From Methanobacteriota archaeon (GTDB taxonomy: Archaea; Thermoplasmatota; Thermoplasmata; Thermoplasmatales; ARK-15), in contig WSBC01000004.1 in the NCBI GenBank assembly GCA_009758405.1, positions 178,634 through 242,633 of the forward strand: a DNA stretch of 64,000 bases, read 5' to 3'. The notes beneath the pieces were generated by a model. The model saw nothing but the letters and a program-made list of their open reading frames with translations, was not told where the DNA came from and did no database searches. Within the stretch, counting starts at the first letter, position 1; the number at the start of each line of letters is the position of its first letter. The position numbers and the translations under genes were made by a program. Of this stretch, positions 1 through 64,000 are shown piece by piece.

Positions 1-1419
1 TGAGATCCATATGTAGTAATGTGATATATATCCAACAAAGACATCAGGTAAAAATAAACTCATTGGATCATACGTGACCACATCATCTTTAGGAACAAAT
101 ATAAAATAATAGATGGGATTTGGAATCCCAATCCCAATATAAGATGATAAGTTTTGTGTTTCAATATAGTTATAACCTAGACCACCAGGTTCCCAAAAAA
201 TTCCAAAATAATCTAATATTTTTCCATCATTTAAATTCAGAGCTACTATTCCATAAAATGAAGCTGGGTGCATAGTGGGCCATTTTTCTACACTTGAACC
301 AGATTCATAAATAATCTGGTTTGCTGAAATTGTAACCGGTCCCTCTACCCCTAATTGTGTATATGTTTTCCATATTTCTTTTCCAGTATTTTCATCCAAT
401 GCATAAGTATATCCATGTGCAGTGGCAAATACCACCTTATTATTATAAATAGTACAGGGCGATGGATCAGACACATTATATCTCCATAATATATTTCCAT
501 TCTTTATATCAATCTTAACAACACTGTTATTAAATTCACCAAAAAGTGCATTGTCCGCATAAGTAAGAGGATGTGCGAAATCCTGTGAATAATAATTCAG
601 TATTTCTGATTTACCGTTCAATCCATTTATATTATAAATCGTATTTCCAAAAGGCAAATATATAGTATTATTCCAGTAACTTGGAATATATATACCTTTA
701 GAGAAAATTATAAGATTCATCCATCTGCATATTTCGGTATTCCACAGAATTTGCTCATTTTCTAAATTTATTTTATAAATGGAATCACCTGTAAAATAAT
801 ATGAGTTGTTGTAGCTGAAAAAATTAATTCCAAATAAATAAAGGGAATTTCCATCAGGAAATATATAAGTGAAAAAGGAAGATCCGATATATTTTTCCCA
901 TAAAAGATTTCCCTTTAGATCAAGGGCATATAGGTACCCATCAGTCCCTGTAAAATATACTGTATTGCGGTATACAAGGGGCTCATACACATTAAAAATT
1001 GTGTAATAATAATTTAATTTAAATAAGGGTGGATGAATCTGAGTAAATTTCCACAAAGCATTGTGAATGTTTGAGGCTACTATTGATATATGGAAATATA
1101 TGCCATCGCCATAATAAAAATTAACAGAACTTCCATTTCCAATAATACCCAGATTGATAAAGGTATCATTGTAAATAACATATTGCGAATCACATAAACC
1201 ACTACTATTGAATGCAAAGCCAGGATAAATTGGAATATCCTTAAAATTTGTAGGGCCAGAATTTTTGCTCACCATATTGAACTGCGGATTCCCGTAGACC
1301 ATCGGCCATGACATGCCGTTCAATGGATGGTAGTTCTCAATTAGGATGCCTGCAGGGAAAACTAAAATTGTAAGAATGATCGCAATAACAATAATAACAA
1401 TCAATTTCCATATTCTCAT
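1..1419 (-). CDS. Exported PQQ-type beta-propeller protein, partial (3' end beyond window)
   Basis: An open frame runs leftward from ATG at 1419 to the window edge with no stop (473 codons), so the C-terminus is missing. The start is preceded by a GAGGTGG ribosome site at 1421-1428. The first ~25 residues are a hydrophobic signal or anchor segment. After that come repeated propeller blades typical of PQQ/BamB-like proteins, with motifs such as GTDGYLYALD, KNGNILWRY and ENTGKEIWKTY, each a beta-strand followed by a G-x-x-x-W turn. Many N-x-S/T sequons suggest an extracytoplasmic, glycosylated protein. No PQQ-dehydrogenase catalytic residues could be identified, so the fold is supported but the ligand and function are unknown. 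Confidence 0.78.
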   Translation of the reverse strand, partial: MRIWKLIVIIVIAIILTILVFPAGILIENYHPLNGMSWPMVYGNPQFNMVSKNSGPTNFKDIPIYPGFAFNSSGLCDSQYVIYNDTFINLGIIGNGSSVNFYYGDGIYFHISIVASNIHNALWKFTQIHPPLFKLNYYYTIFNVYEPLVYRNTVYFTGTDGYLYALDLKGNLLWEKYIGSSFFTYIFPDGNSLYLFGINFFSYNNSYYFTGDSIYKINLENEQILWNTEICRWMNLIIFSKGIYIPSYWNNTIYLPFGNTIYNINGLNGKSEILNYYSQDFAHPLTYADNALFGEFNNSVVKIDIKNGNILWRYNVSDPSPCTIYNNKVVFATAHGYTYALDENTGKEIWKTYTQLGVEGPVTISANQIIYESGSSVEKWPTMHPASFYGIVALNLNDGKILDYFGIFWEPGGLGYNYIETQNLSSYIGIGIPNPIYYFIFVPKDDVVTYDPMSLFLPDVFVGYISHYYIWIS

Positions 1420-2089
1420 TCTACCACCTCAGCAGGCATTCTCCTCCAATAATAGAATATGAACTCATACATATATATATTTCTAGGAATTACAAAAATG
1501 AGAACCATAGACCAAAATATAAAGTAATATTCAAATCCAGAGCAGTTTCGCCAAATCATGCCTGGGTTTCAGTATTTTAGTACAGGATATATAGGATCTC
1601 AGCCCTTTCCTGCACTCAGTTGGGCGGGAAGGCAGGCTATCAGTAGCTCGGCCTGTCTGTGGGTCGGTGGGACAGTCAGACCGTGGGACAGCAGGACAGG
1701 GAGGCAGTTAGATGGGGGTACGGTTTGTCTGTGGTTCCGTGGTCCTATGTCCCGGTGTGCCCGTGGCCCAGTGGTCTGGTACCTTCGTCTTGCGGTAGCC
1801 CCAGCAACCTGCCCATCAAACGGAACACAGGCCTAGGAAAGTGAGTGTAGGTTCATCAGAAAGATGGAGTTTCCGACCCGGTTCTGAGCGTTTGGGGTTC
1901 AGTGAATCTGAGTTTATACTGCTCGTCCTGTCTGAGTTCTGATAGAGCTGGGGGCAGAGTTAGTCGTTTTGAGATAATCAGCCCGTCAATCAAGCAGGGA
2001 TTCTGGGATCTTACTAAGCATTTAGAAAAATTGCAATAAATTTTTATATATGATATTATTAATAAGATAAATAAGATGAGGTAGTAAAT
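1420..2089. other. Intergenic region containing GC-rich island 1 (about 1555-1990)
   Basis: There is no convincing gene in these 670 bases. From about 1555 to 1990 the composition jumps: 63 percent GC in 1621-1680 and 60 percent in 1681-1740, against 38 percent in an ordinary coding line such as 5221-5280. Short words recur, including GTGGGACAG at 1667-1675 and 1683-1691, and TGTCTGTGG twice. Open frames here have no recognisable protein features and lack ribosome sites. A TATA-like element at 2041-2050 belongs to the next gene. Confidence 0.6.
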
Positions 2090-2596
2090 ATGAATGAAAA
2101 TATTAAAAAATTAATTGCATATTTAAAATATCTTAATTTACGTATTGATATTAATAACTCAAGGGATAGATTTAAGCTCCAAAAATTAGCTTTTTTACTT
2201 AAAAGTATGGGGATTGAACTAAATTACGAGTTTAAATTTCATTATTATGGTGTTTATTCGGCTGAGCTTTCTAAAGAAAGTTATGAGTATAAGAATGAAA
2301 TTAATAAATTGAAAAGCGATTATGAAATTAATGATAATGAAAAATTGATATTAGAAAGATTAAAAGAAAATTTTCCTGATAATAATATATTAGAGGCAAC
2401 AACAACAATTATTTATGAAAATCTTGTTTATTCAGACATAAATGAAATTATCGAAAAAGTCAAAAAAATAAAGCCTCATTTATCTGAATTTGATATAATA
2501 TCTGGAATTAATTTGGCTAAAAAATTACTTTTTAAAAAAGAATATTTCACAGAAGAAATAAAACAAGAACTAGAAGCTTGGGATTTGATTGACTGA
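2090..2596 (+). CDS. YwgA-like protein, possible antitoxin of a MazF-like pair
   Basis: This is a 168-residue soluble protein. Residues ~27-62 (FKLQKLAFLLK, then FHYYGVYSAEL) resemble the YwgA family (COG3432) and the related Panacea/SocA-type antitoxin domain. A strong GAGGT ribosome site lies at 2078-2082 and a TATA-like element at 2041-2050. Its last 8 bases overlap the start of a MazF/PemK-like gene, the coupling typical of toxin-antitoxin operons. The codons are very AT-rich, more so than the neighbours, and the pair sits between two GC-rich islands, which suggests acquired DNA. The family assignment comes from motif memory only, and the antitoxin role is inferred from the neighbour. Confidence 0.6.
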   Translation: MNENIKKLIAYLKYLNLRIDINNSRDRFKLQKLAFLLKSMGIELNYEFKFHYYGVYSAELSKESYEYKNEINKLKSDYEINDNEKLILERLKENFPDNNILEATTTIIYENLVYSDINEIIEKVKKIKPHLSEFDIISGINLAKKLLFKKEYFTEEIKQELEAWDLID

Positions 2597-2946
2597 TCCA
2601 GAAGATATTCAAGTCGGAGAAATATATCTAATTAATTTAAACGTTGACGTTATTGGCCATGAGCAGAGGGGAGAAAGGCCTACAATAGTTATTGCTAAGC
2701 ATAGTGAAACATCGATTTGTATAGTAATTCCTTTAACAACTCAAGATGTAAATAGATTTTCTTATACATATCTAATTAAAAAAAACAGACAGAAATGGTC
2801 TTGAACAAGATTCTTACGCTTTAATATTTCACGTTAGATCTATAGATTCCAGAAAACGGATAATAAAAAAGATTGGAATTGTGGATGATAGAGATTTAAT
2901 GCTTATTTTGCAACAACTATCTGAGTACTTAGGATTAATGAGATAA
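2589..2946 (+). pseudogene. MazF/PemK-like toxin, frameshifted
   Basis: A TTG start at 2589 overlaps the upstream gene. The first frame gives a MazF-like N-terminus (VGEIYLINLN, then GERPTIVIAK and IVIPLTT) and stops at 2804. The family's C-terminal half continues in another frame to TAA at 2944-2946: NGLEQDSYALIFHVRSID, then the terminal helix. The frames meet at a run of eight A at 2778-2785. Seven A would read IKKTDRNGLEQDS, a normal MazF loop. Repaired, the protein would be about 118 residues, a usual MazF length, acting as an mRNA endonuclease. The cause may be a real inactivating mutation, homopolymer sequencing error or slippage. Confidence 0.7.
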
Positions 2947-3783
2947 TATTACAGCTATTAAGCATATTGAGTCTTCCAAAACATAGTTCTATTTATTCTA
3001 TCCAGGTATGTTCAAATGGACCCATTTTTTAGTGGCACGATGGCGTCCAGCCTGCCAATTTCCTGAGTCACCTAGTCTGTCTCTGTAAAGAAGAGCAGTT
3101 CGATTGAGAGACTGGAGGACAATCCATCCGGGAGACGGTCAGACAGTAGGGCGGAGGGCTAGTCTCCCTGGAGCTAGATAAAGCAATGCAAAGGCACATG
3201 TGGAGCAGTCTGGGGTCAAGGATTCAACCAGTCTAAATTTTGCAAGGCCCAGAATCCAGGCTGGGCTGAGACGCGGGGGCAAATAGCCGGCGGGTACAGT
3301 AATGCTTAGCGGTACAGCATTAGTCCTGCCCGTCTGTAGCACAGTGCCACTTTGTCCCGGTCTCACTGTAGTCCTGCCATACAGTGGCACAGTGATCCGA
3401 GGGTACAGTGGCACAGCACAGTCCTATGGGGTCCCAGGCGGTCCCGCCATGAAAATAAATAAAAAATAAAAATAGATAGCAGATGAAAATAACAGAAGCA
3501 AAAAAGAAAAAACAGTACCAACAAAACAGAAAAAAAGAATCCAATAGCATAATAAAAAAAACACTCTGATAAAAACTTCAGAGATAAATATCCGGGATAT
3601 TCTTCAATGGCATTCATTTCTAAAAAACCTGTAAAGACAGGAGATCTTACATAAAGATCTGAAAGATATCAGAAAGGCATTTAGTTAAGCTTGATCTTAC
3701 TGTGATATTGAATTGGCAAAGTCAAGGATTTTTAAAACCTAGTCCTATCGTGCAGAAAACTATTCTGCTATTAGTAGTTTTAA
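2947..3783. other. Gene-free region with GC-rich island 2 (about 3030-3450) and an A-rich tract
   Basis: No credible gene is present. 3301-3420 is 55 percent GC, well above surrounding DNA, and carries exact short direct repeats: TACAGTGGCACAG at 3380-3392 and 3404-3416, and TAGTCCTGCC at 3321-3330 and 3369-3378. It is followed by an A-rich purine tract on the plus strand (about 3450-3560). Leftward open frames between 3139 and 3617 are low-complexity translations of these tracts and look non-coding. Confidence 0.6.
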
Positions 3784-3856
3784 CGGGCCTGCCGGGAGTT
3801 GAACCCGGGTCGAGGAATCCGAAGTTCCCCAGGATAGTCCACTACCCCACAGGCCC
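3784..3856 (-). tRNA. tRNA-Arg(TCG)
   Basis: A complete cloverleaf reads on the minus strand. The acceptor stem GGGCCTG pairs with CAGGCCC, the T-arm is CCGGG-TTCAACT-CCCGG, and the anticodon arm GGGAA/TTCCT has loop CTTCGGA, giving anticodon TCG. The discriminator base is G and CCA is not encoded. I see no intron. It lies between the GC-rich island and topA. Confidence 0.88.
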
Positions 3857-4104
3857 TTTAATAAAATTGTAAACAGCGGCTTTGTAGAAATCCTATCTAA
3901 GGATCCTACTTACCATCATCTGCTCCCCATCTTTTGACTGATCATTGCTTCACTTGATGATCATTTTATCCCTAAATTAGGCTAGTTAATGGATTTAATT
4001 GCAAGCATTACAAAAATATTATTTAAAACATAAATATAAGGATTTCTACTAGGCTTAAACAACAATAAAAATGTTTATAAATTCTTAACATTAAAGGAAG
4101 CCAA

Positions 4105-6360
4105 ATGAAAATTGTCATAATTGCAGAAAAATATAGCGTTGCAGAAAGAATTGCATATTTTCTTTCAAAGGGGAGTTACAAAAAGCAATCAAAGAAAGGG
4201 GTGATATATTTTACCTTTGATAATGGAGATAAAAATTATCTAGTCATAGGTCTCAAGGGTCATATTGTTGAACTTGATTATCCAGAAAAATACAAAAAAT
4301 GGAAAAAGGAAGATCTTGAGGAATTAATAAATGCAAAACCAGTAATTTTAGAGAAGTTTAAGTCATTGGTATCATTTTTAAGAGAATCATTAAGGGATGC
4401 AGATGAGGTCATAATTGCGACAGACTATGACAGGGAAGGAGAGTTAATTGGTAGAGAGGCCTTAAGAATATCAAACTACAGGGGAAAGGTAAAAAGGGCA
4501 AAGTTTAGTGCCGTAACACCTGAAGAAATTTTAAATGCATTTAATAACCCCACAGAACTAAATGAAAACCTTGCGGATTCTGCGGAGTCTAGACAGCACA
4601 TAGATCTTGTGTGGGGTGCTGTTCTAACAAGATTCTTTTCTCTTATAACCTCTCAAAGCTATAAAAATTTCCTCTCTGTAGGAAGAGTTCAGAGTCCCAC
4701 ACTTGCTTTAATAGTAGACAGAGAAAAGGAGATTCAATCTTTTAAACCTGAAAAATACTGGGAAATAGAGGCAGAGTTTAAAGAGGGGAAAATTAATTTT
4801 ATAGGGGGCCATGAAAAGAATCCATTCAAGGATAAGCCTGAATCAATATATAATAAAATAAAGGACGAGAAGGTAGGAAGGGTACTTGAAAATAGGGAGG
4901 TGGAATATGGTATTAGGCCCCCACCACCATTTAACACCACCGAATTTTTGAGGGAATCTACTAAGTTAGGAATTTCTGTTGCAAGGGCTATGAATATTGC
5001 TGAGGATCTATATTCCCACGGTTACATATCCTATCCAAGGACGGACAATACTGTTTATCCAAAATCCCTCCATATAAAATCACTCCTGGAGAGGTTTCTT
5101 GATTCTCCATATTCGAATGATGTTAAAGAAATACTTTCTCAGGATGTAATAAGGCCATCAAGGGGGAAGGTTGAAACTACTGATCATCCACCGATATACC
5201 CAGTAAGGCCAATAAAGAAAGATGAGCTTAAGGGTGATTATTTTAAGGTTTATGACCTTGTGATGAGGAGGTTTCTTGCAACACTTGCAAAGGAGGCAAA
5301 GGTAATAAATAATGATGTGAAGATATCTATAAAGGATGAAATTTTCCTTTCAAGAGGTACAAAAATAACTTATGAGGGTTGGATGAAATATTATCCATTT
5401 CTTAGGATAAGGGAAAAGGAGATCCCTGAGCTCAAAGAGTACGTAAATGTAAAGAGTATAGATTTACTTGAAAAGGAAACAAAGCCACCTGAAAGGTATA
5501 CACAGGCATCCCTCATAAAGGAGATGGAAAGGTTAAATCTTGGTACAAAGAGTACCAGACATGAGATAATAGAGAAGCTTTATGAAAGGAATTACATAGA
5601 GGGGCATGCAATAAAGCCAACCCCTATTGGAATGGCGATTGTTGATGCAATGGAAAATAATAATGTGGATGCGGTAAGGCCTGATATGACCGCAAAGCTG
5701 GAAATTGACATGAACGGTATAGAACAGGGATTATTAAAAAAGGAAAAGGTAATAGAGGAATCAAAGGAGATGCTTAAAAAGGTGTTGAAGGAACTTTCAA
5801 GCAAAGAGGAAAAGATAAGTGAATTTATTAAATCAGCACTGAATGAATACAGGGAGATGGGTAAATGCCCAAAATGTGGTGCTCCATTACACCTTTATAA
5901 AAATAGAAATTACAGATATGTACAGTGTTCAAGGTATCCTGAATGCGATTTCAGGTATTATTTACCAAAAACAGGCAAGGTAGAGATCACAAATGAAAAC
6001 TGTCCAGTTTGTGGTCTTCCTCTAATAAAAATAGTAAGAAAGGGGCAAGGAGTAGAAATAAAATGCATAGATCCAAAATGTGATTATAACAAAAAAAAGG
6101 ATTTTATTGGTGAATGTCCCGCAGATGGAGGGGATCTTGTAATAAGACAATCAAGAGGGGGGAAAAGGTTTGTGGGATGTACAAATTACCCAAAGTGTAA
6201 GGTAACTTACCCACTTCCACAGAAGGGTGAAATAATATCTACACTGGAGAAATGTCCATATTGCGGTGCACCCATAATAATTATAAAAAATGGGAAAAAT
6301 GAGAAAAAGGCATGTTTAAATCCTGATTGTGAATATAATAAAAAGGGGCTGGGAAAGTGA
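4105..6360 (+). CDS. topA: DNA topoisomerase I (type IA)
   Basis: This 751-residue type IA topoisomerase relaxes negative supercoils through a 5'-phosphotyrosine intermediate. The Toprim domain has E8 and the metal-binding D107-x-D109-x-E111 (TDYDREGE). The catalytic tyrosine is Y310 in SYPRTDN. From C588 onward there are four C-terminal zinc-ribbon repeats, each beginning CP and ending in a Cys near PxC. The third reads CPADGG, so its second cysteine is Asp and it may not bind zinc. A TATA-like TTTATAA at 4074-4080 lies about 28 bases before the ATG, so the mRNA is probably leaderless or nearly so. It overlaps the next gene by 4 bases, implying co-translation. Confidence 0.96.
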   Translation: MKIVIIAEKYSVAERIAYFLSKGSYKKQSKKGVIYFTFDNGDKNYLVIGLKGHIVELDYPEKYKKWKKEDLEELINAKPVILEKFKSLVSFLRESLRDADEVIIATDYDREGELIGREALRISNYRGKVKRAKFSAVTPEEILNAFNNPTELNENLADSAESRQHIDLVWGAVLTRFFSLITSQSYKNFLSVGRVQSPTLALIVDREKEIQSFKPEKYWEIEAEFKEGKINFIGGHEKNPFKDKPESIYNKIKDEKVGRVLENREVEYGIRPPPPFNTTEFLRESTKLGISVARAMNIAEDLYSHGYISYPRTDNTVYPKSLHIKSLLERFLDSPYSNDVKEILSQDVIRPSRGKVETTDHPPIYPVRPIKKDELKGDYFKVYDLVMRRFLATLAKEAKVINNDVKISIKDEIFLSRGTKITYEGWMKYYPFLRIREKEIPELKEYVNVKSIDLLEKETKPPERYTQASLIKEMERLNLGTKSTRHEIIEKLYERNYIEGHAIKPTPIGMAIVDAMENNNVDAVRPDMTAKLEIDMNGIEQGLLKKEKVIEESKEMLKKVLKELSSKEEKISEFIKSALNEYREMGKCPKCGAPLHLYKNRNYRYVQCSRYPECDFRYYLPKTGKVEITNENCPVCGLPLIKIVRKGQGVEIKCIDPKCDYNKKKDFIGECPADGGDLVIRQSRGGKRFVGCTNYPKCKVTYPLPQKGEIISTLEKCPYCGAPIIIIKNGKNEKKACLNPDCEYNKKGLGK

Positions 6361-7202
6361 AGCAAATATCTCTTACAATGCTTTTTCTTACGTATCTCAA
6401 TGTTATTCTATTATCCTTCATACTTGCAATTCTTTTTTATCCAGTTAGTTATGGATCCCTGGGAAATCAGACAAACAATCCAGGTATGGCCATTTATTAC
6501 TTTCTTATAATTATAGCATTTACCCTCTTAATGCTCTTTTTAATGAGAAAAAGGCTAGAAATTCTTTTAAAATTAATTTATTTTTCTGTGGTTGGTTTAA
6601 TAATATTTTTAATTGCGAGCATAATTTTATCTTACATATTATATGATGCTAATATAATTTTATTAATTTCAATTCTAATTGGCATTATAGTCCCTATTTA
6701 TTTATGGAAATGGCCTGGGTGGATTTCCATTGATTTAGTAGGTCTTGTTGTATCGGCAGGAGCGGCTGCAATCATAGGGACCAGCCTTGGTATAATACCC
6801 ATTATTCTTCTCCTTATTATATTAATTTTTTATGATCTTTTTGCAGTAAAAATTAGCAGACATATGATTTCACTTGCAGAGGGGACTGTTAAATCAGGCA
6901 TTCCTGCCATATTCATATTCCCTGAAGAGGATAAAGGTGTGATAAAGGAAATATATGAAGATGGCAGAAAAAGTGCAATCTTTATGGGTTTTGGTGATGC
7001 TGCAATACCTTCAACACTTCTCGTTTCTACTCTAGTAAACTATAATATTATATCGACAACTCTAACATTTTTAGGAATAATAGCTGGCCTATTAATTCTA
7101 TTTTATTTTATGGAGAAGGGTAAACCCTTACCAGGACTGCCATTTCTTAATACAGGTGCATTAATTGGTTTTGCTATCTCCATTCTAATAGGATACATAT
7201 AA
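6357..7202 (+). CDS. Presenilin-type intramembrane aspartyl protease (archaeal PSH, family A22)
   Basis: This 281-residue integral membrane protein has about nine hydrophobic segments. It carries the two signature motifs of GxGD proteases: Y159-D160 within a transmembrane helix, and G211-F-G-D214 in the next conserved helix. A PGLP sequence at 259-262 takes the place of the PALP motif near the C-terminus. The two aspartates would cleave substrate helices inside the membrane, as shown for the archaeal homologue PSH. The start is GTG at 6357, sharing GTGA with the topA stop, so it is translationally coupled to topA. The substrate is unknown, and signal-peptide or membrane-protein clearance is the generic expectation. 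Confidence 0.88.
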   Translation: MKQISLTMLFLTYLNVILLSFILAILFYPVSYGSLGNQTNNPGMAIYYFLIIIAFTLLMLFLMRKRLEILLKLIYFSVVGLIIFLIASIILSYILYDANIILLISILIGIIVPIYLWKWPGWISIDLVGLVVSAGAAAIIGTSLGIIPIILLLIILIFYDLFAVKISRHMISLAEGTVKSGIPAIFIFPEEDKGVIKEIYEDGRKSAIFMGFGDAAIPSTLLVSTLVNYNIISTTLTFLGIIAGLLILFYFMEKGKPLPGLPFLNTGALIGFAISILIGYI

Positions 7203-7227
7203 ATGCCAGAAATTTATCCATGTAACC

Positions 7228-8076
7228 ATGGAAGAAAATATTTTCATAGATGATATGTACCATAATTATTTCAAGGTGTATAGGTATGGTGGAAAGGGAA
7301 AAAAGGTGCTTATAATATCCGGGCTACACGGTGATGAATATTCAAGCATTTTGGCCACAAATATGCTTATAAAAAATATTTCAGGTAATTTGGAATACAA
7401 CGTTTCTATTATACCAATAGCGAACATGGGTGCTTTTCTCTATAGATCAAGAACATCACCCTACGGTGGTGAAGATCTAAACAGGATCTTCCCTGGAAAG
7501 AGGAATGGATCCCTATGCGAAAGACTTGCGGAAAGGATTTTTTCAATAGCAATGGAAAATGATATTATTATAGATTTACATTCATGTGGTTTTCTATGTA
7601 TCCCCCATATTATAGCCCTCTACAAGAATAGAAAGGATGTGGTGGATCTGACAAAGAGCCTTAATATAAGGTATATTGTAGAATCAATTGGAACCCAGGG
7701 CCAGCTCATGACTGAATCTTTGAAAAGGGGAAAAACATCAATAATAATAGAGATACCCTCTGGATTTGGTGGTTATATTCAGGAAAAATATGCAAAGGAG
7801 GTCTCTGATGGTCTTTTGAACTTCCTAAATGGCAGAGAATCTGATGTTGAACATATCTTTTTAGGTAAAATTGAGAAGGTGAGAAGTGAAAAATTTGGAT
7901 ATTTCAGACCTTTAAAAAAAATATTAAAAAACAGGGAAGTAAAAAAGGGTGAGAAAATAGGTAAGCTTGACGATGAATTTATCTTTGCAAAAAAGGACGG
8001 TATCATTATATCGACACATTTCCCCTCATACATATTCAAGGGTGAGATTATTTATGAAATATCGGAAAAGTTTTAA
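7228..8076 (+). CDS. M14-family deacylase (succinylglutamate desuccinylase/aspartoacylase-like)
   Basis: This 282-residue zinc-dependent hydrolase belongs to the AstE/AspA branch of the M14 carboxypeptidase family. The zinc ligands are visible as H34 and E37 in GLHGDE and H118 in IDLHSCG. DLNRIFPG supplies the conserved substrate-binding N-R, and EIPSGFGG near residue 175 supplies the likely catalytic glutamate. The C-terminal ~80 residues form the small beta domain typical of the family. Specificity (N-acyl amino acid, succinyl-glutamate or other) cannot be read from sequence, and no arginine-catabolism genes are nearby. It starts 25 bases after the presenilin gene and ends just before tRNA-Ser. 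Confidence 0.82.
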   Translation: MEENIFIDDMYHNYFKVYRYGGKGKKVLIISGLHGDEYSSILATNMLIKNISGNLEYNVSIIPIANMGAFLYRSRTSPYGGEDLNRIFPGKRNGSLCERLAERIFSIAMENDIIIDLHSCGFLCIPHIIALYKNRKDVVDLTKSLNIRYIVESIGTQGQLMTESLKRGKTSIIIEIPSGFGGYIQEKYAKEVSDGLLNFLNGRESDVEHIFLGKIEKVRSEKFGYFRPLKKILKNREVKKGEKIGKLDDEFIFAKKDGIIISTHFPSYIFKGEIIYEISEKF

Positions 8077-8101
8077 ATATACCATTTTTTTAAAAAATCT
8101 G

Positions 8102-8187
8102 GCCGAGGTAGCCTAGCCCGGATGAAGGCGATAGACTCGAGATCTATTGTCCGTAAGGACTCGGGAGTTCAAATCTCCCCCTCGGCG
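8102..8187 (+). tRNA. tRNA-Ser(CGA)
   Basis: A class II tRNA with a long variable arm (TGTCCGTAAGGACTC). The acceptor GCCGAGG pairs with CCTCGGC, discriminator G. The anticodon arm ATAGA-CTCGAGA-TCTAT gives CGA, which reads UCG serine codons. CCA is not encoded. The 3' end is 8 bases from the convergent thiD stop. Confidence 0.92.
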
Positions 8188-8194
8188 CTGATTA

Positions 8195-8992
8195 TTAAAA
8201 TTTCCATATTCTATACATTGGATTAAGAGGACCATGGCCATGACCTATTTCAAGGCTTTTTTCTATAGTTTTTTGCATAAATTTTCTTGCTAGTGCAAAA
8301 CTTTTTATTGGATTGTCATACCTTGCAAGATATGATGCGATAGCTGAGGATAGAGTACAGCCTGCACCATGAGTGTTTTTTGTATTTATCCTAGGGAATT
8401 TGAATTTTCTAAATATATTTCCATCATAATAAACATCCACCACCACTTCCCCCATTAAATGTCCACCCTTCACCACCACATATCTTGCACCCATTTCATG
8501 AATTATTCTTGCGGCCTCTTCCATGTCTTTTTGACCCTTGATCTCAATTCCTGTTATTCTTTCAGCCTCTTCTTTATTTGGTGTTACAAAAAAGGCCACA
8601 GGAATAAGATACCTTTTCAATGCACTTACAGCATCTTCCCTCAATAGTATTGCGCCCGATTTTGAAACAATAACTGGATCAACTACTATCTTCAGGTCAT
8701 ACTCTGATATCTTTTTAGAAACTGACCTCACAATATCTTCATTGCTAAGCATCCCAGTTTTTCCATATTTTACTGAGAAATCTGCCATTATTGCATCTAT
8801 TTGCTTCTCAACAATATCTGCGGGTATATCATGTATGGCAGTTACCTGAAAAGTATTCTGTGCAGTAACTGATGTTATTACTGTAAAGCAATAAACACCA
8901 AGTGCTGTACAAGTTTTAAGATCTTCCTGTATTCCTGCCCCTGAACTTGAATCAGATCCTGCTATCGTAATAGCAAAATTCATTTTTTCCAC
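8195..8992 (-). CDS. thiD: Hydroxymethylpyrimidine (phosphate) kinase
   Basis: This 265-residue ribokinase-fold kinase phosphorylates HMP and HMP-P to HMP-PP for thiamine synthesis. The family signatures are all present: AGSDSSSGAGIQ at the N-terminus, VVDPVIVSKSG, TPNKEEAE, and the ATP-binding/anion-hole motif NTHGAGCTLSSA with the catalytic Asp position replaced in the usual ThiD manner by Cys. It is the last gene of thiR-thiM-thiE-thiD, and its start overlaps the thiE end by 13 bases. The length equals a stand-alone ThiD, with no ThiN fusion such as many archaea have. That fits the separate ThiE next door. Confidence 0.95.
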   Translation of the reverse strand: MEKMNFAITIAGSDSSSGAGIQEDLKTCTALGVYCFTVITSVTAQNTFQVTAIHDIPADIVEKQIDAIMADFSVKYGKTGMLSNEDIVRSVSKKISEYDLKIVVDPVIVSKSGAILLREDAVSALKRYLIPVAFFVTPNKEEAERITGIEIKGQKDMEEAARIIHEMGARYVVVKGGHLMGEVVVDVYYDGNIFRKFKFPRINTKNTHGAGCTLSSAIASYLARYDNPIKSFALARKFMQKTIEKSLEIGHGHGPLNPMYRIWKF

Positions 8993-9588
8993 TCCTCCAA
9001 AAATCTCCTTGCCATATTTTCAGGATCCTTTGACGCAAGTATGGCCGATATCACTGCCACACCATGTATTTTCAATTTTTTTATATTAGCAAGGTTGTCT
9101 AGATTTATTCCCCCTATTGCATAGATGGGTATATTCACATTTCTTGCTATCTCTCTCAATACATCTATACCTATTATTTCGCTATCTTTTTTTGTACCTG
9201 TTGGGTATATGGATCCTACACCAAGATAGTCAGCACCACCCTTCTGTGCCTCCATTGCCTCTCTAAGATTACTAGCAGAAACACCAACTATTCCGTGAAA
9301 GAATCTTTTTACAATCTCTAGAGGCATATCATCCTGGCCTATATGAATACCATCAGCTTCCACTGCAAGCGCAATGTCCATCCTGTCATTTACAATAAAT
9401 ATTGCACCATGGTCCATGCATAGCTTTTTAATTTCCCTGGCTTCTTCAAGCATTCTTCTTGTACTAGCCTCCTTTTCCCTGTACTGTATAATCTTTATGC
9501 CAGCTCTCAGCAATACCCTTGCTGATTCGATATGTGTAAGGCCAAAATCTCTAGAGGTAATTCCATATATTCCCTCAGGAAGTTTCAT
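8980..9588 (-). CDS. thiE: Thiamine-phosphate synthase
   Basis: This 202-residue TIM-barrel enzyme couples HMP-PP with hydroxyethylthiazole phosphate to give thiamine phosphate. Diagnostic segments are QYREKEAS (substrate lysine/arginine), NDRMDIALAVEADGIHIGQDD, the GVGSIYPTGTKK phosphate loop and YAIGGINLDN. It overlaps thiM by 4 bases and thiD by 13 bases, so translation is coupled. Many archaea use ThiN instead of ThiE. Here a ThiN domain also exists, fused to the regulator ThiR, which is expected to sense rather than catalyse. Confidence 0.95.
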   Translation of the reverse strand: MKLPEGIYGITSRDFGLTHIESARVLLRAGIKIIQYREKEASTRRMLEEAREIKKLCMDHGAIFIVNDRMDIALAVEADGIHIGQDDMPLEIVKRFFHGIVGVSASNLREAMEAQKGGADYLGVGSIYPTGTKKDSEIIGIDVLREIARNVNIPIYAIGGINLDNLANIKKLKIHGVAVISAILASKDPENMARRFLEEWKK

Positions 9589-10367
9589 AAATATTTCACC
9601 CTAGCCATGTTATAATAATCTTCCTTAAAATTATATATTTCATCAAATAGTTTTATTTTGAATGTGCCAGGACCATCAGATTCTTTTTCTGCAATCTCTG
9701 CTGAGATTTCATATGTAAGTAAACCCTCTATGCTTGAGATAAAGGGGTCATCGTTAATTGCCATAAATGATGAGATCACCGAACCCAACATACATCCCGA
9801 GCCTGTAATCTTTGAAAGCATTGGAGTTCCATTTTCAACCTCTGCATTTCTCTTTACATCGGATACATAATCTATCTTCCCCGTCATCACAACAGTCAAG
9901 CCATATTTTTCAGCAACACTTATTGCTGCTTCAAGTTCGCCTGATACTGCCGATTCAACACCCTTTGTTGCACCTTTTATGCCTTTAAGAGAAAGAATTT
10001 CTCCACTATTACCCTTGAGTATTTTAACTGGAAAAGATTCAAGTAATCTTTGCGTGACCTCTGTCCTTAACCTTGATGCGCCAGCTCCTACAGGGTCTAA
10101 GAGAACAGGTATATTGTATTTCTCAGCAATCCTACCTGCCTTTACCATCGATTCTATCCATCTTTCATCCAGTGTACCTATATTGATATAAAGTGCACCT
10201 GCCATAGAGACAAGGTCCTCAAGTTCCTCCAATGCATGTGCCATAATTGGGGATGCTCCTAGGGCTATTGTTATGTTTGCACTATCATTCATAACGACGT
10301 AGTTTGTTATGTGGTGTATCAAAGGCCTTTTCTCCCTAATTCTTTTTAGATCTGAATAAAAATCCAT
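9585..10367 (-). CDS. thiM: Hydroxyethylthiazole kinase
   Basis: This 260-residue ribokinase-like kinase phosphorylates hydroxyethylthiazole, a salvage step feeding ThiE. Characteristic segments are HHITNYVVMND at the N-terminus (thiazole site), GASPIMAHA, ILKGNSGEI, and TGSGCMLGS with the conserved cysteine of ThiM. No thiazole-synthesis gene (Thi4 or ThiG) lies in the window, so here the thiazole moiety appears salvaged or made from elsewhere. The gene follows thiR by 4 bases and overlaps thiE by 4. Confidence 0.95.
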   Translation of the reverse strand: MDFYSDLKRIREKRPLIHHITNYVVMNDSANITIALGASPIMAHALEELEDLVSMAGALYINIGTLDERWIESMVKAGRIAEKYNIPVLLDPVGAGASRLRTEVTQRLLESFPVKILKGNSGEILSLKGIKGATKGVESAVSGELEAAISVAEKYGLTVVMTGKIDYVSDVKRNAEVENGTPMLSKITGSGCMLGSVISSFMAINDDPFISSIEGLLTYEISAEIAEKESDGPGTFKIKLFDEIYNFKEDYYNMARVKYL

Positions 10368-10371
10368 TTTA

Positions 10372-11226
10372 TCACCCCAAGATTATTTTTATTTTATTAA
10401 TAAGGTCTTCAGGATCTTTTCCAAATACATATAACATAGGTTCTATTCCAAATGTTCCTGGATCCACCAAAAAGTCAATCTTTTCATTCAAATTTTTCAC
10501 ATATTCTTCAACACTACTGAATTTTTCTCTATCCATAATAATGTAGAGCATTTTATTCATTTTAACCCTTGAAATTAATCCTTCATTAAATCTAAGATTA
10601 ATAATTGCCCTTATATCCCTTTGTTTAAAGTTCAAAAGAATTGAGGCAAGGTGTTTACTTGCACCAAACTGAGGTTCTGAATAATAAACAAGCCTTCCTG
10701 AGATGTAGGTTAATCTTCCAGGAAATGCCATAACATCCATTCTTGATTTTGGATTCTCCCTTGAATATGCTATATTTATCCTTACCTCCGGTATCAACTC
10801 TGATATGTTCATTTTACCAAGGGTATTTACAGCACTTTTTAATTTATTTGATAATTCAAAATCCTCCATTTTTCTTGAAGGATTATATAAATATTTGCAT
10901 AAGGTACAGTTATCAATCCTATGTATATCACAAAATTTACCACTTTCCCTTATTGAAATACAGAAATTACAAAAAAACTCAAGATTCTCAGTTTCACCAT
11001 AATTCTCAATGATTCTCCTTGTCATTTCATTAGAAAAATCTTCTATTTCATTATATAAATAGTATGAATTATCCTCATTGAGATATCTGCTCACCATACC
11101 CTGCGAAATATGTAATACCTTAGCTATTTCCTTCTCCTTAATTCCATTTTTCTTGAGATTCTTAGCTATCCTCTTTCTTGTCTCTGGCAAAAGGTACCTG
11201 TTTATCTCTACACAGGGAGGATACAT
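10372..11226 (-). CDS. thiR: ThiR-like thiamine regulator (HTH, Cys-rich linker, ThiN domain)
   Basis: This 284-residue protein has three parts. Residues ~13-50 form a helix-turn-helix (KEIAKVLHISQGMVSRYLN). Residues ~85-112 are Cys-rich (FCNFC, then FCDIH and CTLC), likely a zinc site. From ~130 to the end is a ThiN domain (SRMDVMAFPGRL, PQFGASKH, DPGTFGIEPMLYVFG). HTH-ThiN fusions are the archaeal ThiR repressors, in which ThiN binds thiamine phosphate. Its place at the head of the thiMED operon and divergent from thiC fits exactly. A palindromic site abuts its start codon, implying autoregulation. Because thiE is present, I take the ThiN domain to be a sensor, although ThiN catalysis is not excluded. 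Confidence 0.9.
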   Translation of the reverse strand: MYPPCVEINRYLLPETRKRIAKNLKKNGIKEKEIAKVLHISQGMVSRYLNEDNSYYLYNEIEDFSNEMTRRIIENYGETENLEFFCNFCISIRESGKFCDIHRIDNCTLCKYLYNPSRKMEDFELSNKLKSAVNTLGKMNISELIPEVRINIAYSRENPKSRMDVMAFPGRLTYISGRLVYYSEPQFGASKHLASILLNFKQRDIRAIINLRFNEGLISRVKMNKMLYIIMDREKFSSVEEYVKNLNEKIDFLVDPGTFGIEPMLYVFGKDPEDLINKIKIILG

Positions 11227-11240
11227 ATTAATCAGTAATA
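11226..11240. promoter_or_regulatory. Candidate ThiR operator, thiR side
   Basis: TATTA-ATCAG-TAATA is an inverted repeat with 5-bp arms and a 5-bp spacer, touching the thiR start codon (ATG is the complement of 11224-11226). An almost identical copy (one spacer difference) lies at 11297-11311 before thiC. The position would cover the start site of a leaderless thiR-thiM-thiE-thiD transcript. The role is inferred from position and repetition. Confidence 0.6.
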
Positions 11241-11296
11241 TTTTTTAAATATTTAAGTATTGTTTTTTATTTTAAATATTTTGGAAATAAATTAAA

Positions 11297-11311
11297 TATT
11301 AATTAGTAATA
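11297..11311. promoter_or_regulatory. Candidate ThiR operator, thiC side
   Basis: TATTA-ATTAG-TAATA is the second copy of the palindrome found at 11226-11240. It ends 9 bases before the thiC ATG at 11321. An AT-rich TATA-like stretch (11264-11280) precedes it at the distance expected for an archaeal promoter, so bound ThiR would block transcription initiation. Confidence 0.6.
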
Positions 11312-11320
11312 CCATAATAT

Positions 11321-12591
11321 ATGCAGATAAAAAGTGCCAGGGAAGGAATCGTTACTGAGGAGATGAAAATTATATCAAAAAAAGAAAATGTACCCTTAGA
11401 AAAGTTAATGAGGGGAATTTCAAATGGTAGAATAGTAATTTTAAAGAACATTGTTCATAGTGTAGAACCTGTAGGTATAGGAGAGGGTCTTAGGGTAAAA
11501 ATAAATGTAAACATTGGTACAAGCATGGATCATAATTTTCCTGAAGAGGAGATTGAAAAATACAAAATGGTGGAAAAATAGCAGATACTGTAATGGACCT
11601 CAGTACTGGATTTGGTCTTGAAAATGTAAGAAATGAGATATTAAAGATTTCTAAAATACCCGTAGGTACTGTACCAATATATGAGACTGCAGTGAAAATG
11701 CTAGAATCAAAAAGGGCAATTGTAGAAATGGATGAGGATTCAATATTTAAAACAATAGAAAATCAATTGAAAGAGGGGATTGATTTTATTACCGTCCATG
11801 CAGGCATCACAAGGGACCTTGTTGAAAGAATGAAAACCATTAGAAGAACAGTGGGTATTGTAAGCAGGGGAGGCACTTTTCTTGCGGCTTGGATTCTCCA
11901 TAACAAAAAAGAAAATCCATTGTTTAAGAATTTTGATAATCTACTTGATATTGCTTCAGAATTTGATGCAACACTGAGTCTTGGGGATGCACTTAGGCCC
12001 GGAGGTCTAGCAGATTCACTTGATCAGTATCAGGTGGGTGAACTTGTCAACATTTCCCACCTTGTTAAAAGGGCAAGGGAAAAGGGGGTCCAGAGTATGG
12101 TGGAGGGACCTGGACATGTACCCTTAGACCAGATAGAAATGAATGTAAGAATGGAAAAGATACTTACCGATGGTGCACCATTTTATGTATTGGGACCCCT
12201 TGTTACTGACATTGCATCAGGATATGATCATATAAATGCTGCCATTGGCGGTGCAATTGCTGCATACCACGGTGCTGACTTTCTTTGTTATGTCACTCCT
12301 GCAGAACATCTTGCACTTCCAAACAAGCAGGAGGTATATGAGGGTGCACTGGCAATGAAAATAGCAGCGCATGCAGTAAATTTATTAAGATTTAAGGAAG
12401 ATTATTTAATAGATCTAGAAATGAGCAGGGCCAGGGAAGCACTCGACTGGTCTAAACAGCTAAGACTTTCCGTAGACCCGGAAAATGCTGTTAAGGTAAG
12501 AAGGGAGAGATACCCTAAAATTGGGGATGTGTGTACCATGTGTGGGGAACTTTGTGCATTAAAAATACTTAAAGAATATTTAAAAAATTAG
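11321..12591 (+). pseudogene. thiC: Phosphomethylpyrimidine synthase ThiC, split by a frameshift
   Basis: ThiC is a radical SAM enzyme that converts aminoimidazole ribotide to HMP-P. Residues 1-86 (11321-11581) match the ThiC N-terminus and end at TAG 11579-11581. The rest continues in another frame, from GCA at 11581 (ADTVMDLSTG) to TAG at 12589-12591. An ATG at 11593 could restart a 332-residue piece. The frames meet at five A (11574-11578); one extra A, or restoration of four bases, would rejoin them. All downstream motifs are intact: GTVPIYE, GGTFLAAW, EGPGHVPLDQ and the C-terminal cluster motif CTMCGELC. The intact downstream part suggests a recent lesion, an assembly error or two polypeptides. 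Confidence 0.85.
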
Positions 12592-13511
12592 ACTCCTGTG
12601 TTTTTCCTCTCTATCTTTTTATATTCATCCCTTTTGACTATATTTTTAACCTCATTTCCATCAATGAAATTTTTTATGTTTGTAAATGCTTGTCTGAAGG
12701 CAATCTCCATTACTTCTCCCGATTTACCTCCAGCGTTGTGCGGGGTCAAGATTACATTAGGTATATTCGTATCCTTTACGTTTGGTTCATCCCACCATAC
12801 ATCCGAAAGATATGTAATATCATTCCTTTCTTTTAGAACATTTATAAGATCTTCCTTTTTCACTATCTCTGGTCTAGCAACGTTTACAAGTAATGCGCCT
12901 TCCTTCATATTCAGCATCAAATCCTTGTTAATCAAATTCTCTGTATATCTTGTAAGTGGTATTGATATTACAACTATGTCTGATTTTTTTATTAAATTTT
13001 CTATATTTTCAATTCCATAAAACTCATTTACATTATCATCTGGTGAATTTCTGCCAATTGCTATTACATACATTTCAAAACACCTTGCTATTTTTGCTAC
13101 CCTTTTTCCTATTCCTCCATAACCAATTATACCGAGAATTTTACCATGTAAAAGTCTTGTTGGTGTTGAATTGAATATTCCCATTTTCATTTCTGAATTC
13201 TTTTCGATTATATTTTTCATGGCCGTAAGTATCAATGCGAAGGTATGTTCAGCAACAGATATGGAATATGCACCCGCATTACTGCATACCAATGTTTCTT
13301 TTGGGATCGAAGATAGATCTATATGATCCACACCAGCTGTGATTGTCTGAACCATTTTGATATTTTTTCCCCTAGGGAAATTATCATTATTTACAAGCAA
13401 GATTTCTGCCTCTTCCCTCATTGGGTACCAAATAATATTCCCTTTTCCAATTATTTCCTCCCCTATCCTTTTATATTTTTCATCTACTGGAAATGTTACC
13501 AATACCTTCAT
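12588..13511 (-). CDS. D-isomer-specific 2-hydroxyacid dehydrogenase
   Basis: This 307-residue NAD(P)-dependent oxidoreductase belongs to the phosphoglycerate/glyoxylate dehydrogenase superfamily. The Rossmann motif is GIIGYGGIGKRVA. The catalytic arginine sits in NVARPEIV, the acidic residue in DVWWDEP, and the histidine in TPHNAGG. Substrate-binding residues are around QTITAGVDHIDLS. The length fits the short dehydrogenases without an ACT domain, so 3-phosphoglycerate dehydrogenase is less likely than a glyoxylate, hydroxypyruvate or other 2-ketoacid reductase. It converges on thiC with a 4-base overlap. Confidence 0.86.
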   Translation of the reverse strand: MKVLVTFPVDEKYKRIGEEIIGKGNIIWYPMREEAEILLVNNDNFPRGKNIKMVQTITAGVDHIDLSSIPKETLVCSNAGAYSISVAEHTFALILTAMKNIIEKNSEMKMGIFNSTPTRLLHGKILGIIGYGGIGKRVAKIARCFEMYVIAIGRNSPDDNVNEFYGIENIENLIKKSDIVVISIPLTRYTENLINKDLMLNMKEGALLVNVARPEIVKKEDLINVLKERNDITYLSDVWWDEPNVKDTNIPNVILTPHNAGGKSGEVMEIAFRQAFTNIKNFIDGNEVKNIVKRDEYKKIERKNTGV

Positions 13512-13539
13512 AAAAAAAGGGAGAAATTTTTCTTCTTAA

Positions 13540-14379
13540 TTATTTTTCCTCCTTTTTCCCCTCTTTCTCGAACATTTTTCCTTCAGCAATTTCGTTAAGA
13601 CCTACCACACCATATGGACCTATACCCTGGGAGGGGCCAGCGGCCATCAGGTTTGTAGGTATTAACATCAGTGTTCCCTTGCCCTGCAATCCAAGCTCAT
13701 AAAGTATGTTCATCCATCTTAGCTCAAGACCGAACTTGCTGGATTCATAAAGTTTTGCAGCATCTATCATCTTTGATGCAGCCTCATATTCTGCTATTGC
13801 AAGAGTTACCCTTGCTCTTCTTTCCCTTTCAGCAGCTGCCTGCCTTGACATTGCCTCCTGTAGTGCAGTAGGAATTAAAATATCCCTTATCTCAACGGAT
13901 GTTACCTTAATACCCCATGCCTCGGTCTTTTGATCAATTATATTTCTGGCAATAGTGCCTATTTTCTCCCTTTCAGCAAGAAGTTCATCAAGAGTAATAC
14001 CGCCTATTACCTCCCTTAAGGTGGTTTGTGCAGCCAGTGTGGTTGCTACCATATAATCCTCAACCTTCAGCACTACCTTTTCAAGGTCAACTGGCTGAAA
14101 ATACATAACCGCATCCACATTTACGGGTACGTTATCCTTAGTTAGTGTCTGTTCTGTTTTAAATGCAACAGTCTGAAGCCTGGTAGATACGACAAATGGC
14201 ACCTTTCCTATTATTGGCACAATATAAACAAGACCAGGACCCTTAAATCCTCTAAACCTACCTAAAACAAGATAAGGAGCCCTCTCCCATTCCCTGTAAA
14301 CCCTAATTCCTGAAAGGAAGAATATAAGGACTATCAAGACAAGGATTGTTATTCCTATCAAAGTTCCAGTATCCATCAT
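13540..14379 (-). CDS. Slipin / stomatin-like SPFH-domain membrane protein
   Basis: This 279-residue protein has one N-terminal transmembrane segment (about residues 7-25) followed by the SPFH/band-7 domain (WERAPYLVLGRFRGFKGPGLVYIVP, then RLQTVAFKTEQTLTKDNVPV and the RDILIP segment). After that comes an Ala/Glu/Arg-rich coiled coil (SRQAAAERERRARV) typical of slipins. The start follows a GAGGTGAG ribosome site. Slipins form membrane microdomain scaffolds and are normally encoded with NfeD (STOPP) proteins, which lie just upstream on the same strand. The C-terminal stretch GKGTLMLIPTNL matches the site cleaved by NfeD proteases in some archaea, by family knowledge. Confidence 0.92.
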   Translation of the reverse strand: MMDTGTLIGITILVLIVLIFFLSGIRVYREWERAPYLVLGRFRGFKGPGLVYIVPIIGKVPFVVSTRLQTVAFKTEQTLTKDNVPVNVDAVMYFQPVDLEKVVLKVEDYMVATTLAAQTTLREVIGGITLDELLAEREKIGTIARNIIDQKTEAWGIKVTSVEIRDILIPTALQEAMSRQAAAERERRARVTLAIAEYEAASKMIDAAKLYESSKFGLELRWMNILYELGLQGKGTLMLIPTNLMAAGPSQGIGPYGVVGLNEIAEGKMFEKEGKKEEK

Positions 14380-14596
14380 CTCACCTCTTTTTCTATTTAG
14401 CCGGAGCCTTAGATATCCTAAGATGTTGCGTCTTCATAGTTAGATATTTTTGAAAACTCAGACACATCTCTTTACTTTTGTCCCTTAACGTTGTTTCTAT
14501 TACTCCAGCTTTATTATTTAGATATCTAGCTCATTTATAAGGTTTTCTATGAAAAAAATTGAATTTTATCCTAATTTTATTTCTTTTCCAAATGAC

Positions 14597-14986
14597 CTAT
14601 ATTTTTCTAACAATAAGTATAATGCCCTCAACACCCTCAACAATTACCCTTTCTCCCTTATTTATTATTTTACCATTGTATGATCTAGCGTGCCATATTA
14701 TTCCCTCTACCCTTACCTCTCCTTCATTATTAATATCTGTAATTGCTATACCTTCCTTTCCTGGCATGGATTCAGAGCCAGTTCTGGGTCTGCTCTCTAC
14801 TGCCCAGATTATCTTATCAAAATAATAGAATAGGAAGAAAAGACCTAGGGTGGTTGCACCGTAAATAGAAAAATCAAATATGTCGAATTTATAAATATTT
14901 GTAATTATGAGTAATGATGCAAATAAAATCAAAAGAGCAAATAGGGTATATTTCATACCCAATAATATATAATGTATCTTCCTCAT
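14597..14986 (-). CDS. Short NfeD-like protein (two TM segments plus OB-fold)
   Basis: This 129-residue protein has two hydrophobic segments (about residues 9-30 and 37-52) followed by an NfeD-type OB-fold (GIAITDINNEGEVRVEG, then VEGVEGIILIV). It lacks the ClpP-like protease domain, like the short NfeD1b class that partners slipins. The OB-fold DNA at 14692-14753 is nearly identical to the C-terminal segment of the adjacent long NfeD (61 of 62 bases), evidence of recent duplication or gene conversion. Its start abuts the stop of the long NfeD gene. Confidence 0.85.
   Translation of the reverse strand: MRKIHYILLGMKYTLFALLILFASLLIITNIYKFDIFDFSIYGATTLGLFFLFYYFDKIIWAVESRPRTGSESMPGKEGIAITDINNEGEVRVEGIIWHARSYNGKIINKGERVIVEGVEGIILIVRKI
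14692..14753. repeat. 62-bp direct repeat in the two NfeD OB-fold segments, copy 1
   Basis: This stretch matches 15078-15139 at 61 of 62 positions (single C/T difference). It encodes the GIAITDI(N/D)NEGEVRVEGIIW segment of the OB-fold. The flanking sequence of the two genes is clearly diverged, so the identity is local. Confidence 0.9.
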
Positions 14987-16239
14987 TATTTCTCCTCCTC
15001 AACTATCAGTACCAGGCCTTCTATGCCCTTTACAACAACATTTTTGCCTTTTTCAATCCTTGAGATTGACCTGGCACGCCATATTATTCCCTCTACCCTT
15101 ACCTCTCCTTCATTATCAATATCTGTAATTGCTATACCTTTCTTGCCTATGATAGCCTCAGGCCCAGCCACAGGCTTTTTTCTTAGTGTTCTTCTTACCC
15201 AGTTCAAATAATATGCAGCTATAAAGCCCAAACCACCCATTATACCAAAGGCTACATATGAAAGAAATCCAAATGGGGATGGTGAATATGGAATTCCAGA
15301 GGCAAGAAGCCATGTACCAATTATGGCCAGTACTATTCCTGTGATCATTAGAAAACCGTGTCCTACCTTTATTTCCGCAATTATTAAGGCACCTCCTAGG
15401 ACTATGAAGATTATGCCAACTATGTTACCACCTATGATCTCGGCACCCCATAGACCTAGGGCAATTAATATTATACCTATTATCGTAGTAATTACTGTAG
15501 CATGATAAAGATCAAGAAGTATTGCAAGCATCCCTATTGTCATTAAAAGACCATCTACAGTTGGATTACTTATAAAGCTTAAAAATTGATCATAGAGTGT
15601 TGGGTTCATCTGTAACTGTTGATAATTCTGTATATTTAAAATTGAAATAAGATCACTAAAGCTGTTTACTATGCCATCTATCAAATGAATTGAATATGCT
15701 TCACTTGAAGTGTATGCAACATTATCAGTTACCATTAAACCTGCAGCTGTAATATTCCTTCCGTGCAATTGTGCCTGGGATTGCATCAAGGCAAGCATTG
15801 CGTTCTCTACATGCATTTGGTATGTTGAATTAACAGCAATCCCCTCAATTACCGGGGTTGATGGCCCAATAAACGTTCCATTTGCCATGTATATCTTATC
15901 TGATGCCATTGCAATATATGAGCCTGCAGATGCCGCCATTCCACCGGGTGGCACATATGTAATCACGGTAATTCCAGAAGATTCAGCCTGAACAGTCAAA
16001 TTAACTATACTAAGCATTGAATCTAATAGACCTCCTGGAGTATTCATATTAATTATCACTATTGGTATTCCGTTTGTCTCAGCATAGGAAAATGATCTCT
16101 GGAAAAAGGATACAGCCCCGGGATCCACCTGGGTATTAAAGTTTATTACAAGGTAAGAATGTGAATATGATGATGAATATGGTAATAAAGATAAAGCAAC
16201 AATAAAAGTAATTATTGTTATCCCAAACCATTTATTCAT
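14986..16239 (-). CDS. NfeD / stomatin operon partner with ClpP-like domain
   Basis: The order in these 417 residues is signal peptide (1-27), ClpP-class serine-protease domain (~28-210), several transmembrane helices (~225-345) and cytosolic or lumenal OB-fold (~360-417). In the Pyrococcus homologue PH1510 the dyad is S97/K138. Here S104 in GMAASAGS aligns with S97, but the Lys position aligns with H143 (STYQMHVEN), with no lysine from 116 to 160. It may therefore be proteolytically inactive or use a changed mechanism. It is cotranscribed with the short NfeD, and the slipin lies about 220 bases further downstream. Confidence 0.92.
   Translation of the reverse strand: MNKWFGITIITFIVALSLLPYSSSYSHSYLVINFNTQVDPGAVSFFQRSFSYAETNGIPIVIINMNTPGGLLDSMLSIVNLTVQAESSGITVITYVPPGGMAASAGSYIAMASDKIYMANGTFIGPSTPVIEGIAVNSTYQMHVENAMLALMQSQAQLHGRNITAAGLMVTDNVAYTSSEAYSIHLIDGIVNSFSDLISILNIQNYQQLQMNPTLYDQFLSFISNPTVDGLLMTIGMLAILLDLYHATVITTIIGIILIALGLWGAEIIGGNIVGIIFIVLGGALIIAEIKVGHGFLMITGIVLAIIGTWLLASGIPYSPSPFGFLSYVAFGIMGGLGFIAAYYLNWVRRTLRKKPVAGPEAIIGKKGIAITDIDNEGEVRVEGIIWRARSISRIEKGKNVVVKGIEGLVLIVEEEK
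15078..15139. repeat. 62-bp direct repeat in the two NfeD OB-fold segments, copy 2
   Basis: This is the partner of 14692-14753, lying within the 3' part of the long nfeD gene. The 386-bp spacing and same orientation make deletion or conversion between the copies possible. Confidence 0.9.
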
Positions 16240-16283
16240 ATTCTTTAAAATTACCTTTTGATATTTAAAAGTGTTTAAACATA

Positions 16284-16356
16284 CAGCCCCGGGCAGATTC
16301 GAACTGCCGTCTGCGGGTCCAGAGCCCGCTATGCTTGGCCGCTACACCACGGGGCT
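16284..16356 (-). tRNA. tRNA-Gln(CTG)
   Basis: The minus strand folds with acceptor AGCCCCG/CGGGGCT, anticodon arm GCGGG-CTCTGGA-CCCGC (anticodon CTG) and T-loop TTCGAAT. The body is almost the same as tRNA-Gln(TTG) at 53332-53404. CCA is not encoded. Confidence 0.92.
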
Positions 16357-16429
16357 AAATTCTTTTATTGCATCCATATATTAAACCTTTTTCAGATATT
16401 TTTTAATTTAGTATCACATTCTCTATTTG

Positions 16430-16783
16430 ATGGAATATAAAATGGTAATAGTTGTGAGGGAGGATCTAGAAATTTCCTGTGGAAAATTGGCTGTTCAAGT
16501 GGCCCATGCCTCTTCAACATGCACAATACATTCCTATAGAAACAAGAGGGAAATATTTGATGAATGGTGGAAAGAGGGTCAAAAAAAGGTGGTTTTGAGG
16601 GTAAAAACAATTAAAGATATGATGGAATTAAAAAAGAAGGCTGATGAAATGGGTATATTCGCTGTATTAATACAGGATGCAGGCCTTACGGAAGTTCCAC
16701 CTGGAACAATCACTGTTCTTGGAATTGGACCGGAAAAGGAATTGTTGATTGATAAAATAACAGGTTCACTGCCTCTTTATTAA
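16430..16783 (+). CDS. pth2: Peptidyl-tRNA hydrolase, archaeal type (Pth2)
   Basis: This ~117-residue enzyme releases peptides from stalled peptidyl-tRNA. The Pth2 signature is complete: VVREDLEISCGKLAVQVAHAS near the N-terminus (active-site Lys and the QVAHA helix), and the C-terminal segment DAGLTEVPPGTITVLGIGP. I start at ATG 16430; a TTG three bases earlier is in frame but unnecessary. The end overlaps the convergent GINS gene by 4 bases. Confidence 0.95.
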   Translation: MEYKMVIVVREDLEISCGKLAVQVAHASSTCTIHSYRNKREIFDEWWKEGQKKVVLRVKTIKDMMELKKKADEMGIFAVLIQDAGLTEVPPGTITVLGIGPEKELLIDKITGSLPLY

Positions 16784-17355
16784 ATCTTAATTATCTCGCA
16801 CACTCCCTTGGATTGGAGAAGTCTTGCAAGCTGCTCACTTATATAAAGAACATCCTCTTTTCTCATAAAATGGTTTCCGTCAACGTCTGCAACTTCCATA
16901 GGAATCAATACCCTTACAGCTACCCTCTTCACCTCCTCTGCCTCTTTTATTTTCTCCTCTCTTGTAGGAATAATTTCCTCCTCTTCTTTTATATAAGCTT
17001 TAAAAAGTTTTTTAAGATTATCATATAGTACCCTTTCATAGTTTGTATATGAGTCAAGGGTAGAATTCGATCCATCTATTGCATCTTCGAGTGCCTGAAG
17101 GGCTATCTTCCTGCATCTAATGCTCTTCAATTCTTTTATACCATTTTCAATACCCCTAATTTTTTGTGTAAGCTGTGCGATGTATTTTACATCATCCCTT
17201 TGTAATGCGTTTCTAATTTCCTCCTTTAATCTTTTCATCTCATTATCAACTCTTTTGAAAAATTCCTCGGGTATTTCCTTCAGTTTCAATTTTGTATTTT
17301 TTTCATTCCTTATGAATGAGTTCAGTTCATCCTCTATTCCTACCATTGAATACAT
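16780..17355 (-). CDS. GINS complex subunit Gins51 (Gins15)
   Basis: This 191-residue protein has an N-terminal helical A-domain (residues ~1-130, with KEIPEEFFKRVD and a charged helical bundle) and a C-terminal small B-domain (VAVRVLIPMEVADVDG, then FMRKEDVLYISEQLARLLQSKGVCEIIKI), the order of archaeal Gins51. GINS joins MCM and the RecJ-like Cdc45 protein in the replicative helicase. Thermoplasma-type archaea carry only this subunit as a homotetramer, and no Gins23 gene is seen here. Met4 (17346) is an alternative start. Confidence 0.85.
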   Translation of the reverse strand: MYSMVGIEDELNSFIRNEKNTKLKLKEIPEEFFKRVDNEMKRLKEEIRNALQRDDVKYIAQLTQKIRGIENGIKELKSIRCRKIALQALEDAIDGSNSTLDSYTNYERVLYDNLKKLFKAYIKEEEEIIPTREEKIKEAEEVKRVAVRVLIPMEVADVDGNHFMRKEDVLYISEQLARLLQSKGVCEIIKI

Positions 17356-17442
17356 TATGAATTTTACTACTATTTAATTTTTCAGGTCCAATTCCTAACC
17401 TGGCGCAAAATATTTATGTGAATTGCCATTTGCTTCCACAGT

Positions 17443-18255
17443 ATGAAAAGTTGGACCTATGCCATCCTGATATCAATAATAATTATCGGAGCCACCATTG
17501 GTGTTTATTATGGATATGGTGTATTAAGCTCCACAACCCATGTTAATTATGTAAAGAATGGTGATACAGTTTCAGTCTACTACTATGGATATGTGGTGAT
17601 CAATGGTACAAGGTATGTTTTTGATACTAACATTAAGGCCGTTGCGAACGATAATTTTACATATCCTAAATTGTCCATATTCAAATACCCCTCTTCATTT
17701 TCACCCTTTAATTTCACTGTGGGTTCAAATCAGGTAATTGAAGGATTCAGTCTAGGAGTAATAGGAATGTATCCTGGAGAAACAAAAACAATAATCGTAC
17801 CACCATCCCTTGGTTATCAATTCAACCAATCATTACTGCATAATATAAGTAGAAGCAATACCATTTCTAGGGTACAATATCTTACCATGCAAGAGTTTGA
17901 GAACAGGACAGGTGAGGTTCCATATCAGGGTATGGTATGTAAAGACAGGGTCTATGGATGGAACGATGAGGTGATTTTTGTCGACTCCACTCAGAATAAT
18001 GTAACTATACAGAACGATGCCTACACAAATTCCACATATTATCCGTATGGTGAGAATGTCGATTATTACTATTATGTGAATTATTCAAATTCAAACTACA
18101 TCAATTACGTAATAGAAACTACTCCAGGAACAATTTTGCCAAGTGGATCAAGTGTTTACTATGTTGGACCAGATTATTTAATAATCAACTCGAACAATTA
18201 TCTTGCAGGTAAAACATTGTATTTTGTCGTAACACTTGTTTCAATAATTAAGTAG
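17443..18255 (+). CDS. Exported or membrane-anchored FKBP-type peptidyl-prolyl isomerase
   Basis: The 270 residues begin with a transmembrane/signal segment (~6-27). The FKBP core follows: NGDTVSVYYYGYV near residue 40, FDTNIKAV, then the hallmark FTVGSNQVIEGFSLGVIGMYPGE and TIIVPPSLGY. An insert-in-flap (IF) type region follows (~140-250), rich in Tyr and N-x-S/T sequons, as expected for a folding catalyst on the outer face of the membrane. A TATA-like element lies about 30 bases upstream. Isomerase activity is not certain because several drug-pocket aromatics are replaced. Confidence 0.85.
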   Translation: MKSWTYAILISIIIIGATIGVYYGYGVLSSTTHVNYVKNGDTVSVYYYGYVVINGTRYVFDTNIKAVANDNFTYPKLSIFKYPSSFSPFNFTVGSNQVIEGFSLGVIGMYPGETKTIIVPPSLGYQFNQSLLHNISRSNTISRVQYLTMQEFENRTGEVPYQGMVCKDRVYGWNDEVIFVDSTQNNVTIQNDAYTNSTYYPYGENVDYYYYVNYSNSNYINYVIETTPGTILPSGSSVYYVGPDYLIINSNNYLAGKTLYFVVTLVSIIK

Positions 18256-18534
18256 CAAGTCTAGATCAACAGACTCCTTCCCATTCCATATCTTTCTACC
18301 CTCCTTTTCTGACGTAGGTATTAAAAGGTTTCTTTTTCCATCTGATGTAGGTATTATAAAATATTCTTCCCTATGACCATCATCAAAATTTAAAACAATT
18401 CTTTTCTTTTTTTCTTCATCTATACCATTTTCTGGATTCAGATAGTTATAAATAACAAATCTTCCCTTTCCAACCAAATTTCTTACCTCTTTTTTCCCCT
18501 TTTTAGAAACAGTAATTACATCATCTGGAAACAT
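18241..18534 (-). CDS. Hypothetical protein, 97 residues
   Basis: I do not recognise this family. It is a charged soluble protein with alternating beta-like segments (KGRFVIYNYL, RIVLNFDDGHREEYFIIPT, RNLLIPTSEKEGRK) and no transmembrane segment. Its 3' end overlaps the FKBP gene by 15 bases in convergent orientation, and the 5S rRNA gene lies just upstream on the same strand. The codon pattern and lack of a better frame support coding. Confidence 0.6.
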   Translation of the reverse strand: MFPDDVITVSKKGKKEVRNLVGKGRFVIYNYLNPENGIDEEKKKRIVLNFDDGHREEYFIIPTSDGKRNLLIPTSEKEGRKIWNGKESVDLDLLLNY

Positions 18535-18579
18535 AATTGAAAATAGTTTTCGAGGATAATAATTTTATTTATAGGAGGT

Positions 18580-18705
18580 GGAGTGACAGCAAACCATACT
18601 TCCCTGGAGCTCGCGCATCCAAGTACACATATGGCACGAGAACAGGCTTAACTGCCGGGTTCGGAATGGGACCGGGTGTTTCCCTGTTCTCTATGACCGT
18701 CACTC
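18580..18705 (-). rRNA. rrf: 5S ribosomal RNA
   Basis: The minus strand gives a 5S rRNA of about 126 nt. The terminal helix is GGAGTGAC/GTCACTCC-like, and the conserved core ACCCGGTCCCATTCCGAACC then GGCAGTTAAGC is present. No 16S or 23S rRNA lies within at least 18 kb on either side, so the gene is unlinked, as in Thermoplasmatales. Confidence 0.93.
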
Positions 18706-18757
18706 CGTAAGCACTTTAAATGTAAACTACTATAAAAATTTTTATGAAAGATAAATT

Positions 18758-19267
18758 TTATAAATACTTTTCACCGAATTTTTCAAGAAAAAGTACTTCT
18801 TCAATTTTCTTCCTTGAAGGAGCTTTTGGTTTGATTTCAGGGTAACCTAGGGGTGTTATTGTTATTATATGGAAACCATCAGGCAAATCAAGCATTTTTT
18901 TAATTTCTTCCCTGTCACATTCAGCAATCCAGCATGTTCCCAGGCCAAGCTCTTCAGCTGCAAGCATGAGGTTTTCTGTTGCTATTGCGCCATCTACCAG
19001 CCAAAGATCGGATTCTTTTTCAGAGGAAATTATTGCAATGGCCATCGGAACCCTGGATAAAAATTTCCCATAGGGTAAAAGGTCTGAAATTCTTTTGAGC
19101 TTTTCCCTATCCCTTATAACAATAAAACGCCAGGGCTGTCTATTCCAAGAACTTGGTGCATACTGAGCAGCCCTTATTACCTGAAAAAGCAATTCATCCG
19201 GTACCTGCTCATTCTTATATCTTCTTATGCTCCTTCTTTCAAATATAGTATCTATACAATTCTTCAT
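18758..19267 (-). CDS. Nitroreductase-family flavoprotein
   Basis: This ~169-residue FMN-dependent oxidoreductase has the family N-terminus FERRSIRRYKNEQVPDE (FMN phosphate contacts), then AAQYAPSSWNRQPWRF, the middle LAAEELGLGTCWIAE and C-terminal GYPEIKPKAPSRK. I chose ATG 19267 (MKNCIDTIF), which sits at the usual family start. An upstream in-frame ATG at 19393 would overlap the divergent promoter and adds 42 unrelated residues. The substrate is unknown. Confidence 0.88.
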   Translation of the reverse strand: MKNCIDTIFERRSIRRYKNEQVPDELLFQVIRAAQYAPSSWNRQPWRFIVIRDREKLKRISDLLPYGKFLSRVPMAIAIISSEKESDLWLVDGAIATENLMLAAEELGLGTCWIAECDREEIKKMLDLPDGFHIITITPLGYPEIKPKAPSRKKIEEVLFLEKFGEKYL

Positions 19268-19327
19268 AAATATTTTCAAAGAAAGGTTTATTAAATATTT
19301 TTCTATATAAGAATAGGGTGTATTTTG

Positions 19328-20440
19328 ATGAAGGTGACATTGAGTTTGATAAAAGCGGATGTTGGTGGATATCCTGGGCATTCTTCTGTTCATCCAATGC
19401 TTAAAGAAAAGGCAGCTGAAATGCTTGAGAATGCAAAAAATAATGGTCTTTTAATAGATTATAGGGTAGTTGGTGTTGGGGATGATCTTCAGTTAATAAT
19501 GACACATAAATTTGGTGAAGATAATGAGAAGATTCACAAGCTAGCATGGGATACGTTCAAAGAGGCAACAGAAATAGCAAAGAAATTGAAACTCTATGGA
19601 GCGGGCCAGGATCTTTTAAAGGATGCTTTCTCTGGTAACGTAAGGGGCCTTGGCCCAGGTATTGCTGAGATGTCATTTGAGGAAAGAAAAGGAGAGCCTG
19701 TGGTTGCTTTCATGATGGATAAGACAGAACCTGGTGCTTTTAACCTTCCAATTTTTAGAATGTTTGCAGACCCATTCAATACACCTGGCCTTGTTATTGA
19801 TCCAACAATGCATGATGGTTTTCTATTTGAGGTTTGGGATATAATGGAACACAAAAGGGTGATGATAAAATCTCCTGAGGAACTTTATGATCTTCTTGCA
19901 TTAATTGGTGCTAAAAGCAGATATGTTATTAAAAGGGTATTTCCATCGGAGAGACATCCCAAAATACCAAAAAGTGAGCCTGTAGCAGTTATTTCTACGG
20001 AAAAACTTTACCAGATTGCTGGAGAATATGTGGGTAAGGATGATCCTGTTGCACTTGTAAGGTCACAATCGGGTTTACCAGCCCTAGGTGAGGTCCTAGA
20101 GCCCTTCTCATTCCCCCATCTTGTATCTGGATGGATGAGAGGGTCTCATAATGGGCCAATTATGCCTGTTGGTTTAAAGGATGCAAAATGCACAAGATTT
20201 GATGGGCCACCAAGGGTAGTAGCCTTGGGATTCCAGCTCTCAGAGGGAAAGCTTGTTGGGCCTGTTGACCTATTTGATGACCCTGCATTTGACAATGCGA
20301 GAAAAATGGCTAATGAGATTGCAGATTACATGAGGAGGCATGGTCCTTTCGAGCCACACAGGCTACCTCTGGAAGATATGGAATACACAACACTACCAAA
20401 AGTTATGGAAAAATTGAAAAACAGATTTGAAAAAATTTAA
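19328..20440 (+). CDS. fbp: Bifunctional fructose-1,6-bisphosphate aldolase/phosphatase
   Basis: This ~370-residue archaeal type V FBP aldolase/phosphatase condenses DHAP and GAP and dephosphorylates the product to fructose 6-phosphate, making gluconeogenesis unidirectional. Signature segments are SLIKADVGGYPGHSSVHP at the N-terminus, VGDDLQLIMTH (metal site), GLGPGIAEMSFEER, FNLPIFRMFADPFNTPGL and the C-terminal FDGPPRVVALGFQ. ATG 19328 is preferred to the in-frame TTG 19325. It is transcribed alone and divergently from the nitroreductase. Confidence 0.96.
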   Translation: MKVTLSLIKADVGGYPGHSSVHPMLKEKAAEMLENAKNNGLLIDYRVVGVGDDLQLIMTHKFGEDNEKIHKLAWDTFKEATEIAKKLKLYGAGQDLLKDAFSGNVRGLGPGIAEMSFEERKGEPVVAFMMDKTEPGAFNLPIFRMFADPFNTPGLVIDPTMHDGFLFEVWDIMEHKRVMIKSPEELYDLLALIGAKSRYVIKRVFPSERHPKIPKSEPVAVISTEKLYQIAGEYVGKDDPVALVRSQSGLPALGEVLEPFSFPHLVSGWMRGSHNGPIMPVGLKDAKCTRFDGPPRVVALGFQLSEGKLVGPVDLFDDPAFDNARKMANEIADYMRRHGPFEPHRLPLEDMEYTTLPKVMEKLKNRFEKI

Positions 20441-20443
20441 CTA

Positions 20444-20833
20444 TTATTTTTTTAATTCAAAAATTGCTATTTTTTCTAATTCTTCGAGTATTTTTTCATT
20501 GGTATTATTCTCATCTTCAATCTCAGTCAATCCATAATCAGCTGGATTAAAATCACCATCGAAGATTATGTAATTAATCTCAGATTTTCCAGCTCCAAAC
20601 TTTTCTATTGCCCTTGAAACCTGTCTGTCACCTGAAAGATATAACATAATTTCAGTTCCTAAATCCCTGCTTATATTTGTACCCTCATTGAAGGCCCTTT
20701 CTGCCTTTAAATATGCACTTTCCAATATCCTTCTTGATATTATAAATTCACCATTCAATAAAATGATCTTCCCGCTCCTAGCCATTGATAATAATTCATC
20801 AACTATTTTTCCTTTAACCTTAACTATTTTCAT
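20444..20833 (-). CDS. KEOPS complex subunit Cgi121
   Basis: This 129-residue protein matches the Cgi121/TPRKB family, with segments [23 protein letters not shown] and [13 protein letters not shown] and the acidic FDGD after them. Cgi121 binds Bud32 and tRNA CCA ends in KEOPS, which makes N6-threonylcarbamoyladenosine at tRNA position 37. Its ATG overlaps the lonB stop by 4 bases, a coupling that has no obvious functional explanation. A tRNA t6A methylthiotransferase is encoded at 61569-62756, so t6A chemistry appears twice in this window. Confidence 0.82.
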
Positions 20834-22737
20834 GCCAACACTGGGATTTTTATGACTGCCTTTAAATCGTTTATAAGTCTCTCCTTCTGCGGGGAATCCT
20901 TTAATGAGTGCTCCAGTACATCAATTATTGTTTCTACAGGAACTACCTCAATTTTGTCCTTGTGGTGTTCATCAAGGATCACGTCCTGTAGGTTGCTTTG
21001 AGGTATTATTACCTTCTTAAATCCAGCCTCAATTGCAGCCTCCACCTTTGCTGAAATTCCACCCACTGGAAGTACCTGGCCCCTTATGCTTAGGGAGCCT
21101 GTCATAGCCACACTCTGATCAACCGGTATATTCTCTAGGGCAGATATAACCGCGGTTGCTATAGATATACTTGCAGAGTCACCTTCAACACCTTCATATG
21201 TTCCAATGAATTGTATGTGAACGTCATGGTTGGATATGTCCTCACCGCTGTATTTTTTCACGATTGCAGAAACATTCTGGACTGCCTCCTTGGCAATTTC
21301 CCCAAGTTTGCCAGTTGCAATCACTCTTCCCTGGTTCCTGCTCTGTGCAGGTGTTACCTCTGCTACTATGGGAAGTACCATTCCAGAAAATTCTGCCATG
21401 CCACTCTGGGCACTGTAAACTGCAAGACCGTTGACTGTGCCTATTGCAAAGCCCCTGTTAAGGAAGGTCCTGTATTCCTTCCTCATCTCAATCATCCTAT
21501 CCGCAATTTGCTGTTCAAGTGGTCTAGCAGATCTTTTTGCAAGTATTACATGATCTACAGTTACAATGTTTGAATTCTGGGATCTGGCTATATCTCCGGC
21601 CACCCTTATAAGTCCACCCAACTCCCTCAACCTCAATGTAAGTCTATCCTTTCTTCCCGCCCTTTTCTGAGCCTCTTTAATTATTTCCGCAACTGCCATC
21701 TTTTCGAAGTGCGGTATCTTTCCATCCTTTTTTACCTCCTGGGCAACGAACCTTATCAATTTTTTCCTGTTTTCTTCATTATCCTCCATGCTGTTGTTCA
21801 TATATATCTCATAGCCATAGCCTCTAATCCTGGATCTTAATGCAGGATGCATACCCTCAACTGAATCTATGTTGCCTGCTGCAACAAGTATAAAGTCGCA
21901 TGGGACTGGTTCTGTCTGAACAAGTGCGCCCGCACTCCTTTCACTCTGCCCAGTTATGGCGAATTTCTTTTCCTGCATTGCTGTCAAGAGTGCCTGCTGG
22001 CTCTCTGGCCTGAGGAGATTTATTTCATCTATGAATAATACCCCCTTATTTGCCTTGTGTATAGCACCTGCCTCTACCCTTATATGTGGGGGTGTTTCAA
22101 GACCACCTGACTGGAATGGATCGTGCCTCACATCACCAAGAAGGGCACCTGTATGTGCACCTGTTGCATCTATGAAGGGGGGTTTATCGCTAGGGTCATG
22201 CGCTACGAGAAGCTTTGGAACAAGGTTTTGTTCTGTTCTCTGAACCGCCATACCTAAGAATATCCATAGAAATATAACCAGGAGTATGCTGGTAAAAAGT
22301 ATGGTAAAATCACGAGTAAATATATATGCAACAACACCCAGAAGAACAAGACTAAAAAGTGTAAGCTGAAGGAACCTTTGTCTTTCCATCTTCTCCTGTT
22401 TGGCCCTATCCTGCATCTGTTTAACAAGCTCCTTACCCTTGCCCGCAGGAAGTGTCTTTACCCTAGGCCTGTTTGGATCTTCCTCATTTGGAAAAACAAG
22501 TATGTCCTCAAGATCCTCCTTTGGAAGAAAATCCACCATTGATTGAGCAAGCATGGATTTGCCTGTTCCTGGATCACCCACAAGTATAACATGTCTTTTT
22601 TGAACCGCTGCCTTCTTTATAATCTCAACTGCCTCATCCTGTCCTATTACCTGGTCTATCAACCTTTGTGGGACCTCGATATCGGCAGTTGTATTAAATT
22701 CCTGCCTTTTAATCCAATCATCTACCTTTTCTTCCAT
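20830..22737 (-). CDS. lonB: Membrane-anchored archaeal Lon protease (LonB)
   Basis: This 635-residue ATP-dependent protease has an AAA+ module with Walker A GDPGTGKS (54-61) and Walker [12 protein letters not shown] two-helix transmembrane hairpin inserted at ~121-167 tethers it to the cytoplasmic face. The C-terminal protease domain has the Ser-Lys dyad S521 (EGDSAS) and K564 (GGISAKVE). It is the main membrane-bound quality-control protease of archaea, which lack FtsH. It lies downstream of the opp operon on the same strand (24-base gap) and is coupled to the Cgi121 gene. Confidence 0.96.
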
Positions 22738-22761
22738 TCTCCCTTCAACATTTACCTTATA

Positions 22762-23187
22762 TTAATAAATCTTTCTACCAGCATAATATACATCAGAGAT
22801 ATACCCGCCAGGTATTATTCCAAGGATAAGACCAAAAAGAGTTACAAAGAATGGAACAAAAGTGAACTTAATGTAAATAAAATAATAGTAGCTTACATCA
22901 AATGGTGCTATTCCAAAAAATAATGGAAATGAATAATAGACGAGTGAGATTCCGTAGGAAATAAAGATTGTTAGTATAATTGACAAAAATGCTTCATCAA
23001 TATTGTCCAGATAAAATGTTGTGAACATTCCAACTGGGATTGAAAAAACAAAAAATAGTAATGCATAGTTCATCAATATATCTCCTATGGGTGGAAAAGA
23101 AATGTTGGGAAAATAAAATGAGAAGAAAAATAGGGATATTATAAAACTATCTAGTAAAGATATAAAAAATATTTTTAATAACCTCAT
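22762..23187 (-). CDS. Hypothetical membrane protein, four TM segments
   Basis: This 141-residue, strongly hydrophobic protein has about four predicted transmembrane helices and almost no charged loops. The last helix is followed by GGYISDVYYAGRKIY. I do not recognise a family. It overlaps the upstream single-TM protein by 4 bases and lies between the oligopeptide ABC ATPase and lonB, so it is probably part of the same transcript. Confidence 0.65.
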   Translation of the reverse strand: MRLLKIFFISLLDSFIISLFFFSFYFPNISFPPIGDILMNYALLFFVFSIPVGMFTTFYLDNIDEAFLSIILTIFISYGISLVYYSFPLFFGIAPFDVSYYYFIYIKFTFVPFFVTLFGLILGIIPGGYISDVYYAGRKIY

Positions 23188-23729
23188 GCTTTACCACTCC
23201 AGTCAATCTCCATCATCACCATTTCAGTCAGATAGTACCTTTCAGGGCTATAATTCTCCCCTGGGTTCTCGTAATAATAAAGGAAACCTGAAAATCTTAC
23301 CTTTATCTGAATTGTAATGTTCAATATTGTGGAATTTTGAAGAAGGTTCTGATACTGATTATATGCCTTAACATAATATGTTATATTTTTCAAAGAATTC
23401 GGACCAATACTAAATGGAAATTCTTCGTAAAAATAATAGTCTCTCTGGAATGTTGCAACTGTTTTGTTTTCTACATAAAATATCGCTGTTAATGAGTAAA
23501 AATTAATTGTGTATGGTGATGGATTTTTAAATAGTATATCGAGAACGATTGTACCATTCATTTCATCAATGTTTTTGTGAACAGCCAAGGGATTTTCTCC
23601 TATCACCTTGTTCCTATAAAGTAAAACATTTGCATAATTATCTGCAGATATTATGCCAGACAATAAAAAGAATAATGAGATTATTGAAAAAATAATTAGA
23701 GAGATCCTTTTTCCATCAATACTTCTCAT
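23184..23729 (-). CDS. Anchored extracytoplasmic protein with LEA14/WHy-like segment
   Basis: This 181-residue protein has one N-terminal hydrophobic anchor (~10-28) and an external domain. The stretch around residues 60-115 (IVLDILFKNPSPYTINFY, then PFSIGPNSLKNITYYV) has the N-P-[ST] turn and alternating strands of the LEA14/water-stress-hypersensitivity beta-sandwich. Several N-x-S/T sequons support an outside location. It overlaps the OppF gene and the next membrane protein by 4 bases each. The domain call rests on pattern only. Confidence 0.6.
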   Translation of the reverse strand: MRSIDGKRISLIIFSIISLFFLLSGIISADNYANVLLYRNKVIGENPLAVHKNIDEMNGTIVLDILFKNPSPYTINFYSLTAIFYVENKTVATFQRDYYFYEEFPFSIGPNSLKNITYYVKAYNQYQNLLQNSTILNITIQIKVRFSGFLYYYENPGENYSPERYYLTEMVMMEIDWSGKA

Positions 23730-24760
23730 GCCTGCGCTTTTACCTCTCCCGTAGGCTTTAATTCTCCACTAAGTATCTTTTCCACAAAATGGCAGGCAAC
23801 AAAATGCCCCTTCTTTATTTCCCTTAGCTCTGGATCCTTTACATCGCATACTCCCTTCTGGAAATACACGCATCTTGATGCAAACCTGCAACCCGGTGGA
23901 AGATTTATCGGGCTGGGGATATCACCCTTTATTGGAATCCTTTCATGCTTTCTCTCAGGGTCAGGAACTGGCACAGCACTTAGAAGAGCCCTTGTGTATG
24001 GATGCAGAGGATCAAATATTATGCTTTCCGTTGGACCCTCTTCCACCACCTTCCCTAGGTACATTACTAAAATTTTATCACTCATGTATCTTGCCACAGC
24101 TATGTCATGTGTAATAAAAATTATTGGTAGATTGTATTTTTCCTTTAAATCCAGCATCAGATTTAGAACACCAGACCTTATTGATACATCCAACATTGAA
24201 ACTGGTTCATCGGCAACTATGAATTTTGGATTTATAATTAATGCCCTTGCAATAGCTACCCTCTGCCTTTGACCTCCTGACAACTCATGCGGGTACCTGC
24301 CTATATACTCCTCTCCTGGTTTCAGCCCTGCTTCTTCAAGTGCCTTAATAGCGAGATCTACCCTTTCTTCATACGTTTCACCAATACCATTAACGATTAA
24401 TGGTTCTGTAAGTGTTTTAAATATTGTAAACCTTGGATTGAGTGATTCATAAGGATCCTGGAAAATCATCTGTACACTCTTTCTGAACTCCCTGAGCTCA
24501 TCCCCTTCAAGCTTTGTAATATCCTTACCCTTAAACATTACATTACCGCCTGTGGGCATTTCCAGCCTCACCACAACTCTTCCCGTCGTGGTTTTACCGC
24601 AACCTGTCTCACCTACAAGACCGATTATTTCACCCTCGTGGAGCTCAAAGGATATTCCATCCACTGCCTTCACCACATCGGGCTTCTTGAATGATAATAG
24701 ACCACGTGAAAGCTCATAGTATTTCTTCATGTTTTCAACTTTGAGTATTACCTCAGCCAT
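23726..24760 (-). CDS. oppF: Oligopeptide/dipeptide ABC transporter ATPase (OppF-type)
   Basis: This ~345-residue ABC ATPase has Walker A GETGCGKTT, Q-loop MIFQDPYESLNPRF, signature LSGGQRQR, Walker B FIVADEP and switch histidine ITHD. It ends with the oligopeptide HPY extension (HPYTRALLSAVP, then the Cys cluster CRFASRC, GVCD and ACHF seen in OppD/F proteins and likely binding an Fe-S cluster or metal). ATG 24760 follows GGAGGGAAG and overlaps nothing; a longer frame to 24826 would run into oppD. Confidence 0.94.
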   Translation of the reverse strand: MAEVILKVENMKKYYELSRGLLSFKKPDVVKAVDGISFELHEGEIIGLVGETGCGKTTTGRVVVRLEMPTGGNVMFKGKDITKLEGDELREFRKSVQMIFQDPYESLNPRFTIFKTLTEPLIVNGIGETYEERVDLAIKALEEAGLKPGEEYIGRYPHELSGGQRQRVAIARALIINPKFIVADEPVSMLDVSIRSGVLNLMLDLKEKYNLPIIFITHDIAVARYMSDKILVMYLGKVVEEGPTESIIFDPLHPYTRALLSAVPVPDPERKHERIPIKGDIPSPINLPPGCRFASRCVYFQKGVCDVKDPELREIKKGHFVACHFVEKILSGELKPTGEVKAQA

Positions 24761-24761
24761 A

Positions 24762-25763
24762 TTACTTCCCTCCGTAAAGTTCCCTGGCAAAATGACAGGC
24801 TGTAAAATGACCAGGTGAAATCTCAATTAATGGAGGTTCCTGCTCCATACATATATCCTTTGCATAGGGGCATCTTGGATGGAACCTGCATCCCTTTGGT
24901 GGGTTAACTAGATCCGGAGGCGATCCAGGTATGGATGCAAGCCTCCTCTTTTCACCAACTATTGTAGGGAATGATGCCATTAGTCCTTCTGTATATGGAT
25001 GTGCATAATGTTTGAACACCTCAACTGTGCTCCCTTTTTCAACTATCTTACCAGCATACATCACCGCCACCTTATTTGATACCTCTGCCACAACAGATAC
25101 ATCATGCGTAATAAGTATCATTGATATCCCTGTTTCCTTTTGCAGATTCTGTATTTCAAGTAAAATCCTGTCCTGAGTAATGACATCAAGTGCTGTTGTA
25201 GGCTCATCTGCTAGAACGAGCCTTGGACTTAAGGCCAATGCCATTGCTATCATTGCCCTCTGTTTCATACCACCGCTATACTCATGTGGATAGTTGTCTA
25301 TCCTGTCCTTTGGAATTCCAACAAACTCATATAGCCTCTCTACCTCCTTCCTAGCATCCTCATACTCTATGTCCTTGTGTGCCATTATTGCCTCTATTAT
25401 CTGATCACCCACCTTGTATACTGGATTAAATGCATTCAATGCGGCCTGGAAAATCATTGAGATATCCTTCCATCTTATTTTTCTTATCTCCTCATTGAAT
25501 ATATCAAGTGTTCCATCATCCTTCATGGATAACTTTAAGAGATCCTTGCCCTGATAAATTATCTTGCCTCCCTTTACATAGGCATTTTTTGGTAAAAGCT
25601 GTGTTATTGCATATGCTAGTGTTGTCTTTCCACTACCAGATTCACCAACAAGACCTAACGTTTCCTTGCTATCAACATCAATCGAGACATTTTCCACAGC
25701 CCTTACCCAGCCAGATGCTACCTTGTAGTGAATAGTTAAATCCTGTACTGAGAGTAGTACCAT
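24762..25763 (-). CDS. oppD: Oligopeptide/dipeptide ABC transporter ATPase (OppD-type)
   Basis: This 333-residue ABC ATPase pairs with OppF. Walker A is GESGSGKTT, the Q-loop is MIFQAALNAFNP, the signature YSGGMKQR and Walker B VLADEP. The C-terminal oligo_HPY extension has CRFHPRCPYAKDIC and ACHF cysteines. It begins 2 bases after the oppC stop and ends just before the oppF ribosome site. Confidence 0.94.
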   Translation of the reverse strand: MVLLSVQDLTIHYKVASGWVRAVENVSIDVDSKETLGLVGESGSGKTTLAYAITQLLPKNAYVKGGKIIYQGKDLLKLSMKDDGTLDIFNEEIRKIRWKDISMIFQAALNAFNPVYKVGDQIIEAIMAHKDIEYEDARKEVERLYEFVGIPKDRIDNYPHEYSGGMKQRAMIAMALALSPRLVLADEPTTALDVITQDRILLEIQNLQKETGISMILITHDVSVVAEVSNKVAVMYAGKIVEKGSTVEVFKHYAHPYTEGLMASFPTIVGEKRRLASIPGSPPDLVNPPKGCRFHPRCPYAKDICMEQEPPLIEISPGHFTACHFARELYGGK

Positions 25764-25765
25764 TT

Positions 25766-28024
25766 TTATCTCCTCCTTAATCTTGGATTTATAACCTCAT
25801 CAAAGGCCCTTCCAACAAGATAGAATGCTAGGGATAATAGTGTAATTGCAATTCCAGGCGGAAGTAACCACCATGGTGCATCTAAAACATGGCCTGTGGT
25901 CCATAGGTATTGTAGCATCATTCCCCATGTAACCGCATGTGGATCACCCATACCTAGAAAAGCAAGAGCTGCCTCAGTTATAATGGCCCCACTTACACCA
26001 AAGCTCATGTATAGGAATGTAAGGGGAAGAACATTTGGGAATATGTGAACCATCATCAGCCTGTATTTCGATGCACCGGATATCCTTGCTGCATCTATAA
26101 ATGCCCTTGATTTAAGTGATAGAACCTGTGCCCTTATAATCCTCGTTATTCCTGACCAGCTAAGGATTGCTATTACAAATATAATGTTCCAAATATTTGG
26201 ACCAAGAGAGGCGGCAAGGATAAGCATTATTACTAGGCCAGGTAATGAAAGGAATATATCAGTAATCCTCATTAAAAGTGAATCTACCCAGCCACCATAA
26301 AATCCTGATATTAGCCCAAGGAATGTACCAAGAAGCACTGAAGATATTGCTGCCACAATACCAACAACAAGTTCAGCTCTTGCTCCATAAACAAGCCACG
26401 TCCATATATCACGCCCGTATGCATCAGTACCTAGGATGTAGGTGTTACCACTGGGGTATTTACCTGGTGGAAGGGGGGCAATATTCGTTCCTATTGTCTC
26501 TTGAAGATAAAGTTTACCTGAATTTGTTATTGTACCGTAATAGTAACCCATCTGTGATGTGTAAGACAATACATTTCCTAGACCATTTATAGGTGTTCTC
26601 ATTCCACCAAGTATACTGAATGTTTGATTTATCTTCATGTTTGGTTGTAAAAGATATACATCACCTGCTGTTGTGCTTGTTATGTATCTGCTCGATCCTA
26701 CATCATAAGTTGGTATGGAGTTCATTTTGCCTTCAAGTACATTGTAAAAGGTACCATTTGATTGTACCTTTCCTGTGCTAGGTTTTACGGATGCAATAAT
26801 ACTCCTATCCCCCAGTGATGCGTATGCAAAAATCAATCCTCCCTGGGTGGGATAAAGTGACTCCAATTTATAATCTCTTAATGTAGGATTTGAAATAACA
26901 AAATAGTTATCATAAACCATCTTTCCATCAGACCTCGAATAACCTATAATTTCATTTGTATCTGTTCCCACAACAACAGTGGATTGTATTCCTGGGGAAT
27001 CACCCCAATCATATCCAAAGGTAAGGGATATTAACCTGAAACTTTTGCCTCCATTGTCCGTGTAGTTAACCTTCCAATTTAAGTATGTTTTTGATACATT
27101 GCTCGGCACATTATATCCCAATGCTTCATATCCTGCGTTCATTTTTATATTAAAACCATATGCCTCAAGGCTATCGTTTGTTGGAATGATTATCTCACTG
27201 GTGTTTAGATATCCATTTGTAATATCATTTGGATTTAAATAAATGAGTGGAGAGTTTATTACATCACTGCTTGTATTTATATATAATTTCGCTAGAGGAT
27301 TCAAATGTATTGGCTGAAGCATTCCAAAGTAGTTAAGCTGCCTGTTGTAAAATATATAAAGTATGGTTTGATTTGCATGAGAAAATGAAATGAGCGAATA
27401 TTGACCTACTGAAGGCATTATAAATGGATTGTTATAAAAGATTGATTTGTATTCTATTGTGAATGGAAGACTATAATTTCTATAAACTTTAAGATTGGAA
27501 TCGAAAATATAAAAATCCTTAGAACTATTCGCTATGTAGGTGTTTGCGTTGCTAAATGATGACATATAAGTACCAGTTTCATATAGGCTTGTAATACCCC
27601 TTGGAATTGAATAATTTATTGGACTTTTTAGATATATTTGGAGTATCTTTTGAGAGGAGTAATTATAGCCAACAGGAAATACCTGCGCCATACCCTGGCT
27701 ATTGTAAATCATTACTGCCGTTAGATTTATATTTGCACCTGGCGCTGTTACGTAATTCATTATTCCCACTGGAGGATAATCCCATGACTGTGAGTTTTGG
27801 AGGCTAACATTATAAATATCCCCCCTTATAATATCTACAGAGGGGGCAGTATAATAGGGCGTATAGGGTGTTAAGAATGGCGCGAAAACAGCCATAATAA
27901 CGAACATCAGTATTATACCTAATCCTACTAACCCTATTTTGCTTTTTTTGTATATCTGCCATCCATTCCTCATTGATCTCCAGAAAGCCCTACGTGATTC
28001 CTTCCATTTTTTAGACTGTGCCAT
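25766..28024 (-). CDS. oppC: Peptide ABC transporter permease OppC with large propeller-like insert
   Basis: This protein has 752 residues; OppC is normally ~300. TM1 (~29-52) is followed by the usual FAPFLTPYTP. About 470 residues are then inserted before the conserved LGTDAYGRDIW (L531 onward), after which the five remaining helices and the EAA loop (DAARISGASKYRLMMVHIFPN) are normal. The insert is on the outer side and rich in N-x-S/T, and its later part has repeated blade-like motifs (TDTNEIIGYSRSDGKMVY, ASLGDRSIIASVKPSTGKV, STTAGDVYLLQ) resembling a PQQ/WD-type beta-propeller. Propeller identity is inferred. It may receive substrate from the giant binding protein encoded upstream. Confidence 0.92.
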   Translation of the reverse strand: MAQSKKWKESRRAFWRSMRNGWQIYKKSKIGLVGLGIILMFVIMAVFAPFLTPYTPYYTAPSVDIIRGDIYNVSLQNSQSWDYPPVGIMNYVTAPGANINLTAVMIYNSQGMAQVFPVGYNYSSQKILQIYLKSPINYSIPRGITSLYETGTYMSSFSNANTYIANSSKDFYIFDSNLKVYRNYSLPFTIEYKSIFYNNPFIMPSVGQYSLISFSHANQTILYIFYNRQLNYFGMLQPIHLNPLAKLYINTSSDVINSPLIYLNPNDITNGYLNTSEIIIPTNDSLEAYGFNIKMNAGYEALGYNVPSNVSKTYLNWKVNYTDNGGKSFRLISLTFGYDWGDSPGIQSTVVVGTDTNEIIGYSRSDGKMVYDNYFVISNPTLRDYKLESLYPTQGGLIFAYASLGDRSIIASVKPSTGKVQSNGTFYNVLEGKMNSIPTYDVGSSRYITSTTAGDVYLLQPNMKINQTFSILGGMRTPINGLGNVLSYTSQMGYYYGTITNSGKLYLQETIGTNIAPLPPGKYPSGNTYILGTDAYGRDIWTWLVYGARAELVVGIVAAISSVLLGTFLGLISGFYGGWVDSLLMRITDIFLSLPGLVIMLILAASLGPNIWNIIFVIAILSWSGITRIIRAQVLSLKSRAFIDAARISGASKYRLMMVHIFPNVLPLTFLYMSFGVSGAIITEAALAFLGMGDPHAVTWGMMLQYLWTTGHVLDAPWWLLPPGIAITLLSLAFYLVGRAFDEVINPRLRRR

Positions 28025-28034
28025 TTTATACCAC

Positions 28035-29036
28035 CTACGCTACCCTCACTCTTGGATCAAGATATGCATAAATAAGATCGGCAATCCAGTTGAATATTAT
28101 TACAAGAAGTGCAATTATTATTGTGGTTGCCTCAACTACTGGATAATCCAGAAGACCTAAGGCCTGAATGAAAAGTAAACCTACTCCCTGATAACTGAAT
28201 ACAGTTTCTGTAAGAACTCCGCCGCCTATGGCGAAGGCCATAGATATTACGAAGCTTGTTACGAGGGGTAGAAGTGCATTCCTAGCGGCATGATTATAAA
28301 TCACTTCCTTCTCTTTTAGACCCTTTGCTATTGCAGTATCTATGTAGTTTTCACCTAGTACATCGAGCATGGAGGTCCTCATCAATAGAACTGTTCCTGC
28401 AAAGGAAATTAATGTAAGAACTATCATTGGAAGTGCCGTATGCCATAGAATATCTAAAATATAGAGACCAAGTGGCGGATTATTTCCTAAAACGGTTCCT
28501 AATATTTTATCAGTTGGATCATAAAAGTTAGCAAGAGGGAAGAGCTTTAGCTGGAATGCGAACAAAAATATAAATATCATACCGAGCCAGTAAACGGGCA
28601 TATTATAAAATATTAGTCCAACCACAACGTTACTTCCATCTAGGACTCCGCCCCTCTTCCATGCTATTACAGTACCAACGAAATATCCAATTACATATGC
28701 TATTATAGTTGCGCCTCCAAATAGAAGAAGGGTCCTTGGTATCCTCTGTATGAGAAGATTATTAACAGGCTGAACGTAATAATATGAAATACCAAAGTTA
28801 AATGTAAGCATATCCCACATATATATGAAAAATCTCTCCCACAATGGCTTGTTAAAGCCGAATAAATTTGCAAGATATTCCTTCTGTGATTCTGTCAATT
28901 GAGGATTCAGGTTCAAAAGTATTAGGGGGTTGGGCTGGTATAGGTAGAGTAACCAAAAGACAACTGCAATGATTATTACATAAGTAACCAGCGACTCCAG
29001 TGTCCTCACCAAATAATATCTAGCCAGGCCTGCCAT
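28035..29036 (-). CDS. oppB: Peptide ABC transporter permease OppB
   Basis: This 333-residue permease has six transmembrane segments. The N-terminal region (YLVRTLESLVTYVIIIAVVFWLLY) and the long external loop after TM1 are typical of OppB/DppB. The EAA coupling loop is AIAKGLKEKEVIYNHAARNALLP. It is followed 10 bases later by oppC. Upstream, 190 bases separate it from the oppA stop, including a T-rich stretch, so oppBCDF may be expressed below oppA. Confidence 0.94.
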   Translation of the reverse strand: MAGLARYYLVRTLESLVTYVIIIAVVFWLLYLYQPNPLILLNLNPQLTESQKEYLANLFGFNKPLWERFFIYMWDMLTFNFGISYYYVQPVNNLLIQRIPRTLLLFGGATIIAYVIGYFVGTVIAWKRGGVLDGSNVVVGLIFYNMPVYWLGMIFIFLFAFQLKLFPLANFYDPTDKILGTVLGNNPPLGLYILDILWHTALPMIVLTLISFAGTVLLMRTSMLDVLGENYIDTAIAKGLKEKEVIYNHAARNALLPLVTSFVISMAFAIGGGVLTETVFSYQGVGLLFIQALGLLDYPVVEATTIIIALLVIIFNWIADLIYAYLDPRVRVA

Positions 29037-29204
29037 TTAATAACTCACCTCTCCTATATTGGTGAATAGAACCATTATTACCCTTATCTCTTAATTATAT
29101 TTAATAATTTCGAATATTTTTAATTAAGAGAGAATAATAAAATACACGTTATTCTAGTTATCGTTATCTAAATTATAAAATAATATAAATCCTTAATATT
29201 ATGA

Positions 29205-29226
29205 AAAATAAATAAAAAATAAAAAA
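29205..29226 (-). terminator. T-rich archaeal terminator after oppA
   Basis: Directly after the oppA stop the coding strand reads nearly all T with a few A (complement of 29205-29226). Such U-rich runs terminate archaeal RNA polymerase without a hairpin. It could make the binding-protein mRNA more abundant than the downstream permease and ATPase mRNA. Confidence 0.5.
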
Positions 29227-32200
29227 TTATTTGGGAGGTGTTTCTCCTCCTTCCTTCTTTTCCTCTGGTGCCTTTTCTTCTGGCGTCTGCTTTACCTCAG
29301 GGGGCTTTGGCTTCCTCATTGAAAGTACCAGTGCCACTATTGCTATTATAAAGGCTAGAAGACCTAGCAATAATGATGTGTAGCCCATTGTATTGTTGAA
29401 GTAACCTGCTAATGTATTATTGAAGTGAGTCGACAGACCTCCAAGTTTGCTATTTAATGTGTTATTGAAGTATCCAGAGCTAACATAGGTTACTGGTTGA
29501 TAATAGAAGAACACTGGCTGTATTGTTGTAACATTGTTATTGTTTGTTACAGACACGAACACTGCGTTAAGTCCTGAATTGAATCCACTAACCTGCTGTG
29601 AGAATGTGTATTCTCCATTCGTTCCTGCTGTTAATGTAAGTGTAAATGGATTGTTTGGATTGTTCAGATAGAGAACTGCGCTCTTTACACCACTTGGATC
29701 CCAGACAGTACCGTTAACGTAATAGCTGGAGGTTGTCAATACCTGGTTTGGCAGTAGGCTGCTCACAGAGACCATTGGTGATGGGGAATATGCTATTATT
29801 ACAGCCGTGAATACACCACCATAGTATTGAGTTCCAGTTGCCTTAACCGTAACCGTATCGATCACGTAAGGCGTACCAACCACAAGACCGCTTACAGGTA
29901 CTAATGTGAACACTGCATTGCCGTTTGCATCGGTGGTTGAAGGTCCGGAAACCGTTCCAGAAGATGCACTTACTGACAATTTTGCACCTGATATTGGTGA
30001 GCCAGTTGCATCATATACACTAACACTCATTGTCACTGGGGATCCATATGCAACAGATGATGAGCTCAATTTTGCCATCACATTTGCCTGGTATGGTACT
30101 ACTATAATCTGTGTGCTTTCTGTGATTGCTGCCATTCCCCATTTACTTGCTCCCTTATTCCAGTATATATAAAGATCTCCTACTGTTAAGGAAGATAACT
30201 TAGATGCGCTAAATGTAATATTTGTTATCCCTTGAACATTTGTTGTATTCCATGCCCTATTTCCATTTGTAATTGGATAGCTATAAGAAAGATTATATCC
30301 ACCTGAAGGAACATAACCTAGCATATCATAGAGTGTGAAGTTGTAGTATCCTAATACCTTAGTTGGTATTACTGTCTTTGACATTGCATATATATTACCT
30401 TTCAAGGGAACATCTGTTGAATTATATGCATGTACGGTCACAGTAACATTCTGGCCTGGGAATACAAATGGCTTGTTTACAGTGAATGTTGTTATTACAT
30501 AATCTGGAGCTCTCTGGATAGCAAGCTGAGACTGTATGTATTCAGTACCAGTCATATAGAAGTTACCATTTACTGGAATTCCTGCTGGATATTTCCCTTC
30601 AACAGGATAATATGTATAGGCGTAGGGTATCACGTAAACATTGCTTACTCTGTCAACCATAGGTGAACCTGCATTTGGAAAGATGTAATAATCTCCCGTT
30701 CCATTTACCACATAAGAGTTGTTCACATAAATACCATAGTTGAACGGATTATAGACATAGTCGAAGAGTGTATAGTTGGCTACATTCAATGCTTTCAATG
30801 TGGCATTTATTTGATCTGAAGTATTCAAACATCCATATTCCATATCAGCAACAGTTGTTGCGTTAAAGTAAGGATCTACTATCTTATTATCAAGCTGGCT
30901 GACAAAGACTCCAGCAACAGGTGGCAAGAAGCCCATGTATGTTGTATTAACATTTATTGCAACATATTCCCAAAGTGAATCAAAGTAACCGGATAATGCA
31001 TTTGTCCATGATGGATCGTAAAATCCAAGCAAGCTACCCTCTGGGGCTGCAGTGAGTATAACACCCACAGGCACATTTCCACTTACAGGCTTGTTAGTTG
31101 AATTATATAGATGAACTACCATCTCATCTCCAGCATTTCCACCTGCAATTGTCACAAAGTTCGTTGGAGCTCCTGTAACACCATCGTAGAAGTCTATATA
31201 GCCTGCATATAGATTCGGCGGTGCAGCACCATTGAGATAACCTATTGTTATTGAGCTACCGACAGAATTAAGGAATTTAGAATTCCATATCTTTAGAGAT
31301 ATTGCTGTTGTCTTTAATCCTGAATTGAATGTAACAGTTATGTTTGCATAGCCATTTGCATTTGTAACATTGCCAGTAACACTATTAACATACGTTGAAT
31401 TTGAGGGTGTAACTGTCAAACTTTCATTTGCTATGGGCTGGTTCTGTGCGTTCAATGCCTGTACAGTTATTGTTGTCTTTAAATTGGTCTGATTAACAAA
31501 ATAGTTTGTTGCACCTATTATCCTCACAGTATACCATGAGCTAGGATTTGAATTGTATGTTGCAACTATAAGGCTCTCAGTGTTTGTAGTTACATATCCA
31601 GGTTTGCTTACACTAAGTAATATCTTAGATGTTAGATGCATGTTTATATATTTAGTTGCAAGAGCTGTTGCATTAACTGTGGTAAATGTCATCTGGGCAG
31701 TTCCATTTGAATCTGTTGTGACATTTACTGGTGTTATTGTACCATAGCCAAGTAGATTCGTTGCAACTGATACAGTTGCATTAGGCACTGGGTTTCCATA
31801 CTGGTCAGTGACCTGAATATTTATTGTTGTATTCTGCCCAGCCATAAGTGAAGGCTTAGTTGCATATGCGTTTATATAAAGGATATTTGGCACATACTGT
31901 ACTGAATCTATCGCATAGGATGTTGTAACGGACATTCCATTGTAAGTTACCTTTGCAACAAGGTTATCGAAGCCTGGATGAACACCTAATACATATGTAG
32001 TAAATATACCCGCTGAGTTTGTCACTCCCGTGGATGATAATACTGTAACATTTCCGGTTGTACTTGTAATGTTAACAAATGCACCGGGCACTGGAAGTCC
32101 ATTGTTATCTGTAACAAGAACGTTCACTGGAACACTTGTGAGTGCTACATTAAACTGGCTCTGAGGCACGAATACCTTTGAGGGTGCGGCTATCTGAGCT

Positions 32201-34134
32201 ACTAGATAATGAGTAACAGGTGGATATGTTATCTGCCCTACTGTTTGCTGTGTTGTTGTTCCAGTTCCTACACCAACAACAGCACCCTTATGTATTGATG
32301 TTAATGCATATAGATTATAAACAGAGCCCTCCCATGAGAACCATCCAGTCCAGGTGTTGAGTGTTGCTTCAACGTTTACCCTATAGTACAATACATTGCA
32401 GGGTACGGCCTCGCTCAATATTCCCTGTGCCCATTTTGTATAGTATATCTGTTTTGAAACATCGAATGTTGTCAAGGCCTGATTTATTACATTCTGGAAC
32501 TTAAGTGCCAATGCTGATGTATTTGGATCTGCAAGTGATTTCACGTTCGGATAGTTGGGATTAGTATAGTTTGGTGGCCAGAATGCCCAAGTATTCTGCA
32601 TTGCACCTATTCCATAAATATCTGCAAGGTTTCCAATAGGATCTGTAGAAAGTGACCAACCAAGTGTTAGCATCTGGTAGTTGAATGCTGTCATTTGAGC
32701 AACAAGTGCATCAAAGTTTATTGCCTTTGCCTGTGCATTTATGCCAATTGCCCTCATCTCAGAAGCCAAAGACTCACCAATCTTTACCCTTATGGGGTCA
32801 TAATCTGCAGGCGGTGTTAGTATTATTATCTGTGGCATTGGACTTCCATCTGGCATTAGCCTCCATCCATTTGGTCCAATTGGATATCCACTTTCATTTA
32901 ATATAGCTGAGGCAGTTGATGGGGAGAATGGATACCTTACCACTGAAGAGTTATACCAGGCTGTAAAGAAGGGTGGTTCTGTTGAATCACCTGCCTGGCC
33001 CAATCCTCCCATATAGTTCTGGACTATTGTTGTTTTATCGAGAAGGTATGATATTGCATGCCTGAAGTTTATATCGTTCATTGGCTTCTGTGCCTCGTTG
33101 AATGCAAGATAGAAGTAACCCCTATCAGGGCTCTTGAACAATGTTATCTGTGGATCTGCTGCAAGTGATGGCACATAACCTGCGGGTATTGTCCAGGCTA
33201 TATAATCCACATCCCCAGATTCAAGTGCAAGAACTGCTGTATCTAGGCTTGAATAAACCTTAAAGTATATTTGTGTAACATTTTGTGGATATATATGATA
33301 TCCAGCCGGGGTCACAAAATTCTTCCCCCAGTAGTTTGTATTGAGTGCTATAACTCTATAGGATCCGGGCACACCAGTTACATAATAATATTGGCCTGTT
33401 CCCATTGTTGCCATTGGATCAGTGTTCCAGGTTGTGTCAATTACACCTGCAGTTGTTCCATTTGCATTTACAACAGTACTTTGATTATCTCCAGAGACAC
33501 CATCCGGCTTTATATGGTTGGCCCAGACCTTCCAGGGTATTATTGGAATTCCTAGTGTATTCAAGAAGAACTGTGCATAAACCTGCCTCATGCTTATCTG
33601 TACTGTGAACTGATCTATATACTTAACATGGTTTACTATTTCATTGTATTCAACTATACCATCATTGTTATCATCGAATGGTATAAGGAATGTTGATCCA
33701 GAGAATGTTGTACCAAACCTCTCCACACAGTATGAAAATACTACATCCTTTGCAGTAAGTTCATATGCAGGTGTTCCATTTCCAGGATATACAAAGTATA
33801 CACCCTGCCTTATATGTATTGTCACAACAGGCTCTGATGGGTTGCTTGTATTAACAGTATAATTCTGTGCTAGCCAGGGGATTGCACTCCCATCGTAGTC
33901 CATACCAAATAGAGAATCCCATCCCCAGCCTATAACATCGGTCTTCCATACAGTATTAGATGCTATATCGAAGTAATTGAAGTTTGGCATATCCTGCTGC
34001 ATTGCTATGTAAAGTGTACCTGAAGAGGAGCTAGGTGTGACTGTGCTTGCATGGCTCATGGCTGAAAATCCACTGATAAACACTATCGCTACTAAAGCAG
34101 TCGCTATAAACAACTTGCTTACTTTTTTATTCAT
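29227..34134 (-). CDS. oppA: Giant membrane-anchored oligopeptide-binding protein with Ig-like repeats
   Basis: At 1635 residues this is about three times a normal OppA. In order: signal peptide (1-29), SBP_bac_5 peptide-binding domain (~38-620) with an EF-hand-like loop at 154-165 (DDNNDGIVEYNE), then three invasin-like Big_1/Ig domains (~660-960), each with a DxxGxPVPxAxVxV core. A sequon-rich spacer and a fourth such domain (~1350-1450) follow, then three FNNT repeats, a transmembrane helix (1587-1605) and a charged Pro/Glu/Lys tail. The C-terminal anchor replaces the lipid anchor, as expected without a wall. An AGGAGG ribosome site precedes the ATG. Confidence 0.93.
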   Translation of the reverse strand: MNKKVSKLFIATALVAIVFISGFSAMSHASTVTPSSSSGTLYIAMQQDMPNFNYFDIASNTVWKTDVIGWGWDSLFGMDYDGSAIPWLAQNYTVNTSNPSEPVVTIHIRQGVYFVYPGNGTPAYELTAKDVVFSYCVERFGTTFSGSTFLIPFDDNNDGIVEYNEIVNHVKYIDQFTVQISMRQVYAQFFLNTLGIPIIPWKVWANHIKPDGVSGDNQSTVVNANGTTAGVIDTTWNTDPMATMGTGQYYYVTGVPGSYRVIALNTNYWGKNFVTPAGYHIYPQNVTQIYFKVYSSLDTAVLALESGDVDYIAWTIPAGYVPSLAADPQITLFKSPDRGYFYLAFNEAQKPMNDINFRHAISYLLDKTTIVQNYMGGLGQAGDSTEPPFFTAWYNSSVVRYPFSPSTASAILNESGYPIGPNGWRLMPDGSPMPQIIILTPPADYDPIRVKIGESLASEMRAIGINAQAKAINFDALVAQMTAFNYQMLTLGWSLSTDPIGNLADIYGIGAMQNTWAFWPPNYTNPNYPNVKSLADPNTSALALKFQNVINQALTTFDVSKQIYYTKWAQGILSEAVPCNVLYYRVNVEATLNTWTGWFSWEGSVYNLYALTSIHKGAVVGVGTGTTTQQTVGQITYPPVTHYLVAQIAAPSKVFVPQSQFNVALTSVPVNVLVTDNNGLPVPGAFVNITSTTGNVTVLSSTGVTNSAGIFTTYVLGVHPGFDNLVAKVTYNGMSVTTSYAIDSVQYVPNILYINAYATKPSLMAGQNTTINIQVTDQYGNPVPNATVSVATNLLGYGTITPVNVTTDSNGTAQMTFTTVNATALATKYINMHLTSKILLSVSKPGYVTTNTESLIVATYNSNPSSWYTVRIIGATNYFVNQTNLKTTITVQALNAQNQPIANESLTVTPSNSTYVNSVTGNVTNANGYANITVTFNSGLKTTAISLKIWNSKFLNSVGSSITIGYLNGAAPPNLYAGYIDFYDGVTGAPTNFVTIAGGNAGDEMVVHLYNSTNKPVSGNVPVGVILTAAPEGSLLGFYDPSWTNALSGYFDSLWEYVAINVNTTYMGFLPPVAGVFVSQLDNKIVDPYFNATTVADMEYGCLNTSDQINATLKALNVANYTLFDYVYNPFNYGIYVNNSYVVNGTGDYYIFPNAGSPMVDRVSNVYVIPYAYTYYPVEGKYPAGIPVNGNFYMTGTEYIQSQLAIQRAPDYVITTFTVNKPFVFPGQNVTVTVHAYNSTDVPLKGNIYAMSKTVIPTKVLGYYNFTLYDMLGYVPSGGYNLSYSYPITNGNRAWNTTNVQGITNITFSASKLSSLTVGDLYIYWNKGASKWGMAAITESTQIIVVPYQANVMAKLSSSSVAYGSPVTMSVSVYDATGSPISGAKLSVSASSGTVSGPSTTDANGNAVFTLVPVSGLVVGTPYVIDTVTVKATGTQYYGGVFTAVIIAYSPSPMVSVSSLLPNQVLTTSSYYVNGTVWDPSGVKSAVLYLNNPNNPFTLTLTAGTNGEYTFSQQVSGFNSGLNAVFVSVTNNNNVTTIQPVFFYYQPVTYVSSGYFNNTLNSKLGGLSTHFNNTLAGYFNNTMGYTSLLLGLLAFIIAIVALVLSMRKPKPPEVKQTPEEKAPEEKKEGGETPPK

Positions 34135-34180
34135 ATTTGCTTCCTCCTTTTGCTCTCCTACCTTTTAGGCAGGATCACAA

Positions 34181-34256
34181 TCAAATAAATAGTATTATTA
34201 TATATAAATCTTGCTAGGGATTCACCAAACATGGAGAAAAATTATTTATATTAACT
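34181..34256. promoter_or_regulatory. Divergent oppA / thyX promoter region
   Basis: TATTATATATAAAT-like sequence around 34195-34207 lies upstream of oppA. TTATTTATA at 34242-34250 lies 26 bases before the thyX ATG, the distance expected for a leaderless archaeal transcript. Assignment is by pattern and spacing. Confidence 0.45.
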
Positions 34257-34271
34257 ACCATAAAGAAATAT

Positions 34272-34907
34272 ATGGAAAAATTAAAAGTAAAGCTAATCTC
34301 ATATTCTATGCTTGTGGAAAAAAAAGGGAATGATGTTAAGGATCCTGATAGGATAGTTGCTGAAAGTGGCGCAATATCCCATTCTAAGGAATTTAAAGAT
34401 TTAAGCAGTGATAAAGTAGAGCATCTAATAAATCTACTGAGGGACCTAGGTCATGAAAGTGTTTTTGAACATGTATCATTCACCTTCAGCATTGAAGGCA
34501 TATCAAGGGTATGTTCCCATCAACTTGTAAGACACAGGATGGCCTCATTTACACAACAGAGCCAGAGATATGTTCCACTTGATCCAGATTTTATTGTACC
34601 AGAAAGTATAAATAATAGTGAGTTCAAGGATGATTTCCTGAGGATACTTGAGGAATCAAGAGATCTATATAAAAAAATGGTTCAGGCGGGTATAAAAAAG
34701 GAGGATGCAAGATTTATACTACCACAGGCAGTAGAGACAAAGATAATTGTTACAATGAATGGAAGGGAGCTGAGGCATTTTATCAATCTTAGGGCAGGTA
34801 AGGAGGCACAGTGGGAAATAAGGGCAGTGGCTCTTGAAATGTTAAAACAGGCACATAAGGTTTCACCAATTTTATTTGATGATCTGTATAAAAAATTCAT
34901 TGATTAA
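34272..34907 (+). CDS. thyX: Flavin-dependent thymidylate synthase
   Basis: This 211-residue protein makes dTMP from dUMP using FAD and methylene-folate. The ThyX motif is RHRMASFTQQSQRY (the RHRxxSxxxxSxR signature), preceded by HESVFEHVSFTF. The C-terminal RELRHFINLRAGKEAQWEIR is the conserved FAD/dUMP-binding helix. It is transcribed rightward, probably leaderless, followed by a prenyl synthase gene 30 bases on. Confidence 0.97.
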   Translation: MEKLKVKLISYSMLVEKKGNDVKDPDRIVAESGAISHSKEFKDLSSDKVEHLINLLRDLGHESVFEHVSFTFSIEGISRVCSHQLVRHRMASFTQQSQRYVPLDPDFIVPESINNSEFKDDFLRILEESRDLYKKMVQAGIKKEDARFILPQAVETKIIVTMNGRELRHFINLRAGKEAQWEIRAVALEMLKQAHKVSPILFDDLYKKFID

Positions 34908-34937
34908 TTATATATAATACGTATACATTTTCAAATC

Positions 34938-35963
34938 ATGGTATTTCAGGAATATATGAAAAAATATCCACCATTAATAGAGAATGAACTGAAAAATTTT
35001 TTTAAAAAAAAGCTGAAGGATGCAAATTTTCATCCAAAGGTTCTAGAGGTTCTTAATATTATTGAGGAATATACCCTTAGGGGAGGTAAAAGGCTAAGAC
35101 CAGTACTTATGATTACAGGCTACAAACTTTATGGTGGAAAGGATGAAAATGAGATAATAAAGGCATCATGTTCAATAGAGCTTATACAATCCTATCTACT
35201 GATACATGATGATATTATAGATGAGAGTGATCTAAGGAGGGGAAGGCCTACAGTCCATAAAATTTATGAAAATTTGTATGGTGAAAGAAAATTCGGGGAA
35301 AACATGGCAATAATCGCAGGGGATCTTGCAAGTATCTATGCAGAGGAGATACTGGATGATGTCAATATAGATGAGAATCTAAAATACAGGGCTTTAATAA
35401 AAATGGCCTCTATAGTTGAGACTACAGGGTATGGTCAAGTGATTGATGTTTTTTCATCAAAGATTGATGATTTTGGTGAAGATGAGCTACTTCTATTACA
35501 CCAATACAAGACCGCAAAATACACAATTGAGGGTCCATTGATACTCGGTGCAATTCTAGCGGGTGGTGATGATTTCAAAATGATAAGTGAATATTCAATA
35601 CCTGTGGGCATTGCGTTCCAGCTTCAGGATGATATTCTTGGACTCTTTGGTAATGAGGAGACCATAGGTAAGCCCGTTACCTCCGACCTTGAGGAGGGAA
35701 AGAAAACACTGCTAATACTTAAGGCCATGGAAGATGGTAGATATAGAGATTATTTGAAAAATATTTTAGGAAAGAAGAATATTGGTATAAAAGATCTGGA
35801 GAAGGTAAGAGAAATTGTTACTAACACTGGTGCCCTTGATTATACATATTCACTTGCCAAGGAACTCATTAGAAAGGGTATAAATGCACTAGGAGATATT
35901 AATAGTGAAGAAAAAATATTTTTGAAGGAATTTGCAGAATATGTTATAGAAAGAAAATTTTAG
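34938..35963 (+). CDS. Polyprenyl (geranylgeranyl/farnesyl) diphosphate synthase
   Basis: This 341-residue trans-prenyltransferase makes the isoprenoid chains of archaeal ether lipids. The two aspartate-rich motifs are DDIIDESD with RRGRPTVH (first) and [11 protein letters not shown] (second). The N-terminal GGKRLRPVL holds the conserved IPP-binding Gly-Lys-Arg. The five residues before the first motif (SYLLIH) set the product length, but I cannot decide between C15, C20 or C25. It converges on thrS with a 4-base overlap. Confidence 0.93.
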
Positions 35964-37795
35964 ACAAATTTTACCCTCTTTGATAAAAGATAATCCTCAT
36001 TCAACCTTTTTACTGGCTTTCCCCTTATTTTTTCTCTTAATTCATCGATGAAATCAATGAGTGGTATTTCTCTTGTTTTATCCAAATACCTGTCTCTCAC
36101 ATTTAGAATTTTTTGGGATATCTCTTTATCGCCAATCACAACTATATATGGTATCCATTCCATCTCTGCCTCCCTCACCTTTTTCTGCATTGTAATCTCC
36201 CTGTCATCAACATCTACCCTTATTCCCTCTTTTTCAAAATTTTTTCCTATCTCTATTGCCTTTTCTAAATGTTTTTCTGAAACTGGAATAATTCTAACCT
36301 GAATTGGTGAAATCCAGAATGGGAATACTGGTTTCTTCCCTTCCTTCTTCATAAATTCTGCTTTTTCAAGCATTGCGTATATTACCCTTTCTATTGCTCC
36401 ACTAGGGGAACAATGAAGTATAAGGGGATATTCCCTGTTGCCATTCTCATTAATATATGTTATGTTGAATCTTTTTGCATTGTCCACATCTATCTGCACA
36501 GTGCTTAGAGCTGCAGCCTTTTTTGTATTATCCACAAAATTGAATTCAAACTTTAGAACAAAATAGAAAAATTTCTCTTCCCAGAACTGGACAAGTATGG
36601 GTTTTTTTACAAAACTACCAAGATCTTTTATGAAATTTTCGTTTTCCCTGTAAAAATCCGATGTAAACCTAACAGCCACTTCATAATCATTTAGATCAAG
36701 ACCAAAGTCCTTAAGGACAGATATTGAAAGTTTGAACTGTCTTAGAAATTCCTCCTTTGCCTTCTCTATATCTGGAACAAAGGTATGCATGTCTGGCATT
36801 GTAAATGCCCTCAACCTTCTCAGACCAACAAGTTCACCGTGCTTTTCCCTCCTGAATGAATATCTTGTCAGTTCATAAAGCCTCAGTGGCAAATTCTTAT
36901 AGGTGATCAATGCATCCTTGGCAATTAGGAATTGGCCAAAACATGCAGAAAACCTTAAAAAGTATCTGTCCTCCCCTGAGAGGACTGTATATTGTCTTGC
37001 TGGAAATCTTTGAAGATAACTCTTTAGTGCAGGATGCTCATAATCATACATTATTGGTGTTTCTACCTCCATTGCACCATAATCAATTACATAGTTTGTT
37101 ACAAGATTTTCAGCAAGGGATTTTATCAATTTTCCCCTTGGATAATACCTAAGGTTTCCTGAATCACTTCCCTCTTCATAATCCGCTATCTCAAGTGAGC
37201 GCATATATTTAACATGTGGTGGAACATCCACAACTGCCCTGGTTCCAGATATCTCATAGCTTACAAAATCCCTCAATTTTTCATAACCTGTGAAATCAAA
37301 ATTATCAATATCAAAAAGGTTACCTTCATAAAGTATTTTCCAATAAGTTTTAATTGTAGTTTCCTTTTTAAGTGCCTCGGGCTCTTCTTCGCCCCCTATT
37401 TGTTTAGAGAGCTCGGATAAGGGATGACCCTTACATGAAATTGTAAAACTTTTATACCAACCAAAGGGGGCCCTATGGACATCATATTTATCCTTTAATC
37501 CAAGTTCAATCAAGGTAAGGATTTTTTTTGCGGTTTCTGGGTCTGAAAGGTCTGAACTCAGATGGGCATATGGGTATATAACTAGCCTTTTTGCGTTTAC
37601 CTTCTCGGCAACATCAACAATCTCATCTATTGCCTTCCTTGCAACATTTTCATCATCCTTCCTTTCTACGGATATAAATGATACAAGGCAATCTTCAACC
37701 CTTTCCCATTCCTTTGTAAATTTTTCAGCAGCCTCAACTGCCTTTTCCTTAACTCTATACTCAATGAAATCCGAATGTATGAAGAGTATCCTCAT
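35960..37795 (-). CDS. thrS: Threonyl-tRNA synthetase, archaeal type
   Basis: This 611-residue class II synthetase has the archaeal N-terminal editing domain (residues ~1-140, D-aminoacyl-tRNA deacylase fold, beginning [13 protein letters not shown]). The catalytic core contains motif 2 (RRXXX around [11 protein letters not shown]), the zinc ligands C in FSACFGQF and H in LHCSPSG, and motif 3 [11 protein letters not shown]. The C-terminal anticodon domain ([16 protein letters not shown]) follows. The length matches complete archaeal ThrRS, so editing and aminoacylation are on one chain. Confidence 0.97.
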
Positions 37796-37881
37796 TAAGG
37801 ATCAAAAAAATGAATATTGTATAAAAATATTTCCAATATGGATTGAACAAAATTTAATAATACCCATTATTATTTTCATTT

Positions 37882-38169
37882 ATGGGATTCAGTAAAAGTC
37901 CTGTAGAAATGAACAGGGTAAAAAAATTTAACAAGGATGAGATTTTGATGGCAATAAGGGAAGACATTGCAGCTGAAATTGATGCTATTAACCTATACCT
38001 TTCCCAAGCAACCCTAATTGATGATGAATTTGTAAAGTCAGTATTGATTGATATTGCAAACGAAGAAAAGGTTCATCTTGGTGAATTTTTAAGTGTTTTA
38101 GAAAAACTTGATCCTGAACAGGTAAAGGCAATAAAAAAGGGAAAAGAAGAAACAAAAGAATTTGAATAA
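37882..38169 (+). CDS. Half-length ferritin-like protein (EncFtn-like pattern)
   Basis: This 95-residue two-helix protein carries one half of a diiron four-helix bundle. AAEIDAINLYLSQA and, about 30 residues later, NEEKVHLGEF give the E-x6-Y and E-x2-H iron-ligand spacing. The pattern recalls encapsulated ferritins (EncFtn), which assemble as head-to-tail dimers to build the ferroxidase site. No encapsulin gene lies in the window. A short rubrerythrin-family protein is the other possibility. It is coupled to the following MFS gene through a shared TAATG. Confidence 0.68.
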   Translation: MGFSKSPVEMNRVKKFNKDEILMAIREDIAAEIDAINLYLSQATLIDDEFVKSVLIDIANEEKVHLGEFLSVLEKLDPEQVKAIKKGKEETKEFE

Positions 38170-39377
38170 TGTTATCTTGGTTAGAAAAACAGGGAAAAAT
38201 ACTACTTATTACAAAGGCAGTCAGGGTATTTTCATACGGCTTCATGAGCCTTGTTATACCATTTTATCTTAGGTATTTGAATTTCTCCCTGGAGTTTATA
38301 GGTATAGTTATTACAATATCATTGCTCTCTGGCGTTTTTTTTAATATTTTTGTCGGTGTCTATGGGGATCTTCTTGGAAGGAGGAGGAGCCTTCAGTTAT
38401 TTTCAATATTCATGATAATATCATCAATTCTTTTTATAGTTGGTAATTTGGCATCAATTGTACTTGCTTCCATTTTTGGGGTGATAAGTGTTACTGGAAC
38501 GGAAACAGGCCCATTTTTGAGCATTGAGCAGGCAGCACTTACAAAATTTACTGGGAATGAAAAAAGGACATTGACTTTTTCATTTTACAACTTTATAGGA
38601 TATACCTTCTCAGCGCTGGGATCCCTTTTTTCTGGATTGCCAGGGTTATTTTTATCTCAAAGTATATCATTCATGATTCTTCTTCTCGTATTCGGATCCA
38701 TTGGCCTTTTATTGTTATACCTCTATTCAATATTGGGCGATTCACTTGAGGTTAAATCTGAAAAGGTAAGAATAACTTTAACACCAGAGACAAAGAAAAT
38801 TATGATAAAGCTTTCCATTCTATTTTCAATAGATGCATTCGGTGGAGGCTTTATAATTCAATCAATACTCAGTCTCTGGTTCAGAATAAGATTTAACATA
38901 ATGCTTAGTGATCAGGCCTGGATATTTTTTATTGGAGGAATTATAACTGCGCTATCATTTTTCCTTGCCGAAAGGATTGCAAGGAGGATAGGACTTTTGA
39001 ATACCATGGTCTTCACACACATACCAAGCAATGTTTTTCTCCTTTTAATAGCATTTGCAAACACACCTATTGTTGCAATAATTCTTCTTTTCCTAAGACA
39101 GTCCCTATCCCAGATGGACGTACCCACGAGACAGTCATATATGATGGCAATAGTAAGGCCAGAGGAAAGGGTATCGTTGTCATCCGCTACAAACATACCA
39201 AGGGCAATTGCGCAGGCAAGTAGTCCATATTTATCCACCTATTCCCTTGCAGTTGGGATCCTATCACTTCCTTTTTTACTTTCCGGATCCTTGAAAATTA
39301 TCTATGATATTTTGATTTTTATTACCTTCAGGAATATTAAGCCACCAGAGGAGCTTGAAAAAGAGAAACATTCATAA
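38169..39377 (+). CDS. MFS-family transporter
   Basis: This 402-residue membrane protein has about twelve hydrophobic segments. The MFS cytoplasmic loop signature GDLLGRRRSLQLFS lies between TM2 and TM3, and the corresponding second-half loop is AERIARRIGLLNT. The substrate is unknown. Its ATG overlaps the stop of the half-ferritin gene (TAATG), which may link it to metal or redox physiology. Confidence 0.88.
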   Translation: MLSWLEKQGKILLITKAVRVFSYGFMSLVIPFYLRYLNFSLEFIGIVITISLLSGVFFNIFVGVYGDLLGRRRSLQLFSIFMIISSILFIVGNLASIVLASIFGVISVTGTETGPFLSIEQAALTKFTGNEKRTLTFSFYNFIGYTFSALGSLFSGLPGLFLSQSISFMILLLVFGSIGLLLLYLYSILGDSLEVKSEKVRITLTPETKKIMIKLSILFSIDAFGGGFIIQSILSLWFRIRFNIMLSDQAWIFFIGGIITALSFFLAERIARRIGLLNTMVFTHIPSNVFLLLIAFANTPIVAIILLFLRQSLSQMDVPTRQSYMMAIVRPEERVSLSSATNIPRAIAQASSPYLSTYSLAVGILSLPFLLSGSLKIIYDILIFITFRNIKPPEELEKEKHS

Positions 39378-39413
39378 TATAATAATAATATCCCTTTTGA
39401 AAAGGTGTGTAGA

Positions 39414-41615
39414 ATGAAGATACTGGTATGTGTTGCCTGGCCTTATTCGGATGGCCCGCTACATCTTGGGCATATATATGGGGCCTATTTGCCAGCGGAT
39501 ATATTTGCAAGATATCATAGAATGGTAGGAAATCAGGTTTTGATGGTATCCGGAAGTGATGAGCACGGCACACCCATAACATTTGTGGCAGAAAGGGAAG
39601 GTGTATCACCTGCAGAAATTTCAGAGAGATATCATAGAATAAATTCACAGATATTTGAAAAACTAGGTATAACCTTTGACAACTATTCCAGGACTTCATC
39701 TCAAAATCATAAGGAGGTAGTAAGGGATTTCTTCATGAGGTTATACAATAATGGATATATATATGAGGGTGAGATGATCTCCCCCTATTGTCCTAAATGC
39801 AAAAGGTTTCTTCCAGACAGGTATGTAGAGGGTACATGCCCTTACTGCGGGTACGAACATGCAAGAGGGGATCAGTGCGACAACTGTGGTAGGACACTTG
39901 ACCCCCAGGATCTAATAAATCCAAGGTGCAGAATATGTGGGAGCACTCCCGAATTCAAAAAGACAAAACACCTATTTTTCTCGCTGAGTAAGTTTGAGGA
40001 GCCCCTCAAGGAATGGATCTCTTCAAAAGACTATTGGAGAGAAAATGTAAGGAAATTTTCATACAATTTTATTAGTTCAGGGCTGAAGGACAGGGCCATT
40101 ACAAGGGATATTGACTGGGGTGTTGAGGTACCATTGCCAGGATACGAGGGAAAGAGAATATATGTATGGTTTGAAGCTGTTATAGGATATCTTTCATCAA
40201 CGATTGAATATTCTAAAAAAATTGGAAAAGAAGACCTTTGGAAGGATTTCTGGCTAGATGAAAATGCAAGGCATTACTACTTCATAGGTAAGGATAATAT
40301 ACCATTTCATACAATAATATGGCCAGCAATGTTGATGGCACATGGGGAACTCGTACTTCCATTTGATGTGCCAGCAAATGAATATTTAAGGCTAGAGGGT
40401 GGAAAATTTTCAAAAAGTGCTGGTTACGGTATATTTATGCCACAAATACTTGAAAAATTCGATCCGGATATGGTAAGATTTTACAGTGCATTAAATCTCC
40501 CGGAGATTCATGATTCAGATTTTTCCTGGGATGATTTCTATTCTAAGGTAAATACAGAGTTAATTGACAAATTTGGTAATTTTGTAAACAGGGTTTTAAA
40601 ATTCACCAAATCAAAATATGGAAGAATACCTCCAATGTATGAACTTGACGATGATGATTACCTTGCCATTAACAAGATTAGGGAAACAGGGGAAAATATG
40701 GCCAAGTTGATAGAAAAGGTGGAGCTTAAAAAGGCACTTAAGGAATGGCTCTCACTTGTATACTTTGGAAATCAATATTTTGATAAATCTGCACCCTGGG
40801 ACATATGTAAAAATGATGATAAAAAGTGTTCTACGAAGCTTCACATTTCATTAATGATAGTTAAGTCGCTGGCCATATACGGTTATCCATATATACCTTT
40901 TACATCCCAAAGAATATGGAAGATGTTAGGGAATAGGGATGATATATCCTCATATAAATGGATAGATGCAATAAGTCCCCTTGAAGAATATCATATACAG
41001 GAACCAGAGATACTTTTTAAAAAGCTCACATTCATTAATTTTGAAAACTGGCAAAAACTTGACATAAGGGTGGGAAAAATAATTGAGGTAAAGGATCATC
41101 CCAATGCTGACAGGCTATATCTTTTGAAGGTATCTTTGGGTGATGAAACAAGAAACCTTGTTGCAGGTCTTAAGGCATACTATGCTCCAGAGGAGCTAAT
41201 GGGAAAATTTGTCCTTTTGCTTTACAACCTGGAACCTGCAGAAATAAGGGGAATAATATCACAGGGTATGTTACTTGCAGCCGATGATGGAAAAAATGTT
41301 TCACTTTTAACACCTACAGAAAAAATACCTGGTAAAAGGGTAATCATTAAGGATTTTCAGCCCAAAAATAGTGAAATAATAAAGCATAAGGATTTTTCTA
41401 AAATGAGGTTCGAGGTAGTCAGGGTAGAGACTACAGGAGTAAAGCCTTTATTAAAGGGTAGCAAGGATTATACTGTTGAAGAAAACATTGATGACGATTT
41501 AATAGGGAAGGAGTTAGTTTTATTCTTTGAAGGCAACACACCATTTATTTTAAGAACTGAAAATGGATTGATTTTAACTGATAGAATCGTAGATCCTGGA
41601 GCCAGGATAAGATGA
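39414..41615 (+). CDS. metG: Methionyl-tRNA synthetase with C-terminal tRNA-binding domain
   Basis: The protein has ~733 residues. The HIGH equivalent is HLGH in VAWPYSDGPLHLGH and the KMSKS equivalent is KFSKS. Zinc-binding Cys pairs (CPKC, CPYC, CDNC, CRIC) form the two-knuckle insert. Residues ~545-650 form the EMAP/Trbp111 OB-fold (LDIRVGKIIEVKDHPNADRLY). About 80 more residues follow (KDFSKMRFEVVRVETTG to the end), an extension I do not recognise. I start at ATG 39414, since an in-frame GTG nine bases earlier adds only three residues. Confidence 0.96.
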   Translation: MKILVCVAWPYSDGPLHLGHIYGAYLPADIFARYHRMVGNQVLMVSGSDEHGTPITFVAEREGVSPAEISERYHRINSQIFEKLGITFDNYSRTSSQNHKEVVRDFFMRLYNNGYIYEGEMISPYCPKCKRFLPDRYVEGTCPYCGYEHARGDQCDNCGRTLDPQDLINPRCRICGSTPEFKKTKHLFFSLSKFEEPLKEWISSKDYWRENVRKFSYNFISSGLKDRAITRDIDWGVEVPLPGYEGKRIYVWFEAVIGYLSSTIEYSKKIGKEDLWKDFWLDENARHYYFIGKDNIPFHTIIWPAMLMAHGELVLPFDVPANEYLRLEGGKFSKSAGYGIFMPQILEKFDPDMVRFYSALNLPEIHDSDFSWDDFYSKVNTELIDKFGNFVNRVLKFTKSKYGRIPPMYELDDDDYLAINKIRETGENMAKLIEKVELKKALKEWLSLVYFGNQYFDKSAPWDICKNDDKKCSTKLHISLMIVKSLAIYGYPYIPFTSQRIWKMLGNRDDISSYKWIDAISPLEEYHIQEPEILFKKLTFINFENWQKLDIRVGKIIEVKDHPNADRLYLLKVSLGDETRNLVAGLKAYYAPEELMGKFVLLLYNLEPAEIRGIISQGMLLAADDGKNVSLLTPTEKIPGKRVIIKDFQPKNSEIIKHKDFSKMRFEVVRVETTGVKPLLKGSKDYTVEENIDDDLIGKELVLFFEGNTPFILRTENGLILTDRIVDPGARIR

Positions 41616-42250
41616 TGAGACTTGATATTCACATACATTCAAAGTATTCTGAAGATGGAACTATGGACCCTGAAGAAATCATTAAAATTGCAAGGAAGGC
41701 TGGTCTTGATGGCATAGCAATTACAGACCACAATACAATGAATGCCTACAATAATCTAAGACCAAAGGATGTCCTTTTAATTAAAGGTGTGGAGGTTTCA
41801 AGCTGCTGTGGCCATATATTAGCCTTGGGAGTGCAAGAGAACATTAAAAAAGGACTTTCTATAGAGGAAACCATAGATAGGATAAGGGAGCAAGGAGGTA
41901 TTGCAATAGCCGCACACCCGTATAGGTTTTGGTCTGGCCTGGGTGAAAAAAATACAATGAACGGAAAATTCGATGCAATAGAGATCTTAAACGGAAGGTC
42001 TTTTAAAAAGGATAATAAAAGGGCAGAGATTCTTGCAAAAAAGATGAATTTGCCGGGGACAGCTGGAAGCGATGCCCATTTTTCATATGAGATTGGAAAG
42101 GCCTGGATAGAGGTTGATGATGATCCTATTTTGGCAATAAAAAGGAATGAAATTAAGATAGGTGGCGGATCTAGAACATTTGGTGAAACTATCCTCTATG
42201 TTTATAGATCCATTACACTGTGGGCAGGAAGGGGATTCAGGAGGATCTAA
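41612..42250 (+). CDS. PHP-domain metal-dependent phosphoesterase
   Basis: This 212-residue protein of the PHP superfamily has the first metal motif DIHIHSKYSEDG, then ITDHNT, a GVEVSSCCGHILAL segment, AIAAHPYR, and the terminal GSDAHF. The enzyme would hydrolyse a phosphodiester or phosphate, and the substrate is unknown. It is close to the TrpH/YciV and PHP-C archaeal stand-alone forms. The start overlaps the metG stop (ATGATGA), so it is translationally coupled. Confidence 0.87.
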   Translation: MMRLDIHIHSKYSEDGTMDPEEIIKIARKAGLDGIAITDHNTMNAYNNLRPKDVLLIKGVEVSSCCGHILALGVQENIKKGLSIEETIDRIREQGGIAIAAHPYRFWSGLGEKNTMNGKFDAIEILNGRSFKKDNKRAEILAKKMNLPGTAGSDAHFSYEIGKAWIEVDDDPILAIKRNEIKIGGGSRTFGETILYVYRSITLWAGRGFRRI

Positions 42251-42720
42251 GGACCGACATGCATCATTTCAAAGTACTGATCATAATCCTCAAACTTCAT
42301 TGATATCTCCTTTTCAGCCTCTAGAAAATAATAATGGGACATTTCTACAGAGCTGAGGTATCTCATAAGCGCTCCAGTTTCATAATCAAGTTTTTCTGCT
42401 ATCTCAGAATAGAATTTTGATGTCTCCTTTTCTACATTCATTGCCTGAATTAATAGTCTAGAGATAGGATCTCCTTCCTTAATGTTAATTTCTGGTAATG
42501 GAACCTTAGTACTTTCGGGTATATTTATTTCCTCCCCAGGAAATTTCATTTTAATTATGTTCTCAATAAGCACTTTATGTTTTGCCTCCTCATTGGCAAG
42601 GAACTCCAATTTTTCCTTTAAAAGCGCATTTTTCACCTTTTTTGAATATTCGCTGTATATTCTGTTTGAATCTATCTCCGCCCTCAATGCCATTTCCAAT
42701 AACTCTTTTAGATTTGCCAT
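42247..42720 (-). CDS. Rubrerythrin/ferritin-like diiron protein without rubredoxin domain
   Basis: This ~157-residue four-helix protein has ligand patterns in both halves: EIDSNRIYSEYSKKV with EEAKHKVLIE, and EKETSKFYSEIAEK with EMSHYYFLEAE. These are the E-x6-Y and E-x2-H pairs of erythrin-type ferritin-like domains. It lacks the C-terminal rubredoxin, so it may be a sulerythrin-like peroxide or oxygen scavenger. I start at ATG 42720; a TTG at 42729 is in frame. The gene diverges from the LutB-like gene. Confidence 0.8.
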   Translation of the reverse strand: MANLKELLEMALRAEIDSNRIYSEYSKKVKNALLKEKLEFLANEEAKHKVLIENIIKMKFPGEEINIPESTKVPLPEINIKEGDPISRLLIQAMNVEKETSKFYSEIAEKLDYETGALMRYLSSVEMSHYYFLEAEKEISMKFEDYDQYFEMMHVGP

Positions 42721-42728
42721 ATTAAACA

Positions 42729-42766
42729 ATTATCATCAAGTGTTTAAAAGATTTTGCCATGATAAT
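42729..42766. promoter_or_regulatory. Inverted repeat between rubrerythrin-like and LutB-like genes
   Basis: ATTATCAT at 42729-42736 and ATGATAAT at 42759-42766 form perfect 8-bp inverted arms 22 bases apart, and a further ATGATA follows at 42773. The pair spans the divergent promoter region, so it could serve a regulator such as the winged-helix protein encoded at 43900-44478. The role is inferred from position. Confidence 0.4.
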
Positions 42767-42795
42767 ATATATATGATAGATTTAATTTTACTTTG

Positions 42796-43908
42796 ATGTT
42801 TCATGATGTTCATAAAAAGATTTTAAGGGCACTTGAGACCCAGGATCTAAGGAAGGGCTCAAAGGAAAGCACCAAGAATGAGCTTACTAACAGAATAAAT
42901 GCGATAAAAAAATTTGAAAAAATACATGTATGGCGGAAGGAGTTAAGGGAGGCAAAAAAATCAATAATAGATAATTTTGATTTTTATATAGATAAATTTA
43001 AAAATAATGTGGAGAAACGGGGATTTATTTTTCATTATGCTGAGAATTCAGATGAGGCAAGAAAAATTATCCTGGATATACTTAAGGGTTCAAGGCTTGT
43101 GGTAAAAAGCAAGAGTATGGTAGGTGAGGAGATTTCATTAAGGGATTTTCTTGAGGAAAATGGTATTGAGGTATATGAAACTGATCTAGGTGAATTTCTT
43201 GTACAAATATCCGGCGGGAAGCCTGCACATATGGTAACTCCTGCAGTAAACATAACTAAAGAAAGGGCATCAACACTTTTAGAGCCATATATTGGAAGAA
43301 GGGAGCTGGAGATAGATAAAATGGTGATGGGTGTAAGGAGATTTATGAGAGAAAAATTTTTTTCTGCTGATGCGGGGATAATAGGTGCAAATTCTTTATC
43401 CATTAATGGAGAGATAGTTTTTATAACAAACGAGGGTAACGGGGCTTTAACACAAATATTACCATCAAGGATCATTTTAATTACATCTATTGAAAAACTA
43501 TTACCTAATCTAGACTATTGCATTAAGGAGGCCTTGGTTCAGACAGTTTATGATGGCTACAGAAACATATCATATATACATATAATAAATAAATCATTTG
43601 ATAAAGATTTTCATATTGTTCTTTTAAATAATAATAGGAACTCATGTGATAATTTTTTAAATGATACTCTTTTATGCATAAAATGCGGTTCATGCCAGCT
43701 TGCCTGTCCAATATTTAAGGAGGTGGATGGAGCCTGGGGCGATATTTATACAGCTGCAATAGGAATACCCTGGACCTATATTACTGGGAATAAAATTATG
43801 GCAAGGGATCTTTCCAATCTTTGTCTTTCCTGTGGCATTTGTTACCAGGTTTGCCCCATGGAAATTAATATTCCAGAATTAATAAGAAAAATAAAAGGTT
43901 TAAGATAG
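42796..43908 (+). CDS. LutB-like LUD-domain iron-sulfur protein
   Basis: This ~370-residue protein has an N-terminal LUD domain (residues ~60-270; segments VVKSKSMVGEEI, FLEENGIEVYETDLGEF, GANSLSINGEIV and TNEGNG) followed by two 4Fe-4S motifs, CIKCGSCQLACP and CLSCGICYQVCP. This is the architecture of LutB/YkgF, a lactate-oxidation subunit, but the C-terminal domain of full LutB (~470 residues) is missing and no lutA or lutC is nearby. Its electron-transfer role and substrate are therefore open. ATG 42796 is chosen over the preceding TTG. Confidence 0.85.
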   Translation: MFHDVHKKILRALETQDLRKGSKESTKNELTNRINAIKKFEKIHVWRKELREAKKSIIDNFDFYIDKFKNNVEKRGFIFHYAENSDEARKIILDILKGSRLVVKSKSMVGEEISLRDFLEENGIEVYETDLGEFLVQISGGKPAHMVTPAVNITKERASTLLEPYIGRRELEIDKMVMGVRRFMREKFFSADAGIIGANSLSINGEIVFITNEGNGALTQILPSRIILITSIEKLLPNLDYCIKEALVQTVYDGYRNISYIHIINKSFDKDFHIVLLNNNRNSCDNFLNDTLLCIKCGSCQLACPIFKEVDGAWGDIYTAAIGIPWTYITGNKIMARDLSNLCLSCGICYQVCPMEINIPELIRKIKGLR

Positions 43909-44478
43909 CTCAAAGAGTTTAAAGAATTCTGGTAATTCATTCTTTACATATATTATTGAAAGGAGAGCGTATATCTCCCTCAATGTATTAAAATCAAGAT
44001 CTTTATTATATTCTAAGAGTTTTTCAAAGGCGAATTTATTTATCATATAAAAATAGTTTTCAAATAGATTTCTATCCTTTATTCTGAAACCCATTTCAAG
44101 AAGTATGTCAAATAGTTTACTTTCCTTCCTCTCCTTCATACTTTTAAGATATGAATCCTTAAAGAATGAGTCTGTTGATATTATGAAAATTTTTGCTGCC
44201 CTTCCATAGTATGCCTCGTAATTTTTACCCTTTCTCTCCTTTTTAACCATCTCCACTAGGCCATAGTATTCAAGCTTTTTTATATGCCTGTGTATATTAG
44301 ATTTATCCTTTTTTAATAACAATGATAATTCTGAAATGCTCATTTCCCTAAATTTAAGAAGTTGCAAAATTGCATTCCTTGTGCTTTCCATTGCCACTTT
44401 AATCGCTATAGGATTTTCGATTATCTCCATATCCTTCATAACGGCAGGATATAAATGCATAAATAATAATTTTTCCAT
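43900..44478 (-). CDS. ArsR-like winged-helix transcriptional regulator
   Basis: In these 192 residues, an N-terminal winged helix (~25-95: STRNAILQLLKFREMSISELSLLLKKDKSNIHRHIKKLEYYGLVE, then the wing KERKGKNYEAYYGR) is followed by a ~100-residue helical domain with no metal-binding cysteines. Met7 (44460) is an alternative start. It overlaps the LutB-like gene by 9 bases in convergent orientation. It may control that gene or the rubrerythrin-like gene, but only proximity suggests this. Confidence 0.82.
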   Translation of the reverse strand: MEKLLFMHLYPAVMKDMEIIENPIAIKVAMESTRNAILQLLKFREMSISELSLLLKKDKSNIHRHIKKLEYYGLVEMVKKERKGKNYEAYYGRAAKIFIISTDSFFKDSYLKSMKERKESKLFDILLEMGFRIKDRNLFENYFYMINKFAFEKLLEYNKDLDFNTLREIYALLSIIYVKNELPEFFKLFELS

Positions 44479-44554
44479 AATCCATAAAATAATGAATTTT
44501 TAAAAAATTCAGGGATTGCATAAATTTGTAATTAATGAATAGAAAAATTAATAT

Positions 44555-44580
44555 ACCTATTTTTTAATATCAAAATAGGT
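44555..44580. promoter_or_regulatory. 26-bp perfect palindrome before a winged-helix gene
   Basis: ACCTATTTT at 44555-44563 and AAAATAGGT at 44572-44580 are exact 9-bp inverted arms with an 8-base spacer. The site ends 8 bases before ATG 44589, and its right arm includes the ribosome site AGGTG. The same AAAATAGGT word occurs at 45787-45795 before the second small regulator. Confidence 0.55.
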
Positions 44581-44588
44581 GATAAAAA

Positions 44589-44936
44589 ATGGAGGCACAG
44601 GTAGAGGAACTATCAACAATTTTAAATCAGTTAGGATTACCAAAAAATGTGGCCAAAACCTTAGCATATTTAAGATATCATGATGATGCTCTTGCTGTGG
44701 ATATTGAATTCAATGCCGGTTTAAGGCAGCCAGAGGTCTCTGTAGCAATACAATATCTTTTAAAAAAGAACTGGATAAAAAAGAAAAATATAAAAAAAGA
44801 AGGAAAGGGTAGACCCGTTAGAATCTACAGACTATCTAAACCCTTTCAGGATATAATAAAGGAAATAGAAGGAGAAAAGAAGGATAGTATATCAAAGATG
44901 GAGATGCTAATGGAAAAGCTCAAGAAATTTTACTGA
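44589..44936 (+). CDS. Small archaeal winged-helix regulator
   Basis: In this 115-residue protein, residues ~15-85 form a winged helix (LGLPKNVAKTLAYLRYHDDALAVDIE, LRQPEVSVAIQYLLKKNWI, wing KEGKGRPVRIYRLSK), the pattern of a small archaeal MarR/TrmB-like family. A C-terminal amphipathic helix (~90-115) probably dimerises. There is no ligand domain. A perfect palindrome lies just upstream, suggesting autoregulation. It overlaps the convergent rpiA end by 17 bases. Confidence 0.8.
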   Translation: MEAQVEELSTILNQLGLPKNVAKTLAYLRYHDDALAVDIEFNAGLRQPEVSVAIQYLLKKNWIKKKNIKKEGKGRPVRIYRLSKPFQDIIKEIEGEKKDSISKMEMLMEKLKKFY

Positions 44937-45588
44937 TTTTTTCCACATTACCATCCGATTTCCCAACAAGGATTAGATCCGCAAGATCCTTAAAGAATCC
45001 TGTTTCAATAACGCCAGGAATCATTTTTATTTTCATTACCATATCTTCAATAGGGTATCTTTCATCTATAAATAAGTCAAAGATATAGTTTCCATTATCA
45101 GTGATAAATGTTTTTTCTCCTCCTCTAATCTTGCCCTTCAGGCCTATATCCTCTATTCTTTTTATCGTTGCCCTGTAGGAAAAAATTAAAATCTCTATAG
45201 GCAAAAATAATCCCTGGAAATTTTTCCTCATTTTTGTTTCATCCACAATTATAATTCTTTTTTTGGAATTATATGCCAATATTTTTTCTCTTGTAAGTGC
45301 CCCTCCACCGCCCTTTATCATTTGTAAATCTCTATTAACCGCATCTGCACCATCTATATATATATCACATTTATCATCAAGTTCTGTTATTCTAAACCCT
45401 TTTTTAATAAGCAACTCCTCAGTCTTCTTTGATGATGGTACAATCTCTAATTTTTTAAAACCCTTCTTCCACATTTCTTCTATAAATATTTCTACAGTTG
45501 TACCGCTGCCCATTCCTAGAACTATATTTTCTTCAATATAATTCAATGCCTCCTTTGAAACTATTCTTTTCATTAAATCCTGATCCAT
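44920..45588 (-). CDS. rpiA: Ribose-5-phosphate isomerase A
   Basis: This ~222-residue enzyme interconverts ribulose 5-phosphate and ribose 5-phosphate. Signature segments are LGMGSGTTVEIFIEE, DIYIDGADAVN, KGGGGALTREKIL (catalytic Glu and Lys) and RGGEKTFITDNGNYIFD. I use ATG 45588; an upstream in-frame ATG at 45636 adds 16 atypical residues, and Met at 45573 is also possible. With transketolase and transaldolase at 58685-61100 it completes much of the non-oxidative pentose route. Confidence 0.94.
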   Translation of the reverse strand: MDQDLMKRIVSKEALNYIEENIVLGMGSGTTVEIFIEEMWKKGFKKLEIVPSSKKTEELLIKKGFRITELDDKCDIYIDGADAVNRDLQMIKGGGGALTREKILAYNSKKRIIIVDETKMRKNFQGLFLPIEILIFSYRATIKRIEDIGLKGKIRGGEKTFITDNGNYIFDLFIDERYPIEDMVMKIKMIPGVIETGFFKDLADLILVGKSDGNVEKISKIS

Positions 45589-45801
45589 AGATAACCAAAT
45601 TGAAAGTTTATATATAGATTTTCTATTTCTTGGCAAGTATTTTTATGAAAAATAAATATTAATTTTGTATTGATGATTTATTAAATAGGTTTAAAATATA
45701 AATAATTGTTTTGAAAATTTTTCATAATATTAAAAATGAAGAGATCATCTAATACCTAAAGGCAAATTTAATCTATGAATTAAATTAAAATAGGTGCATG
45801 T

Positions 45802-45815
45802 CATGTTATTACATG
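45802..45815. promoter_or_regulatory. Palindrome CATGT-TATT-ACATG before the second small regulator
   Basis: Exact 5-bp arms with a 4-base spacer end 9 bases before ATG 45825. An AAAATAGGT word (45787-45795), identical to the arm of the 44555-44580 palindrome, lies just upstream. Together they may form an operator region. Function is inferred. Confidence 0.4.
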
Positions 45816-45824
45816 GTGTAATTT

Positions 45825-47411
<1,587 letters not shown>

Positions 47412-47528
47412 TTATTAAATTTTCCCAAAAATGGTAATTTAAGAGAAATCTTTAAATATTACTATTGTTATATTTGTCTGACAAAAATCATATAGAAATA
47501 AAAAATAAGATGACAAAAGGTGGTAAAA

Positions 47529-48056
47529 ATGGTAAGTGGATCTGCGCTCAGGTATATGGCTGATTTCGTGGAGGAAAAAAAGGGTGCCTTTGGAAGGGAA
47601 GAGTTTACAAAAAAGGTAAATGAGAAAAATGTAATAGTACCCAGGATAGACTCTATAGACCCAGATGACGAATTTTCCCCTGGTTATTTTGAGAGAATAC
47701 TCGATGCCTCTGCACATGTTCTCAGGGAAGATTCCTTGGTGAACCAACTTGGTTTTAACTACGGAAAAAGATTCTCTAGTGTTGGAATGAGGCTATTTTC
47801 ACCCTTTGAAAGGAATGAAAGGATTGTTATCTCAATATGCCAAGACATAAAGAAATATGCACCTACATTCAATGTTACCTATGAGACACTAAGTGATAAA
47901 AAATTTGTAATAAGAATTTCAAATATAAAAAGCAAGGAGCATTCCCTCTTTCTATCAGGGTACCTAGAGGCACTCTTCAAGAAGATACAAAAAAAGATAA
48001 TAAAGGTGGAAGAGGATTCAGAAGGGACCAAAAAAATAGTTATAAAGTTTCTTTAG
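47529..48056 (+). CDS. Uncharacterised archaeal protein, possible V4R-like fold
   Basis: This ~175-residue soluble protein is not assigned with confidence. The centre (VLREDSLVNQLGFNYGKRFSSVGM) and C-terminus (FVIRISNIKSKEHSLFLSGYLEALFKKI) loosely resemble V4R/hydrocarbon-binding domains, which have a helix ending G-x-x-x-G and a late S-G-Y-L-x-x-L helix. The V4R cysteine is absent. ATG 47529 is preceded by AGGTGG at 47518-47523; a GTG nine bases earlier is less likely. It converges with the nuclease-like gene (17-base overlap). Confidence 0.6.
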   Translation: MVSGSALRYMADFVEEKKGAFGREEFTKKVNEKNVIVPRIDSIDPDDEFSPGYFERILDASAHVLREDSLVNQLGFNYGKRFSSVGMRLFSPFERNERIVISICQDIKKYAPTFNVTYETLSDKKFVIRISNIKSKEHSLFLSGYLEALFKKIQKKIIKVEEDSEGTKKIVIKFL

Positions 48057-48573
48057 GAATGTTAATTACCCTATAGGATATTCTACCATTTTTTACTGCC
48101 TCTTCTACCTTTTTTTCTGCCTCACTTTGTCTAGATTTTCCAGTTTTTATTTCAATAAAAACAATCTCATCCACCACATTTCTTTCCCTAAGCCCTGAGA
48201 AAACAACTAGGTCGATGGGGGAGCCAATAAATCTTACATCCCTGGGATCGTAGGGAAAATCTGGAAAATATGGTATAATCTGTTCGGTCACTTTACCCTT
48301 CAACACCTCCTGAGATTTCTTTATTGCTTCCTTTCTAATTTCTTCAGAATAATCCTTTTTCCATTTCTCAAAAAGTGCATCGTATTCCTTTTTAATTGAT
48401 TCCCTGATATTCTCCCTTTCACTCTGAAGTGTATTATTCATCCATGCTCTAAAGGTATCGAGGGCCAACCTTTGAACATTTTTCTCAAGCCTTAACCTTA
48501 AATGAATGTAAAGTATAACTATAATTAGAAGAATTGCCAATAAAAGCACTGAAATTACAAGATAAATATCCAT
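48040..48573 (-). CDS. Membrane-anchored Holliday-junction-resolvase-like endonuclease (COG4741 type)
   Basis: In these 177 residues, an N-terminal transmembrane helix (~4-24) is followed by a charged coiled coil (~30-105) and a PD-(D/E)xK-like core: GSPIDLVVF, then IVFIEIKTGKSRQSEAE. The D...E-x-K catalytic triad is visible. The family is annotated as distantly related to archaeal Holliday junction resolvases, but a membrane anchor argues for another DNA or RNA substrate. The next gene upstream on the same strand (48608-49015) encodes a Cys-rich protein of unknown function. Confidence 0.78.
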   Translation of the reverse strand: MDIYLVISVLLLAILLIIVILYIHLRLRLEKNVQRLALDTFRAWMNNTLQSERENIRESIKKEYDALFEKWKKDYSEEIRKEAIKKSQEVLKGKVTEQIIPYFPDFPYDPRDVRFIGSPIDLVVFSGLRERNVVDEIVFIEIKTGKSRQSEAEKKVEEAVKNGRISYRVINIPKETL

Positions 48574-48607
48574 GAAGAAAGTAAATTATTTTCATTTATT
48601 AATACTT

Positions 48608-49015
48608 TCAATCACCAACGGAATTCCTATATATTTTTTGGAACTTTTCAAAATTTACATTTTTAAGCTTTTTAATATCCTCTTCTGTAGATATTAAAAA
48701 AATCTCATGAAATATATTTTCAGTAAAAAGAAGTGTTAACACACTTTTTCTGTTACTACCCTTTCCTTCTATTACAGTAACCTGTTGGTTTGGTATGGCA
48801 AAGGATAATTCTAAACCACCGTTCTCCCTTGAAGAATAAAAAATCCTTATACTGTATTTTTTACCCATTTTTCTTATATTTATGAATGATGGTTTAGAGG
48901 GATCAACACCATTTTCATCAAGAATTTTATGGAACTTACACATTTCCCCTCCCTTACAATAGGGACAAAAATCCTTCCATAGGGTTACCACTTTTATTTT
49001 TGCCTGTCCTTCCAT
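48608..49015 (-). CDS. Hypothetical protein with N-terminal Cys cluster
   Basis: I do not recognise this 135-residue protein. Residues ~12-30 contain FCPYCKGGEMCKFH, three Cys and a His arranged for metal binding. The remainder is a mixed alpha/beta domain without transmembrane segments. It is transcribed between cbiA and the membrane-anchored nuclease (gaps of 4 and 34 bases), suggesting a shared operon. A C-x2-C next to a redox-like fold could also be a thiol site. Confidence 0.62.
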   Translation of the reverse strand: MEGQAKIKVVTLWKDFCPYCKGGEMCKFHKILDENGVDPSKPSFINIRKMGKKYSIRIFYSSRENGGLELSFAIPNQQVTVIEGKGSNRKSVLTLLFTENIFHEIFLISTEEDIKKLKNVNFEKFQKIYRNSVGD

Positions 49016-49019
49016 TACA

Positions 49020-50291
49020 TTATTTATTGCTATCTTGCTTATAAATTTTGTTCAGGTATCTCTCCAATTTTTCTCTATATCTAAAAAAGTGCAAATGTGT
49101 GTAAGAACCATAAGCATTATTTTTAAAAATACCATCCCTACCATTAATTCCATTCCCTCTTAGTACCTTGAGGGCAGTTTTCTCATCACTATAAATCCTT
49201 GAATAATGGTATTCATGGCCAAATATTGTATCACCTTTTTTGAATATAAAATAATTCTCATCTGAGAATAACTTTGTATAATTGAGTGTTAAGCCCGCAT
49301 TTTCTAAAACATACCCATTAAAAATACCAAGCATTTTAAAATTCCCTATTTTTTCCATCATATACATAAGTCCGCCGCATTCGCCATAAATATTTTTACC
49401 TTCATAATAATGATCTAATATCCATTCCCTAGTCCTCTTAGAATTTGATAATTGTTCCTTATATATTTCGGGATATCCTCCACCTATGTATATGAAATCT
49501 GAGTTTTCAATGTATTCATCATTAATTGGAGAGAAGAATGAAACATTACCTATACTGGAGAGTAAATCTAAATTGTATTGATAATAAAAATTGAATGCCT
49601 TATCCAATGCAATTGCTATATTTATATTTCTTCTTGAGATTTTTTCTTCATATTTACATTCAATTTCTGGTAAATCCTTAAAAATATCAGGATCAATAAA
49701 TTTCTTTACTTCATTTATTTTTTTATTAATGTTTTCCTGCTCCAAATATGTATAAAGACCTAGATGCCTGCTTTCCATTTTTAGATTTTCACTATGGGGT
49801 ATTTTTCCAAATATTTTGACATTATTTTTAATAAAGTCCTTAATTACCATATTTAAATGCCTTTCACCATAATAGTTGTTAATAATCACACCAATTGTAT
49901 ATTTATTTTTAAAACCTTTAAAGACCCTATATGCTGATTCTGCCATATTTGAAACGTCTAAAACAATAACATGTGGTATACGGTACCTTTTAAAGTAATA
50001 ATAAGTGCTATTATCAAAATCTAGACCTGAATCGTACAATCCCATTACTCCCTCAAAAATTGCAAAATCATAAGTATTTGATGCCCTACACACAAGTTTC
50101 CAAAAATTTTTACCTTCTAAATACCTATCAATATTTTCAGCATACCCTGTTATACTTCTCTCTAATCCAGGATCAATAAAATCAGGTCCTATCTTAAAAA
50201 CTGCTGCATTTCTTACCATACTGGAAAGTGCAAGGGTAACCGTTGTTTTACCGGAAGATGTATAGGGAGATGAAATACCTAAAAGTTTCAT
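49020..50291 (-). CDS. cbiA: Cobyrinic acid a,c-diamide synthase family protein
   Basis: This ~423-residue two-domain amidase has an N-terminal ATPase half with P-loop SPYTSSGKTT, DFIDPGLE and FEGVMGLYDSG, and a C-terminal class I glutamine amidotransferase half with the nucleophile in YGECGGLMYM. The family amidates cobyrinate, or Ni-sirohydrochlorin in the case of CfbB. No other corrinoid genes are present, so the substrate is unresolved. I start at ATG 50291 (MKLLGISSPY); the longer frame to 50345 would extend through the divergent promoter. Confidence 0.9.
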   Translation of the reverse strand: MKLLGISSPYTSSGKTTVTLALSSMVRNAAVFKIGPDFIDPGLERSITGYAENIDRYLEGKNFWKLVCRASNTYDFAIFEGVMGLYDSGLDFDNSTYYYFKRYRIPHVIVLDVSNMAESAYRVFKGFKNKYTIGVIINNYYGERHLNMVIKDFIKNNVKIFGKIPHSENLKMESRHLGLYTYLEQENINKKINEVKKFIDPDIFKDLPEIECKYEEKISRRNINIAIALDKAFNFYYQYNLDLLSSIGNVSFFSPINDEYIENSDFIYIGGGYPEIYKEQLSNSKRTREWILDHYYEGKNIYGECGGLMYMMEKIGNFKMLGIFNGYVLENAGLTLNYTKLFSDENYFIFKKGDTIFGHEYHYSRIYSDEKTALKVLRGNGINGRDGIFKNNAYGSYTHLHFFRYREKLERYLNKIYKQDSNK

Positions 50292-50349
50292 ATTTTCAAA
50301 AAGAGTTTTCAGTAAAAAAATTTTTATTATTGCATTTACATGCAATTAT

Positions 50350-52191
50350 ATGAAAACTGATGACTTTTTTCGGCTTAGATTTTTGAGTGATCTTGAGGCA
50401 TATAGGGATAATGTTTACTTTGTTGTTACCAGGGCAATAAAGGAAAAAAATGAATATGAAAGTAAAATTTGGTCTTTAAGGGATATGAGGGAATTTACCT
50501 CTGGCCCTAGGGACCTAATGCCTAAAGTATCTCCTGACGGTAAATTTCTTGCTTTTTTGAGAAAATCGGAAAAAAAGGTTTCTCTTATGATAATGCCAAT
50601 GGATGGTGGTGAGGCAAAGGTACTTATTGAGAGGAAAGAAATTTCCATGTTGAAATGGTCAAAAAATGGCAATATTATTTATTTTGTATCAAATATTGAA
50701 GAAAAATCTAAGGATGATGTAAAAATAATTAGAAGATATCCTTTTTATTTTAACGGTAAGGGGTTTATATATGATAAAAGACCTGCACTTTTTTCTGTAA
50801 ATTTGAATGGAAAATCTAGAATAATTACTAATGCTCCATATAATGTACAGGATTATGATGTTTCAAGGGATGGTAAAATAGCCCTAATAATGTCAATTGA
50901 TGATCAAAAAATTTACTGGAACAATATATATATAAAAAATGGTAAAAAATTTGATAAGTTGCCTTTTGATGGTTCTTTTTCTGATCTAGAATTTTCCCCA
51001 GACGGAAAATACCTTGCATTTTCATATTCTGACAACAGTAGGAGTATATTTCAGCATAGACATTTATATTTATACAACATTGATAATGGATCCTTCGAAT
51101 GCATTAATTGTGGAATGGATAGATCCATAGGAAATTCTTTAAACTCTGATTCAAGGATGGGTATGGGTAAATCTTTAAAATGGTGGGGAGATTCATTATA
51201 TTTTCTAATAAATGATAGCGGAGAATCAGTAATTTATTTATATAAATTAAAAGATAGAAAAATTATTAGGCATTTTTCAAATAATATGGGTATTGACTTT
51301 TTTATACTTTCAGATTCTGGTATTTACTCAATCTCTCAGAAGATAAATGAACCCCAAGAGATTTATTTAAATAAGAAAAAGATTACAAATTTTAATTCAA
51401 GTTTCAATAATTTACCAAAACCAAATAAATTCCATTTTAATTCTTCAGATGGCGAAAAGGTGCAGGGTTGGATACTTCTTAATCCACGCAATGGATCTCC
51501 CACTATTCTTGAAATTCATGGAGGCCCTAAGACATTATATGGAGAATCCTTCATGTTTGAATTTTTTCTTTTATATTACAGTGGCTTCAATGTAATATTT
51601 ATGAATCCCAGGGGTAGTGATGGTTACAGTGAAAAATTTGCACTAGATATCAGAGGGAAATACGGTGAAAGGGATTACATGGATATAATGGAGGGCTTAG
51701 AATATTGTATAAATGAGTTCAATTTAGATAAGGAGAAACTTGGTATAACTGGGGGATCATATGGTGGTTTTATGACAAACTGGATAATAGGCCATAGCAA
51801 GATTTTCAAAGCGGCTGTTACACAAAGATCAATAAGCAATCAAATTTCATTCTTTGGTACCTCTGATATAGGGCCCGAATTCAACGCTGACCAAATAGGG
51901 GGAACGCCCTTTGAAAATATATATCATTACTGGGAGAAGAGTCCATTAAAATATGTAAAAAATGTCGAGACACCTTTATTAATAATACATTCAGATGAGG
52001 ATTATAGATGTCCAATAGAGCAGGCATACCAGTTATTCACTTCCCTAAAATTCTTTGGAAAAAATGTTGAAATGGCAATATTCCCCGGTGAAAATCATGA
52101 TCTTTCAAGATCTGGTAGGCCAAACCATAGGACAAGGAGACTTGAACTTATAGAAGGCTGGTTTAAGAAGTATCTGCAAGGAAAAATTTAA
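50350..52191 (+). CDS. S9-family acylaminoacyl/prolyl oligopeptidase
   Basis: This 613-residue serine peptidase has an N-terminal beta-propeller (~1-345), with TolB/WD-like blades such as SPDGKFLAFLRKSE and SPDGKYLAFSYSDN. The alpha/beta-hydrolase domain (~360-613) has S470 in GGSYGG, an acidic residue at D549 or D551 (HSDEDYRC) and H583 (GENHD). It resembles archaeal acylaminoacyl peptidases that remove residues or acyl-residues from short peptides, suiting an organism with a peptide importer. There is no signal peptide, so it is cytoplasmic. Confidence 0.92.
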   Translation: MKTDDFFRLRFLSDLEAYRDNVYFVVTRAIKEKNEYESKIWSLRDMREFTSGPRDLMPKVSPDGKFLAFLRKSEKKVSLMIMPMDGGEAKVLIERKEISMLKWSKNGNIIYFVSNIEEKSKDDVKIIRRYPFYFNGKGFIYDKRPALFSVNLNGKSRIITNAPYNVQDYDVSRDGKIALIMSIDDQKIYWNNIYIKNGKKFDKLPFDGSFSDLEFSPDGKYLAFSYSDNSRSIFQHRHLYLYNIDNGSFECINCGMDRSIGNSLNSDSRMGMGKSLKWWGDSLYFLINDSGESVIYLYKLKDRKIIRHFSNNMGIDFFILSDSGIYSISQKINEPQEIYLNKKKITNFNSSFNNLPKPNKFHFNSSDGEKVQGWILLNPRNGSPTILEIHGGPKTLYGESFMFEFFLLYYSGFNVIFMNPRGSDGYSEKFALDIRGKYGERDYMDIMEGLEYCINEFNLDKEKLGITGGSYGGFMTNWIIGHSKIFKAAVTQRSISNQISFFGTSDIGPEFNADQIGGTPFENIYHYWEKSPLKYVKNVETPLLIIHSDEDYRCPIEQAYQLFTSLKFFGKNVEMAIFPGENHDLSRSGRPNHRTRRLELIEGWFKKYLQGKI

Positions 52192-52213
52192 TTTATGAAT
52201 ACTTATTATTAAA

Positions 52214-52529
52214 TGAGGTAAAGAGCCCAAGGGCAACTGACGTTGAAAACCCGGAAGGGTTTTCGATGAGGAAAGTCCCCTCTCATGAACAACTCGGCCA
52301 GTCGCAAGGCTGGATCCCGAGAGGGATGGCAATGGAACAGAAACGACACAGCTCAAGGGTAAAGGATGATTCCCGATGGGGATGACGTTCCTTGAGATTT
52401 GTTGAAACGGCCACCCCCGAGTGAGCAAGCCCAAACAGATGGGATGATAGGTTCTTGACCATCGGGTAGGGCGCGTTAGTCGAATGTTGCCTGAAACAGA
52501 AAGGGGCTTACTATGGGCACTTTACCTCA
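52214..52529 (+). ncRNA. rnpB: RNase P RNA
   Basis: The ends pair as P1: GAGGTAAAG at 52215-52223 with CTTTACCTC at 52520-52528. Inside are the conserved RNase P elements: GATGAGGAAAGTCCCCTC early (CR-I), GAGTGAGCAAGCCC in the middle, and ACAGAAAGGGGCTTACT at the 3' side (CR-V with P4). It is 316 nt long in total, typical of archaeal type A. It lies 22 bases after the peptidase gene. This RNA processes tRNA 5' ends. Confidence 0.95.
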
Positions 52530-52562
52530 AACATTTTATACTTTTGATATATTATTAATTTA

Positions 52563-53108
52563 ATGAAAATATTGAAAATTTTGCCAATTTTTGCAATATT
52601 TTATTCCTGGGCAATGATCTTATTTTCCATATATCTTAATCCTTGGTTTAATTTTCAAGGTGATGCATTTAGCTCACTTGGTTCTGAAAGTGCAAATTAT
52701 CCCTTTGTTTACAATATTCTTGCAATGGTTATAACAGGATTGATAATAATGATATATTCAATATATGCAATATATCTTTCAAGAAACAAGGTTGAAACCT
52801 GTGGTTATTCATTTCTTTTTATATCAGGTATTTTTTTAATGTTAATTGGAATTTACCATAGTGGTACTAGACCACATACCTTTGTTTCCTCATGGTTTTT
52901 CATTCAGTCTTTATTTTCCTTTATTACAATATCCATAGGACTAATAATAAATAAGATGAGGATTGGTTTAATTCTTTTATTAATTTCTATAATTTCACCA
53001 TTTATAGCATATATAATTCCATGGCAATCTGTTGCAGAAACTGAGGCTTTTGGTATAATTGTTATAGATGTTGCATATTCACTATCCTATATATCATTTA
53101 GGAAATAA
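52563..53108 (+). CDS. DUF998-family membrane protein
   Basis: This 181-residue protein has six hydrophobic segments. The conserved pattern is visible: SSLGSESANYPFVYN after TM1, then GIYHSG-TRPHTFVSSWFF in the centre, the H-x-F pattern of DUF998 (PF06197). Function of the family is unknown. It lies 34 bases after the RNase P RNA on the same strand and may be read through from it. Confidence 0.78.
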   Translation: MKILKILPIFAIFYSWAMILFSIYLNPWFNFQGDAFSSLGSESANYPFVYNILAMVITGLIIMIYSIYAIYLSRNKVETCGYSFLFISGIFLMLIGIYHSGTRPHTFVSSWFFIQSLFSFITISIGLIINKMRIGLILLLISIISPFIAYIIPWQSVAETEAFGIIVIDVAYSLSYISFRK

Positions 53109-53331
53109 AATACGCTACATATTAAATGCAATCCTTATTTTGAAATTTTTTTAAAAATTAAGTTTTTCAAAAGCTATTATATTATTTTTTAGATTAGGAA
53201 ATTTACCTTAGTCTATTTTGGCTTGTTCTTTAATGCCTAATTCAATCCATAGTTTCGTCTGACTCCACCATTTAATAAGTTCTTAGGATCCAGCAATTCA
53301 TCACTCTTCACTATCATCTTGATCAAATAGG

Positions 53332-53404
53332 CAGCCCCGGGCAGATTCGAACTGCCGTCGCAGGATCCAAAGTCCCGCATGCTTGACCGCTACACCACGG
53401 GGCT
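53332..53404 (-). tRNA. tRNA-Gln(TTG)
   Basis: The acceptor is AGCCCCG/CGGGGCT and the anticodon arm GGGA-CTTTGGA-TCCT gives TTG. The T-arm is the same as in tRNA-Gln(CTG) at 16284-16356. CCA is not encoded. The flanking 220 bases on the left and 190 on the right hold no gene I can recognise. Confidence 0.92.
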
Positions 53405-53597
53405 AATAGGTAATATTTTATCAAGAATAAAGATTTTACTAATTAATTGTTTAGAATGAAATGCTAAAATTTTTCAAAATAAAATTTTAGAAACAGTTAT
53501 GAATTCCTCTTAAAGAATATCATTTTATGGCATCTTTATAGAAGTATTCAAAAGAGTTATCAATGTTTAAATATCATATATATTTAAGGTAAATTAG

Positions 53598-54161
53598 ATG
53601 CTTCCAGATATTAGGGATATAAAAAATATGAGGAAAAGGGCTGGTATAACTCAGAAAGAGCTTGCAAATTTAACTGGATTGAGTCAATCTTATATTGCAA
53701 GGGTAGAAAGTGGTGATTTAAATCCAACATATGATAATGTAAAGAAAATTTTTGCTATACTTGAGGAGCAGATAAGTAAAAGGGAAGGAGAGGAATTGAG
53801 AGCTAATGATATAATGACCAGGGAGATTTTTTCAGTGGATGCCAACGATCCTCTTGAGAAGGCAATGAGAATACTGCTAGAAAAGGGTTTTTCCCAGCTA
53901 CCCGTTTTTGACAATGGCATTCTCGTTGGTAGTATTACAGACAGTAAAATAGGACAGAAGATTGCAAATGGTATTACTCCGGTGGAAATGAGGAAGCTTA
54001 GGGTAAGGGATTTTATGGATGAACCTTTTCCACAAGTTCCTGAAAATTCGCCCATTAAAATTGTATCATATCTTTTGAAAAATTATCCTGCAGTTCTTGT
54101 AACCAGTAAGGGGAAGGTAACTGGAATAATTACAAAATCTGATCTACTAAAAATACTTTAA
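53598..54161 (+). CDS. XRE-type HTH regulator with CBS domain pair
   Basis: In these 187 residues an N-terminal helix-turn-helix (~10-60: MRKRAGITQKELANLTGLSQSYIARVESGDLNPTYDN) is fused to two CBS motifs (~70-187: ANDIMTREIFSVDANDPLEKAMRILLEKGFSQLPVFD, then VRDFMDEPFPQVPEN to the C-terminus). This is the COG3620-type archaeal architecture, with CBS pairs usually binding adenosyl ligands such as AMP, ATP or SAM. The target genes are unknown. It is transcribed just before tRNA-Leu. Confidence 0.9.
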   Translation: MLPDIRDIKNMRKRAGITQKELANLTGLSQSYIARVESGDLNPTYDNVKKIFAILEEQISKREGEELRANDIMTREIFSVDANDPLEKAMRILLEKGFSQLPVFDNGILVGSITDSKIGQKIANGITPVEMRKLRVRDFMDEPFPQVPENSPIKIVSYLLKNYPAVLVTSKGKVTGIITKSDLLKIL

Positions 54162-54190
54162 TATACCATTGATTTTTTAATCATTAAGAA

Positions 54191-54274
54191 GCGGAGGTTA
54201 CCGAGCCTGGTCAAAGGTGCGAGATTCAGGGTCTCGTCCTTAGTGGTTCGCCGGTTCAAATCCGGCCCTCCGCA
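54191..54274 (+). tRNA. tRNA-Leu(CAG)
   Basis: A class II tRNA: acceptor GCGGAGG/CCTCCGC, anticodon arm CGAGA-TTCAGGG-TCTCG giving CAG, long variable arm, T-loop TTCAAAT and discriminator A. CCA is not encoded. The 3' end is two bases from the alaX start codon. Confidence 0.92.
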
Positions 54275-54276
54275 CT

Positions 54277-54918
54277 ATGTCCACAATAAAACTCTATTGG
54301 ATCGACCCTTACATGAAGGTATTTATGGCAAAGGTGGTGGGTATAGAGGAAAATTATCTCATTTTGGATCAATCAGCATTTTATCCACAGGGTGGTGGAC
54401 AAGTGGGGGATACAGGTAAAATAAACGAAATAAGGGTATTAAACACTATAAAAAAGGATGATACAATTTATCATGAAATGGAGGATATCTCACCATTCTC
54501 CGTTGAGATGGAGGTAAAGGGTGAGATCAATTGGGAAAGAAGATATATGATAATGAGACATCACTCAGCCTCACATATAGTTGAATATTTCATAATCAAG
54601 AACTTCCCCTGGGTAAGGCCATATTCCTCGGGACTAGTGGATGAAAAGAAGGACAGGCAGGATTATTTAACAGAAATACCCTTTAAGGAGGAGGATTTAA
54701 AAATTGTTGAGGATCAGGTGAATTCATTTATTTTAGAGGATCATGAGATAAAAACATGGACAGATGAAAATGGAATTAGACACTGGGTATGTGAATTCAT
54801 AGAGATGAAATGTTCAGGAACCCATGTAAAAAGGACAGGGGAAATTGGAAGAATAAAGATTGCAAAGGGTAAAAAACCTGGAAGGGGAAGGGAAAGGATT
54901 GAAACATGGGTTATTTAA
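54277..54918 (+). CDS. alaX: Alanyl-tRNA editing protein AlaX
   Basis: This 213-residue trans-editing hydrolase of the AlaX-M type clears mischarged Ser- or Gly-tRNA-Ala. The N-terminal barrel has FYPQGGGQVGDTG. The zinc site is HHSASH (H-x3-H) and CSGTH (C-x3-H) near residue 185. The ATG lies only two bases after the tRNA-Leu 3' end, with no ribosome site of its own inside the tRNA. After tRNA 3' processing the mRNA would therefore be leaderless. Confidence 0.93.
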   Translation: MSTIKLYWIDPYMKVFMAKVVGIEENYLILDQSAFYPQGGGQVGDTGKINEIRVLNTIKKDDTIYHEMEDISPFSVEMEVKGEINWERRYMIMRHHSASHIVEYFIIKNFPWVRPYSSGLVDEKKDRQDYLTEIPFKEEDLKIVEDQVNSFILEDHEIKTWTDENGIRHWVCEFIEMKCSGTHVKRTGEIGRIKIAKGKKPGRGRERIETWVI

Positions 54919-55861
54919 GAAAATAGCCTTCAACGGTATCCATAATAAAACTTGCCAGATTTCTTGGGTTCATGAAGTTGGATGTTTCGGCATGAAGATA
55001 AAGAAAACATTCCCTTTTGCAAGATTTCATCATATTTCTGCCCTTTTCAGCCTCTTCACTTGAGAGAATTGTTTCAAGATCATTTTCAATTAAATTTCCT
55101 ACTTTTTTACCAATTACACTGCAGGGATATATCACATCCCCGTTGGATTCAATAGAAAGACCGTAGGAATGGCATGTGTAATGGTTCTCAAGCGCATTTA
55201 TGAAAGCCCTGCTTGTGACAATTGTACCTCCAAATTCTTTCTTTAATTCAACAAGCGTATCATGCATTAATTTCCTATCTGGTGTAAGATCTGGAACATC
55301 ATCAAAATGCACAGCTGGCATTATTAATATTCTTGCACCCGCCCTATATACCTTTTCAACCTTTTCTCTTAACGCCCCAATATCATTCTTTGTTACCACT
55401 GTTTGAACAGTTATTCTTATTCCAGAATCGACATATTTTTTAAGATCGTCCAAGATATAAAGATTTCCATGACCTTCATCTATAGATATGTGAATAAAAT
55501 CAACATACTTTGAAAATTCTTTAAGAGGGGCCTTTGGAAGAAGTATTCCATTTGTTGTAAAAAAAAGATAGAATGATCTTTCGTATGCATGCTTCACTAT
55601 TTCAAGCAAATCTTTTCTTAATAATGGCTCGCCCCCCTCCAATGATAGTACCGTAACTGTTGAATCAGCGAGTCTATCGATCACCCTCATAGCACCATTT
55701 GTATCCAGTGCCTTCATTGGAGTTTTCCAAACATTGCAAAAAGGACATCTTAAATTGCATTCATGAAGAAGTTTGTATGATCCATAAACTGGTCTTTCGA
55801 AATCCTTGTTAAGGAGAGTATCCATAAACCATTTAAAGGCTCTTAAAGTTCTATCCATCAA
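54911..55861 (-). CDS. Radical SAM protein, SPASM-like
   Basis: This 316-residue protein has the radical SAM cluster motif CNLRCPFC near residue 34, SAM-binding LEGGEPLLR, and barrel strands TTNGILLP and FIHISIDEG. The C-terminal region has several cysteines (YPCSV around residue 250, then CKREC), possibly a second Fe-S cluster as in SPASM/twitch proteins. The product is unknown, and no short peptide precursor or partner gene is adjacent. It converges on alaX with an 8-base overlap. Confidence 0.85.
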   Translation of the reverse strand: MMDRTLRAFKWFMDTLLNKDFERPVYGSYKLLHECNLRCPFCNVWKTPMKALDTNGAMRVIDRLADSTVTVLSLEGGEPLLRKDLLEIVKHAYERSFYLFFTTNGILLPKAPLKEFSKYVDFIHISIDEGHGNLYILDDLKKYVDSGIRITVQTVVTKNDIGALREKVEKVYRAGARILIMPAVHFDDVPDLTPDRKLMHDTLVELKKEFGGTIVTSRAFINALENHYTCHSYGLSIESNGDVIYPCSVIGKKVGNLIENDLETILSSEEAEKGRNMMKSCKRECFLYLHAETSNFMNPRNLASFIMDTVEGYFLK

Positions 55862-55956
55862 AAATGTAATGAGTAGAAATTATTTTATTTTTTCCAGAAT
55901 GAAGAGTTCATTTTATCAAAGAAAAATATTTATCAGTTTTAGCAATATGTTTTGCA

Positions 55957-58695
55957 ATGAGTGAGAGTATTGAAAAAAAATGGCAGAAAAGCTGGAAAGA
56001 GAATCATATATTTGAACCCTCAATAGATGGAAAAAAATTCTTTATTACTGTACCTTATCCCTATGCAAATGGCCCTCTTCATATTGGTCATGGAAGGGCT
56101 TATACCTATGGGGATGTTATTGCAAGGTTTAAGAGAATGCAGGGATACAATGTTTTATTTCCAATGGCTTTTCATGTTACTGGAACACCGATCCTTGCAA
56201 TAGCCGATTCAATTAAAAATGGAAACAAGGAGACCATTGATCTTTACAAATCCTATCTTAATCTATATGAGGATAATGAGGAAAGGATTAACGGTATAAT
56301 TGAGGGCTTTAAGGATCCTGAAAGGATTGCCCTTTATTTTTCTGAAAAAATACAGAGAGACTTTGAAACAATAGGATATTCTATAGATTGGAGAAAAAAA
56401 TTCCATACAGGAGAGACATATTACAATAAATTTGTTGAATGGCAATACAAGAAGCTATACGAAATGGGATACCTAAAGAAGGGTGATTATCCCATCACCT
56501 TTAGCATTGTGGATGGCAATCCTGTTGGCGAAGATGACATTAAGGATGGTGACACGGACAAGGTATCAATAATTGAATATATTGCTATAAAATTCAAATT
56601 TCAGGATGGATATATATTGGCTGGTACTTTAAGACCTGAAACCATATTTGGTGTTACAAACATATGGGTTAATCCAGAGGCACTGTATTTTAAGGTAAGG
56701 TCAGGTAGCGAATTCTATTTTGTAAGCAAGGAGGCATTTGAAAAACTAAAATATCAGATATATGATGTTGAAAAGGTAGAGGAATACAGGGGTGAATTTT
56801 TTGTAAATAAATTTGCTATGGAACCTTTGAATGGTAGAGAAATTCCAATATTGCCAGCTAGATTTGTAGATCCGGATAATGCCACTGGATTTGTTAAATC
56901 TGTACCTGCCCATGCACCCTATGATTATGTTGCACTAAGGGATATAAACTTCTGGGAGGGAAAGATAAATCCAATTTTGGTGATAAATATAAAGGGCATC
57001 GATGGTATTCCTGCCAAGGAATTTGTTGAAAGGAATGGAATTAAGGATCAAATGGATCCTGCTCTTGAAAAATTATCTGAGGAAATCTACAGACTCGAAT
57101 ACTATCATGGTACTATGGGTGAAAACTGTGGGGAGTTCTCAGGGAAATTGGTACAGGATATAAAAGATAGAATAAAGGAATGGATAATTAATAAAGGTTA
57201 TGGAATAAAATTCTACGAAACATCAAGAAAAGCTGTAACAAGATCTGGAAATAAGGTGATAGTTGCGGTTGTGAAAGGACAGTGGTTCCTGGACTATTCT
57301 AATCAGGAATGGAAGAAAAAAACACATGAACTAATAGATTCAATGGAATTTTATCCTCCCTCATTTGCACAGCAATTCCACGATGTTGTGGACTGGTTAA
57401 GAGAGAGACCCTGCGTAAGGAAGAGGGGCCTGGGAACAAAGTTCCCATTTGAGGATGGATGGATAATAGAATCCCTTTCCGATAGCACCATATATACAGC
57501 ATTTTACACTATAATAGACAAAATAAGGGAATACAATATAAAGCCAGAAGAATTGGATGAGGCAGTATTTGATTATATTTTCAATGGCAAATACTCTCCA
57601 GGATTAGAAAAATTCAAAGAGATTAGGAATTTATTTGAATACTGGTATCCTGTTGATCTTAGAGTTTCCTCTCTTGCACATTTGAGTAATCACTTTACCT
57701 TTTATCTATTTCATCATGCAGCAATATTTGAGAAAAAGCATCTTCCTAGGGGAATAATGGTACTGGGAATGCTTATTAGCGAAGGGGCTAAGATGTCAAA
57801 ATCAAAGGGAAATGTGATACCCCTTGCAACAATAGCAGAAAAATATTCAGCGGACCTATTTAGGCTTTACATAGTAGCAAATGCAGACTTTGATACTGTA
57901 CTAGACTGGAGGGAGGTTGAGGTAAAGTCACTTGAAAAGAAGCTAGAAAAATTTAAGTCTATTGTTGAGGATTCTATAGGTCTTCCTTTTATGAATGAAC
58001 TTAATTATATGGATCAATATATAATAAATATTTTTAAGGTGAGGTTGAAGAAGGCATATGAATATATGGATAATTATAAGTTCAGGGATGCAATGGTGGA
58101 GATTTTCTTTAACTTTCTTAATGATATAAAATATTATGAGAAAAGGGAAGGCGAGGAAAGAAGAAAAAAAATTATTAGAAATATTCTTGAAGATTGGTTA
58201 AAGGCACTTGCACCTGTAATTCCTCATTTGTGTGAAGAGTACTGGCACAGGCTAGGCCACCAGAATTTTATATCCATAGAAAAATATCCTGTTACAGAGG
58301 ATATAGATTATTCAATTATAGATTCTGTTAACTATATTGAAGAGATACTTGAGGACATAAGGAACATTTTAAAGGTATCTGGGATTGTACCGAAAAGAAT
58401 TTATATTTATACTTCAAGTGAGAGGGCAAGGAAACTAATGATGATTGCAAAGGAGGATAAGTCAAGGGCATTCAAAGAGGCAAAGGATAAAACGGAGATT
58501 TCTTTAATAAAGCAAATAATCTCACAGAGACTATTTGAAAAGAAATGTCCTGAAAATGAGGAAGAAATAATTAAAAAATCGATTTCTTATATGGAAAGGG
58601 AGCTTAACTGCGAAATTTTACTGAATTCGAACGAGGACCCTGGAAAAAAGAGGGCTTATGCATTACCATGTAAGCCTTCAATATTCATAACCTGA
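55957..58695 (+). CDS. leuS: Leucyl-tRNA synthetase, archaeal type
   Basis: This 912-residue class I synthetase has the HIGH motif [12 protein letters not shown] near residue 48 and KMSKSKGN in the second half of the Rossmann domain (about residue 613). The CP1 editing domain lies between ([13 protein letters not shown] and the aspartate-bearing [11 protein letters not shown]). The C-terminal extension with the helical anticodon domain is archaeal/eukaryotic in type. It converges with the transaldolase gene (11-base overlap). Confidence 0.96.
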
Positions 58696-59335
58696 CCTTT
58701 TTCCAGTCCTCTAGGAACCTGCTTATGCCCTCATCCGTCTTTGGATGCATTAAAAGTTTTTCAAGTACCTGGTAAGGCATTGTCACTATATCCGCACCTA
58801 TCAATGATGCCTCATAAACATGAATAGGGTGTCTTACACTAGCAACAATTATTTCTGTGCTATAGTTATAATTTTTAAATATTGTTTTAAGGTCCTCTAC
58901 TACCCTCATTCCATATTCACCTATATCATCTAATCTACCTACGAATGGAGAAACATATGATGCCCCAGCCTTAGCTGCAAGCAATCCCTGATTACTTGAA
59001 AAAACGAGGGTAGCATTTGTCCTTATGCCCTTAGTGGATAGTGTTTTAATTACCTTCAGGCCTTCCATTGTAACAGGTAATTTTATCACCACATTATTCC
59101 CTAGGGATGCAAGTTCCTCCGCCTCCTTTACCATTTCATCATGCTTAAGGGAAGTTACCTCAAGGCTGACTGGCCCAGGTACCTCTCTCAATATTTGCAT
59201 AACTATTTCCCTAAAAGTCCCCCTATGTGACTCCTTTGAGATAAGTGTTGGGTTTGTTGTAACTCCATCCAAAATACCAAGCGCAAGGGATTTCCTTATT
59301 TCATCAATATTTGCGGTATCCAAAAATATTTTCAT
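58685..59335 (-). CDS. tal: Transaldolase (MipB/TalC type)
   Basis: This 216-residue short transaldolase of the TalC/MipB group transfers a dihydroxyacetone unit. The N-terminus [17 protein letters not shown] and the Schiff-base lysine in [11 protein letters not shown] are diagnostic, with TNATLVFS and SPFVGRLDD in the barrel. It is last in the operon with the split transketolase (4-base overlap). A fructose-6-phosphate aldolase activity is a less likely alternative in this context. Confidence 0.92.
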
Positions 59336-60255
59336 GATCTCACCATTAAAATTGCCTTTTCAAATATATTTTTTGCGCTTATCCCATATTTATCCAAGAG
59401 TTCCCAACCTGGACCACTTTCACCAAATGTATCATTTATTCCAATCCTTATCAACCTGGCTGGACTATATTCAGAGAGAATTTCTGCCACCCTTGATCCA
59501 AGACCATTGAAAATCGTATGTTCCTCCACAGTTATTATCCTTCCAGTTTTTCTGGAATATTTTATAATAAGATCCCTGTCTATGGGCTTAAGTGTATGCA
59601 TATGTATTACTGAGGCAGAAATACCAACGTTTGAAAGGTTTTCAGCCGCTTCCAATGCCCTGCCCAGAACAATCCCTGTTGAAAATATTGCTAAATCTTC
59701 ACCCTCTCTGATAACAATACCTTTACCAATTTTGAATTCTGCATCCTTAAGCAATGTAGGCACCTTTTCCCTTGAAAGTCTTACATAAAATGGTCCATTC
59801 TTATAGGCGATTTCCTCTATTACCCTTCTTGTTTCTGGGGCATCTGCCGGTGCTATAACTGAAAAATTTGGAAGACCAGACATTATCCCAAGATCCTCTA
59901 GCATCTGGTGTGTAGCACCATCCTCACCTACTGTGATGCCGCCGTGGGTTGCAACAATCTTTACATTCGCATTCGTATATGCAACGCTCTGTCTTATAAC
60001 ATCGTATGCCCTGCCTACAATAAATACAGCAAATGAACTTGCAAAGGGTATTTTTCCTGAAAGTGCAAGACCTGCAGCAACACCAATCATATTCTGTTCC
60101 TGTATACCCATATTGAAGAATCTATCAGGATAAGCCCTCTGGAATAAGGATGTGTGTGTAGAGGAAGAAAGATCTGCATCAAGCACAACAATCCTTTTAT
60201 CCGTTCCTAGTTTTACCAGGGTTTCGCCATAGGCCTGTCTCTGACTCTCATTCAT
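59332..60255 (-). CDS. Transketolase, C-terminal subunit
   Basis: This 307-residue protein corresponds to the Pyr and C-terminal domains of transketolase (split type, as in many archaea). The N-terminal [42 protein letters not shown] (cofactor glutamate), [13 protein letters not shown] and [11 protein letters not shown] are typical. It overlaps the N-terminal subunit and the transaldolase gene by 4 bases on each side. Confidence 0.95.
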
Positions 60256-61100
60256 TCAATTTCCCCCTTTTTAATACTCATTTCCTTTTCATTCAACTCT
60301 TGCATGGCCTTTTCAAACTGTTCCTTGTTTGGTGCCTTTCCATGGAACTCATGTGTATTTTCCATAAAGGACACACCTTTTCCCTTAACAGTCCTCGCTA
60401 TTATTATATTTGGCCTACCGTTACTCTGCTTTGATTTTTCAATTGCATCGATCAATTCCTCAACATTATGACCATTTACTGTATACACATTCCATCTAAA
60501 AGCCCTAAACTTTTCTTCAATCGGTTCGAGTGAAAGTATTTTTTCTGTAGCACCATCTAATTGAAACATATTTCTATCGAGAATTGCTATTAAATTATCA
60601 AGATTATTATGTGCGGCACTTAAGGCAGCCTCCCATACTATGCCCTCATTACATTCTCCATCCCCAAGGAGTACATAAACCTTAAAATCCTTTTTATCTA
60701 TTTTACCAGAAATTGCCATACCCACAGAGTTACTAAAACCTTGCCCCAGGGAGCCTGTTGTCATATCAACACCAGGGACATGTATGGTGGGATGACCCTG
60801 TAACCTTGAATTTATCCTCCTAAATGTAAAAAGTTCTTCAATGGGGAAAAAACCCCTTAGGGCCAGGGCTGCATAATATGCGGCAGAGGCATGTCCCTTG
60901 CTTAGAACAAACCTATCCCTCTCATCCCATCCTGGGTTTTTAGGATCCACCCTTAAAACCTTGAAATATAATGTGGCAAGTATATCTGCAGCAGAAAGAG
61001 ATCCCCCAGGATGACCGGACTGGGCATTGTATATCATTCTCAGCGATAATTTCCTTATTTCATTTGCCTTTAGCAATATTTCCTGAATTTCAGTATTCAT
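60252..61100 (-). CDS. Transketolase, N-terminal (TPP-binding) subunit
   Basis: This ~282-residue subunit carries the thiamine-diphosphate-binding half. The TPP motif GDGECNEG appears before the helix region and LDRNMFQLDG. N-terminal AQSGHPGGSLSAADI and SKGHASAAYYA are family signatures. I start at ATG 61100, which overlaps the GNAT stop; a longer frame to 61133 adds 11 unneeded residues. Its cofactor is the end product of the thi cluster. Confidence 0.95.
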   Translation of the reverse strand: MNTEIQEILLKANEIRKLSLRMIYNAQSGHPGGSLSAADILATLYFKVLRVDPKNPGWDERDRFVLSKGHASAAYYAALALRGFFPIEELFTFRRINSRLQGHPTIHVPGVDMTTGSLGQGFSNSVGMAISGKIDKKDFKVYVLLGDGECNEGIVWEAALSAAHNNLDNLIAILDRNMFQLDGATEKILSLEPIEEKFRAFRWNVYTVNGHNVEELIDAIEKSKQSNGRPNIIIARTVKGKGVSFMENTHEFHGKAPNKEQFEKAMQELNEKEMSIKKGEIE

Positions 61101-61518
61101 CAGAATCCCTCTTCGTAAAGTAGAAAATATCATTGTGCTTATTATATCCCTTAGAATGAAAGAGTTCCTGTGAGGGGATGTTCCAATCTTCTATAAGTGC
61201 AGCAAAAAGATGTATACCCCTTTCTCTGAATATCTCTTCAGATTTATCAATGAGGGACTTGGCAATACCTTTTCTCCTATAGTCTGGATCTACAGCAAGT
61301 CTGTTTATCCAGCCCTTCCTCCCATCATCGGTCAATAAAACCACCCCAACAAGTTTTCCATTATCATAGGCCCCAAGGAACATCTGTGGATTTTTTTCCA
61401 TTTGTTTCAAAATAAAATCCTTGCTATCTCTACCCTTGGGCTTAAATTTTAAACCGGCCCTTACCCATAGGGCAACAACATCATCATAATCCTCATAAGA
61501 AAGAAATTTAAACTCCAT
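61090..61518 (-). CDS. GNAT-family N-acetyltransferase
   Basis: This ~142-residue GNAT fold has acetyl-CoA motif A VDPDYRRKGIAKSLIDKSEEIF. The N-terminal FLSYEDYDDVVALW and C-terminal HSKGYNKHNDIFYF strand follow the family layout. ATG 61518 is the usual GNAT start; a frame from 61563 is open and adds 15 residues. The acceptor is unknown. The gene is embedded in the mtaB-transketolase operon. Confidence 0.82.
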   Translation of the reverse strand: MEFKFLSYEDYDDVVALWVRAGLKFKPKGRDSKDFILKQMEKNPQMFLGAYDNGKLVGVVLLTDDGRKGWINRLAVDPDYRRKGIAKSLIDKSEEIFRERGIHLFAALIEDWNIPSQELFHSKGYNKHNDIFYFTKRDSDEY

Positions 61519-61568
61519 GGTTGAAACATAATGTGATTTAAATCTTAAATCTTTTTTTATCATTTAAA

Positions 61569-62756
61569 CTACATTCTTTTACCAATAAGATAATATGGTG
61601 TGTATGATTCTATCTTTACATAATAATAATTGTTGATTTCACCGTTTTCAATTATTACTGGCCTATATCCCTCAGTTCTGCCAAGATACCCTAACTTACC
61701 CTTTTCTGTGACCAATATATCCATAAATTTACCCACTAAGATGGAATTTCTCTTTTCACTTATCTCCCTATGCAATTCAGTTAACCTTTTTGACCATTCC
61801 TTTGCAATTGCAGATTTAACTGGCTTAAGGTAGAATGCAAGTGTTCCCTCCCTTGGCGAATACCTTGTAATATTCATTATATCTGGTTCGGATCTTAATG
61901 CCACATTTACCGTGCTATTAAATGTATCTTCATCTTCGCCTGGAAATCCTACTATTACATCCGTTGATAATGTATAATGATCAAAATTGCTCTTTATCTT
62001 TTCAACTATTTTAAGGAAATCGAATGCTGAATAATCTCTACCCATTGCCTTGAGTATTTTATCATCACCGCTTTGGAAAGGAATATGTAAAAATTTGAAT
62101 ATTTTTTTTGATTTAAAAGATTGGATTAGATCATCAATTATCTCAATTGTATTGGAGGGTTCCATCATGCCCACACGTACCTTAAAATCCCCCTCTATTT
62201 CTTCTATTTTATTTAGCAATGATGGCAAATCAGTATTTATATCCCTACCATAGGCCGCTGTGTCAAGGGCAGTTAGTCTTATTTCCTTTACACCTTTCTT
62301 TACTGCGTCTTTTACTTTTTCAATTATTTTTTCTTCCTTATAACTCTTTAATGCCCCCCTAGCAATCTTAGATATACAATATGTACAATGCCCATTACAT
62401 CCCTGTGCAATTGGAATGCTAACATAATTTTCCAGGCAGGGGTTTTTAAAATTATCTAGATTAAATTGTCTTGGTGTAAATAATTCTACCCCATGAAAAT
62501 CTTTTAGAAGCTCTGGCCTTGCAGCAGGGAGACAGCCTGCAACAATGATTTTTTTATTTTTTGAATATAAATCCCTTATCCTTGAGACCATATGATTTTC
62601 AGTATGCTTTATTACAACACAGGTACCAATTATAATTATATCAGCATTTTCTGGGGATTCTACTAGATTATATCCACTATCAATGAATTCTTGTACGAAA
62701 TATTCTGTTTCAGCCTGATTTAGTGTACAACCATATCTCTCATAGTAAATATTCAC
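61569..62756 (-). CDS. tRNA t6A37 methylthiotransferase (MtaB/CDKAL1-like)
   Basis: This 395-residue radical SAM methylthiotransferase converts t6A37 to ms2t6A37. The N-terminal UPF0004 cluster uses C10 (YGCTLNQAE), Cys in IGTCVV and Cys in AGCLPAA. The radical SAM motif is CNGHCTYC. HIPFQSGDDKIL and DVIVGFPGEDE are signatures, and a TRAM domain (~330-395) is C-terminal. It acts on the modification produced by KEOPS, whose Cgi121 subunit is encoded at 20444-20833. Confidence 0.94.
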   Translation of the reverse strand: MNIYYERYGCTLNQAETEYFVQEFIDSGYNLVESPENADIIIIGTCVVIKHTENHMVSRIRDLYSKNKKIIVAGCLPAARPELLKDFHGVELFTPRQFNLDNFKNPCLENYVSIPIAQGCNGHCTYCISKIARGALKSYKEEKIIEKVKDAVKKGVKEIRLTALDTAAYGRDINTDLPSLLNKIEEIEGDFKVRVGMMEPSNTIEIIDDLIQSFKSKKIFKFLHIPFQSGDDKILKAMGRDYSAFDFLKIVEKIKSNFDHYTLSTDVIVGFPGEDEDTFNSTVNVALRSEPDIMNITRYSPREGTLAFYLKPVKSAIAKEWSKRLTELHREISEKRNSILVGKFMDILVTEKGKLGYLGRTEGYRPVIIENGEINNYYYVKIESYTPYYLIGKRM

Positions 62757-62884
62757 AAAATTTGGATATATTGTTATTTAAAAATCTTTCTTTAAGAAGA
62801 CCCTAAAGAAATGTTAAAAATTTCATTTAAGTCCTTAGGGTTAAATTTATCTTAATTATTGTATAAGGGTATAAGGTGATTAGT

Positions 62885-64000
62885 ATGGACGATGAAAAAG
62901 AGATGATGGATTTTCTGGGAATAAAAAGCATAGAGGAGCTATTCTCTGACATTCCTGAAAGTGTTAAAATAGGGGGACTGGACATAGGTGATGGTATTGA
63001 TGAACATAGTTTAAGGATTAAGGCAAGAGAGATTCTTTCTAAAAATAAAACTTCCTTTGACATGCCAATCTTTTTAGGAGCGGGAGTTTATCAGCATTAC
63101 ATACCCTCTGGTGTATTTTCTGTAGCTTCTAGGTCCGAATTTTACACCGCCTATACTCCTTATCAGCCAGAGATATCACAGGGCATGCTGCAGACTTTAT
63201 TTGAATATCAGAGTTATATTGCCGAACTCACAGGAATGGACGTTGCAAATGCATCAATGTACGATTATGCAACTGCCCTTGGAGAGGCTGCAAGGATGGC
63301 AAATGCAATAAATGGAAAAAATGAGATTTTAATACCTAAGAATTTACAATGGGAGAAGAAAAGTGTATTGAGGAATTATGTTAAAGGTCTGGATATGAAA
63401 ATAATAGAATATCCATATGATTCTAAAACAGGTAAAATTAACATTGAAGAATTAAAAAGATTAATAAACGAAAAAACAGCTGCAGTATATGCTGAAAATC
63501 CTAATTTCTTTGGTGTAATTGATGAAAATGTTCTAAAAATTAGGGAATTTGGAAACTTTGTATTTATTGTAGGTATAAACCCTATTTCCCTAGGATTGTT
63601 AAAACCACCTGGTGATTATGGGGCGGATATAGTAATAGGTGAGGGACAGATTTTGGGAAATCCAATAAACTTTGGTGGTCCCCTTCTTGGGATATTTGCA
63701 ACTAAAATGGAGCATGTAAGAAAAATGCCTGGAAGACTCATAGGAATGTCCAAGGACAGGGATGGAAAAAGGGCTTTTGTTATGACACTACAGACAAGGG
63801 AACAACATATAAGGAGGGCAAAGGCCACAAGCAACATCTGTTCAAATGAGGCACTTTGTGCTGTATTTTCTGCAGCATACCTTTCCTTCCTGGGAAAATC
63901 AGGGCTGAAAAAACTGGCGGAAATAAACATGGGAAGGGCCGAAGAGACCAGAAAAATGATTTGTTCAATAAGGGGATACACAAACGCTCATGATTCATTA
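62885..64000 (+). CDS. gcvPA: Glycine dehydrogenase (decarboxylating) subunit 1, partial (3' end beyond window)
   Basis: An open frame starts at ATG 62885 and runs through to the right edge (372 codons), so the last ~70 residues are missing. An AAGGTGAT ribosome site lies at 62872-62879. The N-terminal half of the P-protein is recognisable: DMPIFLGAGVYQHYIPS, YTPYQPEISQGMLQTLFEYQ, NASMYDYATALGEA and the C-terminal GMSKDRDGKRAFVMTLQTREQHIRR. This subunit joins GcvPB to decarboxylate glycine. GcvPB would be expected beyond the edge. Confidence 0.95.
   Translation, partial: MDDEKEMMDFLGIKSIEELFSDIPESVKIGGLDIGDGIDEHSLRIKAREILSKNKTSFDMPIFLGAGVYQHYIPSGVFSVASRSEFYTAYTPYQPEISQGMLQTLFEYQSYIAELTGMDVANASMYDYATALGEAARMANAINGKNEILIPKNLQWEKKSVLRNYVKGLDMKIIEYPYDSKTGKINIEELKRLINEKTAAVYAENPNFFGVIDENVLKIREFGNFVFIVGINPISLGLLKPPGDYGADIVIGEGQILGNPINFGGPLLGIFATKMEHVRKMPGRLIGMSKDRDGKRAFVMTLQTREQHIRRAKATSNICSNEALCAVFSAAYLSFLGKSGLKKLAEINMGRAEETRKMICSIRGYTNAHDSL

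Follow-up and report, generated by a model that had tools for sequence, protein, structure and literature searches.

A predicted beta-propeller built into the OppC permease of a Thermoplasmata peptide importer and its pairing with a giant OppA

We analyzed a 64,000-nucleotide stretch of the Methanobacteriota archaeon contig WSBC01000004.1 (hereafter, the window), and found that the OppC permease of its peptide ABC importer carries an insert of 466 residues (~62-527) that separates TM1 from the LGTDxxGRD motif and is confidently predicted to fold as a compact all-beta, PQQ/BamB-like beta-propeller matching solved propellers. The original prediction had placed a built-in extracellular propeller-like domain of ~470 residues here; its coordinates proved exact, and the propeller is borne out by a confident AlphaFold2 model, by Foldseek and by Pfam matches in relatives. 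The propeller OppC and a giant OppA are parts of one transport system.

Table 1. Coordinates of the opp operon and of the OppC domains in the window
Feature	Position	Strand	Basis
OppC, permease of the peptide ABC importer, with insert	25766..28024	minus	ORF of 752 aa, ATG to stop
OppC_N domain including TM1, OppC residues 19-61	27842..27970	minus	Pfam PF12911, 8.9e-11
Inserted extracellular domain, OppC residues ~62-527, predicted beta-propeller	26444..27841	minus	AlphaFold2, Foldseek, Pfam matches of relatives
LGTDAYGRD motif, OppC residues 531-539, where the conserved permease part begins	26408..26434	minus	Direct reading and alignment
BPD_transp_1 permease domain, OppC residues 566-751	25772..26329	minus	Pfam 5.4e-28
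OppB, 333 aa, insert-free partner permease	28035..29036	minus	Pfam BPD_transp_1 9.3e-37
Giant OppA, 1635 aa	29227..34134	minus	Pfam, hydropathy
OppD ATPase, 333 aa	24762..25763	minus	Pfam ABC_tran 7.4e-27, oligo_HPY
OppF ATPase, 366 aa from TTG	23726..24826	minus	Pfam ABC_tran 5.6e-34, oligo_HPY
181-aa protein, N-terminal TM, overlaps the oppF end	23184..23729	minus	ORF, no Pfam match

The gene is the third of a complete oppABCDF operon (Table 1), which also encodes a binding protein with an SBP_bac_5 domain, OppB and two oligo_HPY ATPases, as in OppC peptide permease systems. The giant OppA has, by Pfam and hydropathy, a signal peptide, the SBP_bac_5 domain at residues 85-499, four Ig-like Big_1 stretches, and at its C-terminus a TM anchor (~1581) and a charged tail. 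For OppF, an ATG at codon 23 is a likelier start than the TTG. The gene after oppF encodes the 181-aa protein, possibly an extra operon member, which has 68% identity to its sister-genome counterpart. Three other OppCs of the same genome have no insert and lie elsewhere in the permease tree, and the binding proteins paired with these short-loop OppCs are 581-884 aa long.

Both Pfam domains of the window OppC score well above their cut-offs (OppC_N, 41.9 bits vs 23.9; BPD_transp_1, PF00528, 98.4 vs 26.4), and Pfam gave no match between them. The best of the NCBIfam equivalogs Opp4C, DppC and OppC is Opp4C with 229.5 bits, below the cut-off of 350, and the best PDB match is E. coli DppC (residues 519-750, E 2.9e-48); on such profile evidence the protein is assigned to the OppC family and to no named NCBIfam equivalog. 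Since the N-terminus ahead of the hydrophobic TM1 is strongly basic (MAQSKKWKESRRAFWRSMRNGWQIYKKSK), the positive-inside rule orients TM1 from inside to outside, and the insert should therefore be extracellular. It contains no Cys, and its description as sequon-rich reflects a modest but real enrichment, as there are 14 sequons where the composition predicts 7.8 (p = 0.011), while the permease part has none. Compared with the sister genome, amino acid identity is 82% in the insert and 97% in the permease, with dN of 0.12 and 0.02, respectively, and saturated dS; both parts are under purifying selection in this comparison. A frameshift or artefact as the source of the insert is ruled out, as dozens of genomes, the sister genome among them, have the frame open.

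AlphaFold2 modelling of OppC residues 48-540, based on an alignment of 21 sequences with homologues from named genome contigs, gave a compact, almost helix-free domain of ~30 strands (mean pLDDT 82.1, pTM 0.83); the full OppC modelled on its single sequence reached a pLDDT of 36.7. When this model was compared with the PDB using Foldseek, more than 1400 matches were obtained at E <= 0.001, and the top ones were all beta-propellers. The best matches, the designed Cake9, Cake8 and Cake10, Sqt1 and BamB, have E-values from 1.8e-11 to 1e-9 and a probability of 1.00 at moderate TM-scores (0.31-0.52 by query, up to 0.66 by target). As Cake8, Tako8, Sqt1 and BamB among the best matches are eight-bladed, the predicted propeller is probably eight-bladed as well.

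Sequence comparison supports the same fold class through relatives of the insert. Pfam found weak matches among the 37 long OppCs of the order, to Beta-prop_ACSF4 in five and to PQQ_2 in four, and in the relative L108 PQQ_2 scores 42.9 bits (5.9e-11; cut-off 27.6) and Beta-prop_ACSF4 reaches 9.9e-22. Inserts of the window type align with the group of this PQQ-positive relative in hhalign (prob 99.6, E 1e-24). PQQ_2 had no Pfam match in the window OppC itself, and a PDB sequence search using the insert profile returned nothing significant (best E 0.25). Likewise, profile self-comparison of the window-type inserts did not detect blade repeats (best off-diagonal P = 0.51); the blades appear too diverged to show as repeats, and the blade claim therefore rests on structure prediction rather than on sequence repeats. 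The repeating blade-like strands noted in the original prediction were confined there to the later part of the insert; the structure prediction does give a propeller, but one that takes up the whole insert.

Inserts at this site occur in many other archaeal OppCs. In 37 aligned OppCs of the order they span 415-549 residues with conserved junctions, and in the clade of the window the motif PLPPGxYPSGN precedes LGTD. Long-insert OppCs are found on named contigs of Aciduliprofundum sp. ARK-15 (88% identity within the segment that matched), DHVE2 archaea and other Thermoplasmata; the class-wide search returned full-length matches in many further Thermoplasmata families, and beyond the class but within the same phylum there were matches in two genomes (G349 and G354). 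OppCs with smaller inserts of ~170-200 residues at the same site are frequent in Thermoproteota, and the OppCs of bacteria and other archaea found by the same motif have mostly 280-350 aa. No relative is encoded on viral contigs. This wide distribution rules out a fusion with a secreted protein confined to the genome of the window.

In a tree of the OppC permease domain (103 rows), the propeller OppCs form two clades (support 98/92 and 100/100), both within a wider cluster that includes the mid-size forms of Thermoproteota (81/87). This topology needs two changes for the propeller OppCs, and they may still have a single origin. The OppCs at L223, L224 and L225 (family f8) have inserts of ~300 residues and OppAs of ordinary length, and lie outside the main tree cluster; theirs is probably an independent insertion. 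Accordingly, the view that permeases with such a domain are unusual holds against the solved OppC and DppC structures, but not within Thermoplasmata, where they are common. The propeller insert, common as it is in the lineage, may be undescribed, as we found no published description of it in the literature searched, many subscription papers being outside our reach.

With a profile of the giant-OppA subfamily we searched the 51 genomes of the order that are at least 90% complete, 28 with and 23 without a propeller OppC. The subfamily is present in 27 of the 51; all 27 are among the 28 genomes with a propeller OppC, and the other 23 lack it (Fisher 1.2e-13, phylogeny ignored). In the lone exception (G001), a contig edge falls just upstream of oppB, and in two genomes both genes are present at a distance from each other (~45 kb in G005, ~4 kb in G097). 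One of the 27 OppA-positive genomes (G024) has a broken oppC, in which in-frame stops cut the propeller OppC into frames of 333 and 454 aa (G024:C4:554075-556304), a pseudogene or an assembly error. The two proteins also vary together in size: over 32 loci, which are not independent of one another, the OppC loop size correlates with OppA length (Spearman 0.79), and OppA has a median length of 1530 aa in propeller systems and about 600 aa in the others (32 operons).

However, an OppC insert can do without a giant OppA, since the propeller OppCs of L221, L228 and L230 go with OppAs of 890-950 aa and the inserts of L223-L225 with ordinary ones. In the systems of L221, L228 and L230, OppB itself bears an insert of 270-376 residues with weak Ig-like matches, and it may be, although the pattern is only suggestive, that extracellular mass has shifted between subunits. 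Weakly Ig-like OppB inserts of 200-376 residues after TM1 were seen at L200:8953-10425, L221:6613-8559, L222:6796-8715 and L228:12036-13664; the OppC insert is large in all four of these systems, and OppA is short in L221 and L228.

The strongest single case for the link between propeller OppC and giant OppA is an in-situ operon replacement in G002, a genome of the same genus. Its loci L198 and L268 (G002:C10), compared with positions 19325-37795 of the window, have the same flanking genes, which by names read from their sequences are FBPase (89% identity), LonB (88%), ThyX (73%), GGPPS (73%) and ThrRS (72%), but the opp operon between them is replaced by one of the other propeller clade, with identities of only 34% for OppC, 34% for OppB, 24% for OppA and 45% for OppDF. 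The latter is a fusion of OppD and OppF, and oppBCDF is inverted relative to oppA. This operon encodes an OppC of 751 aa and an anchored OppA of 1325 aa; propeller OppC and giant OppA moved together.

The near-constant pairing with an oversized, tethered OppA suggests that the propeller is probably a dock for cargo hand-over. We judge it about equally likely to be right or wrong that the giant membrane-anchored OppA uses it as docking platform and cap at the OppBC pore. Inserted in OppC between TM1 and TM2 and most likely seated at the outer pore mouth, the propeller would catch the peptide-loaded binding domain of OppA swinging on an Ig-like tether, position it above OppBC and help to seal the cavity while the peptide is handed over. 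That such a domain might dock the giant binding protein had been proposed from the start, and it remains plausible, with indirect support from co-occurrence, size correlation and joint replacement; the contact and the sealing role are what we infer by analogy with two described systems. MalF-P2 is also an extracytoplasmic domain built into a permease subunit, and contacts the binding protein MalE (PMC3150292); the window OppC likewise has an extracytoplasmic insert in a permease subunit, to judge from the position after TM1, the basic N-terminus and the sequons confined to the insert. However, MalF-P2 has 181 residues (MalF 91-271), belongs to another permease and is not described as a propeller. 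The scoop motif of DppB in DppABCDF is likewise extracytoplasmic; it binds the substrate-binding protein, fills the DppA cleft and seals the cavity, and its loss impairs uptake (PMC12136057). The scoop, with ~30 residues in two short helices and a loop, is on DppB rather than DppC. As a counterpoint to docking, the insert is the fastest-evolving part of OppC and no conserved patch has been shown in it; in a DHVE2 relative, identity is 26% in the insert, 66% in the permease and 53% in the OppA binding domain.

This fast divergence also fits a propeller that is a structural or shielding surface module, anchoring the transporter in an S-layer or glycoprotein coat or covering the pore mouth, with no specific binding of OppA. 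The sequon enrichment, the additional Kelch propeller of some relatives (L188) and the fact that surface proteins of Thermoplasmatales and associated archaea commonly contain beta-propellers (PMC10354927, PMC5498576) point the same way. However, the propeller is strictly paired with a single OppA subfamily and was replaced jointly with it in the operon swap, which favours a role in the transport cycle, and the other OppCs in the same genome do without such a shield; we consider a surface module rather unlikely. Alternatively, the propeller itself might bind or size-select peptides, as a second receptor or a funnel over the pore that feeds or filters for OppBC. Propellers can bind ligands, a propeller channel could serve as a filter, and a position over the pore mouth would be suitable; but we identified no conserved pocket or catalytic motif, and mean column identity across the clade is 29% in the insert vs 49% in the OppA binding domain; we hold this reading quite improbable. 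It is still harder to believe, and we hold it very improbable, that the insert is a lineage-specific elaboration of little function kept by inertia. Its sequence and length vary widely (415-549 aa in the order) and short OppCs function without it, but the frame has stayed open in tens of genomes from many families, on both of the separate OppC clades, and dN is low relative to the saturated dS.

The docking reading has a bolder form, in which Thermoplasmata would have evolved a distinct type I importer: the permease-borne propeller and the stalked, membrane-anchored giant OppA would stay permanently assembled outside the membrane, as a built-in chamber for docking and sealing with which the cell would need no periplasm. 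We regard this as a doubtful extension. The original prediction had suggested that the insert could take over functions of a periplasm in an acidophile that lacks a wall. This finds no support: inserts are widespread, including in Thermoproteota, and S-layer genes predicted in A. boonei are referred to in a paper on relatives (PMC3750248). For these two reasons the premise of wall-lessness as the cause of the insert is itself doubtful, and we rejected it.

The solved OppC and DppC proteins (E. coli DppC 8z1v and OppC 8z21; M. tuberculosis DppC 8wd9 and Rv1282c 8j5q) belong to the same family and share the operon logic, but with 287-302 aa they have a short TM1-TM2 connection where the window OppC has its 466-residue domain. 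BamB and the eight-bladed PQQ_2 propellers are alike in fold class, as indicated by the PQQ_2 matches of relatives and by BamB as a top Foldseek match, but BamB acts in outer-membrane assembly as a free lipoprotein and has ~11% identity to the window insert. The mid-size OppCs of Thermoproteota (450-490 aa) share the insertion site and the wider tree cluster; their inserts are too small for a window-type propeller, and any homology between the two kinds of insert is putative.

The solved peptide ABC importers that we found come from bacteria, and their permeases are small. Peptide uptake is thought to be the main feeding route of many of these archaea, and the propeller represents a large, apparently undescribed extracellular module within a core permease family, and suggests, in a form open to testing, how archaea with a single membrane may hold a binding protein in service beside its pore. 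Propeller and short-loop OppC systems within one genome form a natural pair for study.

Other architectures were also seen. OppCs of ~1070 aa at L188:120-3332 (minus strand), L228:8820-12032 and L230:7032-10235 carry, in addition to the PQQ-like propeller, one of Kelch type that lies within it or next to it. The second propeller clade includes OppD-OppF fusions of ~706-735 aa (L186:11811-13976, L199:13170-15374 and L201:10849-12966), and at L187:541-5694 (plus strand) a single 1718-aa ORF fuses OppB, with its own insert of ~250 aa, to a long-insert OppC.

Follow-up and report, generated by a model that had tools for sequence, protein, structure and literature searches.

In mitochondrial tRNA punctuation, RNase P and ELAC2/RNase Z free the mammalian mt-mRNAs, which are leaderless or nearly so. 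The mRNAs made in this way carry a 5′ monophosphate, and archaeal leaderless mRNAs are described as bearing a 5′ triphosphate, in a source that also gives leaderless translation as widely used in Thermoplasma (PMC7531240). The term leaderless is used here in the archaeal sense of a 5′ UTR of at most 5–8 nt. Production of neighbouring small RNAs by tRNA excision is known in plants and Nanoarchaeum, and the tRNA-Val/sRNA8 precursor of Nanoarchaeum equitans is split by RNase Z (PMC3491384). These dicistronic tRNA–C/D sRNA precursors resemble the locus described below in that an RNase Z cut is proposed to generate the start of the RNA that follows; however, the downstream RNA is small and non-coding in N. 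equitans, whereas a protein-coding mRNA would follow the tRNA here (PMC3491384). Co-transcription of a tRNA or tRNA half with a downstream protein gene is a second point of likeness: a tRNA-Lys lies inside the 5′ UTR of TK0306 in Thermococcus kodakarensis (PMC4247193) and a tRNA-His half precedes valyl-tRNA synthetase in N. equitans (PMC3491384), but leader lengths differ, and the accessible text of these two sources does not state that a leaderless mRNA arises by tRNA excision. For Haloferax, three further papers report that tRNase Z acts also on 5S rRNA 5′ ends (PMC7714728), that engineered tRNA-like elements can be used to free RNAs whose ends are defined (PMC4946936) and that 13 of 52 tRNA genes lack a proximal start site in dRNA-seq, an observation put down there to operons, long leaders or technical loss (PMC4983044). 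The literature searched, outside which most subscription journals lie, yielded no account of archaeal protein-coding mRNAs made leaderless by RNase Z, and as far as these searches show it does not describe a conserved group of archaeal protein genes that lack promoters and start 2–6 nt past tRNAs.

The window, the whole stretch of 64,000 nucleotides that was analysed, belongs to the draft genome of an archaeon (G000; 34 contigs totalling 1.30 Mb), where it covers C20:178634–242633. It was compared with two congeners, G001 and G002, all three members of the genus being draft genomes. The locus consists of the following features.

53598–54161, + strand, upstream ORF of 187 aa with HTH_3 and two CBS domains (ORF call and domain search)
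54150–54161, + strand, BRE/TATA-like motif AAAATACTTTAA (AT-rich to 54165), candidate promoter of tRNA and alaX (learned-motif scan)
54191–54274, + strand, tRNA-Leu(CAG), without intron and without encoded CCA (ARAGORN, Infernal RF00005 and sequence)
54275–54276, + strand, two-base spacer CT (C54275, T54276), with the predicted RNase Z cut at 54274/54275 (sequence)
54277–54918, + strand, alaX, AlaX-M-like alanyl-tRNA editing protein of 213 aa with HSASH and CSGTH metal motifs

The abutment of tRNA-Leu(CAG) and alaX is confirmed. A first-pass annotation of this DNA had placed two bases between the tRNA discriminator and the alaX ATG, and the sequence, ARAGORN, Infernal and the ORF call agree on this spacing; its coordinates were likewise right, including 54275 as the first base past the tRNA. 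With the acceptor stem GCGGAGG/CCTCCGC complete at 54273, A54274 is the discriminator, and the Infernal RF00005 match (G000:C20:232824–232907) corresponds to window positions 54191–54274; ARAGORN ends at 54275, the following C being counted into a CCA-like tail. Both programs describe a class II tRNA with a Leu anticodon and an intact cloverleaf, the sole Leu-CAG gene found in the G000 assembly. A gap of 29 nt separates the tRNA from the stop of the HTH–CBS ORF in G000, the end of which is overlapped by the motif AAAATACTTTAA, 41 nt before the tRNA. The corresponding tRNA of G002 (L169, G002:C26:31660–31744) begins 4 nt past the HTH–CBS stop. On the other side the tRNA abuts the coding sequence with no room for a leader or promoter, an arrangement expected of tRNA punctuation, and a fold predicted for one isolated strand of the junction forms the acceptor and T stems and leaves the ATG outside the tRNA fold.

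A longer leader from a different start codon, which the first-pass annotation had considered, is not seen: the alaX frame stays open for 11 codons upstream, into the tRNA, and these codons contain no in-frame ATG, GTG or TTG, so that the ATG at 54277–54279, exactly two bases past the discriminator, is the first possible start. The AlaX N-termini of the three congeners (MSTIKLYW, MPTRKLYW and MITEKLYW) align from residue 1, and no Shine–Dalgarno sequence was found before the alaX ATG. Proteins of the AlaX editing domain family carry the metal motifs HxxxH and CxxxH, and the AlaX substrate is tRNA-Ala, not tRNA-Leu. In the window protein HSASH and CSGTH were read by eye as these metal motifs, and Pfam tRNA_SAD (PF07973) is above its cut-off. 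The resemblance to the solved AlaX-M structures 2e1b and 9iuw is near full-length (E = 1e-31 and 5.3e-33), but the protein reaches only 152.4 bits against NCBIfam AlaXM (NF040865), below the curated 300-bit cut-off, and is therefore called AlaX-like only. A second AlaX-type protein of G000 (230 aa, 272 bits) is closer to AlaXM than the window protein; in place of the cysteine motif CSGTHV of the window protein, this second AlaXM-like ORF (L325, G000:C27) and its G001 counterpart (L326) have QADGGTHV, and the metal site of the second protein may differ. The 3′ end of alaX is overlapped by 8 bases by a radical SAM ORF on the opposite strand (54911–55861, − strand), which is similar to the PTO1314 family at 104 bits against a cut-off of 306.

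The order HTH–CBS ORF, tRNA-Leu(CAG), alaX is common to all three genus genomes. Conservation of the spacing, put forward as a check in the first-pass annotation, holds for one relative and fails for the other. In the nearest relative, G001 (Aciduliprofundum sp. ARK-15 MAG; AlaX 76% identical), the tRNA sequence is identical to that of G000 and the spacer is again 2 nt, with TC instead of CT, whereas in G002 (AlaX 63% identical) 47 nt lie between the tRNA and the alaX ATG. Within the G002 spacer, 36 nt ahead of the ATG, lies a promoter-like motif, and the motif scan found none at the usual distance before the G002 tRNA; in this genome alaX thus seems to stand alone, with the tRNA apparently relying on the upstream ORF. 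Since this is the reverse of the window genome, promoter use appears to have been rewired within the genus, and any coupling of alaX to the tRNA is not obligatory. Between G000 and G001, codon positions 1 and 2 of alaX are 85–86% identical and third positions 52%. The retention of a 2-nt spacer despite this third-position divergence, together with the number of tRNA genes so arranged in G000 (see below), suggests that the layout exceeds chance. An illustration of a chance ATG is provided by tRNA-Leu(CAA) (L148), where an ATG two bases downstream opens a frame of only 10 codons and is not kept in G001.

Promoter signals were scored along the abutting loci with a BRE plus TATA-like motif derived from 111 regions preceding tRNAs in the three congeners; this motif mostly starts 37–39 nt before the tRNAs of the genus. 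At −41 of tRNA-Leu(CAG) it scores 1.8 (96.5th percentile of the window scores in G000), and the same place in G001 scores 3.7 (98.5th percentile); most tRNA promoters of the genus are stronger than this. The tRNAs preceding the archease and Sua5 genes described below have the motif at −37 to −40 at the 99.6th percentile and higher, and the tRNA preceding SAM_HAT has it off position only (−15 and −21). Upstream of the alaX ATG, no promoter-like motif was found at −42 to −22, where the best match lies at the 68th percentile in both G000 and G001, in agreement with the first-pass proposal of expression without a separate promoter. The same region of all scored ORFs with spacers of 2–6 nt is likewise devoid of the motif (62nd–75th percentile). 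Of 28 genes in the window that have 50 nt or more of upstream sequence, 13 have a motif score above 3 at −44 to −28 and four a Shine–Dalgarno-like stretch; leaderless or short-leader starts therefore look common in the window. Two other scans were set aside: a sigma-70 model gave 19 sites against 17.0 expected and is not meaningful for an archaeon, and T-rich terminators did not serve as a clear discriminator, runs of at least five T in the first 30 nt occurring after 3 of 11 tRNAs with an abutting ORF versus 24 of 72 without an ORF within 100 nt.

These data bear on the possibility that an alaX promoter lies inside the tRNA gene and gives an ordinary leaderless mRNA that bears its 5′ triphosphate at or near the ATG, the abutment reflecting genome compactness. 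Such an arrangement would fit the seemingly frequent leaderless starts in the window that have a motif near −35, the promoter-like motif in the G002 spacer and the generally compact packing of genes. However, the 68th-percentile match before alaX and the equally poor matches before the other closely spaced ORFs speak against it, as does the region itself, whose GC-rich sequence is constrained by the function of the tRNA. A promoter hidden inside the tRNA was accordingly rejected for lack of a learned-motif match at promoter distance; the sequence argues against a promoter belonging to alaX itself, at which a 5′ triphosphate would arise by initiation, and this explanation is considered distinctly improbable.

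The preferred reading, to which a probability of roughly 0.65 is assigned, is that alaX is co-transcribed with tRNA-Leu(CAG) and that an RNase Z cut yields a near-leaderless 5′-monophosphate mRNA that is then translated. The tRNA and alaX would form one transcription unit, with transcription beginning at a promoter ahead of the tRNA or from farther upstream; RNase Z would cut after A54274, maturing the tRNA, at a position predicted from the established behaviour of archaeal RNase Z; and the downstream product, 5′-P-CU-AUG, would be translated by the leaderless route, so that tRNA 3′ processing would replace a separate alaX promoter and leader. From the sequence we infer co-transcription, cleavage, the 5′ monophosphate and translation of the product alike. 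An RNase Z is encoded in G000 (TIGR02651, 333 bits, cut-off 292.95; G000:C1:203701–204588), and the enzyme is above the curated cut-off in five of five family genomes. A CCA in the trailer blocks RNase Z, but this block does not apply here because the alaX trailer starts with CUA. Counting against the preferred reading, a 5′-monophosphate mRNA could be unstable, and the candidate tRNA promoter in G000 reaches only the percentile given above. The uncoupled alaX of G002, the generally tight packing of ORFs against tRNAs and the T-run counts weigh in the same direction. If the reading is correct, leaderless mRNAs made by tRNA excision carry a monophosphate and need no promoter of their own, protein output is tied to tRNA transcription and RNase Z, and the locus is the equivalent, in a prokaryotic cell, of mitochondrial tRNA punctuation. 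It would share with the mitochondrial system the origin of the mRNA 5′ end in tRNA excision, here predicted from DNA, but would differ in that it concerns only a minority of genes and occurs in a cellular archaeon, the remaining genes of which have promoters of their own.

It is also conceivable that the trailer, instead of being cut precisely by RNase Z, is removed by other nucleases and that alaX is poorly expressed, or is translated from uncut RNA or from an internal ATG at 54313 or 54325, the latter of which is preceded by AGGT. An internal start is difficult to reconcile with the residues KLYW.DPY, which precede these codons and are common to the congeners, with matches of relatives that mostly begin at query residues 1–7 and with the codon constraint noted above, which spans the ORF; this set of explanations is thought very unlikely.

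The co-transcription and cleavage reading gains support from the recurrence of the layout. With tRNA positions taken from Infernal and ORF starts set by rule rather than by a gene caller, ORFs of at least 100 aa start 0–6 nt after the discriminator at 4/43 tRNAs in G000, 4/26 in G001 and 2/36 in G002, and at 1/24, 0/35 and 3/37 in G003, G004 and G005; these counts exclude tRNAs less than 330 nt from a contig end (which retains 26 of 41 in G001) and use 39 of 41 Infernal matches in G002, two partial ones being omitted. The four abutting ORFs of G000, at 2–6 nt, are alaX and the first member of each of the following series.

Archease (PF01951) after tRNA-Arg(CCT), spacers of 6, 6, 6 and 3 nt in G000, G001, G002 and G003
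Sua5/YrdC-type protein (PF01300) after tRNA-Asn(GTT), spacers of 3, 3 and 4 nt in G000, G001 and G002, and 53 nt in G004
SAM hydroxide adenosyltransferase (SAM_HAT, PF01887) after tRNA-Thr(GGT), spacers of 4 and 4 nt in G000 and G001, and 15 nt in G003

The Sua5-like ORF starts with GTG, GTG and TTG in G000, G001 and G002 and scores 114 bits against threonylcarbamoyladenylate synthase TIGR00057, below the cut-off of 123. Starts within 6 nt of a tRNA were found for 14 of 201 co-directional downstream ORFs versus 0 of 216 divergent ORFs at the tRNA 5′ end, a comparison in which congener orthologues are counted repeatedly and the control is weak, since divergent genes need promoter space anyway. 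ORF stops abutting tRNAs were rejected as evidence of co-transcription, convergent (23/201) and co-directional (26/216) ORFs ending within 6 nt at similar rates; abutment on the stop side is ordinary packing, and tight packing is general. Across the order, 4 of 30 archease loci and 3 of 30 Sua5 loci have a tRNA at most 60 nt upstream, 30 of each having been examined among matches in 83 (archease) and 102 (Sua5) of 117 genomes, and these two pairs are therefore family-level traits.

A survey of the phylum used one T-loop pattern in 61 genomes, 45 of which gave a match; the pattern misses tRNAs with other T-loops, so its counts are not prevalence figures. After removal of duplicates, 83 of the 106 pattern places read lie inside an ARAGORN tRNA and 23 outside any. 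An ORF of at least 80 aa starts 0–6 nt downstream of 20 of the 83 distinct tRNAs, and a Pfam family was assigned to 15 of these 20 ORFs (12/17 plus 3/3). A TtuA-like gene abuts tRNA-Leu(TAA) in G005 and G006, and archease directly follows tRNA-Met(CAT) in the distant G119. PriL abuts a tRNA in G005 and G006, called Asp and His, respectively, by ARAGORN; the G005 tRNA is absent from the Infernal list and was found by the pattern search. Further abutting families are ThiF (G118 and G135), RpoH (G140), prephenate dehydratase (G099) and undecaprenyl diphosphate synthase (G129), and several GC-rich abutting ORFs without a family (L347, L346 and L378) may be due to chance. Enzymes acting on tRNA recur among the abutting ORFs but are far from exclusive.

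A possible addition to the preferred reading is that the coupling was selected as regulation, with tRNA maturation capacity setting the supply of AlaX, archease, Sua5-like and TtuA-like proteins. Three of the four abutting ORFs in G000 belong to tRNA-enzyme families, and the TtuA-like genes of G005 and G006 and the archease of G119 extend the pattern. The pattern was noticed post hoc in a small sample, however, and other abutting ORFs have no link to tRNA (SAM_HAT, PriL, prephenate dehydratase, RpoH, UppS, DUF47 and Rce1-like); the AlaX substrate differs from the adjacent tRNA, and the order-wide archease and Sua5 frequencies are low. Selection for regulation is thus regarded as doubtful. The first-pass interpretation as a whole receives partial support from the sequence. 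The tie between expression of a tRNA-quality enzyme and tRNA maturation proposed in the first-pass annotation is suggestive only: archease, Sua5-like and TtuA-like genes abut tRNAs as well, but AlaX acts on tRNA-Ala and G002 is uncoupled, and a regulatory tie of alaX is possible but unproven. The broader proposition, that archaea of this phylum regularly use tRNA punctuation to make mRNAs of promoterless genes, in a set enriched in tRNA enzymes that links maturation to enzyme supply, is tentative and at present rather unlikely.

Several other features of tRNA borders were observed. In several genomes of the same class (family f8; L346, L385, L389, L391, L395, L355 and L356), tRNA 3′ ends repeatedly read TTCAGGCCCGCCATG, GCCAATG or GCTGATG, which suggests a conserved neighbour; the L346 ORF, after a tRNA-Lys, has no Pfam match. 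Eight of 37 tRNA trailers in G005 share the sequence AAGCCCCTTTCTTA within their first 16 nt (L285, L286, L288, L290, L293, L295, L302 and L304), perhaps as a tRNA terminator or processing element. At L063 (G000), L088 (G001) and L046 (G003) a co-directional upstream ORF enters the tRNA and uses as its stop a TAG at tRNA positions 8–10; at a similar-looking place in G002 (L120) the ORF ends with TAA just before the tRNA.
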